A stretch of DNA of 62,014 bases from Lachnospiraceae bacterium (GTDB lineage: Bacteria > Bacillota > Clostridia > Lachnospirales > Lachnospiraceae): NCBI GenBank assembly GCA_017544835.1, contig JAFYDI010000004.1, positions 1 through 62,014 of the forward strand, in the 5' to 3' direction. Shown here in pieces: positions 1 through 62,014 of this stretch (its first letter is position 1; every line of letters starts with the position of its first letter). A program made the position numbers and the translations under genes. Under the pieces are notes generated by a model, which worked only from the letters and a program-made list of their open reading frames with translations, was not told the DNA's origin and did no database searches.

Positions 1-1
1 C

Positions 2-649
2 AACCGCTCCAAGCTTACAGCGGCCAAAGAAACCGCGCTCGTAAGCATCTACGGCGACGACACCAAGGTAGAAGTTGAATTCACTGCATGTGACAACACT
101 AAAGATGTACCCAAGGGTGCTTTCCTCCCCGGACGCTTCGGCTATTCGATTCTTGCCAAGGATTATGCCGAGAAATCAGCTCCCACAGGCAGCAAGTGGA
201 TTGAACTTAAAGATTATGGTGTTTATGACAGTGCCATGAAGTGCTTCCCCGTACTTACCAAGTACAAGAAAGGGGAGGAACCTTCACTCACTTACAAGAT
301 TTACGCACTTGAAGACGGAGATTATACCTTACAGGCAGATTTCACGCCTACCAATCCTTTGTCCAGAACCGGCAAGCTTCGCTATGGCGTAGCTGTTAAC
401 GGTCAGCCTGCGGGCGAATACAATACGGTTCCTAACGGTTACAGGGCCGGCGTGGCAGGAGACAAGGTATGGTCACAGGGCGTTCTTTCGCACCGTCGTA
501 CATGCACTTCCAAGGTTACTCTTAAGAAGGGCGTTAACGAGGTAACACTTCTTTTGAAAGATCTCGGACTTGTACCCGCTAAGCTTTATTTGTACACAGA
601 AAATCCTCCGACATCCTACTTCGGAATGCCGGAAAGCAAGAGAAAATAG
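2..649 (+). CDS. GH115 xylan alpha-1,2-glucuronidase, C-terminal end (5' truncated by window)
   Basis: The reading frame is open from the first bases, so only the last ~215 residues are present. The visible part looks like the C-terminal beta-sandwich of family GH115: a segment with WIELKDYGVYDSAMKCFPV, then EPSLTYKIYALEDGDYTL, a GKLRYGVAVNGQ strand, and a terminal SYFGMPES, which recalls the SYxGPPES end of GH115 proteins. GH115 enzymes remove 4-O-methyl-glucuronic acid from glucuronoxylan. The catalytic domain lies outside the window, so activity cannot be judged. The next gene, 18 bp away, is a GH3 beta-xylosidase-like enzyme, which supports a xylan-degrading operon. There is no signal peptide information because the N-terminus is missing. 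Confidence 0.72.
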   Translation, partial: NRSKLTAAKETALVSIYGDDTKVEVEFTACDNTKDVPKGAFLPGRFGYSILAKDYAEKSAPTGSKWIELKDYGVYDSAMKCFPVLTKYKKGEEPSLTYKIYALEDGDYTLQADFTPTNPLSRTGKLRYGVAVNGQPAGEYNTVPNGYRAGVAGDKVWSQGVLSHRRTCTSKVTLKKGVNEVTLLLKDLGLVPAKLYLYTENPPTSYFGMPESKRK

Positions 650-667
650 ATTAGGAAGGACATTCTT

Positions 668-2812
668 ATGGAAATCAACAAAAACGACACAAAGGTTGCT
701 CAGTACAGAGCAAAGGCCATGGCACTCGTAAGTCAGATGACTCTTGAGGAGAAGGTGTCCCAGACACTTCATCCCGCAGCGGCCATCGACAGACTTCACA
801 TCGGCGCATACAACTGGTGGAATGAAGCTCTTCACGGGGTTGCAAGAGCTGGTATCGCTACAATATTCCCTCAGGCAATCGGTCTTGCCGCTACTTTTGA
901 CGAGGACTTCCTCGAAGAAATCGGTGACGCAATTTCCACCGAGGGACGCGGTAAGTACAATATGCAGGTTCGCCGCGGCGATACGGACATTTACAAGGGA
1001 CTTACTTTCTGGGCTCCCAACGTTAACATTTTCAGAGATCCCCGCTGGGGCAGAGGACACGAGACTTACGGTGAAGACCCGTACCTTACCTCCCGCCTCG
1101 GTGTGCGTTTCGTAGAAGGTATTCAGGGTCATGACGAGAACCATTTAAAAGCAGCTGCATGTGCGAAGCACTACGCTGTTCACTCGGGTCCCGAAGACAT
1201 TCGTCATGAATTCAATGCAATTGCTACCAAGCAGGATATGGCAGAGACCTATCTTCCTGCTTTCAAAGCACTTGTTACTGAGGCTAAGGTTGAGGCTGTC
1301 ATGGGTGCGTATAACCGTACCAACGGCGAGCCTTGCTGCGGTTCCAAGACTTTGCTTAAAGACATTTTGAGAGACAAGTGGGGCTTTAAGGGCCACGTTA
1401 CCAGCGACTGCTGGGCTATCAAGGACTTCCATGAAGGCCATCACGTTACCAAGACTCCCGTAGAGTCTGTGGCACTTGCCATGAACAATGGCTGTGACTT
1501 AAACTGCGGTAACATATTTATTTACTTAAAAGAAGCCGTTGAGTCAGGCCTCGTGCCCGAAGAGCGCCTCGATGAAGCTTTGATTAATCTTTTCACCACA
1601 AGATTTAAACTTGGTATCATGGGTGACGACGAGACTGCTTTTGACAACATTCCTTACAATGTTGTGGACAGTAAGCCCATGCACAAGCTTAATGTTAAAG
1701 CTGCCAGGAAATGTGCGGTTCTTCTTAAGAATGAAGGCGGACTGCTTCCTCTTGATAAGTCCAAGATTAAGAACATTGCAGTTATCGGTCCCAATGCCGA
1801 CAACCGCCGTGCTTTGGTAGGTAACTACGAAGGTACCGCTTCAAGATACGTAACTGTGCTCGAAGGTATGCAGGACTACCTCGGCGACGATGTACGAGTG
1901 TTTACTTCCGAAGGCTGTCACCTCTGCCAGCCCAAGGTAACAGGCCTTGCCAACGGTCGCGACAGATTCTCCGAAGTTGAAGAAATCTGCGCATTAAGCG
2001 ACGTTGTGGTATGTGTAATGGGTCTTGATTCGGGTCTTGAAGGAGAAGAGGGCGACCAGGGTAACCAGTACGCCAGCGGTGATAAGCCCAACCTCTTACT
2101 TCCCGGACTTCAGTCCAAGATTCTTGAATTGTGTAAGGACAGTGGCAAGCCCGTTGTACTTGTAGTACTTTCGGGTTCCGCACTTGACCTTTCATGGGCT
2201 GATAAGAACATCCCTGCAATCGTACAGGGCTGGTATCCCGGTGCTCAGGGCGGTAAGGCTATCGCAGAATTACTCTTCGGCGATGCCAACTTCGAAGGTA
2301 AGCTTCCCATCACTTTCTACTATTCAACAGACGATTTACCTTCTTTTACCGACTACAGCATGGAAGGCCGCACTTACAGATACATGAAGAAAGACGCGCT
2401 TTATCCCTTCGGATACGGTCTTTCCTACCCTTCTTACGAGGTATCCGGCTTGAAGCTTAGCTCCGATACACTTACGGACGACGGAATCGATGTGGAAGTT
2501 ATGGTTAAGAACACAGGAGCAATGGCAGGTCGCGAGACCGTTCAGGCTTACGTTAAGGTTAATCCCGAAGCTCCCCTTAAGCACGTTCCCAACTTCTCCC
2601 TCAAGGGCATCAAGAAGCTTAACCTTGATCCCGGCGAAGAGAAGAAAGCAGTCATTCATCTTCCCAAGGAAGCCTTCGCACTGGCTGATGAGAACGGTGA
2701 ATTCGTAATCAATAAGGGCACAGCAACCATCTTTGTAGGCGACAGCGCTCCCGACGCTCGAAGCGCCGCCCTCACAGGAAGAGCACCTTTAAGTGCAACG
2801 ATTACGTTATAA
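668..2812 (+). CDS. GH3 family beta-xylosidase/beta-glucosidase
   Basis: A 714-residue GH3 glycosidase that would release xylose or glucose from the non-reducing ends of oligosaccharides. The order is an N-terminal barrel (about 14-320) with NWWNEALHGVARAG and WGRGHETYGEDP (W127), a catalytic loop VTSDCWAI with predicted nucleophile D247, an alpha/beta sandwich (about 350-570) and a C-terminal FnIII-like domain (about 600-700). The NWWNEALHG and WGRG..TYGEDP motifs are typical of the xylan 1,4-beta-xylosidase branch. There is no signal peptide, so it probably acts inside the cell on imported oligomers. The start at ATG 668 is preceded by AGGAAGG. It lies 18 bp after the GH115 gene and before a strong hairpin, so the pair is probably one transcript. 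Exact substrate specificity is inferred from motif and context. Confidence 0.9.
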   Translation: MEINKNDTKVAQYRAKAMALVSQMTLEEKVSQTLHPAAAIDRLHIGAYNWWNEALHGVARAGIATIFPQAIGLAATFDEDFLEEIGDAISTEGRGKYNMQVRRGDTDIYKGLTFWAPNVNIFRDPRWGRGHETYGEDPYLTSRLGVRFVEGIQGHDENHLKAAACAKHYAVHSGPEDIRHEFNAIATKQDMAETYLPAFKALVTEAKVEAVMGAYNRTNGEPCCGSKTLLKDILRDKWGFKGHVTSDCWAIKDFHEGHHVTKTPVESVALAMNNGCDLNCGNIFIYLKEAVESGLVPEERLDEALINLFTTRFKLGIMGDDETAFDNIPYNVVDSKPMHKLNVKAARKCAVLLKNEGGLLPLDKSKIKNIAVIGPNADNRRALVGNYEGTASRYVTVLEGMQDYLGDDVRVFTSEGCHLCQPKVTGLANGRDRFSEVEEICALSDVVVCVMGLDSGLEGEEGDQGNQYASGDKPNLLLPGLQSKILELCKDSGKPVVLVVLSGSALDLSWADKNIPAIVQGWYPGAQGGKAIAELLFGDANFEGKLPITFYYSTDDLPSFTDYSMEGRTYRYMKKDALYPFGYGLSYPSYEVSGLKLSSDTLTDDGIDVEVMVKNTGAMAGRETVQAYVKVNPEAPLKHVPNFSLKGIKKLNLDPGEEKKAVIHLPKEAFALADENGEFVINKGTATIFVGDSAPDARSAALTGRAPLSATITL

Positions 2813-2836
2813 GACTAATAGAGTGTAATGATATAC

Positions 2837-2868
2837 AAAAAGGGCAGCCATCTCTCGGCTGTCCTTTT
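2837..2868. terminator. bidirectional intrinsic terminator
   Basis: A 12-bp stem (AAAAGGGCAGCC with GGCTGTCCTTTT, one G-T pair) closes a 7-nt loop between convergent genes. T runs flank it on both strands, with the better one on the minus strand, so it can end both the GH3 operon and the minus-strand gene at 2885. Confidence 0.85.
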
Positions 2869-2884
2869 AAATTCAATATTTAAA

Positions 2885-3895
2885 TTATTTATATTCCATC
2901 AGTGCAAACAGTGGCTTAACCACTACGACTTCGTCATATTCTTTCTGACTGACTTTTACGGACGGGTTGAGTGCTTTCAGATCCGCCTTTACTACTTCAA
3001 GTGCCTCGTCGATTTTAACTGCGCGCCCCATTTTGATGGCGCGAATCATGCGGTCCATGACGATGGGATGAGCGTAGTAAGCCGGCACGGGGAAACCGTT
3101 TTTGGACTTAACGTAATCGGACTGAAGCTTTAATGCTTTTTCCCATTCTTCCTCACCGAATTTCTTATTCCGGCGGCCGGACGGGAGTACACGGGTTGCG
3201 ATGGCAAAGAATATGGCTGCAAAGCCGAACAGCACGAAGTATACCGAACCGTTCATGAGCTTATTAATCCACGCATATGCGCCCCATACAGCGGATGCAA
3301 GACCCGCAACGAGAATCAGTACAGCGAGTAACTTGTATGTGGGATTAATCGAATCCAACGTTCTTTTCTGCTTGGCGCAGTACGCAAGATTGTCAGCCTG
3401 CCCTGCCCTTTCCGCAAGAAATTCTCTTGCCTTTTCCAACCGTGAAACCGACTCCGATGCTTCCGGAGACAATTCTTTTAAATACTTTTTCTTTTCCTCT
3501 TCCAGAGCCTTGCGAAGGCGTTCCTCCGCCTCGACGCTGTGGGTGGGAATCTCGGGATGATCAAGCTCGATGCGACGAAGAAGCGCATCCACATCATCCT
3601 CTATCTTAAAATTGCATTGTTTTTCACGACCGTTTTTAAGCTGTACTACAAGATAGGGAATGGAACCGAACAAACCCTTTCCGGTAAATCCGCCCTTACT
3701 CATGGCTACGCGCTTAAACACGCGGGCGATGTCTTCATACTTAACGTAAAAAATCCTGTCTATGTAAAAACTGTTTAAATACAGCGCCTTTTCACCGATA
3801 CCGCAAGGACCTGCGTGGAGGCATTTTCTTTTGTCCAAAGAAAGTGCCTCGCGGTCCATTGTGTTCTCAGTAAGCGCCTTGGGTGCTATTAACAT
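2885..3895 (-). CDS. unknown protein with two transmembrane segments
   Basis: I do not recognise this 336-residue protein. It has no signal peptide. Residues about 38-110 alternate beta-like stretches (YLNSFYIDRIFYVKYEDI, SIPYLVVQLKNGREKQCNFK) and resemble a PH-like fold. Residues about 118-182 are charged and helical and could form a coiled coil. Two hydrophobic segments follow at about 188-207 and 217-236, then a basic RRNKKF stretch and a soluble C-terminal part of about 95 residues. The two close membrane helices suggest a hairpin with both soluble parts in the cytoplasm. The gene lies 15 bp downstream of the cstA-like gene on the same strand and is probably co-transcribed with it. A role in signalling or protein scaffolding is conceivable but is not shown by the sequence. 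Confidence 0.75.
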   Translation of the reverse strand: MLIAPKALTENTMDREALSLDKRKCLHAGPCGIGEKALYLNSFYIDRIFYVKYEDIARVFKRVAMSKGGFTGKGLFGSIPYLVVQLKNGREKQCNFKIEDDVDALLRRIELDHPEIPTHSVEAEERLRKALEEEKKKYLKELSPEASESVSRLEKAREFLAERAGQADNLAYCAKQKRTLDSINPTYKLLAVLILVAGLASAVWGAYAWINKLMNGSVYFVLFGFAAIFFAIATRVLPSGRRNKKFGEEEWEKALKLQSDYVKSKNGFPVPAYYAHPIVMDRMIRAIKMGRAVKIDEALEVVKADLKALNPSVKVSQKEYDEVVVVKPLFALMEYK

Positions 3896-3910
3896 TTAGG
3901 CTCTCACTTT

Positions 3911-5380
3911 TTATTTTTCTTTTTGTGCTCTCTTGGTAGCAAGAAGGAATAATACAAGGAAAAGAATAGCTACGATGATACCGCCCGGATAAGCGATGGT
4001 GGTGTTGTTCTTGAAGAATTCAATAAGACCAAGGCATTCGGGAGCCATCAGGAAGTATGTCGCAGATACCGCACTCATGAAGGTTGCGGGAACTACGGTT
4101 ACCCAGTAGTTCTTCTTGTTCTTATAAAGGTACATGGATGCTGCCCACAAAACGATCATAGCAAGGGTCTGGTTGGTCCAGCTGAAGTATCTCCAGATGA
4201 TTGAATAATCGATGAATCCAAGAGTGTTGCCGTATCCGAGGATAGCACCTATACCAAGTACGGGGATACAAAGCTTAAGACGGTTGGACATCTTAGCCTG
4301 ATCGAGATCGAACCAGTCGGCAAGTGTAAGACGAGCCGAACGGAAAGCTGTATCACCTGATGTAATAGGACAAGCAATAACACCGAGCATCGCAAGAACG
4401 ATACCTACGCCACCCATGGTCTTTGTGCAGATTTCGTAAACGCTTGTTGCGTTACCGCCACCTACTTCAACGAGCTTCTCGCCGCCGTAAACAGCACAGC
4501 CTGCAGCTGCCCATACAAGAGCGATGATACCTTCTGCAACCATTGCGCCGTAGAATACGAAGCGGCCCTGCTTCTCACTCTTTAAACATCTTGCCATAAT
4601 AGGGCTCTGAGTTGAGTGGAAACCGGAAATTGCGCCACAAGCTACAGTGATGAACATGAAGGACCAAATCGGTGTGCTCTTCGGATGCATGTTTTTGAAG
4701 CTGTTCCAAAGTTCGGGCATTACATACTCACCCTTAGCGGTGCCGATAATTGTACCTGCAGCAACACCGATTGCCATGATAATAAGGCAGATACCGAATA
4801 CCGGGTAAATACGTCCGATAACCTTGTCAACGGAGATGAATGTTGCGATGAAGTAGTAGACCAGAATGATGGTCAGCCAGAACACGGGATTAACTAAAAT
4901 ACCGGTAACACCGTTGTTGGCAAAAAGAGTTTTTAACAAGCCGGCAGGACCTACCGCAAAAACGGTACCTACCATAACCAAAAGGATTACGGAGAAGACT
5001 CTCATTACATTCTGCATACCTTTGCCAAGGTAAGCGCCTGTAACTTCGGAAATAGAGTCGCCGTTGTTTCTCTCGGAAAGCATTCCGGAGAAATAGTCAT
5101 GTACAGCACCCGCAAAAATGGTACCAAATGTAATCCAAAGGAATACAACGGGTCCCCACTCAGCACCTGTCAAAGCACCGAAAATCGGTCCGAGACCTGC
5201 TATATTAAGCAGCTGTACAAGGAATAATTTCCACTGAGGCAATACAACGTAGTCTACGCCGTCATTGATAGCCACAGCGGGTGTTTCTCTGTCGTCCGGT
5301 CCGAGTGTGCTCTCTACGAATTTACCATACGTAAAGTAGCCTATAATCAGAACTGCAAGACATAAAAAGAAACTGATCAT
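3911..5380 (-). CDS. cstA: CstA-family carbon starvation transporter
   Basis: A 489-residue polytopic membrane protein with about a dozen hydrophobic helices. The N-terminal region YFTYGKFVESTLGPDD, then TPAVAINDGVDYV, NIAGLGPIFGALTGAEWGP and GAVHDYFSGMLSERNNG, is characteristic of the CstA/BtsT family. Family members import pyruvate or peptides when carbon is scarce. It is shorter than the roughly 700-residue enterobacterial CstA and ends after FLLATKRAQKEK, a common length in Firmicutes. GAGGAGGG precedes the ATG. It is the first gene of a probable two-gene minus-strand transcript with the unknown membrane protein. The substrate cannot be read from the sequence. Confidence 0.92.
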   Translation of the reverse strand: MISFFLCLAVLIIGYFTYGKFVESTLGPDDRETPAVAINDGVDYVVLPQWKLFLVQLLNIAGLGPIFGALTGAEWGPVVFLWITFGTIFAGAVHDYFSGMLSERNNGDSISEVTGAYLGKGMQNVMRVFSVILLVMVGTVFAVGPAGLLKTLFANNGVTGILVNPVFWLTIILVYYFIATFISVDKVIGRIYPVFGICLIIMAIGVAAGTIIGTAKGEYVMPELWNSFKNMHPKSTPIWSFMFITVACGAISGFHSTQSPIMARCLKSEKQGRFVFYGAMVAEGIIALVWAAAGCAVYGGEKLVEVGGGNATSVYEICTKTMGGVGIVLAMLGVIACPITSGDTAFRSARLTLADWFDLDQAKMSNRLKLCIPVLGIGAILGYGNTLGFIDYSIIWRYFSWTNQTLAMIVLWAASMYLYKNKKNYWVTVVPATFMSAVSATYFLMAPECLGLIEFFKNNTTIAYPGGIIVAILFLVLFLLATKRAQKEK

Positions 5381-5461
5381 AATCTTAAACCCTCCTCTTC
5401 ATTATACGTGGGGCCTTAGCCCCCCTCACAATGAGAGGAATCATAACCCCATCCAAGAATA

Positions 5462-5490
5462 ATTTTATGGCGCTGACAATTGTTAATCAA
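5462..5490 (-). promoter_or_regulatory. predicted sigma-A promoter of cstA
   Basis: On the minus strand TTGATT (5485-5490) and TAAAAT (5462-5467) are 17 bp apart. An 8-bp palindrome ACAATTGT (5476-5483) lies in the spacer and could be an operator. The predicted leader of about 75 nt carries a GGGGC-CTTA-GCCCC hairpin (5410-5423). Confidence 0.5.
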
Positions 5491-5572
5491 TTTGTATTTT
5501 CACGGAAAATTAATTGAATTTTTGTGCAATTTTAATGTAGTCAAATTCAGTCACCAAACCTTGTAAAAATCC

Positions 5573-5601
5573 TTTACTTCAGCGCTTTAATGTGTTATAA
5601 A
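5573..5601 (+). promoter_or_regulatory. predicted sigma-A promoter of thrH
   Basis: TTTACT (5573-5578) and TATAAA (5596-5601) are separated by 17 bp and lie 31 bp before the GTG start of thrH. The -35 box matches the consensus at four of six positions. Confidence 0.55.
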
Positions 5602-5632
5602 ATATAAGACAAATATTTCGGAGGAAGTTAGT

Positions 5633-6238
5633 GTGAATATAGTATGTTTGGACCTTGAAGGCGTATTGGTGCCTGAGATTTGGATTGCTTTTTCCAAGGC
5701 AAGCGGAATAGATGAATTAAAGAGAACCACAAGAGACGAGCCTGACTACGACAAGCTTATGAAATGGAGAATCGGAATCCTTAAGGAGCACGGTCTCGGA
5801 CTTAAGGAGATTCAGGACACGATTGCCACAATCGATCCCCTTCCCGGTGCAAGAGAGTTTCTTGACAAGCTTCGCGAGAGAACAGAAGTTATCATTATCA
5901 GCGATACTTTCACTCAGTTTGCCAAGCCTCTTATGAAGAAATTAGGCTATCCCACTATTTTCTGTAACACTCTTGAGGTTGCGGAAAGTGGCGAGATTAC
6001 AGGCTTTAAGATGAGAATCGAGCAGTCCAAGCTCTCTACCGTTAAGGCGCTTCAGTCTATCGGATACGACACCATTGCGGCTGGAGACAGCTACAATGAC
6101 CTTGGCATGATTCAGGCGTCCAAGGCGGGTTTTCTTTTTAGAACCACTGATAAGATTAAGGCGGATTACCCGAATCTTCCTGCGTTTGAGACTTACGATG
6201 AGTTTTATGACGCAATTGTTAATGCGCTTGATGAATAA
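5633..6238 (+). CDS. thrH: ThrH-type phosphoserine phosphatase / homoserine phosphotransferase
   Basis: A 201-residue HAD-superfamily enzyme. The N-terminus CLDLEGVLVPEIWIAF, followed by TTRDEPDYDKLMKWR, closely follows the known ThrH sequence, and AAGDSYNDLGMI is the metal-binding motif III of HAD phosphatases. Motif I reads DLEGV, where the second acidic residue is Glu, as in ThrH. Studied ThrH proteins dephosphorylate phosphoserine and can pass the phosphate to homoserine, linking serine and threonine synthesis. The GTG start is supported by GGAGGA 7-8 bp upstream. It appears monocistronic, with its own promoter and a strong terminator. Cytoplasmic. Confidence 0.93.
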   Translation: MNIVCLDLEGVLVPEIWIAFSKASGIDELKRTTRDEPDYDKLMKWRIGILKEHGLGLKEIQDTIATIDPLPGAREFLDKLRERTEVIIISDTFTQFAKPLMKKLGYPTIFCNTLEVAESGEITGFKMRIEQSKLSTVKALQSIGYDTIAAGDSYNDLGMIQASKAGFLFRTTDKIKADYPNLPAFETYDEFYDAIVNALDE

Positions 6239-6255
6239 AGATTACAAACCCCCGA

Positions 6256-6282
6256 GGGTGTGCGAAATGCACACCCTTTTTA
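6256..6282 (+). terminator. intrinsic terminator after thrH
   Basis: A perfect 8-bp stem GGGTGTGC / GCACACCC with a 5-nt loop is followed by TTTTT. Confidence 0.9.
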
Positions 6283-6366
6283 ATTTGATACTATTAAAAA
6301 TCCCTTTTACAAAACGTTAATTATCAGACTTTATGATAAATTTATCTATATAAGGGGGACGCGTAT

Positions 6367-7851
6367 ATGGATTTTCAGAAAGTAGCCGATAGTTTGGGCG
6401 CTATGACATGTGTGGTTTCGGTAGAAAAAATAGGAGATGACGATTACGGTAAAGTCTGCATAGTTGCAGGTAATAAAGCCTATGTCGATTCTATAGAGCA
6501 CCCGATGGGCGGTGTCGAAATGCTTACCAAGAAATTCGTGCCCGGCCAGGAATATACCAACTATCTTACGAAGGATTTAAATTTTGAGGATGCGTGCTAC
6601 AGAGCTGCGGTTAAAAAGAAAGTAATACATTCATATGCTCACCCCGACAGATTCGAGGTGTGGTTTAACATGGTATTTATGCCTGTCATGTATGAGGACG
6701 GAGATACCTGCTACTGCACATATACCATGGAAATTAATTTTGAGCCCGATGCCGAGACTATGTCCAACGTATCAAGCGACATTGCCGGTCAGGTTTTAAA
6801 TACCTGTATCAAATTAAGAGGCGCGGACGATTTGAGATATGTCATGAAAGACGTTATCAAGGACATCCGGGCAATCTGCTGCGCCGAAAGCTGTAAGGTA
6901 ATGCTCCTTGACACAATCAAGCGCCAGTGCGAGGTCTTATGTGAAGATATTGCTCCCGGAGCGCCTTTGCTTCCCATGCAGGAATACATAGACAACGATG
7001 AAGATATGTACGGTCTCGCACTTTCCTGGGAGAAGACCATCAGCGGAAGTAACTGTGTTATAGCCAATGACAAGCACAGTTTTGACGTAATAAAAGAAAG
7101 AAATCCCAGATGGTACAAGTCTCTTAAGAGCGCAGCGGTTGATAATATTGTTCTTTTCCCGCTTAAGGCTCGTGGCGAGATTCTTGGTTATATCTGGGCA
7201 GTTAACTTTGATCCGGAAAGGGCACCCAAAATTAAAGAAGCCCTCGAACTTACCACTTTCATCCTGGGCTCGGAGATAGGTAACTATCTGTTACTCGACA
7301 GATTAAGAATATTAAGCTCCATCGATATGCTTACGGGCGTACTTAACCGTAACGAGATGAACAACCTTGTAGACGCGCTCTGCACAGGCAAGCGCGCCAA
7401 AGGAAAGTCCGTCGGTGTTGCTTTTGCCGACTTAAACGGTCTTAAGACGGTTAACGACGAAGAAGGCCACGATGCGGGCGATGCTCTCTTAAAGCGCGCA
7501 TCTTCAGCTTTAAGATCTGTTTTCAACGATGAAGAAATCTTCAGAGCCGGCGGTGACGAATTCTCCATTATCGTTACCGATACCACCGAAGAAGAGCTGG
7601 CTAAGAAGGTTGCGCAGTTAAAAGAAAATTCCAAGGATTATGATAAAGTAAGCTTCGCTGTAGGTTTCAGCGTTGAAGACAATGCCAAGAATGTGCGTAA
7701 GGCTTTAAGAAAGGCCGACGAGAATATGTACGAAGATAAGCGCATATTCTATGAGAATCATCCTGAAAAAGTAAGAAGAACCACCAATAAAGATGACTTT
7801 GCATTTAAGGTAGAGGGAAAAGGTAAAAAGGGAAAGAAGACAGATGCTTAA
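6367..7851 (+). CDS. soluble GGDEF diguanylate cyclase with PAS-like and GAF-like sensor domains
   Basis: A 494-residue cytoplasmic protein. Residues about 1-140 form a PAS-like region (VEKIGDDDYGKVCIVAGNKAYVDS), about 155-310 a GAF-like domain, and about 320-475 a GGDEF domain with D-LTG-LNRN, NGLKTVND, GHDAGDALL and the active-site motif RAGGDEF. It should make cyclic di-GMP from GTP. The product-inhibition I-site (RxxD five residues before GGDEF) is absent: the stretch reads VFNDEEIFRA. The lysine-rich tail KGKKGKK is probably disordered. The following GGDEF gene starts inside this gene with an 8-bp overlap, so the two are probably translationally coupled. The start follows AAGGGGGACGCGTAT. 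Confidence 0.88.
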   Translation: MDFQKVADSLGAMTCVVSVEKIGDDDYGKVCIVAGNKAYVDSIEHPMGGVEMLTKKFVPGQEYTNYLTKDLNFEDACYRAAVKKKVIHSYAHPDRFEVWFNMVFMPVMYEDGDTCYCTYTMEINFEPDAETMSNVSSDIAGQVLNTCIKLRGADDLRYVMKDVIKDIRAICCAESCKVMLLDTIKRQCEVLCEDIAPGAPLLPMQEYIDNDEDMYGLALSWEKTISGSNCVIANDKHSFDVIKERNPRWYKSLKSAAVDNIVLFPLKARGEILGYIWAVNFDPERAPKIKEALELTTFILGSEIGNYLLLDRLRILSSIDMLTGVLNRNEMNNLVDALCTGKRAKGKSVGVAFADLNGLKTVNDEEGHDAGDALLKRASSALRSVFNDEEIFRAGGDEFSIIVTDTTEEELAKKVAQLKENSKDYDKVSFAVGFSVEDNAKNVRKALRKADENMYEDKRIFYENHPEKVRRTTNKDDFAFKVEGKGKKGKKTDA

Positions 7852-9319
7852 CCTTGCAGGGGCACCGGAAAAAACATATAAAAATCCATTAAGCAGGCGC
7901 GCCTTTTCGGTGTGCCTGGTTTTCACGCTTATACTTTGTTTTATCATGGGAACAATAGGCTACATTGTGTTCCAAAAGAGCATGATGAAACAGTATGAAA
8001 TGAATCTTTCGGACATAATTGAGTTAACATGCGAGCAAATCGACCCGGACGATGTCGATGAATGCTTTAAGAGCGGAGAACGCTCCGAAAAGTTTGAAGA
8101 ACTCAGCACATTCTTAAATCAGATAAGAGAAACATACGCCCTCGACCACATCGCTCTTACAAGACCGATTAAAGAAGGCGACTCTTATGATGTCATTCAG
8201 ATTATGTCCGGTCTTACGGAGATAGAGAAGCAGGGCGGCGGCACTATAGATGCACCTATCCCGTATCTTGGGGACAGAATCGGCTATGTATTTCCGGCAG
8301 AACTTCTTCCTTCGATTTATCAGGAATTCATGTATTCGGACAGAATTTCTTTTATGACGACAGTTACCGATTACGGCAACACCTACAGAGGAGCCGTAAC
8401 CGTTCGCAAGAATAACGGTGAACCCGTAGGCCTCTTAACTGCGGGATTATCCCTTGAATTTATCGAAAATACCAAGAAACAGTACCTGGAGATTGTGCTG
8501 ATTGCCACGATTCTTTTAGGAACCGTATTTATTTCGTTTATGCTTCTTTGGCTGAGAGCAAGAGTAATAAAGCCCCTTAGCCAAATCGAGAATGCAGCAA
8601 GCGATTTCGAGGCAAGAAGCCGCAATCAAAAGAACCCGGATGTTTTAGTCATGGACCTTCCTCCGCTTCGTACGGGTGACGAGCTTGAATCCTTGTCAGA
8701 GGCGCTTAATTCCATGTCCGTCAGCATGAAAAATTATGTTGAAGACCTCATGAAATCAGCGCAGACCGTGGACAGCTTAAGGCAGGACCTCGTAGTTACC
8801 AAGAAACAGGCTATGCAGTTTAGTGAGCTTGCGGTTAAAGATGCGCTTACCGGTATCCGTAACAAAACAGGATATGACAAAGAAGTTGAAAAGCTTGCCA
8901 AGGAATTCGACGAAGGCAAGACACGTTTCGGCATCGTAATGGTAGACCTTAACTACCTTAAGAAAATAAACGACGAGTACGGTCACGAAAAAGGAAACAT
9001 TGCCATACAGAATCTGTGCAGACTGGTGTGTACGGTATTTGCACACTCGCCCGTATTCAGAATAGGCGGCGATGAGTTCGTGGCAGTATTAAGAGCCAAT
9101 GATTACGACCACATTGACGATTTGATAGATGAGTTTAATGAGGCTATAGCAAGTACGAGCAATGATATAAATCTTGAGCCGTGGGAGCGCACTTCTGCAG
9201 CGATAGGTTATGCTTTGTACACAGAAGGCTTGGACCTTTCAATAAACGATGTATTCAAGCGCGCCGATGAGGCGATGTACGAACGCAAGAAGGATATGAA
9301 AGCGGCAAGAGAACAATAA
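7844..9319 (+). CDS. membrane GGDEF diguanylate cyclase with extracytoplasmic sensor and HAMP
   Basis: A 491-residue protein. A membrane helix at about 24-46 is followed by an extracytoplasmic sensor region (about 50-205), a second helix (IVLIATILLGTVFISFMLLW), a HAMP-like linker beginning RARVIKPLSQIENA, a short coiled coil and a C-terminal GGDEF domain with GIRNKTGYD, DLNYLKKINDEYGHE and FRIGGDEFVAVL. It should convert an external signal into cyclic di-GMP. No RxxD I-site precedes GGDEF. The start ATG at 7844 lies inside the preceding GGDEF gene, so the two should be made together: one soluble and one membrane-bound cyclase. Ligand unknown. A weak hairpin (GTAGC/GCTAC, 9337-9353) follows the stop. 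Confidence 0.9.
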   Translation: MLNLAGAPEKTYKNPLSRRAFSVCLVFTLILCFIMGTIGYIVFQKSMMKQYEMNLSDIIELTCEQIDPDDVDECFKSGERSEKFEELSTFLNQIRETYALDHIALTRPIKEGDSYDVIQIMSGLTEIEKQGGGTIDAPIPYLGDRIGYVFPAELLPSIYQEFMYSDRISFMTTVTDYGNTYRGAVTVRKNNGEPVGLLTAGLSLEFIENTKKQYLEIVLIATILLGTVFISFMLLWLRARVIKPLSQIENAASDFEARSRNQKNPDVLVMDLPPLRTGDELESLSEALNSMSVSMKNYVEDLMKSAQTVDSLRQDLVVTKKQAMQFSELAVKDALTGIRNKTGYDKEVEKLAKEFDEGKTRFGIVMVDLNYLKKINDEYGHEKGNIAIQNLCRLVCTVFAHSPVFRIGGDEFVAVLRANDYDHIDDLIDEFNEAIASTSNDINLEPWERTSAAIGYALYTEGLDLSINDVFKRADEAMYERKKDMKAAREQ

Positions 9320-9360
9320 TATTTGAGGATGACCTCGTAGCCCGAAATGCTACATTTTGC

Positions 9361-9389
9361 TTGCATGGCGATGAATTCGAGAGTACAAT
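9361..9389 (+). promoter_or_regulatory. predicted promoter of tRNA-Gly(CCC)
   Basis: TTGCAT (9361-9366) and TACAAT (9384-9389) are exactly 17 bp apart. Transcription would start near 9396, a few bases before the mature 5' end of the tRNA at 9402. Confidence 0.65.
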
Positions 9390-9401
9390 TTATCTTGTAT
9401 T

Positions 9402-9472
9402 GCAGATATAGTTCATCGGTAGAATGCGAGCTTCCCAAGCTTGAGAGGCGGGTTCGATTCCCGTTATCTGCT
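9402..9472 (+). tRNA. tRNA-Gly (anticodon CCC)
   Basis: A full cloverleaf can be drawn. The acceptor stem GCAGATA (9402-9408) pairs perfectly with TATCTGC (9465-9471). The D stem is GTTC/GAAT. The anticodon stem CGAGC/GCTTG holds the loop TTCCCAA, so positions 34-36 are CCC. The T stem GCGGG/CCCGT has the loop TTCGATT. The discriminator is T, as expected for bacterial glycine tRNA. The 3' CCA is not encoded. CCC reads GGG codons and is usually a secondary glycine tRNA. No terminator is seen before the kinase gene that starts 49 bp downstream. Confidence 0.93.
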
Positions 9473-9521
9473 TTTGCTTGGTTGAAACTTACGGGTTATG
9501 CATTGGGACGGAAGGACGACT

Positions 9522-11747
9522 ATGTATTACGTATTGATCGGAGTTCAGCTTTTAGCAATATCGTTTTCTATATTCAGTACCATTCTTTTAATAAGGCTTC
9601 AGAGCTCTATTGAGAACAGGTATCTGTTTATCTGTGCAATCTGTATCGATATTTATGCGGTAGGTTATCTCCAGGAGATGCTTGTCGGTACTGAGGATGG
9701 TATACGAATCGCACTGTCGTTTGAGTACTGCGGTCTTGCTTTTACCGCTCTTGCTTATGCTCTCTTTATTTTCAAGTATTGTAATGTTAAGGAAATTCCA
9801 AGGTGGATACCGAAGGTTCTGTTTCTGTACTGCCTTTTTGTGATGCTTTCAGTTCAGGCGGGCTCGCTTACGAAGCTGTATTACAGCGACTTCTGGGTTT
9901 CGGAGGAAGGATTCTTCCCTCATGCCGCGACGAGTAAGACTCCGCTTTATTATTCTTTTGTAGTATTCCAGGTGGGCATGATAATTGCCAGCGCAACCGC
10001 AATCCAGATAAGACGCAAAAGAACACAGAACGCCCATGAAAAGCGTAAATTAATGATTCTTTTCCTTGAAAGCCTTATGCCGATTATCGGCCTTGTGGGA
10101 ACGGTTACGCTTAATCTCGGCGGCTGGGATCCAAGCCCGTTACTTCTTAGTATTCTTGTCACATCGGTAAGCTTAACGCTTCGAGGAGGTCAGTTCTACG
10201 ACACGGTTTCTTTTGCGGTACAAAATCTGTTTGAGAACGTCGGTAGCCCCGTAATTGTGGCGGACATTTCCAAGAACTATTTAAGCAGCAACAAAGCCTG
10301 CGACAGAGTATTCCCGGAGCTTAAGAACTGGAGAGGCGGACACAGTCTTTCAGACCTTGGAGTGGACCTCTTCGCAGATTCGTCGAGCGCCGACTTTGAG
10401 AGAGCCGGACGTTATTATAAGAGTTCTTTTACCAAGCTTATCGAGCGCGGAAGACATATAGGCTACACCATCGTTATTACCGATAATACCGACGATAAGG
10501 TAGCGGTAGAGAGCATGAGACACCTCATGGAAGCAGCGGATGCGGCCAATGAGGCAAAGAGTACATTCCTGGCCAACATGAGCCATGAGATTCGTACTCC
10601 TCTTAATGCGATTATCGGTATGTCCGAGCTTTCGGAGCGCGAGGTTTCGGAGAGCGTCATTCGTGAGTATAACGGCCAGATTAAGGCTGCGGGCAAGATG
10701 CTTCTTGAAATCGTTAATGACGTCCTCGACTTTTCGAAGGCCGAGTCCAACAAGCTTGAACTGGTACCTGTGGAGTTTGATACGGCGGACTTCCTCGACA
10801 GTATTATCAACGTCATCAATTCGCGTATCGGGGACAAGCCCATCGATTTCTTGGTAGACATTAATCCGAATATTCCAAAGACCCTTTACGGCGACGATGT
10901 TCATATCAGACAGATTATTATGAACCTTCTCTCCAATGCGGAGAAGTTCACCAATACCGGACATATTAAGTTCACACTCGATGCCGACAGCGACGGAATT
11001 ATCGTACGCCTCAAGGGCTCGGTTGAAGACACCGGTATAGGCATCAAGGAAGAAGACAAGAAAAAGCTTTTCACCGCCTTCCAGCAGCTTGACGGTAAGA
11101 AGAATCGTCGTACCGAAGGAAGCGGTCTTGGACTTGCGATTTTTGCCCAGCTCGTTACTCTTATGAACGGTACTTACAGGCTTGAGAGTGAGTATGGCAA
11201 GGGAAGTACATTCTTCTTTGAGATAGATGTGGGATGCATTAATTCGGCTCCTTTTGCCAACTCCATAAGAGAGTGCGTGAACGTTCGCAAGATGCCCGCG
11301 TTCTCGCTTTACAAGACCAAGACGGAAGAGGAAGACGCCAAGGAGAACTCTGTTCCTTCGACGATTCCCGACTACTCCGCTTACAATATTCTGGTGGTGG
11401 ATGACAATAAGGTTAACGTTAAGGTGCTTTCGGCCTTCCTTAAACACTTCAAGGTAACGGCGGATGCGGCTTTATCCGGCGCCGAGGCCCTTGAGATGGT
11501 TAAGCAAAAGAAATACGACCTCATCTTTATGGACCACATGATGCCCGATATGGATGGTGTGGAGACTTCCAAGCGCATCAGAGCGATGGACGACAGATAT
11601 TATCACGACGCACCGATTATCGCTTGTACAGCGAACGTTGTTAAGGGTGTTGAGGAAATGTTCATTGCGGCGGGCATGAATGACTTTGTGCCCAAGCCCA
11701 TCCAGCTTGAGGTATTGCAGGAGAAGATGGCAAGATTTCTTAAGTAG
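9522..11747 (+). CDS. hybrid histidine kinase with 7TM sensor and receiver domain
   Basis: About 741 residues. I chose ATG 9522 (MYYVLIGVQLL) because AAGGA lies 5 bp upstream; an in-frame ATG at 9498 would add eight residues. Domains in order are seven hydrophobic helices (about 1-215), a PAS-like segment (about 220-320), a HisKA domain with SHEIRTPLNAI (phosphoacceptor His355), a HATPase domain with NLLSNAEKFT, DTGIGI and GSGLGLAI, and a receiver domain with ILVVDDNKVNV and FMDHMMPDMDG (Asp671). It should autophosphorylate and pass phosphate to its own receiver. There is no HPt domain or DNA-binding output here, so a partner must be encoded elsewhere. It follows the tRNA without an obvious promoter of its own. 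The neighbouring cyclases suggest a shared signalling locus. Confidence 0.92.
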   Translation: MYYVLIGVQLLAISFSIFSTILLIRLQSSIENRYLFICAICIDIYAVGYLQEMLVGTEDGIRIALSFEYCGLAFTALAYALFIFKYCNVKEIPRWIPKVLFLYCLFVMLSVQAGSLTKLYYSDFWVSEEGFFPHAATSKTPLYYSFVVFQVGMIIASATAIQIRRKRTQNAHEKRKLMILFLESLMPIIGLVGTVTLNLGGWDPSPLLLSILVTSVSLTLRGGQFYDTVSFAVQNLFENVGSPVIVADISKNYLSSNKACDRVFPELKNWRGGHSLSDLGVDLFADSSSADFERAGRYYKSSFTKLIERGRHIGYTIVITDNTDDKVAVESMRHLMEAADAANEAKSTFLANMSHEIRTPLNAIIGMSELSEREVSESVIREYNGQIKAAGKMLLEIVNDVLDFSKAESNKLELVPVEFDTADFLDSIINVINSRIGDKPIDFLVDINPNIPKTLYGDDVHIRQIIMNLLSNAEKFTNTGHIKFTLDADSDGIIVRLKGSVEDTGIGIKEEDKKKLFTAFQQLDGKKNRRTEGSGLGLAIFAQLVTLMNGTYRLESEYGKGSTFFFEIDVGCINSAPFANSIRECVNVRKMPAFSLYKTKTEEEDAKENSVPSTIPDYSAYNILVVDDNKVNVKVLSAFLKHFKVTADAALSGAEALEMVKQKKYDLIFMDHMMPDMDGVETSKRIRAMDDRYYHDAPIIACTANVVKGVEEMFIAAGMNDFVPKPIQLEVLQEKMARFLK

Positions 11748-11755
11748 GTAATATA

Positions 11756-11764
11756 TGGTATAAT
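11756..11764 (+). promoter_or_regulatory. extended -10 promoter for the ROK kinase gene
   Basis: TGGTATAAT is a perfect extended -10 element (TGnTATAAT); the -35 region is poor. The start point would be near 11771, inside the 5' arm of the terminator that ends the kinase transcript. No other room for a promoter exists before the ROK gene. Confidence 0.5.
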
Positions 11765-11768
11765 TAAG

Positions 11769-11794
11769 GGCGCGACAGCAAGTCGCGCCTTTTT
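11769..11794 (+). terminator. intrinsic terminator of the hybrid kinase transcript
   Basis: A perfect 8-bp stem GGCGCGAC / GTCGCGCC with a 5-nt loop is followed by five T residues. The ROK gene begins 25 bp further on. Confidence 0.88.
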
Positions 11795-11819
11795 AATGTT
11801 ACGATTTTGGAGGGTGAGC

Positions 11820-12680
11820 ATGAGAATAGGAGCGTTAGAGGCCGGCGGCACCAAAATGGTGTGCGCAATCGGCGACGAACTTGGAAATATATATGATAAA
11901 GTGACCATACCGACGGAGACTCCCGATGAGACCATGCCTAAGATGATTGAGTATTTTAAGAATGCCCACATCGATGCGCTGGGAATAGGATGCTTCGGAC
12001 CGGTGTGCCTTGACAAATCGGATGCCCATTACGGGTATATTACATCTACGCCCAAGATTGCGTGGCGCAGCTACGACATTGTGGGAGCGTTTGAAGCATC
12101 GCTCGGTGTGCCGGTGGGATTCGATACCGATGTGAATGCGGCGTGCCTTGGTGAGGTGAGCTTCGGAAGCGCTTCGGGGCTTTCGGATGTTTTGTATCTT
12201 ACTGTCGGCACGGGTATCGGTGCGGGAATCTATACGGGCGGAAAGCTCCTGCATGGCAATCTGCATCCGGAGGCGGGACATATTCTTTTGCGACGTCATC
12301 CGTCAGATACGTATGCAGGCAAGTGCCCTTATCACAAGGATTGCTTCGAAGGACTCGCGGCGGGACCTGCGATAGAAGAGAGATATGGTGTGTCGGCCCG
12401 TGAGCTGTCTGATGCTACTGCCTGGGACATTGAAGCATATTATATAGCTCAGGCACTGGTGTCTTATATATTGATTCTTGCTCCGCAGAAGATAATTCTC
12501 GGCGGCGGCGTAATGCATAAGACTGAGCTGTTCCCGATGATACGTGAGCATGTCGTAAAGATTTTAAATGGGTACATTGTCACCCGCGAGCTTAAGGACA
12601 TAGAAGAGTACATCGTACCGGCAAGCCTTAACGATGAGCAGGGAATTAAGGGATGCCTGGTGCTGGGAAGAGATGCATAG
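11820..12680 (+). CDS. ROK-family fructokinase/glucokinase
   Basis: A 286-residue sugar kinase of the ROK family. The start at 11820 is chosen because GGAGGGTGA lies just upstream; a longer frame from 11796 would overlap the terminator. It shows an N-terminal phosphate-binding strand GALEAGGTK, DTDVNAACLGE, the ATP-binding stretch LTVGTGIGAGIYTGG, and the ROK zinc site HPEAGHILLRRH with CPYHKDC and EGLAAGPAIEERYG. This set is typical of the fructokinase branch (YdhR/GmuE-like), which phosphorylates fructose and sometimes glucose or mannose with ATP. It acts in the cytoplasm. It stands alone between a kinase terminator and a convergent peptidase gene, so its pathway is not shown by the context. 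A GH13_18 phosphorylase that could release fructose lies 13 kb away. Confidence 0.88.
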   Translation: MRIGALEAGGTKMVCAIGDELGNIYDKVTIPTETPDETMPKMIEYFKNAHIDALGIGCFGPVCLDKSDAHYGYITSTPKIAWRSYDIVGAFEASLGVPVGFDTDVNAACLGEVSFGSASGLSDVLYLTVGTGIGAGIYTGGKLLHGNLHPEAGHILLRRHPSDTYAGKCPYHKDCFEGLAAGPAIEERYGVSARELSDATAWDIEAYYIAQALVSYILILAPQKIILGGGVMHKTELFPMIREHVVKILNGYIVTRELKDIEEYIVPASLNDEQGIKGCLVLGRDA

Positions 12681-12688
12681 AAATTAAA

Positions 12689-12722
12689 AGAGCCTGTATC
12701 ACATTAGCGAGATACAGGCTCT
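12689..12722 (-). terminator. intrinsic terminator between convergent genes
   Basis: A perfect 12-bp stem AGAGCCTGTATC / GATACAGGCTCT with a 10-nt loop. The T run (TTTTAATTT) is on the minus strand, so it mainly ends the peptidase gene. It may also act for the ROK gene. Confidence 0.85.
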
Positions 12723-12726
12723 GAAT

Positions 12727-15387
12727 TTAATCTAAGAATTTCCAGAAATCATAGGCCGTTGATTCCGTTGCCTGCCATATAAAGAACAGATGGCGCAAGG
12801 ATATGCTGCTAAGGCCGTTGTAAAAGCCTTCTTTTAGCTCGTTGTCGGCAGGTAGAAATTCTTTTATTATTTCCATCCTGGTTTTTGAGATTCTCTTGTA
12901 TTCTATACTCCAGACTCGACGAAAGCGTGCTCCGGCGGCTTTGTCAAATTCGGCATTTAATTGTGCCAGTTTAGAATCTATTTTGGCCTTATCCTCTTCG
13001 CTTAACTTTCCGCCTACTTCATAAATGGTCAGACCTTTTCCGAAAAGAGCAAATTCTAAGGGGTTGGCACATACCAGATATTCGTGAATTTCATCGTCAT
13101 CATAGATGATGTCTCCGGAAATGGATTCACCGGAAGTATAGTAATATACGAATTCGTCGTCGGTAATGTTGACTTTGTCAAACTCTCTTGCCATATCTTG
13201 AATCTGCGCTGTGGAGCACCCGTTTTTATCGGCTGCGACCAATACCAGACGTCGGGCATCTTTCATGGTAGAATCGCCCTTTAATCCCAGCATGCTATCA
13301 AAATATATTTTGGCAATCATATCGTCCGAGATTATCTTCTTTTTGTGAATCTCATATGCAACATGGCTAAAAGGAACAGAACGGGAATGTTCATCATTAA
13401 CTTTTTTGTCAAGCCACGTGTTTCTGTATTCAATACAAGCCTCATCAAGGGAATTATCGGAATATCCCACAGGTTTGGGGCAATAAACGGTACATGCAAT
13501 AAAAGAATCCGGTATAAAGCGGTCGCTCTTGTTGAAGGTTACAGGATCGCGGTGAACTGTAGGCGTTCCTTCGCATGAATTGATACCGACAAACCATTCA
13601 TCCTGGTTGGTAATAATACAACCCATGATATCGGCATAAGCTTCATCCAGAGCTGCCAGATCGCATTCTTTATTATTTCCGTATCCGTCCTTGATTCGCG
13701 CTTCGAATACGGCATGCGTATATTCATGACACAATACAAGGGCGTCGGATGCCCAAGTATAGTCTAACCGTTTGTCCAAGATACTCTTGTTATATGCGTT
13801 CTTCTTGCCGACCTTTAAAGGTTGTCCGATACGGATGACTTTATCTTCGGATATCCAGCTCGCGTTATCTTGTTTAAAATTTATGATTATGGGAATAACT
13901 GTTCCTTTTCCGTCATAGGAATGCCAATTCAATTGTTTTGTATAATAATCATATGCCTGCACAATTGATTTATAGGCTTCTGCTCCGACAAAAGCAGCAT
14001 CTGCTGTTTTATTCCCTGCAAACTCACGATAATAGTTCGGGGATTCTATTGGCAGATACTTGTAATTTTTTCCTTTAATAACAATTTGTCGACCGGAATC
14101 TATAATATAATATTTATTGCTATCCAGTCCATCAAATAAGCCGGGTTCATATTGCACAAGGTCAAAATTAAGAGGATTGCCACGTTCATCTTTTGTCGCA
14201 ACAGGTGTTACGGTCTTGGGCTCTTTTTTCGGTATGGTATAATACTTGCAACTATCCGAAAACTCGAGCAAATCGCCGGTGCCAAGCGATACGATTGCAG
14301 AATACTCGTTATCGAGCCATAATACACTATATGATTTACACAATTCTTTTTTGTAAATAAAGGTGTCGGTCTCCGTTACATAAACTTTATCTGTGCCCAT
14401 TTCGCTCATGACATACTGCGTTAATATTTCCTGAGGGTCGACGCCTGAGTTTTTGATGGAGATATTGCTTAAATCTTCGGCAACGCCGTTGGTTATTTTA
14501 TAAACGCTGAAATCCCTGGTATGTACCGAAATAAAGATAAAACTGTTCTTTATTCTGTAGCCTTCATAGAATGCCGCAAGGGTATAGGTGCTTGAATCAA
14601 CAGAATTGTCCAAACTCCAAAAAGCAAATTCGATATTATCGGGAATGGATAATACACTTCTGTAATCATTAGCCAGTTTTTCGGCATCTTCTTTGGTGTA
14701 TATAAAGGAGTCTTCAAATTCACCGTAAAGATAATCAATTCTTCCCGACTCCTTGTTTGCACACATTTCCATCTTGAGCGGATAAGTTGAATCCATTACG
14801 GAAGAAACTGAAATCGGAACATTGGCGGCAGAGGAGCTTGTGGGGATTACCGTTACCTCAAAGTCTTTTTTCGCCGATCCAAGGAATCGCTTGATTTGCA
14901 TGGTAAGAGTAACTCTTACGGCTTTTCCTTCGGGCCTTGTTACGGCAGCCGTGCCGTCCGACCTAAGTCTGACGGATGTACTGCTGCTTGTCCAATGAAC
15001 ATCAATAACTTTTTTGCCGCATGTAAACGATGACTCATATAAAAAATCCTGTGTGACGTACCCTTCACTGTCTTCTTCGGAAAAAGAAAAAGGATACTGC
15101 ACAATTACCTTGTCAAGGTCTTTCTCTGCTATCGAATTACAGAGCTTCCTTGTCAGAATGAATGAAGCTATCACTATAAAAACAATAAGCAAAAACTTGA
15201 GAAAGCCGTGCTTTCGTTTTTTCTTGACCGGAGCAGGCGCGGGAGCTGGTGCAGGCGCAGGCGCAGGGGTAGGTGCAGGCGCGGGTGTAGGTGTAGGTGC
15301 GGACATTTCTCCACATTTGGCGCCGCATTTTCCGCAGAAATTGTCTCCTTCATTCATCGGATTTCCACATTTTGTACAATAATTCAT
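12727..15387 (-). CDS. membrane-anchored M4-like zinc metallopeptidase with N-terminal zinc ribbon
   Basis: An 886-residue protein of unusual design. Residues 1-30 form a zinc ribbon (CTKCGNPMNEGDNFCGKCG). Residues about 31-56 are a Pro-Ala-Thr repeat. One membrane helix follows at about 62-82. The large outer part contains H554-E-Y-T-H558 and a downstream E582xxxD586 (DEAYADI), matching the HExxH...ExxxD zinc site of thermolysin-like M4 peptidases, and a later EHSRSVPFSHVAYEI that may hold the second catalytic His. Residues about 190-400 look like propeptide-type beta/alpha modules. The topology would place the ribbon inside the cell and the peptidase outside. The overall length is about 1.6 times that of a typical M4 precursor. 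The substrate is unknown. The gene appears monocistronic. Confidence 0.8.
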   Translation of the reverse strand: MNYCTKCGNPMNEGDNFCGKCGAKCGEMSAPTPTPAPAPTPAPAPAPAPAPAPVKKKRKHGFLKFLLIVFIVIASFILTRKLCNSIAEKDLDKVIVQYPFSFSEEDSEGYVTQDFLYESSFTCGKKVIDVHWTSSSTSVRLRSDGTAAVTRPEGKAVRVTLTMQIKRFLGSAKKDFEVTVIPTSSSAANVPISVSSVMDSTYPLKMEMCANKESGRIDYLYGEFEDSFIYTKEDAEKLANDYRSVLSIPDNIEFAFWSLDNSVDSSTYTLAAFYEGYRIKNSFIFISVHTRDFSVYKITNGVAEDLSNISIKNSGVDPQEILTQYVMSEMGTDKVYVTETDTFIYKKELCKSYSVLWLDNEYSAIVSLGTGDLLEFSDSCKYYTIPKKEPKTVTPVATKDERGNPLNFDLVQYEPGLFDGLDSNKYYIIDSGRQIVIKGKNYKYLPIESPNYYREFAGNKTADAAFVGAEAYKSIVQAYDYYTKQLNWHSYDGKGTVIPIIINFKQDNASWISEDKVIRIGQPLKVGKKNAYNKSILDKRLDYTWASDALVLCHEYTHAVFEARIKDGYGNNKECDLAALDEAYADIMGCIITNQDEWFVGINSCEGTPTVHRDPVTFNKSDRFIPDSFIACTVYCPKPVGYSDNSLDEACIEYRNTWLDKKVNDEHSRSVPFSHVAYEIHKKKIISDDMIAKIYFDSMLGLKGDSTMKDARRLVLVAADKNGCSTAQIQDMAREFDKVNITDDEFVYYYTSGESISGDIIYDDDEIHEYLVCANPLEFALFGKGLTIYEVGGKLSEEDKAKIDSKLAQLNAEFDKAAGARFRRVWSIEYKRISKTRMEIIKEFLPADNELKEGFYNGLSSISLRHLFFIWQATESTAYDFWKFLD
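15233..15302 (-). repeat. hexanucleotide-like repeat encoding the Pro-Ala linker
   Basis: Imperfect GCNCCN units on the minus strand encode alternating Ala and Pro between the zinc ribbon and the membrane helix of the peptidase. Codons vary, so the repeat is held at the protein level rather than as a perfect tract. Confidence 0.8.
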
Positions 15388-15642
15388 AAATTCACCTTCG
15401 GGATTTTATATAAGAATTTTTTGCAGTCGTATACCGACTCTTAAGTATAATATAACTTTTGCATTAGCAGTATGTAATATAAGAGCCATAAGAGATATTT
15501 ATTTTGAAAAAGTGGAATGGTATAGCGTGATAGCCAAAAAGCTCTGATTACATTTGTGCAAAAAGTATGTACATTTTGTATTACATTCTTTAATCCGATG
15601 GGTATATCATATAGTCAGTGAAAATGGATTAGGAGAAAAGAT

Positions 15643-17394
15643 ATGAGTGTAATCAAGAAACTGGCGCCCAAGATCGATGGGTACCGAAAAGAGACGATAC
15701 TCACTCCGACGTTTATGCTTGGAGAAGTAGCGCTTGAATGTATTATTCCTTATGTTATGGCCACGCTCATTGATGAAATGACCGGCGCATCTTTGACACC
15801 CGTGCTCAAATACGGAGCAATTCTTGTGGTGTTGGCTTGCTTTTCTTTGTTCTGCGGTATGAATTCCGCAAAGTTTGCGGCGACTGCTTCGGCGGGCTTT
15901 GCCAAGAACCTGCGAAGAGATTTGTTCTACAGAACGATGGATTTTTCTTTTGAGGATATAGACAAGTTCTCGTCCTCATCGCTTGTTACAAGACTTACGA
16001 ATGATGTTACGCAGCTTCAGATGGCCTTCCAGATGCTTATCAGAATGGCGGTTCGTACGCCGCTTATGCTGATATTCTCTGTCTGCATGGCTTTCTCTAT
16101 CAACAATAAGATGGCGTGGATTTTTGTGGGCATCATTCCTTTCCTGGGAATCGCTTTGTACACGATTTTCCGTGTGGCACACCCTATATTTAAGAGAATA
16201 TTCAAGAAATACGATGCGCTTAACAACTCCGTGCAGGAGAACGTTGCGGGTATCCGCGTAGTTAAAGCATTTGTACGAGAAGACTATGAGCAAAAGAAAT
16301 TCAACGCGGCATCCGAAGAAGTTCGAAAGGATTTCACCCATGCCGAGAAGATTCTCGCCCTTAACAATCCTTGCATGCTCTTTAGCATCAAGGTGACGGT
16401 ACTTCTTGTGTGCTGGTTTGCGGCCAAGATTATTATCGGCACCAACGGAACAGAGCTTACGACGGGTCAGCTGTCATCACTTATCGCTTACGGCGTGCAG
16501 ATTCTTTCGTCGCTAATGATGCTTTCCATGGTATTCATTCAGATGACCTTCTCGGCAGAGGCGGGCAACCGTGTATGCGAGGTGCTTGACCATGAGTCGG
16601 CGCTTAAGTCTCCCGTGGGCGGTTTGACGGAAGTTAAGGACGGAAGCATTGAGTTTGACCATGTTTCCTTCAGGTACAGACCCGATTCGAGACGTACGGC
16701 ACTTACCGATATCAATCTTAAGATTGAGTCAGGTCAGACCATCGGTATTATCGGTTCCACCGGTTCATCTAAGACTACGCTTATTCAGCTTATTTCAAGA
16801 CTTTACGATGTTACCAAAGGCGCTGTTCGAGTAGGCGGCAGAGATGTGCGGGATTATGATTTGGAGGCACTTCGCGACCAGGTGGCAGTGGTGCTTCAGA
16901 AGAACATTCTTTTTTCGGGAACGGTCAAAGAAAACTTACGATGGGGCAACAAAGAAGCTTCCGACGAGGAACTTGTACGCGTATGTAAGCTTGCTCATGC
17001 AGACGAATTCGTACAGCAGATGCCCGATAAATACGACACTATGTTAAGTCAGGGCGGTACCAACGTATCCGGCGGACAGAAGCAGAGACTTTGTATTGCA
17101 AGAGCCCTTCTTAAGAAGCCTAAGATTTTGATTCTTGACGATTCTACCAGCGCAGTCGACACCAAGACCGATGCGCTTATAAGACGCGCGCTCAAGGACG
17201 AGATACCCGCTACCACGAAGCTTATTATTGCGCAGCGTGTAAGCTCCATTGAGGACAGCGATGTAATAATCGTTCTCGACGGCGGCAAGATTTCCGAGAT
17301 GGGAACTCATGCGGAACTTATGCAGCACGGAGGTATCTACAGAGAAATCTACGATACCCAGACTTCCGGAAAGGAGGTGGCTGCCAATGCCTAG
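15643..17394 (+). CDS. ABC exporter subunit with degenerate ATPase site
   Basis: A 583-residue half-transporter. Six membrane helices occupy about 20-305 and the ATPase domain about 335-570. Several key residues are altered: the Walker A motif reads GSTGSSKTT, with Ser at the penultimate Gly; the Walker B motif ends LILDDST, with Asp in place of the catalytic Glu; and the H-loop reads IIAQRVSS, with Gln instead of His. The signature SGGQKQR is intact. This is the pattern of the degenerate half of heterodimeric exporters such as BmrC/BmrD-type and TM287/288. The partner gene overlaps its end by 8 bp. Substrates of such pairs include drugs, lipids or peptides; none is indicated here. AGGAGAAAAG precedes the ATG. 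Confidence 0.92.
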   Translation: MSVIKKLAPKIDGYRKETILTPTFMLGEVALECIIPYVMATLIDEMTGASLTPVLKYGAILVVLACFSLFCGMNSAKFAATASAGFAKNLRRDLFYRTMDFSFEDIDKFSSSSLVTRLTNDVTQLQMAFQMLIRMAVRTPLMLIFSVCMAFSINNKMAWIFVGIIPFLGIALYTIFRVAHPIFKRIFKKYDALNNSVQENVAGIRVVKAFVREDYEQKKFNAASEEVRKDFTHAEKILALNNPCMLFSIKVTVLLVCWFAAKIIIGTNGTELTTGQLSSLIAYGVQILSSLMMLSMVFIQMTFSAEAGNRVCEVLDHESALKSPVGGLTEVKDGSIEFDHVSFRYRPDSRRTALTDINLKIESGQTIGIIGSTGSSKTTLIQLISRLYDVTKGAVRVGGRDVRDYDLEALRDQVAVVLQKNILFSGTVKENLRWGNKEASDEELVRVCKLAHADEFVQQMPDKYDTMLSQGGTNVSGGQKQRLCIARALLKKPKILILDDSTSAVDTKTDALIRRALKDEIPATTKLIIAQRVSSIEDSDVIIVLDGGKISEMGTHAELMQHGGIYREIYDTQTSGKEVAANA

Positions 17395-19306
17395 ACCCAT
17401 GCGAGTAGTTACCGACAAGAAAATTGACATGAAGTCTCTTAAGAGGCTTATGGCATATGTGTTCAAGAAGTACGGAAAGAGCCTGATTGCGGTGGTCATC
17501 TGCATTATCATAAGCTCGGTTTCCACAGTTATAGTTAACATGTTTATGGCCAAGCTCATCGACAACGTAATCATTCCCGGAATGGCTTTCGGATTTGATG
17601 CTGTTAAGGCCAAACTCATTCATATTATCGGCCTTATGATTCTTTTCGATGTGTTCGGAATTGTGGCAGCCATTATTTATCCCCGCATCATGGCGACCGT
17701 CGGACAGGGAACGATTAAGTCCCTTCGTGACGATATGTTTGACAATATGGAGACGTTGCCGATTCGCTACTTTGATTCCAGAACTCACGGCGAAATAATG
17801 TCTTCCTACACCAACGACGTAGACACCATCCGTATGCTGGTCGGACAGAGCATCCCCTCTGCGGTATCGTCGATTATGACCATAAGCGTTATTTTCTTAA
17901 CGATGCTTCGCTACAGCTTCTGGCTTACCTTCGGAGTTGTTCTTTTTATCATCTTAATGTTCAAGGTTACCAAGAAGTACGGCGGCAAGAGTGCCCGCTT
18001 CATGAAAGCCCAGCAGAAATCGATAGCCAAGGAAGAGGGCTTCATCGAGGAAATGATGGAGGGCATGAAGGTAGTTAAGGTCTTCACCCATGAGGACGAG
18101 GCCAAAGAACAATTCGATGCTTTGAATGAACAGTTATTCAGTGATGTTAAGACTGCGAACGCCGCAGCCAATACACTGATGCCGGTGCTTGGAAATATCG
18201 GTAACCTTATGTATGTTGTGCTTGCTATTCTCGGCGGACTTATCGCGGTACTCAAGGTTCCGAATGTGTACCTTATCGGAGTCGGAACCCTTACAATCGG
18301 TGTTATTATTTCTTTCTTAAGCCTTTCAAGACAGCTGTCACAGACGGTTTCGCAGATTTCCATGCAGGTATCGTCCATTGCCATGGCTCTTGCGGGAAGT
18401 GACAGAGTATTTGCTCTCATCGACGAAGAAAGCGAGACCGATGAAGGCTATGTAACACTTGTAAATGCCAAGGAAACTATCGCCGAAGGCCTTACCGAGT
18501 GTGAGGAATTCACAGGCAAGTGGGCATGGAAACACTTCCACAAGGCAGACGGTACCACCACTTACGTGGAACTTAAGGGTAACATCGAAATGGTGGACGT
18601 AGACTTTGGCTATGAGCCCGACAAGCAGGTGCTTCACGATGTGACACTTTATGCTAAGCCCGGACAGAAGATAGCCTTTGTAGGCGCTACCGGCGCAGGT
18701 AAGACGACTATTACGAACCTTATTAACCGTTTCTACGATATACCCGATGGTAAGATTCGCTACGACGGTATCAACATTACAAAGATTAAGAAGGATGACC
18801 TACGTAGGTCTCTCGGCATGGTACTTCAGGACGTTAACCTCTTTACAGGTACCATCATGGACAACATCCGCTACGGTAAGCTTGATGCTACCGACGAAGA
18901 GTGTATCAACGCAGCCAAGCTTGCGAACGCCCACGACTTTATCATGGGACTTCCCAACGGTTACGAGACGGAGCTTACCGGCAACGGCTCACAGCTTTCA
19001 CAGGGTCAGAGACAGCTTCTTTCGATAGCAAGAGCGGCAGTAGCCAATCCTCCTGTTATGATCCTCGACGAAGCTACATCCTCCATCGATACCCGTACCG
19101 AAGCCATCGTACAGCGCGGTATGGACAACCTTATGGAAGGCAGAACCGTATTCGTAATCGCCCACAGGCTTTCAACGGTACGTAACGCCAACGCCATCAT
19201 GGTCCTTGACCACGGTCGCATCATAGAGCGCGGCACCCACGACGAACTGATAGCCCAGAAGGGCACGTATTACCAGCTGTATACAGGAGCGTTCGAACTT
19301 GAATAA
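17387..19306 (+). CDS. ABC exporter subunit with canonical ATPase site
   Basis: A 639-residue half-transporter. I chose ATG 17387 because AAGGAGGTGG ends 6 bp upstream; it overlaps the preceding gene by 8 bp (ATGCCTAG), which suggests translational coupling. Six membrane helices are followed by an extra acidic insert (about 370-425, with ESETDEGYVTL and EFTGKWAWKHF) and an ATPase domain. Walker A is GATGAGKTT, the signature is LSQGQRQ, Walker B is MILDEATSSID with the catalytic Glu, and the H-loop is IAHRLST. It should therefore hydrolyse ATP for the heterodimer. The insert between membrane and ATPase domains is seen in the YheH-like branch of Firmicute exporters. Confidence 0.92.
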   Translation: MPRPMRVVTDKKIDMKSLKRLMAYVFKKYGKSLIAVVICIIISSVSTVIVNMFMAKLIDNVIIPGMAFGFDAVKAKLIHIIGLMILFDVFGIVAAIIYPRIMATVGQGTIKSLRDDMFDNMETLPIRYFDSRTHGEIMSSYTNDVDTIRMLVGQSIPSAVSSIMTISVIFLTMLRYSFWLTFGVVLFIILMFKVTKKYGGKSARFMKAQQKSIAKEEGFIEEMMEGMKVVKVFTHEDEAKEQFDALNEQLFSDVKTANAAANTLMPVLGNIGNLMYVVLAILGGLIAVLKVPNVYLIGVGTLTIGVIISFLSLSRQLSQTVSQISMQVSSIAMALAGSDRVFALIDEESETDEGYVTLVNAKETIAEGLTECEEFTGKWAWKHFHKADGTTTYVELKGNIEMVDVDFGYEPDKQVLHDVTLYAKPGQKIAFVGATGAGKTTITNLINRFYDIPDGKIRYDGINITKIKKDDLRRSLGMVLQDVNLFTGTIMDNIRYGKLDATDEECINAAKLANAHDFIMGLPNGYETELTGNGSQLSQGQRQLLSIARAAVANPPVMILDEATSSIDTRTEAIVQRGMDNLMEGRTVFVIAHRLSTVRNANAIMVLDHGRIIERGTHDELIAQKGTYYQLYTGAFELE

Positions 19307-19314
19307 ACAGTAAA

Positions 19315-19344
19315 AGAGCCGAGAGATTTTCTCCCGGCTCTTTA
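19315..19344 (+). terminator. intrinsic terminator of the ABC exporter operon
   Basis: AGAGCCGAGAGA pairs with TCTCCCGGCTCT, with one mismatch, and is followed by TTTAG. Confidence 0.75.
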
Positions 19345-19355
19345 GTGCAAAAGAT

Positions 19356-19381
19356 AAGGCAGAGCTTGCAGACTCTGCCTT
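19356..19381 (-). terminator. intrinsic terminator of the minus-strand esterase/ATPase genes
   Basis: A 9-bp stem AAGGCAGAG / CTCTGCCTT. On the minus strand it is followed by ATCTTTTGC, a modest T run. Confidence 0.6.
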
Positions 19382-19394
19382 GTTTAGCATATTG

Positions 19395-20372
19395 TTATAA
19401 CTTATTAAGCCAGTTCACACAAAGACCGGCCCACTGCGCAACGCTCGGAATGTTCATTGCAAGGTCGTTGTGACCGTCTGCAAGAGCAAGTCCGTGCACG
19501 CCTTCGGGAAAGAGGTGCATTTCGAAGGGAACGCCCATGGCCGTAAGCGCCTGTCCCATTGCGAAGGAATTGCGGGGGTCGTCGCTGTTGGTCTGCCAGA
19601 TAAAGAAAGGAGGTGTCTCGCGGGAGATATTAACCTCCGGTGAGTAGTAGATAAGCTCTTCCTTGTCGGCAAAGAAAGGATTGCGAATTTGGTCGCTGAA
19701 AGGATCTACGAAGAATCCACCGGGTAACGCTGCAAAAGAAAATGCTCCGTATCCGAGCACTGCGCCATCAGGGCGACATGACTCACGCTCTATCGGGTCT
19801 TCCGCTGAAGGGTTACCTGCATCGAAATGCGTAGCTGCATTGCCTGATAACATTCCGCCGGCAGAGAAGCCCATGCAGATTACCTTGTCTGTTACGCTGA
19901 ATTCATCCTTACGGGCACGAATAAGGCGGATGGCACGCTGAATATCGATAAGCGCATCCTTTCTGCCGTAGGGCTGAAGCCTGTAGGTAAGAATAGCGGT
20001 ATTAAAGCCGTGAGCGGCAAAATACTCGGCTACGTTGAAGCCTTCGCAGCCGGTACGGGTGAGGAAGCCTCCGCCGCAGGCCACAATGACTGTGGCGCGC
20101 CGCTCGCCCGAGGCGGGCGCACCGGCTTCCTGTGCCGGCACGAACACTATCGACGGCTCCGGCTGGAGCGGAGCCCTGTCGTCGTAGCCGGGGGTCTTGC
20201 CCTCAGGCCACAACGGGGTCACTATGGGAAAGCTTTTAACAGCTTCATTCCAGGTCTTAAGATTGGTCTCCACATCCATAGAGCCATCGGGCTTACGATG
20301 CTTGGAGACATTGATAATCACGCCGTCTTTGTCGACGATTTCTTTTAACTTTAAATAATTCTCCTGATACAT
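19395..20372 (-). CDS. alpha/beta-hydrolase, acetyl-xylan-esterase-like
   Basis: A 325-residue alpha/beta hydrolase without signal peptide. It has CGGGFLTRTG as oxyanion region, the nucleophile elbow GFSAGG, an acid candidate in NSDDPRNS and the catalytic His in EGVHGLAL. This layout is common among BD-FAE and acetyl-xylan-esterase-like enzymes that remove acetyl or feruloyl groups from plant oligosaccharides. The gene lies 16 bp downstream of the MsmK-type ATPase gene on the same strand and is probably co-transcribed. The neighbourhood contains other carbohydrate esterases, which supports a deacetylation role, but a generic lipase/esterase cannot be excluded. Confidence 0.82.
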   Translation of the reverse strand: MYQENYLKLKEIVDKDGVIINVSKHRKPDGSMDVETNLKTWNEAVKSFPIVTPLWPEGKTPGYDDRAPLQPEPSIVFVPAQEAGAPASGERRATVIVACGGGFLTRTGCEGFNVAEYFAAHGFNTAILTYRLQPYGRKDALIDIQRAIRLIRARKDEFSVTDKVICMGFSAGGMLSGNAATHFDAGNPSAEDPIERESCRPDGAVLGYGAFSFAALPGGFFVDPFSDQIRNPFFADKEELIYYSPEVNISRETPPFFIWQTNSDDPRNSFAMGQALTAMGVPFEMHLFPEGVHGLALADGHNDLAMNIPSVAQWAGLCVNWLNKL

Positions 20373-20388
20373 GATATCCCCCTGAATC

Positions 20389-21588
20389 TTAGATAAGGTT
20401 CTCGCCCGTAGTCTGGTCGAATACGTGGATGAGTTTGGGATTAAAGTTAAAGGTTAAGTCCTTGCCAATTGCTACAAGGTCAAGGTCTAAGTCTGCGGTA
20501 GGGATAACTGCTACGATATCGTCACCGTTAAGGTTGATGTGAAGATGAACTTCGCTACCCATCATTTCGGATACTTCAATCTTGCCGCCAAAGCCTTCGT
20601 CTGCCATGGAAATATGCACGGGGCGAACGCCTACGGTAACATCGCAAGCCTGCTGACCTTTAGCCTTAAGAGGTGCCTGATGCTTCTCATCAAGGCGAAT
20701 CTTGCGGCCCTGAATCGTAATATAATATTCACCGCCTTCTACACTTAACGGAACATTGTGGAAGAAGTTAATCTGAGGTGTTCCGATAAATCCTGCCACA
20801 AATGTGTTAACAGGGTGATTGAATACTTCCTGAGGAGTACCTACCTGCTGGATGAAACCATCCTTCATAACTACGATACGGTCGCCAAGCGTCATAGCTT
20901 CAACCTGATCGTGTGTTACATATACGAAAGTAGTGTCAATCTTCTGGCGAAGTCTGATAATCTCCGAACGCATCTGTCCGCGAAGCTTCGCATCCAGGTT
21001 GGAAAGAGGCTCATCCATAAGGATTACCTGAGGGTTACGAACAATCGCACGGCCGATAGCAACACGCTGTCTCTGACCACCCGACAAGGCCTTGGGGAGA
21101 CGATCGAGAATCTGCGTGATTTCGAGGGTTCTTGCAGCTTCCTGAACTTTTTCAAAAATTGTTTCTTTGCCCACTTTGGCAAGCCTCAATGAAAAGTCCA
21201 TGTTCTCGGAAACCGTCATGTGAGGGTACAAAGAATAGTTCTGGAATACCATTGCAATGTTACGGTCTCTCGGAGCAATAGAGTTACTTAATGTATCTCC
21301 TATATAAAGTTCGCCGTCAGTAATTTCTTCAAGACCGGCTATCATACGAAGAGTAGTGGACTTACCGCAACCGGAAGGGCCTACGAGTACCACGAACTCT
21401 TTATCCTTAATTTCAAGGTTAAAGTCCTGAACCGCTACCACTCCTTCGTCCGTAATCTGAAGGTTGGGCACAAAGCCGTCTGCGGGAACGGGGGGCATAG
21501 CCGCTTTTTTGAGTTTTTTCTTTTTCTTCTTGATGTCATCCGCGATGGGATAAACTTTTCGGATTCCTTTTAAGGTAATGCTTGACAT
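20389..21588 (-). CDS. MsmK/UgpC-type ATPase shared by sugar ABC importers
   Basis: A 399-residue ATPase. ATG 21588 (MSSITLKG) is chosen because GAAGGAG lies 5 bp upstream; a frame starting at 21609 adds seven residues and lacks a ribosome site. It shows Walker A GPSGCGKST, Q-loop FQNYSLYPH, signature LSGGQRQRV, Walker B VILMDEPLSNLD and the H-loop VTHDQ, then a C-terminal TOBE/OB region (about 250-399) as in MalK. A charged insert rich in lysine (about residues 15-48) interrupts the first beta strands. In Firmicutes one such ATPase often energises many CUT1 importers. The module at 51274-54574 lacks its own ATPase gene and could use this one. Confidence 0.92.
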   Translation of the reverse strand: MSSITLKGIRKVYPIADDIKKKKKKLKKAAMPPVPADGFVPNLQITDEGVVAVQDFNLEIKDKEFVVLVGPSGCGKSTTLRMIAGLEEITDGELYIGDTLSNSIAPRDRNIAMVFQNYSLYPHMTVSENMDFSLRLAKVGKETIFEKVQEAARTLEITQILDRLPKALSGGQRQRVAIGRAIVRNPQVILMDEPLSNLDAKLRGQMRSEIIRLRQKIDTTFVYVTHDQVEAMTLGDRIVVMKDGFIQQVGTPQEVFNHPVNTFVAGFIGTPQINFFHNVPLSVEGGEYYITIQGRKIRLDEKHQAPLKAKGQQACDVTVGVRPVHISMADEGFGGKIEVSEMMGSEVHLHINLNGDDIVAVIPTADLDLDLVAIGKDLTFNFNPKLIHVFDQTTGENLI

Positions 21589-21799
21589 ATTGACTCCTTC
21601 TAACCCCAAGCGGGTTACGTCTATTTTATGCTACCATTATTGCATCTTTCTTTTTCCATGCCTTGCAAATATGTAATCTCGATTTGTAAAAAAAACGAAA
21701 AGAGAATTTTTAAAGTCAATGAGTTTTTTTTAAGAGTATTGCACGGGACGATTATGTATGATAGGTGCATGAGAATGTAAAAGAAAGGACATTGGCATT

Positions 21800-23335
21800 A
21801 TGAAACTTCAACCTGCATTGATATTCGGCGAGCATATGGTGCTCCAGAGAGATAAGGAAATAAAAGTATTCGGAACGACGGCTGTGGGCGATACAGTAAC
21901 GGTTACGCTTTGTGGCGAGACGGTATCCGCACCGGCGGAGGACGGAGTATGGGAAGTCACCTTAAGTAAAAAGAACGCGTGTGACAAGACCACCATGACC
22001 ATCTCCTCCAAGGTTACCGAGGAGACGATAGAATTTAAAGATGTAGCTATCGGTGAGGTATGGCTCGCAGGCGGCCAGTCCAATATGGAGTTTCTTATGA
22101 AGTTTGATTATGACTTCGAAGAGACGGCGAAGCTTCCCGATGATAATAAGTTAAGGTACTTCTGTTATCCGCAGACTGCTTTCAAAGGGTTCCTTGAGAC
22201 TGAGAATAACTGTCCGAACTGGGGATTCTGGAGAAAGTGGGACGATGTTGAGAATAGGAAACAGTTCTCCGCAGTTGCAACTTATGCTGCTATGATTCTT
22301 AGGAAGAAGCTCGATGTGCCGGTTGGCATCGTAGCCTGCAACTGGGGCGGAACGCCCGCGGCTGCATGGACGAAGCGAGAGGATTTGGAAGCCAACCCCG
22401 CACTTAAGCCCGTACTTGACTGGCATGAGTCGGAGCTTGAAAAGATTAACTGGGCCAAGTACATAACCGCGAGTGACAAGAAAGCGGCGCCTCAGGATCC
22501 TCATATGCAGGAAGTTTTTGAGCGCATGATGATGGGCGAGGATATGTCCGATTTCTTTAAGAACTTTGACCCGAGCGTATTTATGCAGGCTGATTTCGTA
22601 CCTTTCATGCCGGGACCGCGTTCAACCGTGAGACCTTCGGGACTTTATGAAAACATGCTTACCAAGGTTGCACCCTACACTATTCGCGGTGCTCTCTGGT
22701 ATCAGGGCGAGGACGATGACGCAAGAGACTGGGCGGAGTTCTACGACGAAAGCATGAAGACCATGATTAAGAGCTGGCGTAACCTTTGGGGTTACGAGTT
22801 CCCCTTCTATCAGGTTGAGCTTGCTCCCTTCAAGGGTGTAGGTCCCACAGCAGCCAAGAAATATCCGCTTATAAGACACAAGCAGGCCAAGGCCGTAGCC
22901 GAGACCGAAGATGCTTACGATATCTGCATTCTTGATGCGGGAGAAGAGCTTAACATTCATCCCCGTCACAAGAAAATCGTGGGCGAGCGCCTGGGAAGAG
23001 TGGTAATGAAGCATACTTACGGCGATGATTCGCTTGTGGCCGACTGCCCGAGAGTTATAGGAATATCAAAAGAACCTGAAGCGATAGTGATTTCTTTTGC
23101 CAATGCCGCAGGAGGTATTGAGGTTCGAGAGGGTCTAGGGGAAGTGCTTAAGATTAAGCAGGATGGGCTCAACAAGTCATATATTCCTGAGACCGACGGT
23201 GACAAGCTTGTCCTTTTATTGAGATACGAGAATCACAAGCCTGTGGAAATAACATATTGCGAAGAGAATTTCTGCAATGCGGCGCTTTTCAATTCGGAAG
23301 GCAATCCCGTGTACGGATTTAAATTTGAAGCATAG
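21800..23335 (+). CDS. sialate-O-acetylesterase-like SGNH esterase
   Basis: A 511-residue protein of the SGNH-type family that includes 9-O-acetylesterases and CE6-like acetyl esterases. It opens with a beta-rich region (IFGEHMVLQRDKEIKVFGT), followed by GEVWLAGGQSNMEF with nucleophile Ser94, WGGTPAAAW, IRGALWYQGEDD and NIHPRHKK with the likely Asp/His pair. It has no signal peptide, so it would act on imported acetylated sugars. RBS AAAGGACA precedes the ATG. It is the first gene of a tight operon with a CE2 esterase (15 bp gap), a P-loop kinase and a GH13_18 phosphorylase. Confidence 0.88.
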   Translation: MKLQPALIFGEHMVLQRDKEIKVFGTTAVGDTVTVTLCGETVSAPAEDGVWEVTLSKKNACDKTTMTISSKVTEETIEFKDVAIGEVWLAGGQSNMEFLMKFDYDFEETAKLPDDNKLRYFCYPQTAFKGFLETENNCPNWGFWRKWDDVENRKQFSAVATYAAMILRKKLDVPVGIVACNWGGTPAAAWTKREDLEANPALKPVLDWHESELEKINWAKYITASDKKAAPQDPHMQEVFERMMMGEDMSDFFKNFDPSVFMQADFVPFMPGPRSTVRPSGLYENMLTKVAPYTIRGALWYQGEDDDARDWAEFYDESMKTMIKSWRNLWGYEFPFYQVELAPFKGVGPTAAKKYPLIRHKQAKAVAETEDAYDICILDAGEELNIHPRHKKIVGERLGRVVMKHTYGDDSLVADCPRVIGISKEPEAIVISFANAAGGIEVREGLGEVLKIKQDGLNKSYIPETDGDKLVLLLRYENHKPVEITYCEENFCNAALFNSEGNPVYGFKFEA

Positions 23336-23350
23336 GAGGAATAGGTAGCG

Positions 23351-24451
23351 ATGCTTATTAAGGATGTGTTGCCGAAGGTTCAGACCCACGGCAGAGTGTT
23401 TTATGATGATGAGAGAAAGGCTTTGTTCTGCAACTGGAGTTGCTCGGGCTTTTCGGTATTGATAAAGGGTAAGAGCTTAAAGGTTAAGGTTCAGGCCTGG
23501 TCAGACCAGATTCCCGGAATGCCCGGCATGCCTACACCTCCGCCGGATTGGCCTTGCATCGGAACCGTAGTCGAGGATGAACTTGTATATCGCCATGAGT
23601 GCAAGGAACTTCCTGAGGAAGGCGAGTGGCTGACACTTTGGGAAAGTGACACGACAGTCGAAAAGGTAATTCGTGTGATTAAGATATCCGAGAACTCCCG
23701 CGGTAAGCTCGGCATTCTTGAAGTTGAAGTTGACGGAGAAATCCTTGAATATAAGCCCGAGAAGCGTCCCACCATCGAGATTGTGGGTGACTCAATCACC
23801 TGTGGATTCGGTAATGAAGCACCGAACAATTCTTTTGAATTTAAGACCTCCGAAGAAAACGGTTGGGAAGCATACGGCGCGAGAGCGGCAAGAGAGTTGG
23901 GCTACGAGTTCTCAATCATCAGTGAATCCGGCATCAGCGCGGCCAAACCCGAGCATCCTATGTTCCCGATGCATGCGATGGAGGATATTTACGGGCTTCG
24001 CGACGAGCTTTGTGACAAAAAGTTTAATAAAGAACCTGTACAATGGAATTTCAAGGAACACAAAAATGACATCGTAGTCATCAACCTTGGTACCAACGAT
24101 GCCAACCCCATCAGATTCTATAGGGAGTTTGGCGAGATTGAGGGAATGGAGCAGTGGTTTAAGGCACGCTACAAGGACTTCATCAAGCAGGTGCGCGCTT
24201 GCAACGGCCCCGACACTTACATCTGCTGTACCCTCGGCCCCATGGATCAGTACCTGTACTACATTATCAGGGAAGCTGTTTCCGAACTTGTGGCAGAGAC
24301 CGGCGATGTCCGCCTCATCACCTTCCAGTATGTATCCATCAACGTCATGCTGGAAGGCTACGGCGCAGCGGGACACCCCTCACTTAAGACACACGCCCGC
24401 ATGGGTCGTGAACTTGCAGCCTACATCAGAAAGTACATAGGAGAACTGTAA
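23351..24451 (+). CDS. CE2-type acetyl-xylan/oligosaccharide esterase (SGNH)
   Basis: A 366-residue esterase with the family CE2 layout: an N-terminal jelly-roll (about 1-135) and an SGNH domain. The Ser motif is VGDSITCGFG (Ser148), block II is SESGISAAKP, block III is NLGTNDANP and the C-terminal His lies in GHPSLKTHARMG. CE2 enzymes deacetylate glucose, mannose or xylose units at O-6 or O-2/3. There is no signal peptide, suggesting cytoplasmic action after uptake. RBS AGGAGGAATAG. Its stop codon overlaps the start of the kinase gene by one base (TAATG), so the genes are coupled. Confidence 0.88.
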   Translation: MLIKDVLPKVQTHGRVFYDDERKALFCNWSCSGFSVLIKGKSLKVKVQAWSDQIPGMPGMPTPPPDWPCIGTVVEDELVYRHECKELPEEGEWLTLWESDTTVEKVIRVIKISENSRGKLGILEVEVDGEILEYKPEKRPTIEIVGDSITCGFGNEAPNNSFEFKTSEENGWEAYGARAARELGYEFSIISESGISAAKPEHPMFPMHAMEDIYGLRDELCDKKFNKEPVQWNFKEHKNDIVVINLGTNDANPIRFYREFGEIEGMEQWFKARYKDFIKQVRACNGPDTYICCTLGPMDQYLYYIIREAVSELVAETGDVRLITFQYVSINVMLEGYGAAGHPSLKTHARMGRELAAYIRKYIGEL

Positions 24452-25371
24452 TGTTAAAAGAAAAAGCAAACGCTATATACTCAGATATCGATAACTGGCA
24501 GGCACCCGCATTAACCGACGATATGCCTAAAGGCGATATGCCCGGCGACAAGATTGCAATCGGCGAAGACCATATTAAGAAGGCTTCCAAGATATTTCCG
24601 AAATTGATTAAGCTCATTGCCGACGCAGATTCAGATAAAGTGGTAGTATCCGTTTTTGGAGGCTCCGGCGTAGGTAAGAGCGAGACTGCATCGCTTCTTG
24701 CACACTACCTTAAGGCAGCAGGCGTAGGCGTATATGTGCTTTCGGGCGACAATTATCCGAGACGTATTCCGCTTTATAATGACGCGGAGAGACTATCCGT
24801 ATTTCGCAGTGCGGGCTTAAAGGGAATTGTAAGCTCCGGCTGCTACAATGATTATGCCAAAGAAGAGCTTTCCAAACTGTGGGCGGCAGAGACCGACGCA
24901 GACCCCAAAGAGAGTGCTTCCCGCGACTGGTTGTTCAGCTATCAGGCAGCAGGAAGAAGAGCACTTCGCGGTTACCTCGGAACTCCCGCCGAGCAAGATT
25001 ATGATGAGATAAACGCTATTATCGAAGCTTTTAAGCATGGCGATAAAGAAATATACTTAAAGCGCATGGGTCGCAGCGAAGACGAGCGCTGGTATGATAA
25101 GGTTTCTTTTGCTGACATAAATGTCTTAATTATTGAATGGACTCACGGCGGTAACGAGAACCTTCGTAACGTGGATATACCGATTCTTCTTAACTCTACA
25201 CCGGAAGAGACGAGAGAGCACAGAAGACTCAGAGCCAGAGACGGTAAAACCGATTCTGCTTTTACCACCATGGTACTTGAAATCGAGCAGGAAGAGCTTG
25301 ATCGTGTAGGCAAACAGGCCAAGATTATTATGGCCAAGAGCGGCGATTTTATAGACCCTGCAACGTTTTAG
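24451..25371 (+). CDS. P-loop kinase of unknown substrate
   Basis: A 306-residue protein of the P-loop kinase group (uridine kinase / phosphoribulokinase / APS kinase-like). Walker A is GGSGVGKS at 70-77 with Lys76. VYVLSGDNYPRR resembles the substrate-binding SGDNY region of small-molecule kinases, LIIEWTH a Walker B strand, and EETREHRRLRARD an arginine-rich lid. I do not recognise its exact family. It is coupled by one base to the CE2 gene and lies 9 bp before the GH13_18 gene. The inferred role is phosphorylation of a sugar, polyol or glycoside handled by the adjacent phosphorylase. A nucleoside or adenylylsulfate substrate remains possible but has no support in context. Confidence 0.75.
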   Translation: MLKEKANAIYSDIDNWQAPALTDDMPKGDMPGDKIAIGEDHIKKASKIFPKLIKLIADADSDKVVVSVFGGSGVGKSETASLLAHYLKAAGVGVYVLSGDNYPRRIPLYNDAERLSVFRSAGLKGIVSSGCYNDYAKEELSKLWAAETDADPKESASRDWLFSYQAAGRRALRGYLGTPAEQDYDEINAIIEAFKHGDKEIYLKRMGRSEDERWYDKVSFADINVLIIEWTHGGNENLRNVDIPILLNSTPEETREHRRLRARDGKTDSAFTTMVLEIEQEELDRVGKQAKIIMAKSGDFIDPATF

Positions 25372-25380
25372 GAGGATTAC

Positions 25381-27039
25381 ATGCAGACTAAGAAAATGAG
25401 TATCGGTGCGATGCTTAACGCTTATCCCGACAGCATCGGCGGAAGATTATCGGATATCGTGGACCTTCTTGATGATGAGAAGTTTAAGGATGTGTTCCGC
25501 TCGATTTATCTGCTTCCGAGTGTGTTTAATACCGATCTTGACAGAGGATTCTCTCTTATCAATTACGAGATAAGCGAAACGCTTGCTTCAAAGCGAGATA
25601 TCGAGAGGCTTCATAAGATAAACATCGACCTTACGATGGACTTTATACTTAACCATATATCCGTTCTTTCGCCACAGTTTCAGGATATTATCAAGAACGG
25701 CGAAAAGTCCGAGTATAAGGATTTCTTCATCAACTGGAACCGATTCTGGGAAGGCTGTGGCACGATGACCGACAAGGGTTACATTCAGCCGGATGAAAAG
25801 TACATTAAGAACATGTTCTTTCGCAAGGAGGGGCTGCCGATTCTGATGGTTCGATTCCCTGACGGAACCGATGTACCTTATTGGAATACGTTTTATCAGA
25901 AGGTGATTTATAACGCTGTCGACCCGCTTAAACTGGTGCGCGAGTGCGGACTTCAGTATGAGACGGCGGTGCGCGTGAGTGAGATTATCAATTCGGCAGT
26001 GGCTTCGGGAAAGACTCCGGAAGATATTGATTTCACAGGCTTTGATGAGTATGCCGACAAGCTTCGGGATTACCTTCAGGCAAACCGCAGCTACCTGGGC
26101 CAGATGGACTTAAATATAAAGTCCCCGCTTGTGTGGGACTATTACAAGGATACGCTTAAGAAGCTTTCCGACTACGGTGTGTCGATAGTGAGACTTGACG
26201 CTTTTGCATATGCGCCCAAGGAGCCGGGACTTAGGAATTTCTTAAACGACCCAGGCACATGGGATTTGCTTCAGAAGATTGACGATATCGCTTCGGAGCA
26301 CGCACTTACGCTTCTTCCCGAGATTCATGCAAGCTACGGCGAGGGTACTTACAAGGTGCTTGCCGACAAGGGATACATGGTATACGATTTCTTCCTTCCG
26401 GGACTTTTGATTGATGCATTCATCAGAAAGAACGGAAGCTACTTAAAGAAATGGGGCGACGAGGTTATCAATAATAACATCATGACGGTCAACATGCTCG
26501 GCTGTCACGACGGTATACCGCTTCTCGATCTTAAGGGGTTACTTCCCGAAGAGGATATTCAGAACCTTATCGATACGGTGGTTAAGCGCGGCGGTTACGT
26601 GAAAGACCTTCACGGTGCCAAGAACGTATATTACCAGGTTAACGCCACATATTTCAGTGCTCTCGGCGAGAGCGAGCAGCGTATGCTCATGGCAAGAGCC
26701 ATCCAGCTCTTTATGCCGGGCAAGCCTCAGATATGGTACTTAGACCTCTTTGCAGGCAAGAACGACTACGAAGCCATGAAGCGTGCAGGCGCCGGCGGTC
26801 ACAAGGAAATCAACCGCACGAACCTTTCTTTGGCCGAGGCCCGCGAACTGTTAGACAAGCCTGTAGTTAAGAAGCAGCTTGAAATGCTCCGCTTCCGCAA
26901 CACCTGCCCCGCATTCACCGAAGATGCCAAGGTAACAATCAATTGCGACGGCTCCAAGATGAGCATTGTGTGGGCGAATGACAAGGCTACCGCAGGGCTG
27001 TACGTTGACTTCGAACTGGAAACATATGAAATAAAATGA
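25381..27039 (+). CDS. GH13 subfamily 18 sucrose-phosphorylase-like enzyme
   Basis: A 552-residue protein with the sucrose phosphorylase fold. MDFILNHIS is barrel region I, RLDAFAYAPKEPG carries the predicted nucleophile Asp273, LLPEIHASYGEG the acid/base Glu314, and GCHDGIPLLDL the transition-state Asp. These enzymes split an alpha-glucoside with phosphate to give glucose 1-phosphate and an acceptor such as fructose, fructose 6-phosphate, glycerol or glycerate. Which acceptor is used cannot be read here. The region RAGAGGHKEINRTNL lies where acceptor-specific loops occur. It has no signal peptide. The kinase directly upstream suggests a phosphorylated acceptor or product. RBS AGGAGGATTAC. 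It is the last gene of the operon. Confidence 0.88.
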   Translation: MQTKKMSIGAMLNAYPDSIGGRLSDIVDLLDDEKFKDVFRSIYLLPSVFNTDLDRGFSLINYEISETLASKRDIERLHKINIDLTMDFILNHISVLSPQFQDIIKNGEKSEYKDFFINWNRFWEGCGTMTDKGYIQPDEKYIKNMFFRKEGLPILMVRFPDGTDVPYWNTFYQKVIYNAVDPLKLVRECGLQYETAVRVSEIINSAVASGKTPEDIDFTGFDEYADKLRDYLQANRSYLGQMDLNIKSPLVWDYYKDTLKKLSDYGVSIVRLDAFAYAPKEPGLRNFLNDPGTWDLLQKIDDIASEHALTLLPEIHASYGEGTYKVLADKGYMVYDFFLPGLLIDAFIRKNGSYLKKWGDEVINNNIMTVNMLGCHDGIPLLDLKGLLPEEDIQNLIDTVVKRGGYVKDLHGAKNVYYQVNATYFSALGESEQRMLMARAIQLFMPGKPQIWYLDLFAGKNDYEAMKRAGAGGHKEINRTNLSLAEARELLDKPVVKKQLEMLRFRNTCPAFTEDAKVTINCDGSKMSIVWANDKATAGLYVDFELETYEIK

Positions 27040-27044
27040 TAATT

Positions 27045-27080
27045 ATGACCCTAGAGGCTAAAACCAGTCGCTGGGGTCAT
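27045..27080 (+). terminator. probable terminator of the esterase-kinase-phosphorylase operon
   Basis: A 10-bp stem ATGACCCTAG / CTGGGGTCAT with a 16-nt loop follows the stop codon by 5 bp; the trailing ACTATTTTGA is a weak T run. Confidence 0.6.
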
Positions 27081-27111
27081 ACTATTTTGAGTTATGTTAA
27101 CCGAGCAATAA

Positions 27112-27145
27112 AAAGAACGAGGCAACCGCGGCTGTCTCGCTCTTT
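27112..27145 (-). terminator. terminator of the minus-strand carboxylesterase
   Basis: On the minus strand an AAAGAGCGAGACA arm pairs with TGCCTCGTTCTTT (one mismatch, wobble pairs) and runs into TTATTG after CTTTTT. Confidence 0.6.
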
Positions 27146-27176
27146 CTGTTAAAGAAACAAATTATTAAGAATGGTA

Positions 27177-28769
27177 TTAATTCTTAGGTGTGAATCTGGG
27201 AGCTCCGAACAACGTGATTACGAAATTGTTGCTCTGAAGCTTCTCGTAGTAGTAATTGTATTTCGCCTGTTCTTCGGCGGGAATCATAGCAGTGTTGTTG
27301 TTTAAGTTGATGATGTCGAACTTGTCTGCGTATTTCTTCCAGGCGGGTCTGCCGTCGCCGTTGGGATCGCCGGTAGCTGCAAAAGAATACCAGTAGCCCT
27401 GAATGAGTTCCATGAAGTCGTAGTCGGCGCCTACCCAGTGGTAAGGGAAGAACGGATTACGCTCGCCTGAATCCACACGGCCGAATACGTAAGGCATTTC
27501 GGCGCAGTGAGGTGAGCCGTCGTTGTGTCCGCGTTCGGTTTCGTTTTCCTTGCTCATGAGCCAGATGTAAGCGTTCTTGCCGCGACCTGCGCAGAGCTCA
27601 CCGATTTTGGCACTGCCAAGAAGCATGATGTCGGAAGCGATAGTGGATACCTGCTTGGCGGCTTCGATACCGTTTGTTGCAGGGTACCATTTCTTCATGT
27701 TTTCCACATTGTCGGGGAAGGCTTCCTCAAGGTATTTGTGGAACTCTTCAACAGAATACTTGGAAGCGTCTACTGCGGGGAATTCCTGAGCGCATGAGCC
27801 CATGAGTACGTCGAAATCATTAAACTCGCCCGCATCCATAATCTCTGAGTAAGGCTTCGGGATAAACTCACCGTCTACGCAGAAGGTGAAGCCAAATCCC
27901 ATGGGGCCGATGCCCTTTGAACGCTGGAACTCTTCATATTTATCGAATAGTTCCCAGGTTTCTCTGGTACGAAGTTCCTCGATGCTCTTGCATCCGATGT
28001 AGTCCATGTACTCAACGCCGAGCTTTTCCATGTTCTCGCGGGGACCGGGCTGCATGAAGCCCCAGTAAATGGGACCGCTTTCGATGGATACGCGATTGAT
28101 AAGACCCTTCATAAGAGGGGATGCGTGTAAGGCACCTGTTCCTGCGGCACCGCCCGACTGACCGGCAACCGTAATCCTGTCGGGGTCACCGCCGAATGCG
28201 GCGATGTTTTCCTTAACCCACTGACAAGCTTTTCTCATATCATATAGCGCGTAGTTACCGCTGGTTCCGCCTGCTTCCTTCGTTAAGTCGGGATGGGCAA
28301 AGAAACCGTAGAATCCGAGTCTGTAGTTAATGGTAACAACCACGATATCTTTTCTCTTGGCAAAACCGATACCGTCACATACTACTTCGCAACCGCTTCC
28401 GGCTACCATTCCGCCGCCGTGAATCCATACAAATACGGGAAGCTTGGCATCGGGTTCAACTGCGGGAGTCCATACATTAAGGTAAAGACAATCTTCCTCG
28501 TACTGAGAGGGAGCCATAAACTGCGGTACTCCGTGAACGTTGGCGGGCATGTCAGCCATCTCCATAACGTGCTGAACGGCAGCAGCGCTATATTGAGTGG
28601 CTTTTCTTACTCCGCGCCAGCACCCGGGATCTTCGGGTTTCTTAAAGCGACGTGCGCCTACAGGGGGAGCAGCGTAGGGGATACCCTTGAAAATTTTGAC
28701 ATTTTCCTTGGTATAGCCTTGGAGCCAGCCCTGTTTAACTTTAACTTTGGCATTTTCAAAATCTGTCAT
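27177..28769 (-). CDS. type-B carboxylesterase/lipase family protein
   Basis: A 530-residue enzyme of the large carboxylesterase family (para-nitrobenzyl esterase type). It shows the oxyanion-hole motif WIHGGGMVAGSG, EDCLYLNVWTP, the nucleophile elbow VAGQSGGAAG and a late PHCAEMPYVFG with the catalytic His. The elbow reads GQSGG where most relatives have GESAG. It has no signal peptide. Substrates of the family are carboxylic esters, and in plant-degrading gut and rumen bacteria some act as feruloyl or acetyl esterases; that reading rests on the neighbourhood. RBS GGAGAG. It diverges from the binding-protein gene at 28979. Confidence 0.9.
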   Translation of the reverse strand: MTDFENAKVKVKQGWLQGYTKENVKIFKGIPYAAPPVGARRFKKPEDPGCWRGVRKATQYSAAAVQHVMEMADMPANVHGVPQFMAPSQYEEDCLYLNVWTPAVEPDAKLPVFVWIHGGGMVAGSGCEVVCDGIGFAKRKDIVVVTINYRLGFYGFFAHPDLTKEAGGTSGNYALYDMRKACQWVKENIAAFGGDPDRITVAGQSGGAAGTGALHASPLMKGLINRVSIESGPIYWGFMQPGPRENMEKLGVEYMDYIGCKSIEELRTRETWELFDKYEEFQRSKGIGPMGFGFTFCVDGEFIPKPYSEIMDAGEFNDFDVLMGSCAQEFPAVDASKYSVEEFHKYLEEAFPDNVENMKKWYPATNGIEAAKQVSTIASDIMLLGSAKIGELCAGRGKNAYIWLMSKENETERGHNDGSPHCAEMPYVFGRVDSGERNPFFPYHWVGADYDFMELIQGYWYSFAATGDPNGDGRPAWKKYADKFDIINLNNNTAMIPAEEQAKYNYYYEKLQSNNFVITLFGAPRFTPKN

Positions 28770-28906
28770 AGTTTCTCTCCTTTATTCAATTAATAATGTG
28801 CTAAGTACTTCTTTATACATTTTAATATGAGGGGGAATGGCAAAAGTATTAAAAAAGTGCTGTCGTTTTTTGATTTTGCTCATAAAGAGAATTTATTTAG
28901 AAATCG

Positions 28907-28945
28907 ATGTGACATTTTTGAAAGTATACTTTTTTTGAATATGTT
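28907..28945 (+). promoter_or_regulatory. promoter/operator region of the sugar-uptake locus
   Basis: Contains ATGTGACA (28907-28914) and GTATACTTTTTTT (28924-28936). Both blocks recur, in reverse order, before the permease gene (34627-34648). A possible promoter is TTGAAA (28918-28923) and TATGTT (28940-28945), 16 bp apart. The shared blocks are candidate sites for the YesN-like regulator encoded at 32379. The rest of the 209-bp gap shows no other clear signal. Confidence 0.4.
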
Positions 28946-28978
28946 TTAATGGAGTTACTAAAGGAGGAGGTAGACTCT

Positions 28979-30523
28979 ATGAAAAAGAAAATTTTAGCAC
29001 TGGTTCTTACTATGGCTCTTGCTCTCACTATGATAGCCGGCTGCGGTAAGGAAACATCAAACGGAGGCGGCACTTCTACAAACGGCAAGTCAGGTTCAGG
29101 TACAACCACTACTGCAGAGCCTTCCGTAATCACACTCGACATGTCTACATTATTTATCGTACCTTCACTTGAGGCAACACAGAAGGTTGAAGACGTAATC
29201 AACGATTACCTCAAGAACACTCTTCACGAAGAGGGTTACAAGATTCATCTTAAGATTACATCTATCGGTGATTATCTTCAGAAGATTCCCATGGAACTTG
29301 CAAGCGGCGGCGACGAAGCACCCGATATAGTTCAGGTATTCTCACTTTCCGACTGGGCTAACCAGGGTTACATCATTCCTCTTGATGAGTACGAAGGAAC
29401 AGAACTTAAGCCTACACTTGACTTAATCGGCAACATCGTAGGCAGCGGTAAGTTATCCGGACACCTTTACATGGTTCCCAGATACTTCGGCACAGTTCTT
29501 GACTGGAAGTTTATTTATGATAAGAACATTGTTGATGAAAGCGGCGTTGACCTCTCCAAGGTTAAGGATCTTGATACACTCGGCGATGCACTTGCACAGC
29601 TTAAGGCTAAGTATCCCGACGAGAGATTCCTCGTATATTGTGACCAGTTCAACATGCTTTACAACTCATACACCAAGACTTCTCAGGTAGGTACTTACAC
29701 CGCAACAGTCGGCGAAAACACTAAACTTATCAACTACTATGAGTCAGATGCATACAAGAACGCTATTTACAAAGCATACGAATTCCGTCAGAAGGGTTAT
29801 GCAGATCCCGAAGGTTCAGCTAACACCTTATCACACGATGCAGTTGTTATGAGCGGTTCTTCCAAGGGCGTTATCATGGGACATTCTGCAGACGTTGACG
29901 CAATTGCACAGATGTTCACAGAACAGAATACATACGGCGCAGAATACGGCGCAATTTCAATCGGTATTGATAACCTTGCAACAGATACACTTGGTATCGG
30001 TATTTCACACTCCTGTAAGGATCCTGCTGCAGCAGCAAGATTCATCAACCTTCTTTACACAGATGAATTCATCTGGGATACACTTATCTACGGTGCAGAA
30101 GGTCAGGACTATGAGTGGAACGAAGACCACACCAAGGCTCACTATCCCGACGGACTTGACTTTAACTCAATTCCTTACAACTGCTTATACTCCTGCGGTA
30201 TGATCGGTAACGGTTTCCAGGGTATCGAATTTGAAGGCAACTCCGCAAACAGCGGTTCCGACAACGAATACGGTAAAGAGCTTATGGCTAAGGCATGGTG
30301 TCCTCCGCTTTACGGCTTCACACCTTCCACCATCAACGTAATGAACGAAGTTACTGCAGTTTCCAACGTAGTTGAGCAGTACAACAAGGTTCTTACCTAT
30401 GGTGATGTTAATCCCGACGTTGAGTATCCTAAGTTCCTTGCAGCTCTTAAGGATGCAGGTATCGACAAGATTATCGAGGATTACCAGAAGCAGGCTGACG
30501 AATGGGTAGCAGCCAATAAATAA
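28979..30523 (+). CDS. sugar ABC transporter substrate-binding lipoprotein (LplA-like)
   Basis: A 514-residue lipoprotein. ATG 28979 (MKKKILALVL) follows AAGGAGGAGG by 8 bp. The signal peptide ends in a lipobox MIAGC (Cys about 22), then a Gly/Ser/Thr linker (about 25-45) and a family-1 extracellular binding domain. Its C-terminal part (VSNVVEQYNKVLTYGDVN) resembles the DUF3502 region of LplA-like proteins, which accompany the LplB/YtcP type permeases found downstream. It should capture an oligosaccharide at the outer face of the membrane and deliver it to the permeases at 34704 and 35685. A terminator-like hairpin after the gene suggests it is made in excess over the rest of the locus. Confidence 0.92.
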   Translation: MKKKILALVLTMALALTMIAGCGKETSNGGGTSTNGKSGSGTTTTAEPSVITLDMSTLFIVPSLEATQKVEDVINDYLKNTLHEEGYKIHLKITSIGDYLQKIPMELASGGDEAPDIVQVFSLSDWANQGYIIPLDEYEGTELKPTLDLIGNIVGSGKLSGHLYMVPRYFGTVLDWKFIYDKNIVDESGVDLSKVKDLDTLGDALAQLKAKYPDERFLVYCDQFNMLYNSYTKTSQVGTYTATVGENTKLINYYESDAYKNAIYKAYEFRQKGYADPEGSANTLSHDAVVMSGSSKGVIMGHSADVDAIAQMFTEQNTYGAEYGAISIGIDNLATDTLGIGISHSCKDPAAAARFINLLYTDEFIWDTLIYGAEGQDYEWNEDHTKAHYPDGLDFNSIPYNCLYSCGMIGNGFQGIEFEGNSANSGSDNEYGKELMAKAWCPPLYGFTPSTINVMNEVTAVSNVVEQYNKVLTYGDVNPDVEYPKFLAALKDAGIDKIIEDYQKQADEWVAANK

Positions 30524-30556
30524 GCCCTTGTGGTTTATTAAAAACTAATAACACAC

Positions 30557-30587
30557 GACGCGGGCAGGATGACTGTCCGCGTCTTTT
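30557..30587 (+). terminator. terminator or attenuator after the binding-protein gene
   Basis: An 11-bp stem GACGCGGGCAG / CTGTCCGCGTC (one G-T pair) is followed by TTTT. A TATAAT box at 30643-30648 downstream may start a separate transcript for the two-component genes. Confidence 0.8.
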
Positions 30588-30685
30588 ATGAGTATTTGGA
30601 GAAAGAAAGCGCTATATTTATATGCGGTTTCGCCATATGCGATATAATAAAATGTAATGCATTTATCGGTACGGAGTTAAAGACA

Positions 30686-32398
30686 ATGAAGAAATCCTGG
30701 ATTAACAGGGTCATGGTTTTGCTTGCGGGAACTCTTATTACATCCCTTCTTTTTCTGGCAGTAATAACGGTTACTTACAACTCTTTCTACAGGCAGAACG
30801 TCCTTGGAGTCAACAACGGAATAGCGGCCAACTGGGCATCCTCGGTAGACAGTAGATTAAATACCATCTATGAGCATGTCTACGATCTTACTTCGTCCGT
30901 TTTTAAGAAGGCAGAGGTGCGTGCCGATTCTCCGGCCATGAACTATACGATTCAGACAGAACTTCAGAATTCATTAGATTCCAAGGTTTGGGCATCTTCG
31001 GATGTTACTATGCTTTTTGTTATGGACACCGAAAGCGATTTGTTCCTGGCTTCGGTTTCACGTGTGGTATCTTCCGGTACGAATGCTGCCATTAAATCGT
31101 TCTTAAGGGAATATGCGCCGACGGATGCGGACTCTGTTGCCAATAAAAAGTGGACGGTTATCACCATCAACAAAAGAAGCTATTACTACAAAGGCTTGAG
31201 CCTCGGAAGATATATTATCGGCGCGGTGGCGGAATGCTCTACCTTTGCGCCCGATGCTTACGGTGACAACGGCAATACCACACCCACATGCTTTATTGAG
31301 TATGACGGAGAGATTTTCTTTGGCATGGGTGATAAGGCCGTGGGAGATTTCATAGATTTCGACAAGAAGGGTGATTACTTTATAAAAGGGTACGCGGTCT
31401 CGACATCGCACCTTTCCGATTCCGACGTGGGACTTGTGTATATCACTAAGCCTCAGGGCTTAAAAATCTCCCTTAGAATTGCGTCCATGTTCATGATTGT
31501 GGACAGTGCGCTTTGTGTAGTGCTTATCGGTATGCTGTTTGTTAACCTCGACAAAAAGGTGCGTATCCCGATTAAAGAACTCGTTATCGCCAATGAAGAG
31601 TTATCAGACGGCGACCTTGATTACAGACTTGATGTTAACGACGCCGGCAGCAGTGAGTTCGAAGAGCTGTACGGAAGCTTTAACGAGATGAGTGAGAAGA
31701 TAGGCAATCTTACCATCGAGTCTTACGATTTAAAGATTAAGAGAGAACAAAACCGCCTTAAGATGCTGCGTGCTCAGATGCAGCCGCACACTTTCTTAAA
31801 CGGTATTACGACTATCAGTAACATGACTTACAATAAGGCTCCCGAGGAGATTCGTAAGTACATCTCCGACTTTGCGGCCTTTACAAGATATATGCTTCAC
31901 ACCGCAACCGACTGGACTACGGTGGAAGAAGAACTTAAACACATCGACAATTATGTAGACATGCAGAAGCTAAGATTCCCCAACAGCATCGAGTTATCCT
32001 ACGATGTGCCCGAGGAAGTTCAGGCGTCGAAGGTTCCTTACCTGATTCTTTTCTCCCTTGTTGAGAATTCCTTCAAGCATGCCATGACACTTGTAAATAC
32101 AATGTATGTAAAGATTTCGGGCGAGGTTTATGAAGAACCCGGGTTTAAAGGCATCCGACTTATCGAGGAGGACAACGGAAGCGGTTTCTCCGATGAAGCC
32201 CTTGAGAAGATTAACAATCCCGAGAACGACGAAATGTTTACCAAGGAGCATTTGGGACTTACCAATGTTCGTTACAGTTTGAAACTTATTTTTAACAGAG
32301 ACGACCTCTTGCGTCTTTCCAACAGAGAAGACGGCGGCGCTCACGTTGAACTTTTGATTCCTTACGGAGAATATGAAGATGAAACTTTTGGTATGTGA
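30686..32398 (+). CDS. YesM-like sensor histidine kinase (His_kinase family)
   Basis: About 570 residues. I chose ATG 30686 (MKKSWINRVM), preceded by GGAG, instead of an in-frame ATG at 30569, which would put charged residues before the membrane helix and cross the terminator region. Helices at about 10-32 and 268-290 frame an extracytoplasmic sensor domain; a HAMP region follows (about 290-345), then RAQMQPHTFLNGI with phosphoacceptor His368 and a HATPase domain with LVENSFKHA, EEDNGSGF and HLGLTNVRY. Most relatives read NPHFLYNTL at the His box; here it is QPHTFLNGI. The response regulator overlaps its 3' end. It probably senses sugar or the loaded binding protein. Confidence 0.9.
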   Translation: MKKSWINRVMVLLAGTLITSLLFLAVITVTYNSFYRQNVLGVNNGIAANWASSVDSRLNTIYEHVYDLTSSVFKKAEVRADSPAMNYTIQTELQNSLDSKVWASSDVTMLFVMDTESDLFLASVSRVVSSGTNAAIKSFLREYAPTDADSVANKKWTVITINKRSYYYKGLSLGRYIIGAVAECSTFAPDAYGDNGNTTPTCFIEYDGEIFFGMGDKAVGDFIDFDKKGDYFIKGYAVSTSHLSDSDVGLVYITKPQGLKISLRIASMFMIVDSALCVVLIGMLFVNLDKKVRIPIKELVIANEELSDGDLDYRLDVNDAGSSEFEELYGSFNEMSEKIGNLTIESYDLKIKREQNRLKMLRAQMQPHTFLNGITTISNMTYNKAPEEIRKYISDFAAFTRYMLHTATDWTTVEEELKHIDNYVDMQKLRFPNSIELSYDVPEEVQASKVPYLILFSLVENSFKHAMTLVNTMYVKISGEVYEEPGFKGIRLIEEDNGSGFSDEALEKINNPENDEMFTKEHLGLTNVRYSLKLIFNRDDLLRLSNREDGGAHVELLIPYGEYEDETFGM

Positions 32399-33944
32399 TG
32401 ACGACATTTCCACAATTGACGTGCTACAAAGCAATCTCGACTGCGTGGAGCTTGGAATATCCAAGATTCTTCGCGCCTACAACGGCGAGATGGCCAAGCA
32501 GATCATAGACGAAGAAAAGCCCGAGCTCATCATCTGCGACATAGGTATGCCTATCTGCAACGGCCTCGAGGTACTTAAGTATGTCTCCGACGAGGGCCTT
32601 AACAGCGAGTTTACATTCCTTACCTGTTATGAAAAGTTTGAGTATGCTCAGATGGCCATCGAGTACGGTGTTACGGCTTATCTTACCAAGCCCTTCGACC
32701 TTGACGAGGTTAAGACCTGCCTCACAAAGATGATAGACAATCACAAGAAGAAAGAGAAAAAAGAAGAAGTTCAGAGCCGCAAAGACTCTCTTATGACCTC
32801 TGTATTCAAGCAGGCCTGCGACGGTATGCTTGGCACCAACAAGGAAATGGTGGACACCGGCCTTAAGATTAACGGCATGGGCTTTACCGCCGACAGCATC
32901 TGGCGCATCGTATACACCCGCGCCGACATTGTGGATGCCATCAAGGATGGGTGGAATAAGGAACTGCTTCTTTTTACAATAAATCGTCTGCATGATGAAG
33001 TGCTTACGAACTACGTGGGTTCCGCCCATACGGTGGTGAATTCCGACGATAGATTCATATGGAGTTTCTGCTTTGTTAAGGATGCGCCCGAGGGTGAATT
33101 GCTTAAGCAGCGTTGTGCGGCGCTTGGGGATTTTTGCGTGAATCATATGCACCTTAACCCCGTGACGCTTATAAGTGAGCCCTTCTGCTTCTATGAGACG
33201 ACCTTTGTGGTGGCGCGCCTTTATGACCAGATGCGTAAGGCTAAGTTTTACCCCGGTGAGATTTTCTTTGAAAAAGAAGAATCCGGCACCGTCGGCCAGG
33301 AAGACATTGCCCTTAGCGAGAATCAGGTATTCTGGTACCTTAAGAACCGCGACGAAGAGGGTTACAGCGATTATATCGATTCCGTTCTTGAGAAGACCTA
33401 CTGCTCAAGGGGCAATCTTGACAGAATCCGTAAGGAGATTACCAACCTGTTTATCACGTACTTTAGAGATAACGGTATGAGCATCAACAATATTTTCACC
33501 GACCAGCAGATTAACACTCTCGACGAGAAGGCAGGCGAAAACAGAAATTCTCTTAAAGAATACGCACTTGCGCTCTTTGAAATGCAGCAGACCAAGGCCA
33601 AAGAAGCCTTTGACTCGGAAGACATCATAGCAAGAGCCAAGCGTTACATAGACGAGCACTTCAGGGAAGATATAGACCGTAATGATGTGGCGGCGGTTAT
33701 ATTTGTTACGCCCAATTACCTCTCCAAGCTGTTTAAAAACAACATGAACATGAATCTGAGAGAGTACATTAATCAATTAAGAATCGAGGAGTCGAAGCGC
33801 CTTCTTTTGTCGACAGACTTATCTGTCAGCGAGATAGCGACGCAGGTGGGATATTGCAATATTTCATACTTCTCGACTGTCTTCCACAAGCTTATGGGTG
33901 TGGGCCCCTTTGAATGGAGAAGTGCGGGGGAAGAGGTTAAATGA
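32379..33944 (+). CDS. YesN-like response regulator with AraC DNA-binding domain
   Basis: About 521 residues. ATG 32379 (MKLLVCDDD) fits GGAG at 9 bp better than ATG 32373, which is only 3 bp from it; either way the gene overlaps the kinase gene. The receiver domain has CDDD and phosphoacceptor Asp54 in IICDIGMP. A long middle region (about 140-400) is typical of YesN proteins. The C-terminus is a two-helix-turn-helix AraC domain with VTPNYLSKLFKNNM and VSEIATQVGYCNISYFSTVF. It should activate the surrounding sugar-uptake genes when phosphorylated by the kinase. The last 4 bp overlap the next gene (ATGA). Confidence 0.93.
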   Translation: MKLLVCDDDISTIDVLQSNLDCVELGISKILRAYNGEMAKQIIDEEKPELIICDIGMPICNGLEVLKYVSDEGLNSEFTFLTCYEKFEYAQMAIEYGVTAYLTKPFDLDEVKTCLTKMIDNHKKKEKKEEVQSRKDSLMTSVFKQACDGMLGTNKEMVDTGLKINGMGFTADSIWRIVYTRADIVDAIKDGWNKELLLFTINRLHDEVLTNYVGSAHTVVNSDDRFIWSFCFVKDAPEGELLKQRCAALGDFCVNHMHLNPVTLISEPFCFYETTFVVARLYDQMRKAKFYPGEIFFEKEESGTVGQEDIALSENQVFWYLKNRDEEGYSDYIDSVLEKTYCSRGNLDRIRKEITNLFITYFRDNGMSINNIFTDQQINTLDEKAGENRNSLKEYALALFEMQQTKAKEAFDSEDIIARAKRYIDEHFREDIDRNDVAAVIFVTPNYLSKLFKNNMNMNLREYINQLRIEESKRLLLSTDLSVSEIATQVGYCNISYFSTVFHKLMGVGPFEWRSAGEEVK

Positions 33945-34618
33945 ACGTAAAAGAACAGTTTAAGGCAGACGTTGAAAGATACAAACGACTTAAGACGCGA
34001 GGCGAGAAGGCCGCATTTGTGTGGGACTACTACAAGTATCCCCTTATTGCAATCGGCACTGCGCTTGTGATTATAATTCTTGTGATTCTTAACAATATCG
34101 GGCGCGTCAAGACTTCCATGTACATGGTAATGGTCAATTCCGACGCGGCCTATGTGGAATGCGATGATTCCGGCATTCAGGCGATTTTGGAGCGCTCTGA
34201 TTATGAAACCGGCGGGAAGAAGATAGAGATTAACGCTTCCTACACTATCGGTTCGCAGGGCAGCACCACTTCGGATATGGAGACGATTCAGGTGCTTAAT
34301 GCGCTTTTCTCCATAAGCGATCTGGATGTGTATGTGGCCGACCGGACGTATTTTGATTATTTTGCGGACAGGGACGGCTACGCGGATTTAAGTCTTCTTA
34401 TCGACAAGGAACTTTTACAAAAGTGGGAAGATAACCTTTATTACGTTGAGAACAGCGCAGGTCAGCAAGTGCTTGCGGGCATCATTCTTCCCAATGAGTC
34501 AGTCTTTCACAAGGCCGGATACTACCACGACGAGGCGATTCTCGGAGTAGTGGGGCGGGCCGACAATCTTGAGGCTGCAGTTGCCTTTGTCACGGAATTT
34601 TTAAAAGGTGCAAATTAA
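33941..34618 (+). CDS. unknown single-pass membrane protein of the sugar-sensing operon
   Basis: A 225-residue protein I do not recognise. A basic N-terminal stretch (residues 1-35) is followed by one membrane helix (YPLIAIGTALVIIILVIL, about 33-52) and an outer domain of about 170 residues. DLDVYVADRTYFDYFADRDG, a DLS patch, and the terminal part with NLEAAVAFVTEFLKG resemble pieces of solute-binding proteins, so it may be a tethered, reduced binding-protein-like lobe. It overlaps the response regulator gene by 4 bp (ATGA), so it is translationally tied to the two-component pair and may be an accessory sensor. This function is an inference. Confidence 0.75.
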   Translation: MNVKEQFKADVERYKRLKTRGEKAAFVWDYYKYPLIAIGTALVIIILVILNNIGRVKTSMYMVMVNSDAAYVECDDSGIQAILERSDYETGGKKIEINASYTIGSQGSTTSDMETIQVLNALFSISDLDVYVADRTYFDYFADRDGYADLSLLIDKELLQKWEDNLYYVENSAGQQVLAGIILPNESVFHKAGYYHDEAILGVVGRADNLEAAVAFVTEFLKGAN

Positions 34619-34626
34619 AAATTCGA

Positions 34627-34648
34627 GTGTACTTTTTTTAATGTGACA
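34627..34648 (+). promoter_or_regulatory. candidate YesN operator before the permease genes
   Basis: GTGTACTTTTTTT (34627-34639) directly followed by ATGTGACA (34641-34648). The same two blocks occur before the binding-protein gene at 28907-28936. A TATCAT box lies at 34672-34677, 27 bp before the start of the first permease gene, but without a good -35 box, as expected for an activated promoter. Confidence 0.4.
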
Positions 34649-34703
34649 ACATTCTTAAGCAGTTAAACTAGTATCATCAGATGGATTGCAAAGGAGTGGG
34701 TTT

Positions 34704-35672
34704 ATGTCACCGACTAACAATAAGAGCGCATCGGAATTTGATAACGTTCTAAAACAGCAAAAGAAAAGTGCGCGCAAAGCAAGATTTAAAACAGATCTTC
34801 CGCTATATCTAATGATGGCCCCGGGTCTTATATACCTTATCGCCAATAACTACATACCGATGTTCGGTATTTTACTTGCGTTTAAGCGTATCAATTACTC
34901 GGTGGGCATTCTCAAAAGTCCATGGGTTGCGTTCGATAACTTCGAATACCTCTTTAAGACCAAAGATGCTTTCATAATGATTCGTAACACACTTTGCTAC
35001 AATGCGGTGTGGATTGTGATGGATATTGTGATTGCGGTATTTATCGCTATTTGCATGAACGAAATAGCGCAAAGAAGGATTGCGAAGGTGATTCAGCCCA
35101 TTATCTGCTTCCCTTCAATGGTTTCGGCAGTTATTCTTTCGTTCCTTGTATATGCATTCTTAAGCCAGAGCTACGGATATTTGAACGCCACAATCTTTAA
35201 GGACAACCCCATTGCGTGGTATACCACAGCTTCATATTGGCCGATTATTCTTACCATAGTTCATATATGGCAGAGTGCAGGTCAGAGCTCGGTAATTTAC
35301 ATGGCAAGTATCGGCGGTATCGACAAGGGCTTATATGAGTCCGCAAGAATCGACGGTGCTACCAAGAGAGAGCAGATTAAATACATTACACTTCCTCTCT
35401 TAAAGCCCATGATTATCATGCTTTTACTCCTTTCAATCGGACGAATTTTCAACTCGGACTTTGGTCTGTTCTATCAGGTACCTCTCGGAAACGGTATGCT
35501 TTACGAGACCACCCAGACCATCGATACATTCGTATACCGAGCATTGATACAAAGTAACAACGTCGGACAGTCATCCGCAGCCAGCGTATTCCAGGCTGTA
35601 ATCGGTTTCGTGCTTGTTCTTTTGTCCAATGCACTTGTTCGTAAAATAAATCCGGAGAACTCATTGTTCTAA
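34704..35672 (+). CDS. sugar ABC transporter permease (LplB-like)
   Basis: About 322 residues from ATG 34704, which follows AAGGAGTGGG by 4-5 bp; a frame from 34686 lacks a ribosome site. A charged N-terminus precedes six hydrophobic helices. The EAA loop that contacts the ATPase reads ESARIDGATKREQIKYITLP. This is a CUT1-type inner permease partner of the LplA-like binding protein at 28979 and the permease at 35685. It would form the channel for an oligosaccharide. 12 bp separate it from the second permease gene. Confidence 0.93.
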   Translation: MSPTNNKSASEFDNVLKQQKKSARKARFKTDLPLYLMMAPGLIYLIANNYIPMFGILLAFKRINYSVGILKSPWVAFDNFEYLFKTKDAFIMIRNTLCYNAVWIVMDIVIAVFIAICMNEIAQRRIAKVIQPIICFPSMVSAVILSFLVYAFLSQSYGYLNATIFKDNPIAWYTTASYWPIILTIVHIWQSAGQSSVIYMASIGGIDKGLYESARIDGATKREQIKYITLPLLKPMIIMLLLLSIGRIFNSDFGLFYQVPLGNGMLYETTQTIDTFVYRALIQSNNVGQSSAASVFQAVIGFVLVLLSNALVRKINPENSLF

Positions 35673-35684
35673 GGGAGGATAGCT

Positions 35685-36602
35685 GTGAAAAAGAAAAATA
35701 ACAACAAAATTAAGTTAATGAAGGGTGAGCGCGGATTCCATTATATGGCCCTTATTATCATGATCCTTATGATGTTATTCTGCGTGATACCGTTAATCCT
35801 TATGTTCTCGGTTTCTTTGTCCAGTGAGAATTCCCTGGTACATGGCTACAGATTCATACCGGATGAGTGGTCGCTTAACGCTTACCAGTACTTGTGGGCT
35901 AAGAGAGTTACCATCGCAAGAGCATACGGACTTACAATTTTAGTTACCGTTGTGGGTACCATCGCAAGTTTGATTATGACTTCGATGTTTGCTTATCCGC
36001 TTTCACGTAAGGACTTTAAGCCTCGTAACGTGTTTGCATTTATCTTGTTCTTTACCATGCTTTTCAACGGTGGTATGACTGCTTCCTACATGGTATGGAC
36101 GAGACTGTTCCACATTAAGGATACTATCTGGGCATATCTGCTTCCCGGCGGTCTTATGGGCGGTATGAACGTTATGCTTGTAAGAAACTACTTTAACGCA
36201 AATATCCCATACTCGATTATTGAGGCGGGACGTTTGGACGGAGCAAGAGACTGGACCATTTACTCAAAGATTATGGTGCCTTTGTCTAAGCCCATTATGA
36301 CCACAATCGGCCTTTTTGCCGCACTCGGATACTGGAACAACTGGACCAACGGTCTTTATTACATCGGTAACCCTAAGCTGTATACAATCCAGGTATACCT
36401 TAAGAAGCTTATGGACAGCATACAGTTCTTAAAAACAACGGATCTTTCCAACGAAGCGGTTATGCTTGCGCAACGTAACCTGCCTACGGAATCTGCCAGA
36501 ATGGCGGTTGCAATTATCGCGCTGATTCCTGTACTTGCGATTTATCCTTTCATTCAGAAAGAGCTTATCAAGGGTATGGTCATCGGTGGTGTAAAGGGTT
36601 AA
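35685..36602 (+). CDS. sugar ABC transporter permease (LplC/YtcP-like)
   Basis: A 305-residue CUT1 permease with a GTG start behind GGGAGGATAGCT. Six hydrophobic helices are seen, starting at about residue 18. The EAA loop reads EAGRLDGARDWTIYSKIMVP and the C-terminus ends KGMVIGGVKG, a typical ending of this permease class. It pairs with the product of the gene 12 bp upstream. The serine hydrolase gene follows after 22 bp, so transcription probably continues. Confidence 0.93.
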   Translation: MKKKNNNKIKLMKGERGFHYMALIIMILMMLFCVIPLILMFSVSLSSENSLVHGYRFIPDEWSLNAYQYLWAKRVTIARAYGLTILVTVVGTIASLIMTSMFAYPLSRKDFKPRNVFAFILFFTMLFNGGMTASYMVWTRLFHIKDTIWAYLLPGGLMGGMNVMLVRNYFNANIPYSIIEAGRLDGARDWTIYSKIMVPLSKPIMTTIGLFAALGYWNNWTNGLYYIGNPKLYTIQVYLKKLMDSIQFLKTTDLSNEAVMLAQRNLPTESARMAVAIIALIPVLAIYPFIQKELIKGMVIGGVKG

Positions 36603-36624
36603 TGCATAGAACAGGAGAGTTACG

Positions 36625-38124
36625 ATGAGAGAAAGAAAACCTTTTGAAACTGCTCGACCTGAAGAAGTGGGTATCAGCAGTAAACTGATTCTTGAATATA
36701 TCGAGAACCTTGAAAAAAGTCAGACAGAGATGCACGGTCTTATGATTATGCGTCACAACAAATTGATTACGGAAGGCTGGTGGGCTCCTTTCGGACCCAA
36801 TGTCCGTCATGGGCAGCAGAGCCATACGAAGACTTATGCGGCTACGGCTGTAGGTATCGCTTATACGGAAGGCTTACTTAAGCTTGATGAAAGATTAATC
36901 GATATCTTCCCCGATGAGTCACCCGAGAACCCCAGCGAGAATCTTAAGCTCCTTACGGTGAGAGATGTTCTTTGTATGGGTTGCGGTATGGATACCATGC
37001 CTTTTAATTCCGAGCACTGGATTAAAGATTTCATGCATACACCGGTCAATCACAAGCCCGGAACCACATACATGTACAATTCCACAGGTTCCACGCTTCT
37101 TGGCGCAATTGTGCGTAAGAAGACAGGCCTCGGACTTCATGAGTACTTAACACCCAGGCTCTTTAACAAGATCGGTATCAATCCCGACAACCTTCGCTGG
37201 ATGTGCATGGCAGATGGTATGGAAGTAGGCGGTGGCGGATTGTTCTGCACTACCGAAGATAACTTCCGTCTTATGAAGCTTTATGCCGACGGCGGTGTAT
37301 GGGACGGCGAGAGAATCCTTGCCGAGGATTACGTCAAACTTGCTACCACCAATCAGAATGATTCGGCTACAGAGTCTATCAATAACCCTGAGGCTTCCGA
37401 TAACTTCTTGGGATACGGCTTCCAAATCTGGATGTGTAAGCCTAAGAACGCGTATCGCGCCGACGGTGCTATGGGACAGTTTTCTATCGTGCTTCCCGAC
37501 CAGGATATGGAGATTTCCATTACAGAGACCGCAGTGGGCGCTCACTGGGCACAGAGCACCCTTAATATTACATGGGACTTTATTGAAAAGATTAAGAGTG
37601 AAGGTCCTCTTCCCGCAGATGATGAGGCTTTCGCAACTCTTCAGAGAAAACTTGCGCGCTTAAATATCGGTAACCCCGAGTGTCAGCCTTTCAGCCCTAC
37701 GGTAGAGAGGGTTTCAGGCAAGCGCTTTAAGCTTGACAGCGGAGTATTTACTCCTTTTGCAGGCAATTTTATGATAGGCACCAAGGCAGACGGCATCACA
37801 GAATTCTCCCTCGATTTCGATGATTATGGTCTGGTATGGGATTTTGTTACCGCGTCGGGCAGAGCGGAGAGGATACGCTTTGCTACGAGCGGAACAAGGT
37901 TTTCAAATCTTTTGGGTAAGCCTTCCGACTTAACTCAGCTTTATCTCGGAGATGCATTCTGGAAAGAAGAGAATGTGCTTGTAATGCACGGAAGATGGTT
38001 GGAGACATGTCTTGAAGATGTCTACACCTTGACGTTTGACGGAAATAAAGTCACAATAGAAGCAGATAATAATTCTGCTTGGAAGTTCGGTGAACCGGAG
38101 CCTATTGTGGCACATATGAAGTAA
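36625..38124 (+). CDS. class C beta-lactamase-fold serine hydrolase
   Basis: A 499-residue protein with the serine beta-lactamase/esterase fold. The SxxK motif is SHTK (Ser66) in QQSHTKTYAATAVG, and MYNSTGSTLLGA carries the YxN motif. It has no signal peptide, so a cytoplasmic esterase or peptidase role is likelier than cell-wall turnover. Similar EstB-like proteins occur in sugar-utilisation loci. Residues about 360-499 form an extra C-terminal beta-rich domain (lipocalin-like in related proteins). It is the last gene before a terminator; RBS GGAGAG. The substrate may be an ester on the imported sugar, which is inferred from the context. Confidence 0.87.
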   Translation: MRERKPFETARPEEVGISSKLILEYIENLEKSQTEMHGLMIMRHNKLITEGWWAPFGPNVRHGQQSHTKTYAATAVGIAYTEGLLKLDERLIDIFPDESPENPSENLKLLTVRDVLCMGCGMDTMPFNSEHWIKDFMHTPVNHKPGTTYMYNSTGSTLLGAIVRKKTGLGLHEYLTPRLFNKIGINPDNLRWMCMADGMEVGGGGLFCTTEDNFRLMKLYADGGVWDGERILAEDYVKLATTNQNDSATESINNPEASDNFLGYGFQIWMCKPKNAYRADGAMGQFSIVLPDQDMEISITETAVGAHWAQSTLNITWDFIEKIKSEGPLPADDEAFATLQRKLARLNIGNPECQPFSPTVERVSGKRFKLDSGVFTPFAGNFMIGTKADGITEFSLDFDDYGLVWDFVTASGRAERIRFATSGTRFSNLLGKPSDLTQLYLGDAFWKEENVLVMHGRWLETCLEDVYTLTFDGNKVTIEADNNSAWKFGEPEPIVAHMK

Positions 38125-38139
38125 TTATTTGAAAGTGGC

Positions 38140-38174
38140 GGCCCACCCTTTGTTGCGGTGGGTCGTTTTCTTTT
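38140..38174 (+). terminator. terminator inside the sugar-uptake locus
   Basis: GGCCCACC pairs with GGTGGGTC (one G-T pair) and is followed by GTTTTCTTTT. The next gene starts only 15 bp later, so its expression needs read-through or a promoter hidden in this region. Confidence 0.75.
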
Positions 38175-38188
38175 ACCGGGAGATATTA

Positions 38189-38893
38189 ATGCAGTATAAC
38201 AGCCCTTTTGTTAAGATACTTGAGACAATTGCAAATATGCTTATTGTGAGCTTCTTTTGGATAATTTTCTCGATACCCATCGTGACAATTGTTCCGTCGA
38301 CGGCTGCGCTTTATCATACTACGAATAAAGTGATATTCGGACCCGGGCGCGGTAACGGTGTGTTTAAGTGTTTTTGGGACACCTTTAGGGAGAATTTGAA
38401 GAAGGGGCTTCTTTTGTCGCTTATCATTGTGGTGGCGCTTGCGTTTATTGCGGAGGGGCTTTGGACTGGGTATCAGTTGTTCAGAGTGAATGTGTTCGGC
38501 ATGCTTTATATGATTCTCGGAGTGTTAATTACGATTGCGATTGTGCCTGCGATGACGTATGTGCCGGTGATGCTCTCAAGGTTTGATGCGCCGGTGTCGA
38601 CGATTATAAGACTGGCGTTGTATTTTTCGCTTAAGAAGCCTTTGATGAATGTGTTAAGCATTGTGTTAATCGGTTTCTTTGCGTTGTGTCTTGAACTGTT
38701 TCCGCTTTCGATTATGATTACGCCTGCACTGTATGCGGATTTCTTGAGGCCTTTTATGGAGAAGAGTCTTAAGAAGTTTATTGAAGAGAATGTGGATATG
38801 GGCGAGTCGGAGGAGGACGATGAAGGCTCAGACGATTCGGACTCGGGTGACGGAAGCTCGGTTGCCGGCGAAGATGAGAAGGAGGAAGAGTGA
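38189..38893 (+). CDS. YesL-family membrane protein (DUF624)
   Basis: About 234 residues from ATG 38189 (MQYNSPFVKIL), preceded by GGGAGATATTA; a frame from 38129 would start before the terminator. Several hydrophobic helices and the segment FSIPIVTIVPSTAALYHTT, followed by GNGVFKCFWDTFREN, match the YesL family, which is regularly found with YesM/YesN and CUT1 transporters. Its molecular role is unknown; it is thought to assist the transporter or sensor. The tail after residue about 205 is very acidic (ESEEDDEGSDDSDSGDGS), which is not usual for the core family. The stop overlaps the start of the ATPase gene by one base. Confidence 0.85.
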   Translation: MQYNSPFVKILETIANMLIVSFFWIIFSIPIVTIVPSTAALYHTTNKVIFGPGRGNGVFKCFWDTFRENLKKGLLLSLIIVVALAFIAEGLWTGYQLFRVNVFGMLYMILGVLITIAIVPAMTYVPVMLSRFDAPVSTIIRLALYFSLKKPLMNVLSIVLIGFFALCLELFPLSIMITPALYADFLRPFMEKSLKKFIEENVDMGESEEDDEGSDDSDSGDGSSVAGEDEKEEE

Positions 38894-39696
38894 TGGCTGA
38901 TATCAGACTTGAAGATGTTACCGTGATTTATCCTTTTCAGAAGGTGTCGGGAATATTCGGGCGCAAGCATAAGAAGGAGATTCTCGCTCGTCAGAAGGCG
39001 ATGCCTTACACGTCCAATGAAGGTGTTGTGGCGTTGCAGCATTGTTCTTTTGCCGTTAAGGAAGGAGAACTGTTAGGAATATTGGGGCCGTCGGGTTCGG
39101 GAAAGAGTACGATACTTCGCGTGATTGCGGGGCTTGAAGTGCCGCCGCTTGGGAGTGTGTATTTCGGAGACAAGGACTGCACGGATATGAAGCCCGAGGA
39201 CAGGGATGTGGCGATGGTGTTTCAGAATTATGCGCTGTATCCCAATCAGACGGTGTTTAAGAATATTGCTTTTCCGCTTGAGGTTAAGCATATTCCGAGA
39301 GAAGAGATTAAGGAGAAGGTTGAGAAACTTAGCGTACTTCTTGAGATAGATGATAAATTGGAGAGTCTTCCGCAGGAGCTATCGGGCGGTGAGAGACAGC
39401 GTGTGGCAATTGGGCGTGCGCTTATCAGGGAGCCGCAGGTGCTTCTTTTGGACGAGCCGTTTTCGAATCTGGATCCGCAGATGCGTGAGAAGCTTCGTAC
39501 GTGGCTTAAGAAGCTCCATAGTTCGATTAATACGACGATTGTGTATGTTACGCACGATCAGTATGATGCGATGGCGCTGTCGGACAGAATTATTGTGATA
39601 AAAGACGGTATTATTATGATGGATGATACGCCGATTAATGTGTACAATAATCCTGCCAATGAGTTTGTGGCGGAATTTTTCAGAAACAATAAGTAG
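38893..39696 (+). CDS. short sugar-importer ABC ATPase lacking the TOBE domain
   Basis: A 267-residue ATPase. ATG 38893 follows GGAGGAAG and overlaps the yesL stop codon by one base. It has Walker A GPSGSGKST, FQNYALYPNQT, signature LSGGERQRVAIG, Walker B LLLDEPFSNLDPQ and VTHDQYDAMAL. The protein ends right after the ATPase domain (NEFVAEFFRNN), so the roughly 100-residue OB/TOBE regulatory domain of MalK/MsmK proteins is missing. A charged insert lies between the first strand and GVVALQ (about residues 14-38). It is the natural energiser of the permeases at 34704 and 35685, though the longer ATPase at 20389 could also serve. Confidence 0.9.
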   Translation: MADIRLEDVTVIYPFQKVSGIFGRKHKKEILARQKAMPYTSNEGVVALQHCSFAVKEGELLGILGPSGSGKSTILRVIAGLEVPPLGSVYFGDKDCTDMKPEDRDVAMVFQNYALYPNQTVFKNIAFPLEVKHIPREEIKEKVEKLSVLLEIDDKLESLPQELSGGERQRVAIGRALIREPQVLLLDEPFSNLDPQMREKLRTWLKKLHSSINTTIVYVTHDQYDAMALSDRIIVIKDGIIMMDDTPINVYNNPANEFVAEFFRNNK

Positions 39697-39714
39697 TTAT
39701 GGGAGGTTATAGGT

Positions 39715-40770
39715 ATGAACAGACCGTTAAAGATTAAGGGACTTACCATCAGGAATCGTATTGCGGTGCCGCCGATGGTTTGCTTTTACTGGACTGATGA
39801 CAACGGTTACGTGTGTGAGAAGAACATCGAGCACTATCGCGCTTTGGCCGAGGGCGGCGTGGGCCTTATAATTGTTGAGGCGACCGCTATTACCAAGCGT
39901 TCCCGTCTTGCGAATACCGAGCTTGGTATCTGGGAAGATGGACAGATTGAAGGGCTTAAGAAGATTGTCGATGTGATTCATGCAGGCGGAGCCAAGGCTT
40001 TTATTCAGCTTCTTCATGCCGGCGGTAATGGTATTGACAAGGAGGCGGATGCGCCGAGCGATATGGTGTATCGCAAGGTTAACAATGCTCATGAGATGAG
40101 TAAAGAGCGCATACGCGAGACTATAGATGATTTCGTGGCAGCAGCGCTTCGTGCCGAGAAAGCAGGCTTTGACGGTGTCGAGCTTCACGGATGCCACGGA
40201 TATTTGATTTCGCAGTTTTGCAACAGCCGTAACAATTTCAGAACCGATGAATATGGCAAGGATAAGGCATTATTTGCCCGTGAGACTCTAAAGGCCATCA
40301 AGGAGGCTTGCAGCGACGATTTTGTGGTCGGTATCAGACTTGGCGCGTTCGAGCCTACGCTTGAGGACGGTCTTACGAATGCCCGCTTCATCGCTGATTG
40401 CTGTGACTTTATCGATGCTTCATACGGCGGGGATTGCGATGCTTATGCGCCCGAGGGCTTTAAGTGCTCAGGTGCTGTATACGGTGCTTCGGAGATTAAG
40501 AAGATTCTTCCCGATATGCCCGTCTTCGGTGTTCACAATATCAACAGCAAAGAGGATATCGAGAACGCTCTTGCTACAGGTATCGATATGGTCGACCTTG
40601 GCAAGGCGCATCTTGTAGATCCTGCTTTTGCCAATCATGTCTTGAATGGGGAGCCTTACGGCCAGTGCCTCCACTGTAAGGACTACTGCCGCTGGAACCC
40701 TTGGGAGATGGCAGACCCCAATAAGAAATGTCCCGGGGCTATTAAGTTTGCCAATTCTCAGAAGAAGTAA
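39715..40770 (+). CDS. Old Yellow Enzyme family NADH:flavin oxidoreductase
   Basis: A 351-residue FMN-dependent oxidoreductase of the OYE family. It shows RNRIAVPPM near the N-terminus, EGGVGLIIVEATAI, FIQLLHAGGNG and DGVELHGCHGYLISQF followed by RTDEYG, all hallmarks of the barrel. The C-terminus carries a Cys cluster CLHCKDYCRW with a further Cys at KKCPG, reminiscent of the iron-sulphur region of the enoate/dienoyl reductase branch, but the C-terminal NAD/FAD domains of that branch are absent. Substrate unknown. RBS GGGAGGTTATAGGT. It ends the plus-strand locus 18 bp after the ATPase gene, ahead of a strong terminator. Confidence 0.9.
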   Translation: MNRPLKIKGLTIRNRIAVPPMVCFYWTDDNGYVCEKNIEHYRALAEGGVGLIIVEATAITKRSRLANTELGIWEDGQIEGLKKIVDVIHAGGAKAFIQLLHAGGNGIDKEADAPSDMVYRKVNNAHEMSKERIRETIDDFVAAALRAEKAGFDGVELHGCHGYLISQFCNSRNNFRTDEYGKDKALFARETLKAIKEACSDDFVVGIRLGAFEPTLEDGLTNARFIADCCDFIDASYGGDCDAYAPEGFKCSGAVYGASEIKKILPDMPVFGVHNINSKEDIENALATGIDMVDLGKAHLVDPAFANHVLNGEPYGQCLHCKDYCRWNPWEMADPNKKCPGAIKFANSQKK

Positions 40771-40803
40771 TTGCAGGCTTTAAAAAACTGTTTGATATTG
40801 TTC

Positions 40804-40846
40804 GGCGAAGAAAAACCGTTTTTACGGTTTTTCTTCGCCACTTTTT
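40804..40846 (+). terminator. strong intrinsic terminator
   Basis: A perfect 15-bp stem GGCGAAGAAAAACCG / CGGTTTTTCTTCGCC with a 6-nt loop is followed by ACTTTTT. Confidence 0.92.
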
Positions 40847-40886
40847 ATATAGCTACGAGCTAAGCGACTGCTGTTGCTGTCGGTTT

Positions 40887-40923
40887 GGCGAAGATATAGA
40901 ACATTTCTCGAAAAATCTTCGCC
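40887..40923. repeat. second inverted repeat with GGCGAAGAT arms
   Basis: GGCGAAGAT (40887-40895) and ATCTTCGCC (40915-40923) are perfect 9-bp arms around 19 nt. The arms reuse the GGCGAAGA sequence of the terminator 80 bp upstream, so arms of the two hairpins could cross-pair. Confidence 0.7.
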
Positions 40924-41010
40924 GGGGTGAGACTGCGTGACCTGCCTAAGCATTGTTAAAGAAGCAAAAGAACAATATTAGAGTCGCAATAAGCCGAATC
41001 ATACTTAAAT

Positions 41011-41351
41011 AGCTATAAAAGTAAAGAAAATGTTGTGGCTTTTAGCCGTTTATTTGCCGGTGAAGAAGACAGAGTAATAACAGGGGAGAAAAGGTGGCAA
41101 ATTATAGCCGCAAAGGATGTAAGAAAGCGAGTAACGGCTATAAAAACAGTGCTTTTTCGGCCGAACAGAGAGTTTTAAAGAGGCATAGGCTATAAAAGGA
41201 GTAAAACCATATATACTTTATAGCTTTCAAAGAAATGGCAAAAGAAATTTGGCTATAAAAAGAGGAATAGCAAAGATTATTATTGCTGAGCATGAACAGG
41301 GAGAAGGTTTTTGTACGAAAAAAGAAAGAAAAGAGCACGGAATTATAGCTA
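41011..41351. repeat. gene-free region with an array of GGCTATAAAA-like motifs
   Basis: The 683-bp gap 40771-41453 holds no convincing gene. Seven copies of a 10-base motif close to GGCTATAAAA occur: plus strand at 41011, 41136, 41188 and 41251; minus strand at 41101-41110, 41217-41226 and 41342-41351. A related palindrome GGCTTTTAGCC lies at 41037-41047. Spacing is irregular (29-91 bp), which speaks against a CRISPR or simple tandem array. Function unknown: possibilities are clustered binding sites or the remnant of a repeat element. Confidence 0.55.
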
Positions 41352-41390
41352 AAGGGACTCGTGACAATTTAGAAGAGGCTTTGTGCAAAA

Positions 41391-41420
41391 CCGGCTTCCC
41401 GAAATGAATCGGGAAGCCGG
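41391..41420 (-). terminator. terminator of the GH2 gene
   Basis: A perfect 12-bp stem CCGGCTTCCCGA / TCGGGAAGCCGG with a 6-nt loop; on the minus strand it is followed by TTTTGC. Confidence 0.88.
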
Positions 41421-41453
41421 TAAATAATTGCAGTAAGAAATGCCGAAACCGAG

Positions 41454-43913
41454 CTACTTCACTTCAACCTGAATCTCAGCGCTGCCGCATGACTCGGAGG
41501 AGATGCGGAGAGTGCAGGTACCGGAAGTGTAGCCGGAGCGGAGAACTGCGGCGGCACGGCCTTTGAAGGAAACCGTGGCGGGAGCGGTGTAGAACTCGTC
41601 GGTTACAGGATTGCCGGAGCCGAAGCCTGCCAGTTCTGCGGGGCCGGTAAGCGAAGCTTCGAGAGAAACCGAAGCATCGGGAACCAAAAGTCCATCTGAG
41701 TCCAGAACTTCCACATTGACGAATACGCAATCGTGGCCGTCGGCGACGATACAAGGCTTTTCGGATGTGATGCGAAGAGAAGCGGGAGCGCCGGTTGTCT
41801 TAAGAGTGTCGCGGCTGACTTCGCGGCCGTCTTTGTAGCAGACTACCTCAAGGGTGCCGGGCTGATACTCGCACTCAAACTTCACTGAATTCGGGTAAGG
41901 ACGTTCTTTGGAAATTGCCTTACGACCGAGGCTCTTGCCGTTTAAGAAAAACTCTGCTTCATCGGCACTTGAAAAAACATATACCTCTATGGGCTTGCCT
42001 TCGTAACCTTCGTAATTCCATGACTTCAATAAATCGGGGAAGCCCCAGAAACTCATTACTTCTACCTTGCCGAAATTTTTAGGGTGAAGGGCGTAGAGAT
42101 GAGCTGAGGTGCTGCCGAAGGCCACACTTCTGTAAGCGCCCTGGGGACGCATATTGCCTGTGATGTCGAAATCCGCATCATTGGAGGTACGCCAGGGGAA
42201 GGGGGATGTGGTGCCGGGCATCAATTCCCAAGGCTTGTAGGAGGCTACGGGGTCGGAAGGGTCTACGTAGACTGCTTTGCCGAGGCCAGCTTCACCGATG
42301 TAGTCCCATGCAGTCCAGGTGAATTCGCCGAGTACGTAAGGAAGACTTTCCACGAGGGGCCATCTGTAGCCGATTTCTCTGGGATAGTTCTCGGAACCCA
42401 TCATAACACGATGGGGGTACATTTCATGGTCTTTTTCGTATAAATCTTCCATGTAATTGTAACCTACGACATCAAGGCCGTTGGTGAAAGGCTCGGAATT
42501 GTCCTCCCAAAGGGTCTTAAAGAAATCGCCTGCTGCGTTCTGGGCATTGTTCTGGTCTTTGGCCAGCTTGTCGTCGAGGCCGCTCCAGTAAGAGCAGATA
42601 CCGTTGCTGACGGGTCTGGAAGGGTCCAAAGAACGCATCTTCTCAGCCAGACGTGTAGCGGTGGTGTAACCGTTTGCGAGACCGCCTCGCTCGGGAATTT
42701 CATTGCCTGTAGACCATATGATTACGGAAGGATGTGACCTGTCGCGACGTACAAAGGCAGTCAGGTCTTTCTCCCAGTTTGTCTCAAAATATTCACTGTA
42801 ACCACCGCTTCTTTTGGCAATATTCCAGCAGTCAAAAGCTTCATCGAATACGTATATACCCACTCTGTCGCAGGCTTCGATGAGAGCGGCGGACATAGGA
42901 TTGTGGGTGGTACGGATAGCGTTAAAGCCAAGTTCTTTCATCTTCCTAAGCTTACGTGCCTCGACTTCGTACAAAGAAACCGCGCCCAAAAGCCCGTTAT
43001 CGTGGTGGAGGCAGCCACCGCGCAACTTAACGGTTTTGCCGTTAACGCGAAGTCCGTGAACAGCATCAACCGTAACGGTGCGAACACCGAAAATCGTCTC
43101 GGCTTCATCAACAGTCTGTTCCGAATCTGCCACAAAGTGAGTGCGGAATTCGCCGAGATCGGTAACCGTAGCCTTAACCGTGTAAAGATTGGGCTTTTCG
43201 GCACTCCAGAGAACAGGATTCTTAAGGCTCAATGCCAGGTGAGCATCCTCACGCTTGCCGGCGTTAACCTGAATCACGCTTGAAACGGTTTCGTCAGCAA
43301 CATCGGCCCCTTCTTTGTAAAAAGAAAGGGTAACCTTCACGAGGCGATTCTTAACTGTACTGTTAACAACGGTAACAGCACCGTCAATAAAAGCGTATCC
43401 GTCGGAAAATTCACGTGTGTATACGAAAATTCCATCATTGTCGATATGAACCTTGGGACCGTGGCAGAGCTTAACACCCCTGAAAAGACCGAGGCCCGGG
43501 TACCAGCGGGAACCGGGACGAATGGGTGTCTCGGTGTTAACGGTGATACGGTTCTTCTCGCCGAAGGTGATAACGTCGGTCAAATCCGCGTAGAAAGGCG
43601 AATAGCCGTAGTGGGAAGCCGCAACCTTGTAACCGTTAATGTCTACGCTTGCGGTAGTCATGGCACCGTCGAAATAAAGTCCCACGGACTCATTCTCCCA
43701 TTCCTTGGGGAACTCGATAAATTTGGTGTAACTTGCAAGACCACCCTCAAAATAACCGCAGTCCACACTCGCGGGTGCATCAGGCTTAACCTGAGTGGAT
43801 ATCATGGCATCATGAGGAAGATTCACCTCTGTGCCGGGTGCCTCTGCCAAAAAGTAAGCGTCAAGATACCCTCTTCTGAAAGTCCAGCTTTCATCAATAC
43901 ATAATTTTTTCAT
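41454..43913 (-). CDS. GH2 family beta-galactosidase/beta-glucuronidase-like glycosidase
   Basis: About 819 residues from ATG 43913 (MKKLCIDESWTF), which has GAGGG upstream; a longer frame from 43994 would run through the promoter. The N-terminal sugar-binding domain has VNLPHDAM and YFEGGLASYTKFI. The catalytic barrel has the acid/base Glu405 in WSTGNEIPE and the nucleophile Glu530 in LGEFTWTAWDYIGE. C-terminal Ig-like domains (about 600-819, including VFVNVEVLDSDG) extend it in the manner of GH2 proteins with DUF4982 regions. No signal peptide. GH2 enzymes remove beta-linked galactose, glucuronate or mannose; which one is not decided here. Single gene with a very good promoter and terminator. 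Confidence 0.9.
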   Translation of the reverse strand: MKKLCIDESWTFRRGYLDAYFLAEAPGTEVNLPHDAMISTQVKPDAPASVDCGYFEGGLASYTKFIEFPKEWENESVGLYFDGAMTTASVDINGYKVAASHYGYSPFYADLTDVITFGEKNRITVNTETPIRPGSRWYPGLGLFRGVKLCHGPKVHIDNDGIFVYTREFSDGYAFIDGAVTVVNSTVKNRLVKVTLSFYKEGADVADETVSSVIQVNAGKREDAHLALSLKNPVLWSAEKPNLYTVKATVTDLGEFRTHFVADSEQTVDEAETIFGVRTVTVDAVHGLRVNGKTVKLRGGCLHHDNGLLGAVSLYEVEARKLRKMKELGFNAIRTTHNPMSAALIEACDRVGIYVFDEAFDCWNIAKRSGGYSEYFETNWEKDLTAFVRRDRSHPSVIIWSTGNEIPERGGLANGYTTATRLAEKMRSLDPSRPVSNGICSYWSGLDDKLAKDQNNAQNAAGDFFKTLWEDNSEPFTNGLDVVGYNYMEDLYEKDHEMYPHRVMMGSENYPREIGYRWPLVESLPYVLGEFTWTAWDYIGEAGLGKAVYVDPSDPVASYKPWELMPGTTSPFPWRTSNDADFDITGNMRPQGAYRSVAFGSTSAHLYALHPKNFGKVEVMSFWGFPDLLKSWNYEGYEGKPIEVYVFSSADEAEFFLNGKSLGRKAISKERPYPNSVKFECEYQPGTLEVVCYKDGREVSRDTLKTTGAPASLRITSEKPCIVADGHDCVFVNVEVLDSDGLLVPDASVSLEASLTGPAELAGFGSGNPVTDEFYTAPATVSFKGRAAAVLRSGYTSGTCTLRISSESCGSAEIQVEVK

Positions 43914-43959
43914 ATCGTAACCCTCGTAAAAGAAAAACTTATAAAACGATTTACTAAGC

Positions 43960-43988
43960 ATTATAGAGACATTTCCCGCTATTTGCAA
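43960..43988 (-). promoter_or_regulatory. sigma-A promoter of the GH2 gene
   Basis: On the minus strand TTGCAA (43983-43988) and a perfect TATAAT (43960-43965) are 17 bp apart. The leader would be about 40 nt. Confidence 0.75.
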
Positions 43989-43991
43989 CAT

Positions 43992-44025
43992 CATAAATCC
44001 GACATAAATCGTCCGATTTGGACGA
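43992..44025 (-). promoter_or_regulatory. direct repeats and inverted repeat upstream of the GH2 promoter
   Basis: CATAAATC occurs at 43992-43999 and 44003-44010, 11 bp apart, one helical turn, and just upstream of the -35 box. An inverted repeat TCGTCC / GGACGA (44009-44025) overlaps the second copy. This arrangement suits a dimeric activator such as an AraC-type protein, but no regulator gene is adjacent. Confidence 0.4.
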
Positions 44026-44078
44026 ATACGCGAAAGTAGGACATTTTATTCTTTTTTTATTATAGTTTCGTAATTAAG

Positions 44079-44109
44079 TTAATCGATTAAGTACCGCTTA
44101 TGATATAAT
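44079..44109 (+). promoter_or_regulatory. predicted promoter of the 7TM GGDEF gene with palindrome at -35
   Basis: A perfect -10 box TATAAT (44104-44109) lacks a good -35 box; in its place lies a perfect 12-bp palindrome TTAATCGATTAA (44079-44090), a likely regulator site. The leader before the TTG start is about 65 nt. Confidence 0.45.
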
Positions 44110-44181
44110 CATTGGGAAACCTTATTGCGGTTAATTGGATTTTGGTACACTTATCTGTGGTTATAGAAGGGATTTGATACT

Positions 44182-45834
44182 TTGTTAGAGAGTAAGAGAT
44201 TTAAAAGAAGAGTGGCTGCCGCAATCATCATTGCGATGCTTGCTCTTGTCAGCTTTGTCTTCATCAGGGGACAGTATGAAGATACAAGAATAATACATGA
44301 GACCACAAACGACGGCGGCATTACCTGGTTTACCGAGGATGGCGCTGTAGTTGACTTTCCGCTTTCCGTAAAGGGTAAGAAGGGTGAGCCTGTTACCATA
44401 AGAAGTACACTTCCCACCGTAATACCGGATAAATGGGCGATGGAGTTTCTTTCGCTGTATGCGGCGTGTGAGGTCAGGGTTAACGGCGAGGTTATTAATT
44501 CTTACGGAACGGTTCTGCCGCTTCCTTATGGCCAGCTTATCGGCAACATACGTGTCATCACGGAACTAAGGCCTTCCATGGCCGGCAAGGAAATTACGAT
44601 AACGTTTACGCCCTATTACAATATTCATATGGATGTGGCAGGCGTAAGCTTTGGAAGCATTGCGGCCGTTAAGTACAGCATCGCCGTAGAGAACATGGTT
44701 CGCATGGCTGTGGTAATCAGCCTACTGATTATACTTATGATAGGTATAGGTCTGACCATTTACCAGGCGCGAGAGAAGAACGCGGCGGGATTCTCACTGT
44801 TTTCCAATTTCTGCTTCTTTACAATGATAGTAATCCTGTGGGTAATCTGCAGCTCGGATATGCCGCAGTTTTATACAAGTGCCAATGAAGCCGTGGCGCT
44901 CATATCATTCTTAAGCCTTGCATCCGTAGGTATTCCGTACCTTGGATTCTGCGCGCAGGTACTTAAGCGCGGCTCGCGCATCTGTGAAGTTCTGGGAATC
45001 GCGGGCTGGATTCTTCCCGTTATTAATATTATCGGCTTTTGCGCCAACCTTTTCGATCCGCTTGAGGTGCTGATTCTTTCGCACTTATACATTGGCGGCG
45101 CGGCTGTGCTTACGCTTATACTTGCCTTCCTTAATCAAAGAGGCGGCGCCGAGACGAAGATTTTGCTTACAGCCACCGTCATTATTTCACTTGGCTTCTT
45201 CGTGGGCGTGGGCTTTTACTACATAGCACCTTCACAAGGTTACGCCGGAACGGTTGTGGGCCTTGCCATGGTTGCCTTCGTGGCGACACTTTTCGTGCTT
45301 GTCCTAAACCGCCAGATTACCTATGTCCGCGAAAGAAAATACCTCGACACCTACAAGGAACTTGCCTACCGCGATATGCTCACGGGTCTTAACAACCGTG
45401 CGGCCTTCGATAAACTTTTCAATGAATTGCCCGATAAATATGAAGAGGGTACAGAAATCACACTCTTCATGTTCGACCTTAACAACCTTAAGCACGTTAA
45501 CGACGAACTCGGCCACATCGAAGGCGACCGCCTTATCAAAGAAATGTCCGAGTGCCTTGATAAGACCTTTAAAAACGTCGGTACTTCCTACCGCCTCGGC
45601 GGCGACGAATTTGCAGCCGTAGTAGTAGGCACGCGTAAGAACCCCGACAAACTCTTACGTGAATTCGACAGCAACGTCGAATACTGTAACATCATTAACA
45701 AAGGAAAACTTTCCGCTGCCAAAGGCTATTATCAGAAGCCGCTTACCAAGACAGCTTCTTTTGCCCGTGACCTCTACCGCTACGCGGACCAGGCCATGTA
45801 CGCCGACAAGCAGCGTCGCAATATCAAACAATGA
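44182..45834 (+). CDS. 7TM-type membrane GGDEF diguanylate cyclase
   Basis: A 550-residue protein with a TTG start behind AAGGGAT. One membrane helix (about 12-28) leads to an extracytoplasmic beta-rich domain (about 30-165, with EVRVNGEVINSYGT as in 7TMR-DISM sensors). Seven helices follow (about 170-375), then a GGDEF domain (about 395-550) with MLTGLNNRAAFD, DLNNLKHVNDELGH and YRLGGDEFAAVV. It probably makes cyclic di-GMP in response to an external ligand, perhaps a carbohydrate. As in the two other cyclases here, no RxxD I-site is seen before GGDEF. It is the last sizeable gene before the flagellar cluster, where cyclic di-GMP could act, though no effector is visible. Confidence 0.88.
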   Translation: MLESKRFKRRVAAAIIIAMLALVSFVFIRGQYEDTRIIHETTNDGGITWFTEDGAVVDFPLSVKGKKGEPVTIRSTLPTVIPDKWAMEFLSLYAACEVRVNGEVINSYGTVLPLPYGQLIGNIRVITELRPSMAGKEITITFTPYYNIHMDVAGVSFGSIAAVKYSIAVENMVRMAVVISLLIILMIGIGLTIYQAREKNAAGFSLFSNFCFFTMIVILWVICSSDMPQFYTSANEAVALISFLSLASVGIPYLGFCAQVLKRGSRICEVLGIAGWILPVINIIGFCANLFDPLEVLILSHLYIGGAAVLTLILAFLNQRGGAETKILLTATVIISLGFFVGVGFYYIAPSQGYAGTVVGLAMVAFVATLFVLVLNRQITYVRERKYLDTYKELAYRDMLTGLNNRAAFDKLFNELPDKYEEGTEITLFMFDLNNLKHVNDELGHIEGDRLIKEMSECLDKTFKNVGTSYRLGGDEFAAVVVGTRKNPDKLLREFDSNVEYCNIINKGKLSAAKGYYQKPLTKTASFARDLYRYADQAMYADKQRRNIKQ

Positions 45835-45849
45835 GAATGGAGTAACACT

Positions 45850-46077
45850 ATGCCAAATCCTGCAGACATCATGAAACTTATGGGGATGAAGAATAAATTT
45901 GAATCATCCCATCCGAAATTTGTATCATTCATCAAGGACGTAGCCTCCCATGGCATCACCGAAGGCGACATCCTTGAAGTAACCATAACCCGCCCCACCG
46001 GCGAGAAAACCACCGCCAACCTTCGCGTCACCGCCGACGATGTTGAAATGGTTCAAGACCTCAAGAACCTCCGCTGA
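45850..46077 (+). CDS. small unknown protein, 75 residues
   Basis: A short soluble protein I do not recognise. It begins MPNPADIMKLMGMKNKFE and ends with DVEMVQDLKNLR. The central stretch (GITEGDILEVTITRPTGEK) predicts beta strands between an N-terminal helix and a C-terminal helix. GGAG lies 7 bp before the ATG, and the gene follows the GGDEF gene by 15 bp, so it may be co-expressed. The composition is ordinary for this genome and codon use matches the neighbours, which supports a real gene. Its stop codon TGA is part of the terminal pairing of the structured element at 46075-46350. Confidence 0.7.
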   Translation: MPNPADIMKLMGMKNKFESSHPKFVSFIKDVASHGITEGDILEVTITRPTGEKTTANLRVTADDVEMVQDLKNLR

Positions 46078-46350
46078 TAATTGGCTGCTTTGACGCGATT
46101 CCTTGAGGGCAAAAGGCTTCCCCCAAAACCCTCTCCCGCTTCAATCTCGCGTAGCGGCCGGCAGACGCTCCGTATAGACTGCGGTCTGCCCTACGCAAAA
46201 AGTGGTGCTTGAGGGACAGCACGACACTTTTTTGCAACTCAAACAATCGTGTTTTCGTGCATAAGCGGCTTAAAATACAGCCGCTAAGCGCCGACGCTGC
46301 GATAGAGTTTTGGCGAAAGCCTTTTGCCCTCAACGAATCGCTGCTTATCA
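46075..46350. ncRNA. candidate structured RNA or small inverted-repeat element
   Basis: A 276-bp block with nested pairing. The outermost is TGATAA (46075-46080) with TTATCA (46345-46350). Next GCGATTC (46095-46101) pairs with GAATCGC (46335-46341), and after one mismatch the 17-base TTGAGGGCAAAAGGCTT (46103-46119) pairs perfectly with 46317-46333. Inside lie three hairpins: 46149-46196 (GCGTAG and GGCAGAC arms around a CGGCC bulge), 46197-46232 (AAAAAGTG and GTGC arms) and 46264-46285 (AGCGGCT arms), plus AGCG-CCGA-CGCT at 46287-46298. No protein-coding frame is credible. Orientation is unknown. It could be a structured RNA or a MITE-like repeat; no transposase is near. It belongs to the 460-bp gap before flgM; 46351-46463 is otherwise AT-rich without clear signals. 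Confidence 0.55.
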
Positions 46351-46463
46351 TATAAGGCGAATGTTTTAACATATACAAGGGCGCAGTTGACGGATTATGT
46401 CGGTTGCAAGGTATGGGAAATAGAAAACTATAGAGAAAAATAAAAATTTTTTTCAAAAAAGAC

Positions 46464-46490
46464 TAAAGTATATAAAAATTCTTCCGATAA
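46464..46490 (+). promoter_or_regulatory. sigma-28 (FliA/SigD) promoter of flgM
   Basis: TAAA (46464-46467) and TCCGATAA (46483-46490) are 15 bp apart, close to the TAAA-N15-GCCGATAT consensus. An A/T-tract block (AAATTTTTTTCAAAAAAG) lies directly upstream and has a near copy before flgL. Confidence 0.8.
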
Positions 46491-46537
46491 ATGTAGTAGA
46501 GAATTAGAAAAAGCATGTAAATGCGAAGGAGGAACTT

Positions 46538-46813
46538 ATGCGTATAGAAGCTTATACACAGGTTCAGCAACTCTATAATTCCGCTAAGGTACAGAAGGAT
46601 GCAAACATAGCTAAGAAAGGACAGACCGACCAGGTTCAGATCTCTTCAATGGGTCTTAACATCCAGGCTGCAAAGGCTGCTGTTAAATCTGCTGAGGACA
46701 TCAGATTTGATAAGGTTAATCCTATTAAGGAAGCTATTGCTAACGGTACCTACAGCGTGAGTGCCGAGTCATTTGCTGACAAATTATTGGAGAAATACGA
46801 GTCATTGCGTTAG
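46538..46813 (+). CDS. flgM: anti-sigma-28 factor FlgM
   Basis: A 91-residue protein with the FlgM signature: TDQVQISSMGLNIQAAKAAV in the middle and VNPIKEAIANGTYSV, then SFADKLLEKY at the C-terminus, the sigma-binding helices. FlgM holds sigma-28 inactive until the hook is complete and FlgM is exported. Being behind a sigma-28 promoter makes a negative feedback loop, as known in other bacteria. AAGGAGGAACTT precedes the ATG. It leads the operon flgM-flgN-flgK-flgK2. Confidence 0.93.
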   Translation: MRIEAYTQVQQLYNSAKVQKDANIAKKGQTDQVQISSMGLNIQAAKAAVKSAEDIRFDKVNPIKEAIANGTYSVSAESFADKLLEKYESLR

Positions 46814-46823
46814 GGAGGCTTAA

Positions 46824-47342
46824 GTGGCAAGTCTTATTGATACTCTTACTGAAGTTCTAAATGGGGAAGACAAAGAATATCAGAAGCTGCTCGACCTCTC
46901 TAAGAGCAAGACCGATGTCATCGTACGAGGTGACCTGAACGCACTTTCTGTGATTACGGATAAGGAGCAGGAAGTAGTGGGCAGGATCCAGGCGCTTGAA
47001 CATCAGCGCACTTCTACCATGACGGAAATCGCTAAAATCCTAAACACGGACGTTTCGGGACTTAAGCTTGATGTACTTATTGATTTACTGAAAAAGAAAC
47101 CCAAGGAACAAAAAGCTTTAGCGCTGATTCATGACAGACTTCATGTAACGCTTTTTGAGATGAAACTCATAAATGAGCGAAACGATGAACTTATTAAGAG
47201 CGCCATTGAAATGACCAATTTCAATTTAAACCTCTTACAGTCGGCGCGCAAAGCACCTGAAACTGCCAATTACAACAGAGGAGCATTTAATGTCGGGAAC
47301 GTTCTCGGCGTGGAATCCGGCTCCTTTGATGCGAAACAATAA
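46824..47342 (+). CDS. flgN: flagellar chaperone FlgN
   Basis: A 172-residue mostly helical protein with GTG start, 10 bp behind flgM. The arrangement of helices (about 1-140) with SLIDTLTEVLNGEDKEYQKL and FEMKLINERNDELIKSAIE fits FlgN, the export chaperone of the hook-junction proteins FlgK and FlgL. Its place between flgM and flgK is the usual one. RBS GGGAGGCTTAA. Sequence conservation in this family is low, so the call rests on length, helical pattern and position. Confidence 0.88.
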   Translation: MASLIDTLTEVLNGEDKEYQKLLDLSKSKTDVIVRGDLNALSVITDKEQEVVGRIQALEHQRTSTMTEIAKILNTDVSGLKLDVLIDLLKKKPKEQKALALIHDRLHVTLFEMKLINERNDELIKSAIEMTNFNLNLLQSARKAPETANYNRGAFNVGNVLGVESGSFDAKQ

Positions 47343-47348
47343 AATCCC

Positions 47349-47369
47349 ATCCGCCACCCTGTGGCGGAT
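47349..47369 (+). promoter_or_regulatory. intercistronic hairpin between flgN and flgK
   Basis: A perfect 9-bp stem ATCCGCCAC / GTGGCGGAT with a 3-nt loop, not followed by a T run. It is more likely an mRNA processing or stability element than a terminator. Confidence 0.6.
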
Positions 47370-47424
47370 GATTTGCACAAGGGGGTAACCTTTAGTGCAG
47401 CGTAACACTCGGAGGATTTAAGCA

Positions 47425-49245
47425 ATGCCGTTAATGGGAAGCGTTTACGTGGGAACCTCAGGATTACAGACATCCCAGAATGCCCTTAACACAACTGCAC
47501 ATAACCTGTCCAATATGGATACCACAGGATTTGTACGTCAGCAGGTATTGCTTGGTGACAGACTTTATAATACCCTTCAGAAGGGCTCGGTCAACGTATC
47601 GGCTCAGCAGGTGGGTCTTGGTGTTACGTATGAAAAAGTCAGACAGGTTAGAGATTATTTCTTAGACCAGTCGTACCGTAAAGAAAACGGTAGGGCTTCT
47701 TTCTATTCGAGCCAGTACGAGGCTATGAACGAAGTCGAAGACCTCTTAAACGAGCTTAACGACGACGCAAGCTTCAACCATGCAATGACCAATTTCTGGT
47801 CTACTCTTCAGGAGCTGGCTAAGACTCCCGACGATACCACAGTACAGAGAATGCTCATCCAGAACGCGCAGAGCTTTCTTACCAATGCAAGTCAGGTGTA
47901 TCAGGGACTTATTTCCTACCAGAATGAATTAAATACTCATATAGGCGAAAAGGTCGACCGCATCAACGAACTCGGCAGACTCATCATGCATTACAATGAC
48001 GAGATCCGTAAAGTTGAGGTGGGCGGCGTTGAAAGCGCCAATGACTTTAGAGACGCAAGAAACCAGGCCCTTGATGAACTATCAGGCCTTGTAAATATAG
48101 AATATAGCGAAGACGTATACCACACAGTAAGCGTACGAGTAGAAGGCATGGAGTTCATTAATGCCGAGTCTATAAACACTATTGAGCTTTATACCGATGC
48201 CAAGACCGGCTTCTACACACCTTATTGGAAGATGAACGCTGTATGGCGTATCAATGACGAAGGCGTCGAAGAGCTCGACTTAAGCCGTGCTTTCGTATAT
48301 AACACAGAAAAACTCGTATCCGCAGAGAATGACACCGATATCGGACAGCTCCGCGCGATGCTCTACATAAGAGGCGACAAGATTGCCGACTATACGGACA
48401 TCCCCGTAAAGCCTGAAGTTCCCGAGAATAAGATGGAACGAGATCCTTCCACCGGTACCGACAGATACAGATTCGGAGACGAATACTTTGATTCTTATGC
48501 CGATGCGGTTGACGCGTACCAGAAGGCTTATGATAAATATACCAAGAAGGTCGATTACTATAATCACACGGTTGCCCAGTCCGTTTGTATGAACGTTCAG
48601 GCCGAGTTCGACCAATTAATCCATAACGTAGTTACCGCAGTCAACGGAGTACTCAAGGATGCCTATGACAAAGCTGCCGCAGAAGGTAAGGTTTACATGG
48701 CAGACGACGACGGTTCACCTCTTGAAATCTTCATGAGAAAAGAATGTACCGATTACACCTGGAACAGTACCACCAACACTTGGGACTATACAGAAGAAAA
48801 TATCGAGGACGATTATCACACAGAGACTCTTTACTCGATTTCAAACCTGATTATTAACCCTCACCTCTTAAGAGAAGCGGGTAAGATGAAGTTCAGACTT
48901 GACGATAAGACCGTAGATTACGAGACAGCTAAAGCCCTCATAGATGCTTTTGACGCAGACATCTACGCTCTTAACCCTAATGTAACCACAAGATGCTCCC
49001 TTAACACCTACTATACGAACCTCGTGTCTCAGGTAGCCAATTCCGGAAGCGTCTACAGAAATATAACGGAAGCACAGACCATTACAATGACCAGTATCGA
49101 TGCCGCAAGAGAGCAGATACTCGGTGTATCTTCAGACGAAGAGCTTTCGAACATGATAAAGTTCCAGAACGCCTTCAACGCAGCGAGCCGATACATCAAC
49201 GTAATCGATACACTTCTTGATAACATTATCAACAACTTAGGATAA
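47425..49245 (+). CDS. flgK: flagellar hook-filament junction protein FlgK (first copy)
   Basis: A 606-residue axial protein. The N-terminal flagellar rod/hook motif GLQTSQNALNTTAHNLSNMD and the C-terminal MIKFQNAFNAASRYINVIDT are the paired helices that pack in the axial core. FlgK (HAP1) forms the first ring between hook and filament, with FlgL above it. The middle (about 150-520) is variable and acidic. RBS CGGAGGATTTAAGC. A second complete FlgK-like gene follows after 48 bp. This copy has the shorter N-terminus and the canonical LSNMDTTGFVRQQ motif. Confidence 0.92.
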   Translation: MPLMGSVYVGTSGLQTSQNALNTTAHNLSNMDTTGFVRQQVLLGDRLYNTLQKGSVNVSAQQVGLGVTYEKVRQVRDYFLDQSYRKENGRASFYSSQYEAMNEVEDLLNELNDDASFNHAMTNFWSTLQELAKTPDDTTVQRMLIQNAQSFLTNASQVYQGLISYQNELNTHIGEKVDRINELGRLIMHYNDEIRKVEVGGVESANDFRDARNQALDELSGLVNIEYSEDVYHTVSVRVEGMEFINAESINTIELYTDAKTGFYTPYWKMNAVWRINDEGVEELDLSRAFVYNTEKLVSAENDTDIGQLRAMLYIRGDKIADYTDIPVKPEVPENKMERDPSTGTDRYRFGDEYFDSYADAVDAYQKAYDKYTKKVDYYNHTVAQSVCMNVQAEFDQLIHNVVTAVNGVLKDAYDKAAAEGKVYMADDDGSPLEIFMRKECTDYTWNSTTNTWDYTEENIEDDYHTETLYSISNLIINPHLLREAGKMKFRLDDKTVDYETAKALIDAFDADIYALNPNVTTRCSLNTYYTNLVSQVANSGSVYRNITEAQTITMTSIDAAREQILGVSSDEELSNMIKFQNAFNAASRYINVIDTLLDNIINNLG

Positions 49246-49293
49246 CGTAGCCCCGTAGATTCTTTCTTTTGCCGAATCTGAAAGGAGACATAC

Positions 49294-51189
49294 ATGCCTT
49301 CACAATTTTTTGGATTAAACACAGCATATACAGGACTTCTTGCAGCCAATGCAGGTCTTAATACCACAGCCAACAACATCTCGAACTCCGAGACCAAGGG
49401 CTACAGCCGTCAGCAGGCCGTCCAGGAAGCCAACAGAGCGCTCCGCACCTACACCTCGTATGGTTCGGCCGGTGCCGGCGTAGACACCATCGCTATTGAG
49501 AGAATCCGTGACGAGTTCTACGACTCCAAGTACTGGGACAACAACACCAGACTTGGAAGCGCCGATATCAAGGCTTACTACACTAAGTCTATCGAGAACT
49601 ACCTTCAGGATACAGACCAGATTGCAGGCTTTAACACCGCATATAACCTTATGTTTGACGCACTGGAAGAACTGCAAAAGAACGCGGGTAACGCTTCCGC
49701 CAAGTCACAGTTTGTAATGTACTCTCAGTCACTCTGCGACTACTTTAACGGTGTTTCGGGCCAGTTATCCGAGCTTCAGAAGGATATCAACCAGGAAATT
49801 AAGGATACGGTATCGGAGATTAACTCAATCGCCGAGCGTATCGCTACTCTTAATAAACAGATTAACGTTATCGAGCTTACAGGCGCACGTGCCAATGAGC
49901 TTCGAGACAAGAGAGCGCTTCTTATCGATGACCTTTCTCAGTACGTAGACGTTAAGACTACAGAGATGCCTATCAAGGACACCGCCAACAACTTAGATAC
50001 CGGCGCCACAAGATTTATTATCGAAATAGCGGGCAACCAGCTTCTTGTTGATAATACCGATTTCAGAACCCTTTCCTGCGAAGCAAGAGAGATTAATGAA
50101 ACCATTAACCAGTGCGATGAACAGGGACTTTATGAAATAGAGTGGAACGACAGCGTACGTTTCGACCTTTACAATCCCCTTATCGGCGGTAAGCTCCAGG
50201 GACTTATCGAGCTTAGAGACGGTAACAATACCGAGAACTTCAGGGGTACTGTTGAAACCGTTAATGTTACGGAAGGAATCGTGAAGGTTAAAGCTACCGA
50301 AGATTATCTTTTTGACATTAACAAATGTACACTTTCCCAGCACGGCGGCAAGATAAGCCTTGGCTCGGAAGAGTATTATTACTCCGATTGGACATATTCT
50401 TACGATAAGGATACCAACGAGTGCTACTACGAATTCAAAATTGACAAGAACTACGGCGAATGTGTTCTTTCGCCTTCAAGAATAGGCAAGGACGCAGAGG
50501 TAGGTCCCAGCATCGATTACCAGGGTATTCCTTACTATCAGGAGCAGTTAAACGAATTCGTAAGAACCTTCGCTCAGACCTTTAACCAGATTCTTACCCA
50601 GGACGGCGCGGTAGACGGTTACGGCAACGATGCCACCGACCCTACCAAGAACGCTTTGTTCAGAGGTACCGACAGTAACGGCGGACAGATTGGTTATGAA
50701 GATTACTATAATGACTTAAATGACGGTGATAACGTTATTTCAATCACCAACAGTTCATCTTCATATTATCGTCTGACTGCAGCTAACTTCGCTATTAACC
50801 ATGAAATCGCTATGGATCCCAAGCTCTTCGCATCAAGAACCGGTGCTACAGACGGTGAGTCTAAGTGCGATATCGTGGATGAACTCTTAACCATTAAGAA
50901 CGACAAGGATGTATTCTCCTTCAGAGGCGGCTCCTCAAGTGAGTTCCTTCAGGCAGTACTTTCCGATGCGGCACTTAATGCGGCAAGAGCCAACAGCTCC
51001 GTTAAGTATTACACCACCATGGAGAACGTAATCAACAACCAGCGAATCTCCGTATTCGGCGTAGACTCCGACGAAGAAGCAGTAAGCCTTGTTAAATACA
51101 AGAACGCATACGACCTTGCTTCCAAGATGATTCAGACCTTCACTGAGATTTACGACAGACTCATTCTTGAGACCGGCGTAGGAAGATAA
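49294..51189 (+). CDS. flgK: second FlgK-like hook-junction protein
   Basis: A 631-residue paralogue directly downstream of the first flgK. It has the N-terminal motif ANAGLNTTANNISNSETKGY and GAGVDTIAIERIRDEFYDSK, the latter very typical of FlgK, and the C-terminal YKNAYDLASKMIQTFTEIYD. Both terminal domains are complete, so it is not a decayed copy. The central domains of the two copies differ, so they are not a recent duplication. It may make a second layer at the junction or be used in a different flagellum state. RBS AAGGAGACATAC. A strong terminator follows. Confidence 0.9.
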   Translation: MPSQFFGLNTAYTGLLAANAGLNTTANNISNSETKGYSRQQAVQEANRALRTYTSYGSAGAGVDTIAIERIRDEFYDSKYWDNNTRLGSADIKAYYTKSIENYLQDTDQIAGFNTAYNLMFDALEELQKNAGNASAKSQFVMYSQSLCDYFNGVSGQLSELQKDINQEIKDTVSEINSIAERIATLNKQINVIELTGARANELRDKRALLIDDLSQYVDVKTTEMPIKDTANNLDTGATRFIIEIAGNQLLVDNTDFRTLSCEAREINETINQCDEQGLYEIEWNDSVRFDLYNPLIGGKLQGLIELRDGNNTENFRGTVETVNVTEGIVKVKATEDYLFDINKCTLSQHGGKISLGSEEYYYSDWTYSYDKDTNECYYEFKIDKNYGECVLSPSRIGKDAEVGPSIDYQGIPYYQEQLNEFVRTFAQTFNQILTQDGAVDGYGNDATDPTKNALFRGTDSNGGQIGYEDYYNDLNDGDNVISITNSSSSYYRLTAANFAINHEIAMDPKLFASRTGATDGESKCDIVDELLTIKNDKDVFSFRGGSSSEFLQAVLSDAALNAARANSSVKYYTTMENVINNQRISVFGVDSDEEAVSLVKYKNAYDLASKMIQTFTEIYDRLILETGVGR

Positions 51190-51208
51190 GATAAAGAAAG
51201 ACACAGTT

Positions 51209-51241
51209 AAAGGGCTGTCGCAATTGCGACAGCCCTTTTTG
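51209..51241. terminator. strong terminator ending the flgM-flgK2 operon
   Basis: A perfect stem AAGGGCTGTCGCA / TGCGACAGCCCTT, nearly a continuous palindrome, followed by T residues on the plus strand. It lies between convergent operons and can also serve the minus-strand permeases. Confidence 0.92.
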
Positions 51242-51273
51242 ATGGGAACTCTTAAATGAATTTCAAAGGGTAA

Positions 51274-52158
51274 TTAACCCTTAACACTACCTTCGGATAC
51301 GCCTCTGATAATGAACTTGGATAAGAGCAGATATACCACGATTACAGGAAGGATGGAGAGCAGAATCAGCATGTAAAGCTGGCCCATATCGAACTTGGCG
51401 TAATCTGCACTTCTTAAGTCTGAAATCATGATAGGCACTGTCTTAAGAGCAGGCTTATCGATAATCATACCGGGAATAAAGAAGTTATTCCAGGATGCTA
51501 CGAAAGAGAAAATCATCTGAACCGCAATAGCGGGACCCATAATCGGGATGACGATTCTGTTAAATGTGTAGAATTCCGAAGCTCCGTCAACTCTTGCTGC
51601 TTCAACAATCTCAAGCGGCAGGATACTCTCCATATACTGTTTCATGAAGAAGAATACAACCGGTGCCGCGATTGAAGGAAGAATCAGCGGAAGATAGTTA
51701 TTGGTAAGATTAAGTGTGTTACAAAGCTTGACGAAACCAACTGCGGAAATCTGTGAAGGAATCATCATTACCACAAGGATAAAGGTGAAAGCAGTCTTTT
51801 TAAGCTTGAAATCATAGCAGTGAATACCGAATGCCGTCAGAGCTGAGAAATACGTTGTAAGAAGTGCTGACGAAAAGGCAATCACAAATGAGTTAAGCAT
51901 TCCGCGAGGAATATTGGTAGAATCATCTGTCCAGGCGTTCTTTAAATTCTCAAGCGCGTGGGTTGAAGGCATAAGTGTAAAGCCTCCGAACAATTCGCCG
52001 TGTGAACGTGTGGAGTTAACAAAAAGCAGGTAAAAGAAGAACAAACATAAAAAGGTGAGCGCCGCAAGAATAGTGTAAACAAATATTCTTGAGATAAGTA
52101 ACATTGTGCGACCTTTTACTGAAAGGTAATCGTTAGCTTTGGCTTTATTATTACTCAT
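51274..52158 (-). CDS. sugar ABC transporter permease (MalG-like)
   Basis: A 294-residue CUT1 permease with six hydrophobic helices, the EAA loop EAARVDGASEFYTFNRIVIP and a C-terminal FIIRGVSEGSVKG, typical for MalG-like proteins. It overlaps the upstream permease gene by 4 bp (ATGA) and is the last gene of the minus-strand module 53261-51274. No ATPase gene is present in the module, so it probably uses a shared ATPase such as that at 20389. RBS AAAGGAGGC. Confidence 0.93.
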   Translation of the reverse strand: MSNNKAKANDYLSVKGRTMLLISRIFVYTILAALTFLCLFFFYLLFVNSTRSHGELFGGFTLMPSTHALENLKNAWTDDSTNIPRGMLNSFVIAFSSALLTTYFSALTAFGIHCYDFKLKKTAFTFILVVMMIPSQISAVGFVKLCNTLNLTNNYLPLILPSIAAPVVFFFMKQYMESILPLEIVEAARVDGASEFYTFNRIVIPIMGPAIAVQMIFSFVASWNNFFIPGMIIDKPALKTVPIMISDLRSADYAKFDMGQLYMLILLSILPVIVVYLLLSKFIIRGVSEGSVKG

Positions 52159-53141
52159 TTTCTTTTGCCTCCTTTCTTGGTGTTATCTCTCATTCCGTCT
52201 TTGGAAATGAAGAATTTGAAAACTATAAGGCTAAGTACAGCCGAGAATATGAATACAAGAACCGATGCGGCGCCTGCGGTACCGTAGTCCTTCGAAGGAC
52301 CGAGCAGTCTTTGTATGAACATAATAAGTGTCGTAGTCGTATTGTTGGGTGTTCCGTTACCTTTCGAAAGAATGTAGGGAACATCGTACATGTTGATACC
52401 ACCGATGAGTGAAGTGATAACCGCATAGGTAAGTATCGGCATGAGAAGCGGAAGAGTAATCTTGAAGAATACTTTCCTCGAGTTGGCGCCGTCGATTAAA
52501 GCGGCTTCGAAAAGTGAGTTGTCGATACCCATAATACCTGCCATTAAAACTATGGTAGTATTACCGAACCACATGAGGAAGTTGATACCTGCTACCAGGC
52601 CTCTTGCCCATGTTACGCTAAAGAATAAGTCGTATTCTTTGCTGACTAAGTTGGCATTTTCAAGAATCATGTGTACGGGACCGGTTGGATTGAATACAGT
52701 CCAGATTAACATTGAAAAAGCAGACGCCATGATAAGGTTGGGCATGTAGATTACGGTTTTGAAAAAGCCCTGACCTTTAATGTTAAGTCTTAAATTGGTG
52801 AACCATACAGCAAGAAGAAGTGCTATCAAGAACTGAGGAACAGCACCGAGGATCCACATAATCATAGTATTTCCGGCGTAAAGCAGGATAGTCGGAGTCT
52901 TGCTGTCACCAATTGTTTTGGTGAATAAATCGACGTAGTTGCCAAACCCGATAAATTCAGGTGCAACTTCGGTCAGACCTTCGGTATAAATCTTAAAGAA
53001 GCTGTATACGAAAGTCAGAACCTGGGGAAGAAATGACCATATAAAATAAGTTATAAAGAACGGGAGTATGAAAATGTAACCCCACTTAGCGTAACTTATT
53101 CCCCCCTTTTTTTTCTTTACCTTTTTCTCTTTGTTTTGCAC
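52155..53141 (-). CDS. sugar ABC transporter permease (MalF-like)
   Basis: About 328 residues. I chose the GTG at 53141 because AGGAGAAAAACA lies directly upstream; the longer frame from 53207 would be translated through the intercistronic hairpin. A lysine-rich N-terminus (KEKKVKKKKGG) precedes six hydrophobic helices, and the EAA loop reads EAALIDGANSRKVFFKITLP. It pairs with the MalG-like permease and the lipoprotein encoded at 53261. The substrate is an unknown sugar. Confidence 0.9.
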   Translation of the reverse strand: MQNKEKKVKKKKGGISYAKWGYIFILPFFITYFIWSFLPQVLTFVYSFFKIYTEGLTEVAPEFIGFGNYVDLFTKTIGDSKTPTILLYAGNTMIMWILGAVPQFLIALLLAVWFTNLRLNIKGQGFFKTVIYMPNLIMASAFSMLIWTVFNPTGPVHMILENANLVSKEYDLFFSVTWARGLVAGINFLMWFGNTTIVLMAGIMGIDNSLFEAALIDGANSRKVFFKITLPLLMPILTYAVITSLIGGINMYDVPYILSKGNGTPNNTTTTLIMFIQRLLGPSKDYGTAGAASVLVFIFSAVLSLIVFKFFISKDGMRDNTKKGGKRK

Positions 53142-53183
53142 TGTTTTTCTCCTGTAGTGGATATAGCGATTGATACAAAAATC

Positions 53184-53212
53184 ATGCCGTGCCGGGTTAT
53201 CCGGCACGGCAT
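53184..53212 (-). terminator. intercistronic terminator/attenuator between binding protein and permeases
   Basis: A perfect 12-bp stem ATGCCGTGCCGG / CCGGCACGGCAT with a 5-nt loop, followed on the minus strand by GATTTTTG. It should keep permease levels below those of the binding protein. Confidence 0.8.
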
Positions 53213-53260
53213 AACTCCGTTGCTTTGATTAACTTCCTAATCTGAAGTAGTTATTCAAAA

Positions 53261-54574
53261 TTACTTGTTGATTACGATAGTCTTGAAGGTTTCGGATACG
53301 TAGTTGTAGAAGTTGTTCATAGCTTCTTCCTTGCTAACTGCGCCCTTGTAGAACTCCTGAAGCTTGTTCTGGAGACCTTCGTTAAGCTGCTGATCGTAAA
53401 TTGTGTGGTTCTCCCACTTGATGTTGTCGGTCATAGCTGAGAATACTGCTACGTCGTTCTGTCCGCCAAGGAAAGCATTAGCGAAGTTAGGATCTTCAGC
53501 GTACTTAGCTGCAACCTTCTTGTTGTTAGGATACTGACCTTCTTTAGCAACAAGGTTAGAAACGGTTTCTTCATCAACTGTGAATGCCTTCATGATGTCA
53601 GCTACAAGGTCAGCGTTGTCTGTGCCATTAGCTGCGAGCATCCATGTGCCGCCCCAGAAGTGAGCCTGAGGTCCTTCGATAACTGCCCAGTCACCGGGGC
53701 ATCCTTTTTCAGGATCCTGTGCGTTGCCCATGCAGAAGTTGAAGTACCAAGCGGGTCCGAAGAAGCAAAGTGTCTTACCTGTAGCATACATCTGGTCCTG
53801 CTTCTCAGCATCCCAAACGCCTGCGGTAAGGGTGTAACCATTTTCAATGAACTTATCTGTCTGAGCAATCCAAGCGTTGATCTGATCATCGAAGTGAAGT
53901 TCGTTCTTGGAGTTAACCCATGCAGAAGTACAGTTGTTAGAGAATACACGATAGGTCTCAGCGAAAGAAGCTGTCATGTAGTAGCCCTTAGCCTTTGCAT
54001 CAGCTGCAACTGCTTCGAACTTGTCCCAGCTGTTAAGCTTTTCCTGAACAGCTGCGGGATCGTCGGTACCGAAGAGGTCCTTAGCGATTGAACGACGATA
54101 GATAAGACCTGAAGGACAGCACTGGAAGGATACGCCCTTTACAACGCCCTTGCTGTCAGATGCAGCCTTAACGGTGTAATCGTACATGTTGCTGTAATCT
54201 GTAACGCCGATTGTGGAAATGTCAAGTGTATAGCTTGAATCAGCGTACTTGGTGATGTAGTCAGCTTCTGCAAGGAAAAGGTCAACCTTGTCATCTGCAG
54301 ATGCCTTGCTCTGTCCCTTAAGAGCTTCGTCAAGCTTCTGCTGGTAAAGACCGTTATCAGATGCGTTGATAATCCAGTTTACCTTAACGTCAGCAGGAAT
54401 CTTGCTTGCGTAATACTTGTCGAAGAAGCCTTTGAACTCTTCGTTCCAAGCGTAAATGTTGAGTGTCTTGCCCCCATTTGAGGATTCACCCTTGGCTGAG
54501 CCCTTGCCACAGCCTGCGACCATGCAGAGAATCATAGCTGCAAGGACTACCAGTGTAACCAGTTTCTTTTTCAT
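53261..54574 (-). CDS. sugar ABC transporter substrate-binding lipoprotein
   Basis: A 437-residue lipoprotein. The signal peptide MKKKLVTLVVLAAMILCMVAG ends at a lipobox Cys (about residue 22), followed by a Ser/Gly linker and a family-1 binding domain beginning TLNIYAWNEEF. Several aromatic residues (FFGPAWYFNF, FWGGTWMLAA) suit sugar stacking. It differs strongly from the larger LplA-like protein at 28979, so it probably binds another sugar. RBS GGGAGGAAC. It leads the module that splits the flagellar cluster. Its upstream region carries CGAAA-type palindromes suggesting LacI-family control. Confidence 0.93.
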   Translation of the reverse strand: MKKKLVTLVVLAAMILCMVAGCGKGSAKGESSNGGKTLNIYAWNEEFKGFFDKYYASKIPADVKVNWIINASDNGLYQQKLDEALKGQSKASADDKVDLFLAEADYITKYADSSYTLDISTIGVTDYSNMYDYTVKAASDSKGVVKGVSFQCCPSGLIYRRSIAKDLFGTDDPAAVQEKLNSWDKFEAVAADAKAKGYYMTASFAETYRVFSNNCTSAWVNSKNELHFDDQINAWIAQTDKFIENGYTLTAGVWDAEKQDQMYATGKTLCFFGPAWYFNFCMGNAQDPEKGCPGDWAVIEGPQAHFWGGTWMLAANGTDNADLVADIMKAFTVDEETVSNLVAKEGQYPNNKKVAAKYAEDPNFANAFLGGQNDVAVFSAMTDNIKWENHTIYDQQLNEGLQNKLQEFYKGAVSKEEAMNNFYNYVSETFKTIVINK

Positions 54575-54685
54575 TAAATGTTCCTCCCTAATTGTGAGTG
54601 ATTAGTTATCACATCTCCCAACAAAGATGTGTGTATATACAGGCTTACGCCGTAATACCGAAATTCAGACAAAAGTTCAAGGGAT

Positions 54686-54880
54686 ATTATAAATACGAAA
54701 TGATATTGTTACGAAAATGTTTCGAAATCGATTTCGCAAATACAATATTCAGCATATTATATTTTTTTTCAAGTGGATACATAAAAAGTTTGTACAACAT
54801 ATACATATATTGGGTTTAAAACAGGTTTAAGGGACGTGGTTTTTGGGCATTTTCGCAAATATCTTCTCAAACGTTTTCGA
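54686..54880 (-). promoter_or_regulatory. promoter region with LacI-type palindromes before the binding-protein gene
   Basis: On the minus strand a perfect TATAAT lies at 54686-54691 with a poor -35 box. Just upstream are CGAAAATGTTTCG (54712-54724) and, overlapping it, the perfect palindrome CGAAATCGATTTCG (54723-54736). A third CGAAA/TTTCG-like site, AAACGTTTTCGAA, lies at 54869-54881, on the far side. These resemble LacI-family operators; the regulator is not in the window. The 504-bp gap 54575-55078 holds no gene; its right end carries the flgL promoter. Confidence 0.5.
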
Positions 54881-54996
54881 ACAAAGTACGAAAAAGGGGT
54901 CGGGCGAAGCGGCCGGGCAGGCGTAAATGATAGTATTGTCATATTGTTTCGGCGAAAATTTTCTGCAAAAAAATAAAAAATTTTTTCAAAAAGCTA

Positions 54997-55024
54997 TGAT
55001 GAAATTCAAACAAGCGTCCGATAT
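54997..55024 (+). promoter_or_regulatory. sigma-28 promoter of flgL-fliW-csrA
   Basis: TCCGATAT (55017-55024) is a good sigma-28 -10 box; the -35 region near 54998 is weak. The A/T block AAATTTTTTCAAAAAG upstream (about 54978-54993) is nearly the same as the one before flgM. Confidence 0.6.
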
Positions 55025-55078
55025 ATAACATGAAGCTAATTTTGCGCTTTGGGCTATGCCCGAAAGGATCCGATATCT

Positions 55079-56524
55079 ATGAGAATTACCAACAAAATTA
55101 TTCAGAACAATTCCCTTAATAACATCAACACCAATAAGCAGTTAGAGGATACATTATCCACAATGCTTTCTTCCAATAAGAAGATAGCAAGACCTTCTGA
55201 CGACCCGATTATCGCTCTTCGTTCCTTAAGACTTCGTACAAGCGTTAACCAGGTTACCCAGTATGTGGAGAAAAACGTTGAAGACGCCAAGAGCTGGCTT
55301 ACGGTAACCGAAAGTGCAATCGGTACGCTTTCCGAAATTATTACCGATGTTCGCAAACAATACGTTAAGGGTACAAGTGATACACTTAAACCTGAGGACA
55401 GGACTATTATCACCGACAATCTTGAGGCTCTGGCAGCCGAAATCTACAACACAGGAAATGCAGATTTCGCCGGCAGAAATGTTTTTGCGGGCTACAGAAC
55501 CGATACGACCATTACTTTCCAGAAGCAGGAAGATATAGATTATACAATTACCGAGACCTTTGACGATGTTACTGTTGACACTGTTCAGTACGTTAATCAG
55601 GGCGCGACGGAGAACGATACTTTTGCAACGGATTTCGTAAGAATCAGACTTTCTTATGATAAGATTGACAGTATAGACTGGACTGAATCTTCATTTGATT
55701 TGCCTAACTTTTCAGGCACTCTTTCGATGAGGACCGTATCGTCTTCCGATTCGCCCGATCCTTATCAGGTGGCTCTTTCCGATCCTTCACCTGCTGACGG
55801 CGTTGCAGTTTTCATACCCGAAACCGGTGAAATCATTTTCAGTAAGGATGTTGCGAACAGCGTTGAAGATGTTGCAGACTGCAGCGTTGTATATAACAGA
55901 AGCAAGTGGGTCAAAGGCGAGCTTCGTCCCGAACATTATTTTAACTGTAAAGATAATACAAATAATAAAGAATATAAGTCCCACGGCGGAGAAATACAGT
56001 ATAATATAGGTGTAAACCAGTCTCTTCGTATTAATACCACGGCAGATGAGTGTTTCAGACACGATATTATAAGAGACCTTCAGGATGTAATCGAAGCCAT
56101 CAAGGACGTTAACGACGCCGAAGAAAGAATTACAAAGCTTAAATCCAAGCTTGATGAACTCGACGTTAACGATACCACCGGAAGAGCGGCGGTTCAGGAA
56201 GAAATCGATGCGGCGGAAAAAGCTCTTACCTTTATTAATGATAAGATGCACAAGCTTTTCTCAAAGAGCATTACCAAGGCCGACAATTACCTTGATAAGA
56301 ACAACATAGCTCTTACCGACTGCGGTACCCGTTCAAAGCGCTTAGAGCTTATCGAGAACAGACTTGATACACAGCTTGGCTCCCTTAAGGAACTTAAGAG
56401 TGAGAACGAAGACGCGGACCTTGCAGAGACCGCCATCCAGATGAAGAGCGCCGAGTATTCGTACAACGCATCACTCATGGCTACATCAAAGATTTTGCAG
56501 GAAACATTGCTTAATTATATTTAA
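55079..56524 (+). CDS. flgL: flagellar hook-filament junction protein FlgL
   Basis: A 481-residue axial protein; ATG 55079 (MRITNKIIQNNSL) follows AAAGGATC, and a longer frame from 55049 has no ribosome site. The N-terminal MRITNKI..NSLNNINTNKQLEDT and SSNKKIARPSDDPIIALRSLRLR are flagellin/FlgL hallmarks, and the C-terminal YNASLMATSKILQETLLNYI matches FlgL. It is longer than the roughly 300-residue B. subtilis FlgL because of an extra central domain (about 165-330). FlgL (HAP3) joins FlgK to the filament. It heads the flgL-fliW-csrA operon. Confidence 0.92.
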   Translation: MRITNKIIQNNSLNNINTNKQLEDTLSTMLSSNKKIARPSDDPIIALRSLRLRTSVNQVTQYVEKNVEDAKSWLTVTESAIGTLSEIITDVRKQYVKGTSDTLKPEDRTIITDNLEALAAEIYNTGNADFAGRNVFAGYRTDTTITFQKQEDIDYTITETFDDVTVDTVQYVNQGATENDTFATDFVRIRLSYDKIDSIDWTESSFDLPNFSGTLSMRTVSSSDSPDPYQVALSDPSPADGVAVFIPETGEIIFSKDVANSVEDVADCSVVYNRSKWVKGELRPEHYFNCKDNTNNKEYKSHGGEIQYNIGVNQSLRINTTADECFRHDIIRDLQDVIEAIKDVNDAEERITKLKSKLDELDVNDTTGRAAVQEEIDAAEKALTFINDKMHKLFSKSITKADNYLDKNNIALTDCGTRSKRLELIENRLDTQLGSLKELKSENEDADLAETAIQMKSAEYSYNASLMATSKILQETLLNYI

Positions 56525-56571
56525 AACGGTATTCAAAAGGCTACATATTATTGAGGAGGAGAGATAGACAT

Positions 56572-57036
56572 ATGATTATTGAAACAAGAGCATTCGGCGA
56601 AGTTGACATCGATCCCGCTAAGATTATTCACTTCGAAAGCGGAATAGTAGGTTTTCCCGACCTTCAGGACTTCGCACTTATTCACGATTCCGAACAGGGC
56701 AACAATGCCGGCATCAGATGGATGCAGTCCATTGAGGAACCTGCTTTTGCCATGCCCGTTATGGATCCCTTAACCGTCAAGCCCGATTACAACCCCGAAG
56801 TGGACGATGAAGTATTAAAGCCCATCGGCAAGCTTGATCCCGAAGAAATCCTTGTACTTGTAACCGTTACGGTTCCCAAGGACTTAAAGAAAATGAGTGT
56901 TAACTTAAGAGCCCCCATCATTATCAATGTCGGCGAAAGAAAGGCTGTCCAGATAATTTTTGAAGGCGACGAATACCAGATTAAATTCCCTATCTATGAC
57001 ATCATCGCTGATAGGAAGAAGGAGGGCGCATGTTAG
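56572..57036 (+). CDS. fliW: flagellar assembly factor FliW
   Basis: About 154 residues from ATG 56572, preceded by GAGGAGGAGAG; a frame from 56551 would lie within that ribosome site. It begins MIIETRAFGEVDIDPAKIIHF, has ESGIVGFPDLQDFALI and VTVTVPKDLKKMSVNLRAPI, all typical of FliW. FliW binds flagellin and, when free, inactivates CsrA allosterically. The gene overlaps csrA by 7 bp, so the antagonists are made together. Confidence 0.95.
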   Translation: MIIETRAFGEVDIDPAKIIHFESGIVGFPDLQDFALIHDSEQGNNAGIRWMQSIEEPAFAMPVMDPLTVKPDYNPEVDDEVLKPIGKLDPEEILVLVTVTVPKDLKKMSVNLRAPIIINVGERKAVQIIFEGDEYQIKFPIYDIIADRKKEGAC

Positions 57037-57248
57037 CATTATCAAGAAAGAAGGGCGAGGCCCTCGTAATTAACAACAATGTTGAAATCACCATCCTTGA
57101 AGTTAAGGGTGAGCAGGTTAAAATCGGTATCACCGCGCCCAAGGAAGTGCCCGTATACCGTAAAGAATTATACGTTCAGATTCAGGAGTCCAATAAGGAA
57201 GCCATGAACGAGGACGCTATGGAAGGACTTAAAAATCTTTTCAAATAA
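57030..57248 (+). CDS. csrA: carbon storage regulator CsrA
   Basis: A 72-residue RNA-binding protein beginning MLALSRKKGEALVINN, with VEITILEVKGEQVKIGITAPKEVPVYRKE, an essentially canonical CsrA. CsrA binds GGA motifs in hairpin loops and blocks translation of flagellin mRNA in Gram-positive bacteria. The C-terminal extension (EAMNEDAMEGLKNLFK) is the part through which FliW acts in B. subtilis. AAGGAGGG precedes the ATG. A matching hairpin target lies in the flagellin leader at 60578. Confidence 0.96.
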   Translation: MLALSRKKGEALVINNNVEITILEVKGEQVKIGITAPKEVPVYRKELYVQIQESNKEAMNEDAMEGLKNLFK

Positions 57249-57252
57249 CTGT

Positions 57253-57279
57253 TAACTTTTTAGTCAAGCGTTCCGATAT
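57253..57279 (+). promoter_or_regulatory. sigma-28 promoter of flaG-fliD
   Basis: TAAC (57253-57256) and TCCGATAT (57272-57279) are 15 bp apart. It lies right after csrA and 54 bp before flaG. Confidence 0.75.
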
Positions 57280-57332
57280 ATTACGTACAGGAACCTTTTG
57301 TTGCGGAATGGATTCCGCGAAAGGAGAAGAAT

Positions 57333-57749
57333 ATGGCACTTGAACCCATTAACAGTATTATGACCGTGCAGGCTCAGACTATCCAGCCTAAGCCGGTAAG
57401 TACCAAGCCGTCAGTGGAATACACGGATGTATCTTTAGCGGCAGACACGCCCAAGGTTGATGAGACCACGCGTGTAGTTGAGAATACGAACGAGAAGTCC
57501 GAATTCAACAACAAGAAAGAAAAAGAACCCTCCAATGAGGCGCTTCATAAGGCCATCGAAAAGATCAACAAGCAGATGACCAATTCCGAAGCCATCTATG
57601 GATTCCACGACAAGACCAATCGCGTTACGATTAAGATTATCGACAAGGAGACCAAGGAAGTAATCAAGGAATTACCTCCCGAGAAGACTCTTGATCTTAT
57701 CGCCAAAGCTCGGGAACTTGCAGGTATCCTGGTAGACGAGAAGAGATAA
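57333..57749 (+). CDS. flaG: flagellar protein FlaG
   Basis: A 138-residue protein. The N-terminal half (about 1-65) is polar and low-complexity; the conserved part is the C-terminal half with ALHKAIEKINKQM, GFHDKTNRVTIKIID and EVIKELPPEKTLDLIAKARE, the FlaG signature. FlaG influences filament length, probably at or near the cap, by an unknown mechanism. It comes just before fliD, the usual place. RBS AAAGGAGAAG. Confidence 0.92.
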   Translation: MALEPINSIMTVQAQTIQPKPVSTKPSVEYTDVSLAADTPKVDETTRVVENTNEKSEFNNKKEKEPSNEALHKAIEKINKQMTNSEAIYGFHDKTNRVTIKIIDKETKEVIKELPPEKTLDLIAKARELAGILVDEKR

Positions 57750-57779
57750 TTCGTCTCCCTGCAAAAAGGAGGTAACTTT

Positions 57780-59582
57780 ATGCCCATGAGATTAACCGGA
57801 ATGTACTCCGGACTCGACACAGACTCTGTCATCAAGGAATTGGTGAAGGCTAAATCCACCAAAGTTGACAAAGCCAAGAAATCCAAAACAAAAACAGAGT
57901 GGAAACAGGAAGCGTGGACGGATTTAAATAAGAAGATTAAAAACCTCTTCTCCGGCACACTTTCCAATTTGCGTTTCTCCACCTCTTATAAGAAGAAGAC
58001 CACCAGCGTCAGCAACAGCTCTGCGGTATCCGTTATAACAGGCGATACAGCCATGAACGGTGTTCAGAGCTTATCAGTGACCGGTCTTGCCAAGTCAGGT
58101 TACCTTACAGGTGCTGTTCTTAAGACTCAGGACGGAACTAAGGCAACTGAAGAGACTTTGGTTAAAGACCTTAAACACGGTGCTCTCAGTTTAGGTGAAG
58201 GCGATGCGGTAGGTGGTTCTTTTACCGTTACCGTTAACGGCAAGGATACCAATATCGATATCACCGAATCCACTACGATTAAGGATGTAGTAGGCAAGCT
58301 TAACGATGCAGGCGTAAGCGCTAACTTCGATGAGAAGAACCAGCGTATCTTCATCGCCAGTGCACAGAGCGGTAAGGACTATGATTTTGCTATTACTGCC
58401 AATGAAGCAGGCGGCTTCGCAGCGCTTAGTTTCCTTGGAATCAACACATCTTTAAACGATGCCGAGAACGCCAAGACCAAGGCAGAGTATCAGAACCTTG
58501 TGGCACTCAAAGAAGAGTTTGCGACTAAAGTTGTTTATAAGAACGGCAATGAAGCAGACGGCATCGACTACGAAGCTACAATGGCTAACATCGATGTCGA
58601 CAGCGACCTTTACAAGGCTATTAAGGCCAACATGCCCGCGGGCGTTGATGATGCATACTCAACCGGCATTGATGTTTTGCTTAACAGAGCTGCTTATGCC
58701 GAGACTGTGCTTGCTGCTGATACGGCTTCTTTTAACTCGGGCTCCAGAATAGCAGCCGAGAATGCCACCATCGTTCTTAACGGTGAGACTTACGAATCCA
58801 ATAACAATAATATAGAGGTTAACGGACTTACATTTACCTGCCTTTCCAAGGCCAATGACATTACCGTTACCACTCAGGAAGATACCGACGGTATCTATGA
58901 CCTTATCCGCGATTTCGTGAAGCAGTACAACGAGATTATCAATCAGATGGATAAGCTCTACAACGCCGATGCGGCGAAGGGCTACGAGCCTCTGACGGAT
59001 GAGGAAAAAGAAGAAATGTCCGACAAGGAAGTTGAGAAGTGGGAGCAGAAGATCAAAGATTCTATCTTAAGAAAGGACTCCACTCTCGGAACACTTTCAT
59101 CGGCTATGAGAGAAGCAATGCTTGATGGATACGAAGTAGGCGATAAGAAGATGTTCTTATCAGACTTTGGTATCGAAACTCTCGGTTATTTCCTTGCACC
59201 TGAGAATGAAAAGAACGCTTTCCATATTGCAGGTGACGACAAGGACAATGAGACTTCAGGCAAGGCTGATAAGTTAAAGAGCATGATAGCAACCGATTCC
59301 GATACGGTAGTAAGCTTCTTTACCCAGCTCGCAAGAGGACTCTACGGTAAGATGGACAAGCTTAGTGCAAGTTCAGACTATACCACCAAGGGCTCTTTCT
59401 TCGAAGACAAGAAGTACAAAACAGACATTACCGATTACGAATCTAAGATTAAAGAACTTGAAGCGAAACTCGCAGACTACGAAGACAAGTACTATGCGAA
59501 GTTCTCCAAGATGGAAGTTGCACTTTCCAAGCTTCAGAACTCCACCAACTCACTGCTTTCAATGTTCGGAGGCGGTCAGTAG
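57780..59582 (+). CDS. fliD: flagellar filament cap protein FliD
   Basis: A 600-residue protein with the FliD (HAP2) N-terminus MRLTGMYSGLDTDSVIKELV and a C-terminal coiled-coil part (KTDITDYESKIKELEAKLAD, then MEVALSKLQNSTNSLLSMF). The N- and C-terminal parts form the cap leg domain that folds exported flagellin at the filament tip. The central part (about 230-330, with a NAGVDDAYSTG-like region) is variable. AAAGGAGGTAAC precedes the ATG. It is followed by its chaperone genes fliS and a fliT-like gene. Confidence 0.94.
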   Translation: MPMRLTGMYSGLDTDSVIKELVKAKSTKVDKAKKSKTKTEWKQEAWTDLNKKIKNLFSGTLSNLRFSTSYKKKTTSVSNSSAVSVITGDTAMNGVQSLSVTGLAKSGYLTGAVLKTQDGTKATEETLVKDLKHGALSLGEGDAVGGSFTVTVNGKDTNIDITESTTIKDVVGKLNDAGVSANFDEKNQRIFIASAQSGKDYDFAITANEAGGFAALSFLGINTSLNDAENAKTKAEYQNLVALKEEFATKVVYKNGNEADGIDYEATMANIDVDSDLYKAIKANMPAGVDDAYSTGIDVLLNRAAYAETVLAADTASFNSGSRIAAENATIVLNGETYESNNNNIEVNGLTFTCLSKANDITVTTQEDTDGIYDLIRDFVKQYNEIINQMDKLYNADAAKGYEPLTDEEKEEMSDKEVEKWEQKIKDSILRKDSTLGTLSSAMREAMLDGYEVGDKKMFLSDFGIETLGYFLAPENEKNAFHIAGDDKDNETSGKADKLKSMIATDSDTVVSFFTQLARGLYGKMDKLSASSDYTTKGSFFEDKKYKTDITDYESKIKELEAKLADYEDKYYAKFSKMEVALSKLQNSTNSLLSMFGGGQ

Positions 59583-59611
59583 TAATTCAAGGATGATAAG
59601 GAGAAGACTTT

Positions 59612-59989
59612 ATGGCTTTACCCAGTGCCTACGCGCAATACAATAACAGCAAAATACTAACCGCATCGCCGGCCGAGTTGACCCTTCTTCTGTATGAAGG
59701 CGCTATTAAGTTTTGCAATATTGCGATTCTTAAGATAGAGCAGAATGATGTGGAAGGCGCTCACAACAATATTGTGAGAGTCGAGAAGATTATAGATTAC
59801 TTCCGCGAGACCCTGGACATGAAGTATCCTGTCGCAGAGGACTTCGAGAGAGTATATGTATACCTTACGAGAAGACTTCTTGAAGCCAATACTCACAAGG
59901 ACAAGGAAATCGTTGAGGAAGTGGCAACACATTTACGCTCAATGCGCGATACTTGGAAAGAAGTAATGAAACAGGCGAAGGTATCCTAA
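59612..59989 (+). CDS. fliS: flagellin export chaperone FliS
   Basis: A 125-residue helical protein with the FliS signature YAQYNNSKILTASPAELTLL, LYEGAIKFCNIA and a late LRSMRDTWKEVM. FliS binds the C-terminus of flagellin in the cytosol and prevents early polymerisation; in B. subtilis it also affects the FliW-flagellin exchange. AAGGAGAAGAC precedes the ATG. It lies 29 bp after fliD and directly abuts the next gene, whose ATG follows its TAA. Confidence 0.95.
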   Translation: MALPSAYAQYNNSKILTASPAELTLLLYEGAIKFCNIAILKIEQNDVEGAHNNIVRVEKIIDYFRETLDMKYPVAEDFERVYVYLTRRLLEANTHKDKEIVEEVATHLRSMRDTWKEVMKQAKVS

Positions 59990-60439
59990 ATGTCTAATAC
60001 ATACGTAACGGCTCTTATCGAGAGCCTTGAGAAGAAAAACAAGGTTCTCGATGAGATTCTTATTAAAAACGAAGAGCAGGCTGCATTGTTAAAAGAAGCG
60101 GAGTTTTCTTTTGACAAGTTCGACAAGAGTATTGAGGAGAAGGGTGTCTTAATCTATAGATTAGAGAAGCTTGACGAAGGATTCGAAGCTTTCTACTCAA
60201 AGGTTAAGGCTGAACTTGACTCAGATCGAGAGAAATACAAATCGTCGATACTAAAGATGCAGATGCTTATAACCGATATAACAGATAAGAGCAGTAAGAT
60301 TCAGGCAGGTGAAGCCCGCAACAAAGCTGCACTGGAAGCGTTCTTCAGGGGCGAGAGAGATAAGCTCAAGGCAGGACGTTCCGGAGTCAATGCAGTTAAG
60401 AGCTACAACCGGGTCATGAATATGCTGAATCAAAATTAA
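59990..60439 (+). CDS. putative FliT/FlgN-like flagellar chaperone
   Basis: A 149-residue, almost fully helical protein starting at the base after the fliS stop codon. It shows two long amphipathic segments (about 1-60 and 65-149) with heptad-like spacing (LIESLEKKNKVLDEILIKNEE). By place after fliS and by shape it may be a FliT- or FlgN-type chaperone, here for FliD, but direct sequence similarity is not obvious to me. Without a ribosome site of its own, translation probably depends on fliS. Confidence 0.75.
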   Translation: MSNTYVTALIESLEKKNKVLDEILIKNEEQAALLKEAEFSFDKFDKSIEEKGVLIYRLEKLDEGFEAFYSKVKAELDSDREKYKSSILKMQMLITDITDKSSKIQAGEARNKAALEAFFRGERDKLKAGRSGVNAVKSYNRVMNMLNQN

Positions 60440-60461
60440 CCAAAAATTATCAAGTTTGGTG

Positions 60462-60488
60462 TTAATTCGGTGGCAATGTCTCCGATAT
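60462..60488 (+). promoter_or_regulatory. sigma-28 promoter of flagellin
   Basis: TTAA (60462-60465) and TCCGATAT (60481-60488) are 15 bp apart. The start point would be near 60495, giving a leader of about 130 nt. Confidence 0.75.
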
Positions 60489-60498
60489 ATAATACACA

Positions 60499-60618
60499 TG
60501 AGATGTAACATCTCAATACTATGAACATGGTGGACTCTTAAGGCGCACGAATTAAGCTCCACCGCACAAAATTTTAAGCGACAAGGATGTCGCGTAACAC
60601 ACATATTTTCAAGGAGGA
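60499..60618 (+). promoter_or_regulatory. flagellin mRNA leader with three hairpins and CsrA-type site
   Basis: Hairpin 1 (60499-60515) is TGAGATG/CATCTCA with a 3-nt loop close to the 5' end. Hairpin 2 (60529-60563) pairs GGTGGA and CTTAA with TTAAG and TCCACC. Hairpin 3 (60578-60593), GCGACA-AGGA-TGTCGC, presents GGA in the loop inside ACAAGGATGT, which matches the core of the published CsrA-binding consensus. A second GGA site is the ribosome site itself (TCAAGGAGGA, 60609-60618). Two sites, one on the ribosome site, are the pattern used by CsrA to block flagellin translation. Confidence 0.7.
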
Positions 60619-60625
60619 AAATAAT

Positions 60626-61912
60626 ATGGTAGTACAACACAATTTAACAGCGATGAACTCTAACAGAATGTTAGGCATCACATCCAAGTCACAGGCTAAG
60701 GCTACAGAGAAGCTCTCATCCGGTTACAAGATTAACCGTGCAGCTGACGATGCAGCAGGCTTATCTATTTCCGAAAAGATGCGTAAGCAGATTCGTGGTC
60801 TTACACAGGCTTCCGCAAACGCACAGGACGGTATCTCAGCAGTTCAGACAGCTGAAGGCGCACTCACAGAAGTACACGACATGCTTCAGCGTATGAACGA
60901 GCTTGCAGTTAAGGCTGCAAACGGTACTAACAGTAAAGACGACCGCGCTTATATCCAGGCAGAAGTTGACCAGTTAGTTACCGAAATCGATCGTGTAGCA
61001 ACCACCACAAAGTTCAATGAATCATATCTGTTAAAGGGTACCAACAACGATGGTAATGTAGGTAAACTTACTTATACCACAGCTGCAGCTGATACAGGTT
61101 TATCCAATATCGATGCATCAACCGGTGAAGGTAAGGGCACTTACACAGCTCCAGCAAAACAGGAGCTTACAGCAGATGACTACTTTACAAATAAGCTTGA
61201 CGGCTATTCTGTAAACGATAAGCCTTCTTACGATAAGTCTACATATGTTGTTGGTGAGAACACCTACATTTTAGTAGACAATATCAAAAACGGTACTCAG
61301 AAGAAAGATACAGATGTAGTAGCACTGAACACTTCCTATGACAAGATTAAGGCAGAGCTTCTTGATGGCGCTACCAAGACTCAGGTATTTGAGAGCAAAG
61401 AAGACCTTTACGCAGCAATTAAGAAGGATGCTAACGGCAGCATTAAGTCGCTTAAAGAAGACGGTACTGATTTAATAGTATCTACATTCGCTGACCTTAA
61501 TAAGGGTCTTGATGTCAGCTTACACGTAGGCGCTGACTCTACAAAGGACAACAAGATTGGTCTTACAATCGAAATGATGTCTGCAAGAGGACTTGGCGTT
61601 AACGGTATCAGAGTTTATGGCGCTGACGATAAGAATGCAACAGCATCTATCGACACCATCAAGGCTGCAATCCAGAAGGTATCCGAGCAGAGATCTGCAC
61701 TCGGTGCTGTTCAGAACAGACTTGACCACACCATCAACAACCTTGACAACGTTGTAGAGAATACCACAAGTGCTGCATCTGCTATCCGTGATACAGATAT
61801 GGCTACTCAGATGGTTAGCTACTCTAACAACAACATTCTGGCTCAGGCAGGTCAGGCAATGCTTGCACAGGCTAACCAGGCAACTCAGGGTGTACTTTCA
61901 ATCTTAGGTTAA
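60626..61912 (+). CDS. fliC: flagellin
   Basis: A 428-residue filament protein. ATG 60626 (MVVQHNLTAMNSNRML) follows AAGGAGGAAAATAAT; a frame from 60587 would read through the CsrA hairpin. The N-terminal core has KLSSGYKINRAADDAAGLSI and the C-terminal core ATQMVSYSNNNILAQAGQAM with the terminal ANQATQGVLSILG. The middle variable region (about 165-330) is moderate in size. It is the main product of the late flagellar genes, exported with FliS, and is probably controlled by sigma-28 and by CsrA/FliW. It is followed by a terminator. Confidence 0.96.
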   Translation: MVVQHNLTAMNSNRMLGITSKSQAKATEKLSSGYKINRAADDAAGLSISEKMRKQIRGLTQASANAQDGISAVQTAEGALTEVHDMLQRMNELAVKAANGTNSKDDRAYIQAEVDQLVTEIDRVATTTKFNESYLLKGTNNDGNVGKLTYTTAAADTGLSNIDASTGEGKGTYTAPAKQELTADDYFTNKLDGYSVNDKPSYDKSTYVVGENTYILVDNIKNGTQKKDTDVVALNTSYDKIKAELLDGATKTQVFESKEDLYAAIKKDANGSIKSLKEDGTDLIVSTFADLNKGLDVSLHVGADSTKDNKIGLTIEMMSARGLGVNGIRVYGADDKNATASIDTIKAAIQKVSEQRSALGAVQNRLDHTINNLDNVVENTTSAASAIRDTDMATQMVSYSNNNILAQAGQAMLAQANQATQGVLSILG

Positions 61913-61976
61913 TACTAAAGATAATTAATAGTTTATCTATTCGTTTCGCGCAGACTAGTTGAATAGCTAGTAAATT

Positions 61977-62008
61977 AGGGGACTTCCTTCGGGAAGTCCT
62001 CTTTTTTG
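61977..62008 (+). terminator. strong terminator of flagellin
   Basis: An 11-bp stem AGGGGACTTCC / GGAAGTCCTCT closed by a TTCG tetraloop and followed by TTTTT, a very stable form. Confidence 0.92.
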
Positions 62009-62014
62009 TGAAAA

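Follow-up and report, generated by a model that had tools for sequence, protein, structure and literature searches.

Immediately upstream of flgM in a Lachnospiraceae bacterium lies a block of nested inverted repeats, and this raises the question of whether the block serves flgM, encodes a large structured RNA or is a mobile repeat; the latter two readings had been proposed from the letters alone, without database searches (hereafter the sequence-only reading). We analysed the block within the whole stretch of DNA that contains it, 62,014 nucleotides of contig JAFYDI010000004.1 (hereafter the window). The repeats at 46075..46350 lie exactly where the sequence-only reading had placed them: Perfect arms of 17 bp (46103-46119 / 46317-46333) are extended by 7 bp (46095-46101 / 46335-46341) and by a distal 6-bp arm pair at 46075..46080 on the left and 46345..46350 on the right. 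A repeat search returned a single arm pair of 41 nt with 88% complementarity (46095-46135 / 46301-46341). For the stretch 46060-46360 the predicted folding energy amounts to -118.1 kcal/mol (z -5.84) when the plus strand is folded and to -144.6 kcal/mol (z -9.41) for the minus strand, and none of 100 dinucleotide shuffles folded equally well on either strand.

With regard to its neighbourhood, the element is flanked by plus-strand genes on both sides. To its left, an ORF of 75 aa without a Pfam match (45850..46077, plus strand) follows the gene for a GGDEF protein, and the first three bases of the distal arm are the stop codon of this ORF. To its right, flgM (PF04316 by Pfam; 46538..46813, plus strand) is followed by flgN. 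At a distance of 114 bp from the end of the element and upstream of flgM lies the sigma-28-like box TAAA-N15-TCCGATAA (46464..46490, plus strand). The flgM site differs among relatives: G015 carries a window-like element. In G007 the outer arms are those of G015 but enclose another inner module, and a second hairpin module, ‘block A’, stands in a separate stem (L099, L100). G012 and G006 (L101, L102; 74% identity over the aligned flgM-flgN stretch) have no element at all and instead a short terminator-like hairpin together with a matching promoter box. From this comparison it follows that flgM occurs without the element and that the interior of the element varies between species at one and the same site. 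Does the element then control flgM in cis, as a leader or attenuator? The upstream position is the sole point in favour of this assignment, and we rejected it as very unlikely indeed, because the putative promoter box lies 3′ of the element, two relatives possess flgM and the box without the element, and unrelated genes adjoin the other copies.

The element is multicopy and mostly intergenic. The genome of the window contains five copies of a 223-nt core, the one in the window included (46107..46329; GGGCAAAAG ... CTTTTGCCC on the minus strand), with 92-100% identity, as well as one diverged relative (L006). Matches to the core at E <= 0.001 were obtained for 6 of the 18 genomes of the genus, in three cases a single short one; G007 yields 14 matches and G015 yields 23, several of which are located at contig ends. 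In a tree of the cores 13 of the 16 inner branches are unresolved, and the copies are not grouped by genome. Beyond the core, the sequence of the arms differs from copy to copy, yet they are mostly still complementary; in the window this applies to the part of the right outer arm (46301..46341) that extends beyond the core, opposite the left outer arm (46095..46135). The calculated duplex energy of the outer flanks averages -25.6 for true partners versus -17.1 (sd 5.3) when the two partner strands belong to different copies. The copies also bear on a mechanism suggested by the sequence-only reading, in which the loop of the inner hairpin (TTGAGGGACA, 46209-46218) competes for the 3′ strand of the outer arm. 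This idea fails, because the loop lies in the shared core but the TTGA of the outer arm is peculiar to the window copy and differs, for example, in L002, L009 and L027.

Some copies are accompanied by additional sequence. Block A, a second conserved module of ~100 nt, stands in its own variable stem 5′ of the core in L002, L003, L004, L020 and L100, and in L003 an additional outer 39-bp repeat encloses both core and block A. In L041, L048 and L049 (from G007 and G015), runs of the short hairpin repeat TTATCCCAAT...ATTGGGATAA directly adjoin a 3′ part of the core; they form a different repeat family, which is possibly a recombination partner.

How far does the family extend? Divergent relatives with a shorter form were reached via the inner motif. 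A pattern that combines P4 with the GNRA hairpin (both described below) occurs in 15 of 250 genomes of the window's family, and a reversed control pattern in none. The covariance model R1 (125 positions) was built from 29 of 31 sequences, with L067 and L076 omitted; its calibration was short and its E-values are rough. R1 finds 40 strong full-length matches in 61 sources. When whole genomes were scanned with a limit of E <= 1e-4, 122 of the 250 genomes sampled from the window's family were positive, in 121 of 249 genera; 14 candidates were scored per genome, many genomes reach at least 14, and some of the 122 are weak and near the limit. The repeat is consequently not a lone chance occurrence. 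Across a phylum sample with eight candidates scored each, 5 of 398 genomes are positive, four of them from the same family (the window's own genome included) and one from another. A pattern scan of a named genome collection retrieved at least 119 stretches, and among the matches listed R1 recognizes 61 of 80 named stretches and 28 of 39 others. Of the 19 named loci without an R1 match, 18 bear names outside Clostridia (e.g., Brevundimonas, Sphingomonas, Hymenobacter), as expected of chance pattern matches. One R1-positive locus (L169) stems from a MAG labelled Muribaculaceae. Judging by the names in this collection, the window's family is Lachnospiraceae.

The window copy itself matches R1 at positions 37-70 alone (21.4 bits), because ~100 nt are inserted inside P3. 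By comparison, this extra domain occupies 46158..46258 on the minus strand, where it separates P5 from the 3′ strand of P3, and is missing in short family members. The ortholog of the window copy, L009, aligns with R1 positions 1-125 at 30.9 bits, skipping 103 nt at this place, and full-length matches of 29-35 bits are obtained for L009, L006, L026 and L027. The 223-nt core is a long form of the wider family.

A plasmid or phage origin was considered and rejected. Plasmids gave no match, and none of 21 viral-contig loci caught by the pattern holds R1, so these are chance matches. The sole phage-labelled record (MT839508.1, L255) is an UNVERIFIED, unannotated 4.2-kb faecal scaffold labelled Bacteriophage sp. 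with one 38-bp match; it does contain a full element (608-731, 97.3 bits), and is probably a bacterial scaffold. A search of the whole window against Rfam 15 returned a single match at gathering, a tRNA at 9402-9472; around the element there was none at E up to 5, ten loci with relatives yielded no family, and other Rfam scans gave at best matches far below gathering. The Rfam comparison proposed from the sequence alone thus provides no family for the element, and a keyword literature search, covering top-ranked results and openly readable text, found no description of it. The element is a real, widespread structured repeat that is unlisted as far as searched: Roughly every second genome sampled from a major bacterial family of gut and rumen carries this intricate, strand-biased repeat, for which Rfam has no match.

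We examined which parts of the fold are conserved. The fold of the family, for which the wobble bias discussed below suggests the minus strand of the window copy as the functional strand, combines an outer stem that varies between members with an internal loop, P2, a three-way junction that bears a GNRA-capped hairpin, and the conserved rod of P4/P5. In the window copy the 5′ foot of the stem carries AGCAGCG, a CAG motif (46339..46345), and its 3′ foot CGCGTC, a CGTC-type motif (46092..46097). The P4/P5 hairpin (CGTCGGCGCTTAGCGG...CCGCTTATGC, 46259..46296), the part that matches R1, shows the highest conservation within the wider family; the 3′ strand of P3 (CCGCTACGCGAG) was assigned to 46146..46157 from the sequence and from comparison with relatives; and the tetraloop-capped hairpin AAGC-GGGA-GAG occupies 46131..46141, all on the minus strand. 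This hairpin beside P2 has a GNRA cap in all 85 aligned relatives, in six spellings; R and A were imposed on the rows found by pattern, but not on the first relatives or on second copies found by the model. P5 contains GA/AG-like positions that are Watson-Crick in other rows, and the internal motifs are much more conserved than the stems.

Over these 85 rows, 85.8% of the cells of the structure are paired versus 60.7% after shuffling, double-change cells number 956 versus 284, and the covariation score amounts to 0.609 versus 0.167. On any of five measures, none of 500 shuffles reached the observed value, and sliding the partner by 1-3 columns abolishes the covariation signal. Fitting of the alignment to the model favours covariation, and the rows are related, so that the shuffles overstate the contrast; L117 and L147, which are 97.7% identical over 885 bp, are both contained in this set as well as in the pair and flank-motif sets described below. 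A comparison of the arms of 20 copies was made without any model. In the 32 pairs nearest the inside of the core it comprises 536 Watson-Crick pairs and 58 mismatches, and at the same positions wobble pairs are formed by the minus strand only in 43 cases and by the plus strand only in 3; the 20 copies include four with diverging ends and the chimeric L017, which contributes 9 of the 43. For the wider family, GU outnumbers AC in the outer helix by 42 to 13. Since a double-stranded palindrome perfected by copying would show no such bias, the minus strand was presumably selected as a folded single strand; a single strand of the element seems to be under selection. GT wobble is tolerated in DNA hairpins too, and for this reason the bias fits RNA and single-stranded DNA alike.

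The structured-RNA reading offered from the sequence alone is therefore borne out in part, inasmuch as the fold is kept by massive compensatory change and with a strand bias. That the element belongs to an amplified class of trans-acting or cellular structured RNAs, transcribed here from the minus strand, for example a protein-binding RNA with a GNRA hairpin, would accord with the strand-biased wobble pairs, with the invariant GNRA cap and the GA/AG-like positions of P5, and with internal motifs that are far more conserved than the stems. The GNRA cap is, however, compatible with DNA, given the very stable DNA mini-hairpin GCGAAAGC; matches per genome range from 0 to at least 14; the orientation of the element relative to genes is near random (see below), and in the window plus-strand genes stand on both sides. 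Taken together, we consider such an RNA class unlikely. If the element is RNA, a large class has been overlooked.

A different doubt concerns the origin of the covariation. In five orthologous pairs comprising 164 base pairs, pairing was kept through 14 double and 6 single changes and was broken by a single change in 14 cases and by a double change in 4. Several of the 14 kept double changes are adjacent, as in L001/L009, where four neighbouring pairs differ. This suggests that the arms are also rewritten in blocks, as by template switching, and such blockwise changes at orthologous sites complicate covariation searches. Extremely long near-perfect arms were seen in L065 (1408-1670) and L072 (1417-1637). 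One could go further and suppose that the covariation arises mainly because template switching corrects long palindromes, and that the fold has no function: The adjacent multi-pair replacement in L001/L009 fits this, as do very long near-perfect arms (71 nt at 93% in L072, 82 nt at 96% in L065), but neither the 43:3 wobble bias toward one strand nor the conserved internal motifs are predicted by it, and we deem it quite improbable. A further idea, that the element duplicates host target DNA in inverted form when it inserts, had been raised by L020 and L027, where one arm seemed to be host sequence. It was dropped, because by three-way comparison alleles with a single arm may equally be deletion derivatives.

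We then turned to the behaviour of the element in genomes. Among 103 elements with an ORF on both sides, the gene on the 5′ side has the same direction in 58 and the opposite direction in 45 cases, and the gene on the 3′ side in 56 and 47, respectively; this near-random orientation indicates that there is no consistent cis-regulatory position. The set consists of 113 matches picked by hand away from locus ends, of which a further 9 lie inside an ORF and 1 lacks one neighbour; L123 and L065 in it are one element, and it shows 16 close pairs versus 21 in the pair set. The latter comprises 157 matches in 120 loci, namely 40 strong full-length matches, 81 of 85 matches in named stretches and 36 of 37 in further stretches, with L123 and L163 (which duplicate L065 and L079), two weak matches in L145 and an antisense one in L220 omitted. 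Elements less than 450 bp apart form 21 divergent, 2 tandem (one triplet) and 0 convergent pairs; at 450-1500 bp there are 7 divergent and 1 convergent pairs, and beyond 1500 bp 4 and 1 tandem pairs and 1 divergent pair. The gaps within close pairs contain no long ORF, and four wider gaps contain an ORF of 194-392 aa. One locus, L076 (1472-1997), holds three tandem copies within ~530 bp, unlike the usual divergent pairs.

Presence and absence vary at orthologous sites, at the flgM site (L101/L102) and elsewhere. When G000, G007 and G015 are compared, a site may carry the element, lack it or retain remnants, and for the congeners of G025 none of 28 fetched stretches matching its flanks contains the element, the orthologous site not being proven in each. 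Some ‘empty’ alleles keep remnants of the element (L053, L018, L020), so that some of these alleles are deletion derivatives. At the sites in G000, G007 and G015 no clean case of target duplication was found, ancestral-empty and deletion alleles being indistinguishable there.

The flanks themselves carry recurrent motifs. Among 117 matches with full flanks, CGTC is found in the 45-nt 3′ flank of 43 versus 16 after shuffling, and 26 of these 43 have it just 2-3 nt beyond the model; CCAG is found in the 5′ flank of 40 versus 17. In close pairs the side with the CGTC motif faces outward. This is reminiscent of the CGTC-tagged REPs, which are palindromes of 20-40 bp with stems of 8-9 bp and loops of 4-5 nt, occur mostly as dimers, chiefly of the HH type, and are known from five phyla without Firmicutes, with no transposase found (PMC3733652). 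REP/BIME and CGTC REPs share with the element that they are intergenic palindromes forming inverted dimers with a tag at the foot of the stem, and GT pairs as in the arms of the element are noted for GTAG REPs (PMC3733652). A tag at the stem foot is present in the window copy. We therefore weighed whether the element is a relative or member of the CGTC-tagged super-family, enlarged by loop insertions, a possibility that overlaps with the mobile-repeat reading. The excess of CGTC and CCAG would fit, as would the outward-facing motifs, which correspond to the HH dimers, and a type for which no transposase is described there either (PMC3733652). The element is nevertheless several times larger, with ~100 to several hundred nt, long-range nested stems and a three-way junction with its GNRA hairpin; it does not conform to the palindrome, stem and loop sizes of the known REPs, its hosts lie outside the phyla named there, and 74 of 117 elements lack CGTC in the searched stretch. 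Membership in this super-family thus seems doubtful to us.

MITEs are small, non-coding, dispersed and foldback, and all four attributes apply to the element as well. The MITE-like reading made from the sequence alone consequently stands with regard to a dispersed multicopy repeat. It does not stand with regard to constant terminal inverted repeats, as the arm sequences differ among copies; furthermore, neither a parent transposon nor a clean target duplication was found.

Because a non-autonomous repeat depends on a partner, we looked for a mover. Of 18 element-rich genomes, 9 lack the Y1 transposase (PF01797), and 9 of 12 genomes without an R1 match possess it, the genomes being hand-chosen from the R1 family scan, and none of 30 fetched transposase loci contains the element. 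On these grounds a RAYT/REPIN partnership was rejected. Among the proteins encoded next to the element, with clusters named by eye, none recurs so as to suggest a mover. If the element is mobile, the element-rich genomes without a Y1 transposase match make the search for its mover concrete.

Among known systems, the mobile and repeat sequence candidates of intergenic surveys are the nearest kind, along with the tagged REPs (PMC11109978, PMC8632094, PMC3733652). One such candidate, MRSC-65-2, resembles the element in being a multicopy structured motif with inconsistent gene orientation and strong covariation for which RNA or DNA is left open; it consists of one long stem with a UYCCGG repeat and occurs in diverse phyla, whereas the element has a three-way junction and is nearly confined to one family (PMC11109978). 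That survey counts 250 MRSCs in all (PMC11109978). For their part, bcr1 and other Firmicutes stem-loop repeats are multicopy, structured, interspersed and ~150 nt long, with a Bcr1 model of 167 nt, and the element differs in arms that are hypervariable but paired and in its family-wide spread (PMC2267715).

In our judgement the element belongs, with a probability of roughly two in three, to the palindromic mobile or repeat elements that are non-autonomous, and would be an unusually large and elaborate version of them, akin to REP and MITE foldback elements; the odds that we attach to the rival readings overlap. According to this mobile-repeat reading, the minus strand would fold as a single strand, either as ssDNA during replication or as RNA, and a trans-acting recombinase or reverse-transcription machinery would recognize the folded strand and insert it beside gene ends. 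The arms would then diverge freely while selection on the fold maintains their complementarity, probably assisted by template switching, which we propose because adjacent pairs change together between orthologous sites. Copies exist as single units or as divergent pairs, with stem modules that differ among copies and among species at one site. Some of them may be ancient and owe their place to vertical descent, and a dedicated cellular RNA with many paralogues retains some probability. Tentatively, we also envisage a bolder form of this scheme: a family-wide selfish folded single strand, RNA or ssDNA, moved by a machinery outside the known bacterial transposon types, with hypervariable stems that are renewed by arm-to-arm copying during its own insertion or replication and a hairpin tip that is exchanged like a cassette.

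At the flgM site, the element would under the mobile-repeat reading probably have replaced an ordinary terminator between the operon of the GGDEF protein and the 75-aa ORF on the one hand and flgM on the other. The plus-strand transcript, which would still form a very strong hairpin, probably insulates both units as a by-product; regulation of flgM by the element remains unlikely, since the sigma-28-like box intervenes and two relatives possess flgM without the element. Further upstream in the window, the stretch 40804-41265 contains a perfect hairpin of 16 bp along with GGCTATAAAA repeated three times at intervals, within a long stretch that is unlike the matching places in G007 and G015.
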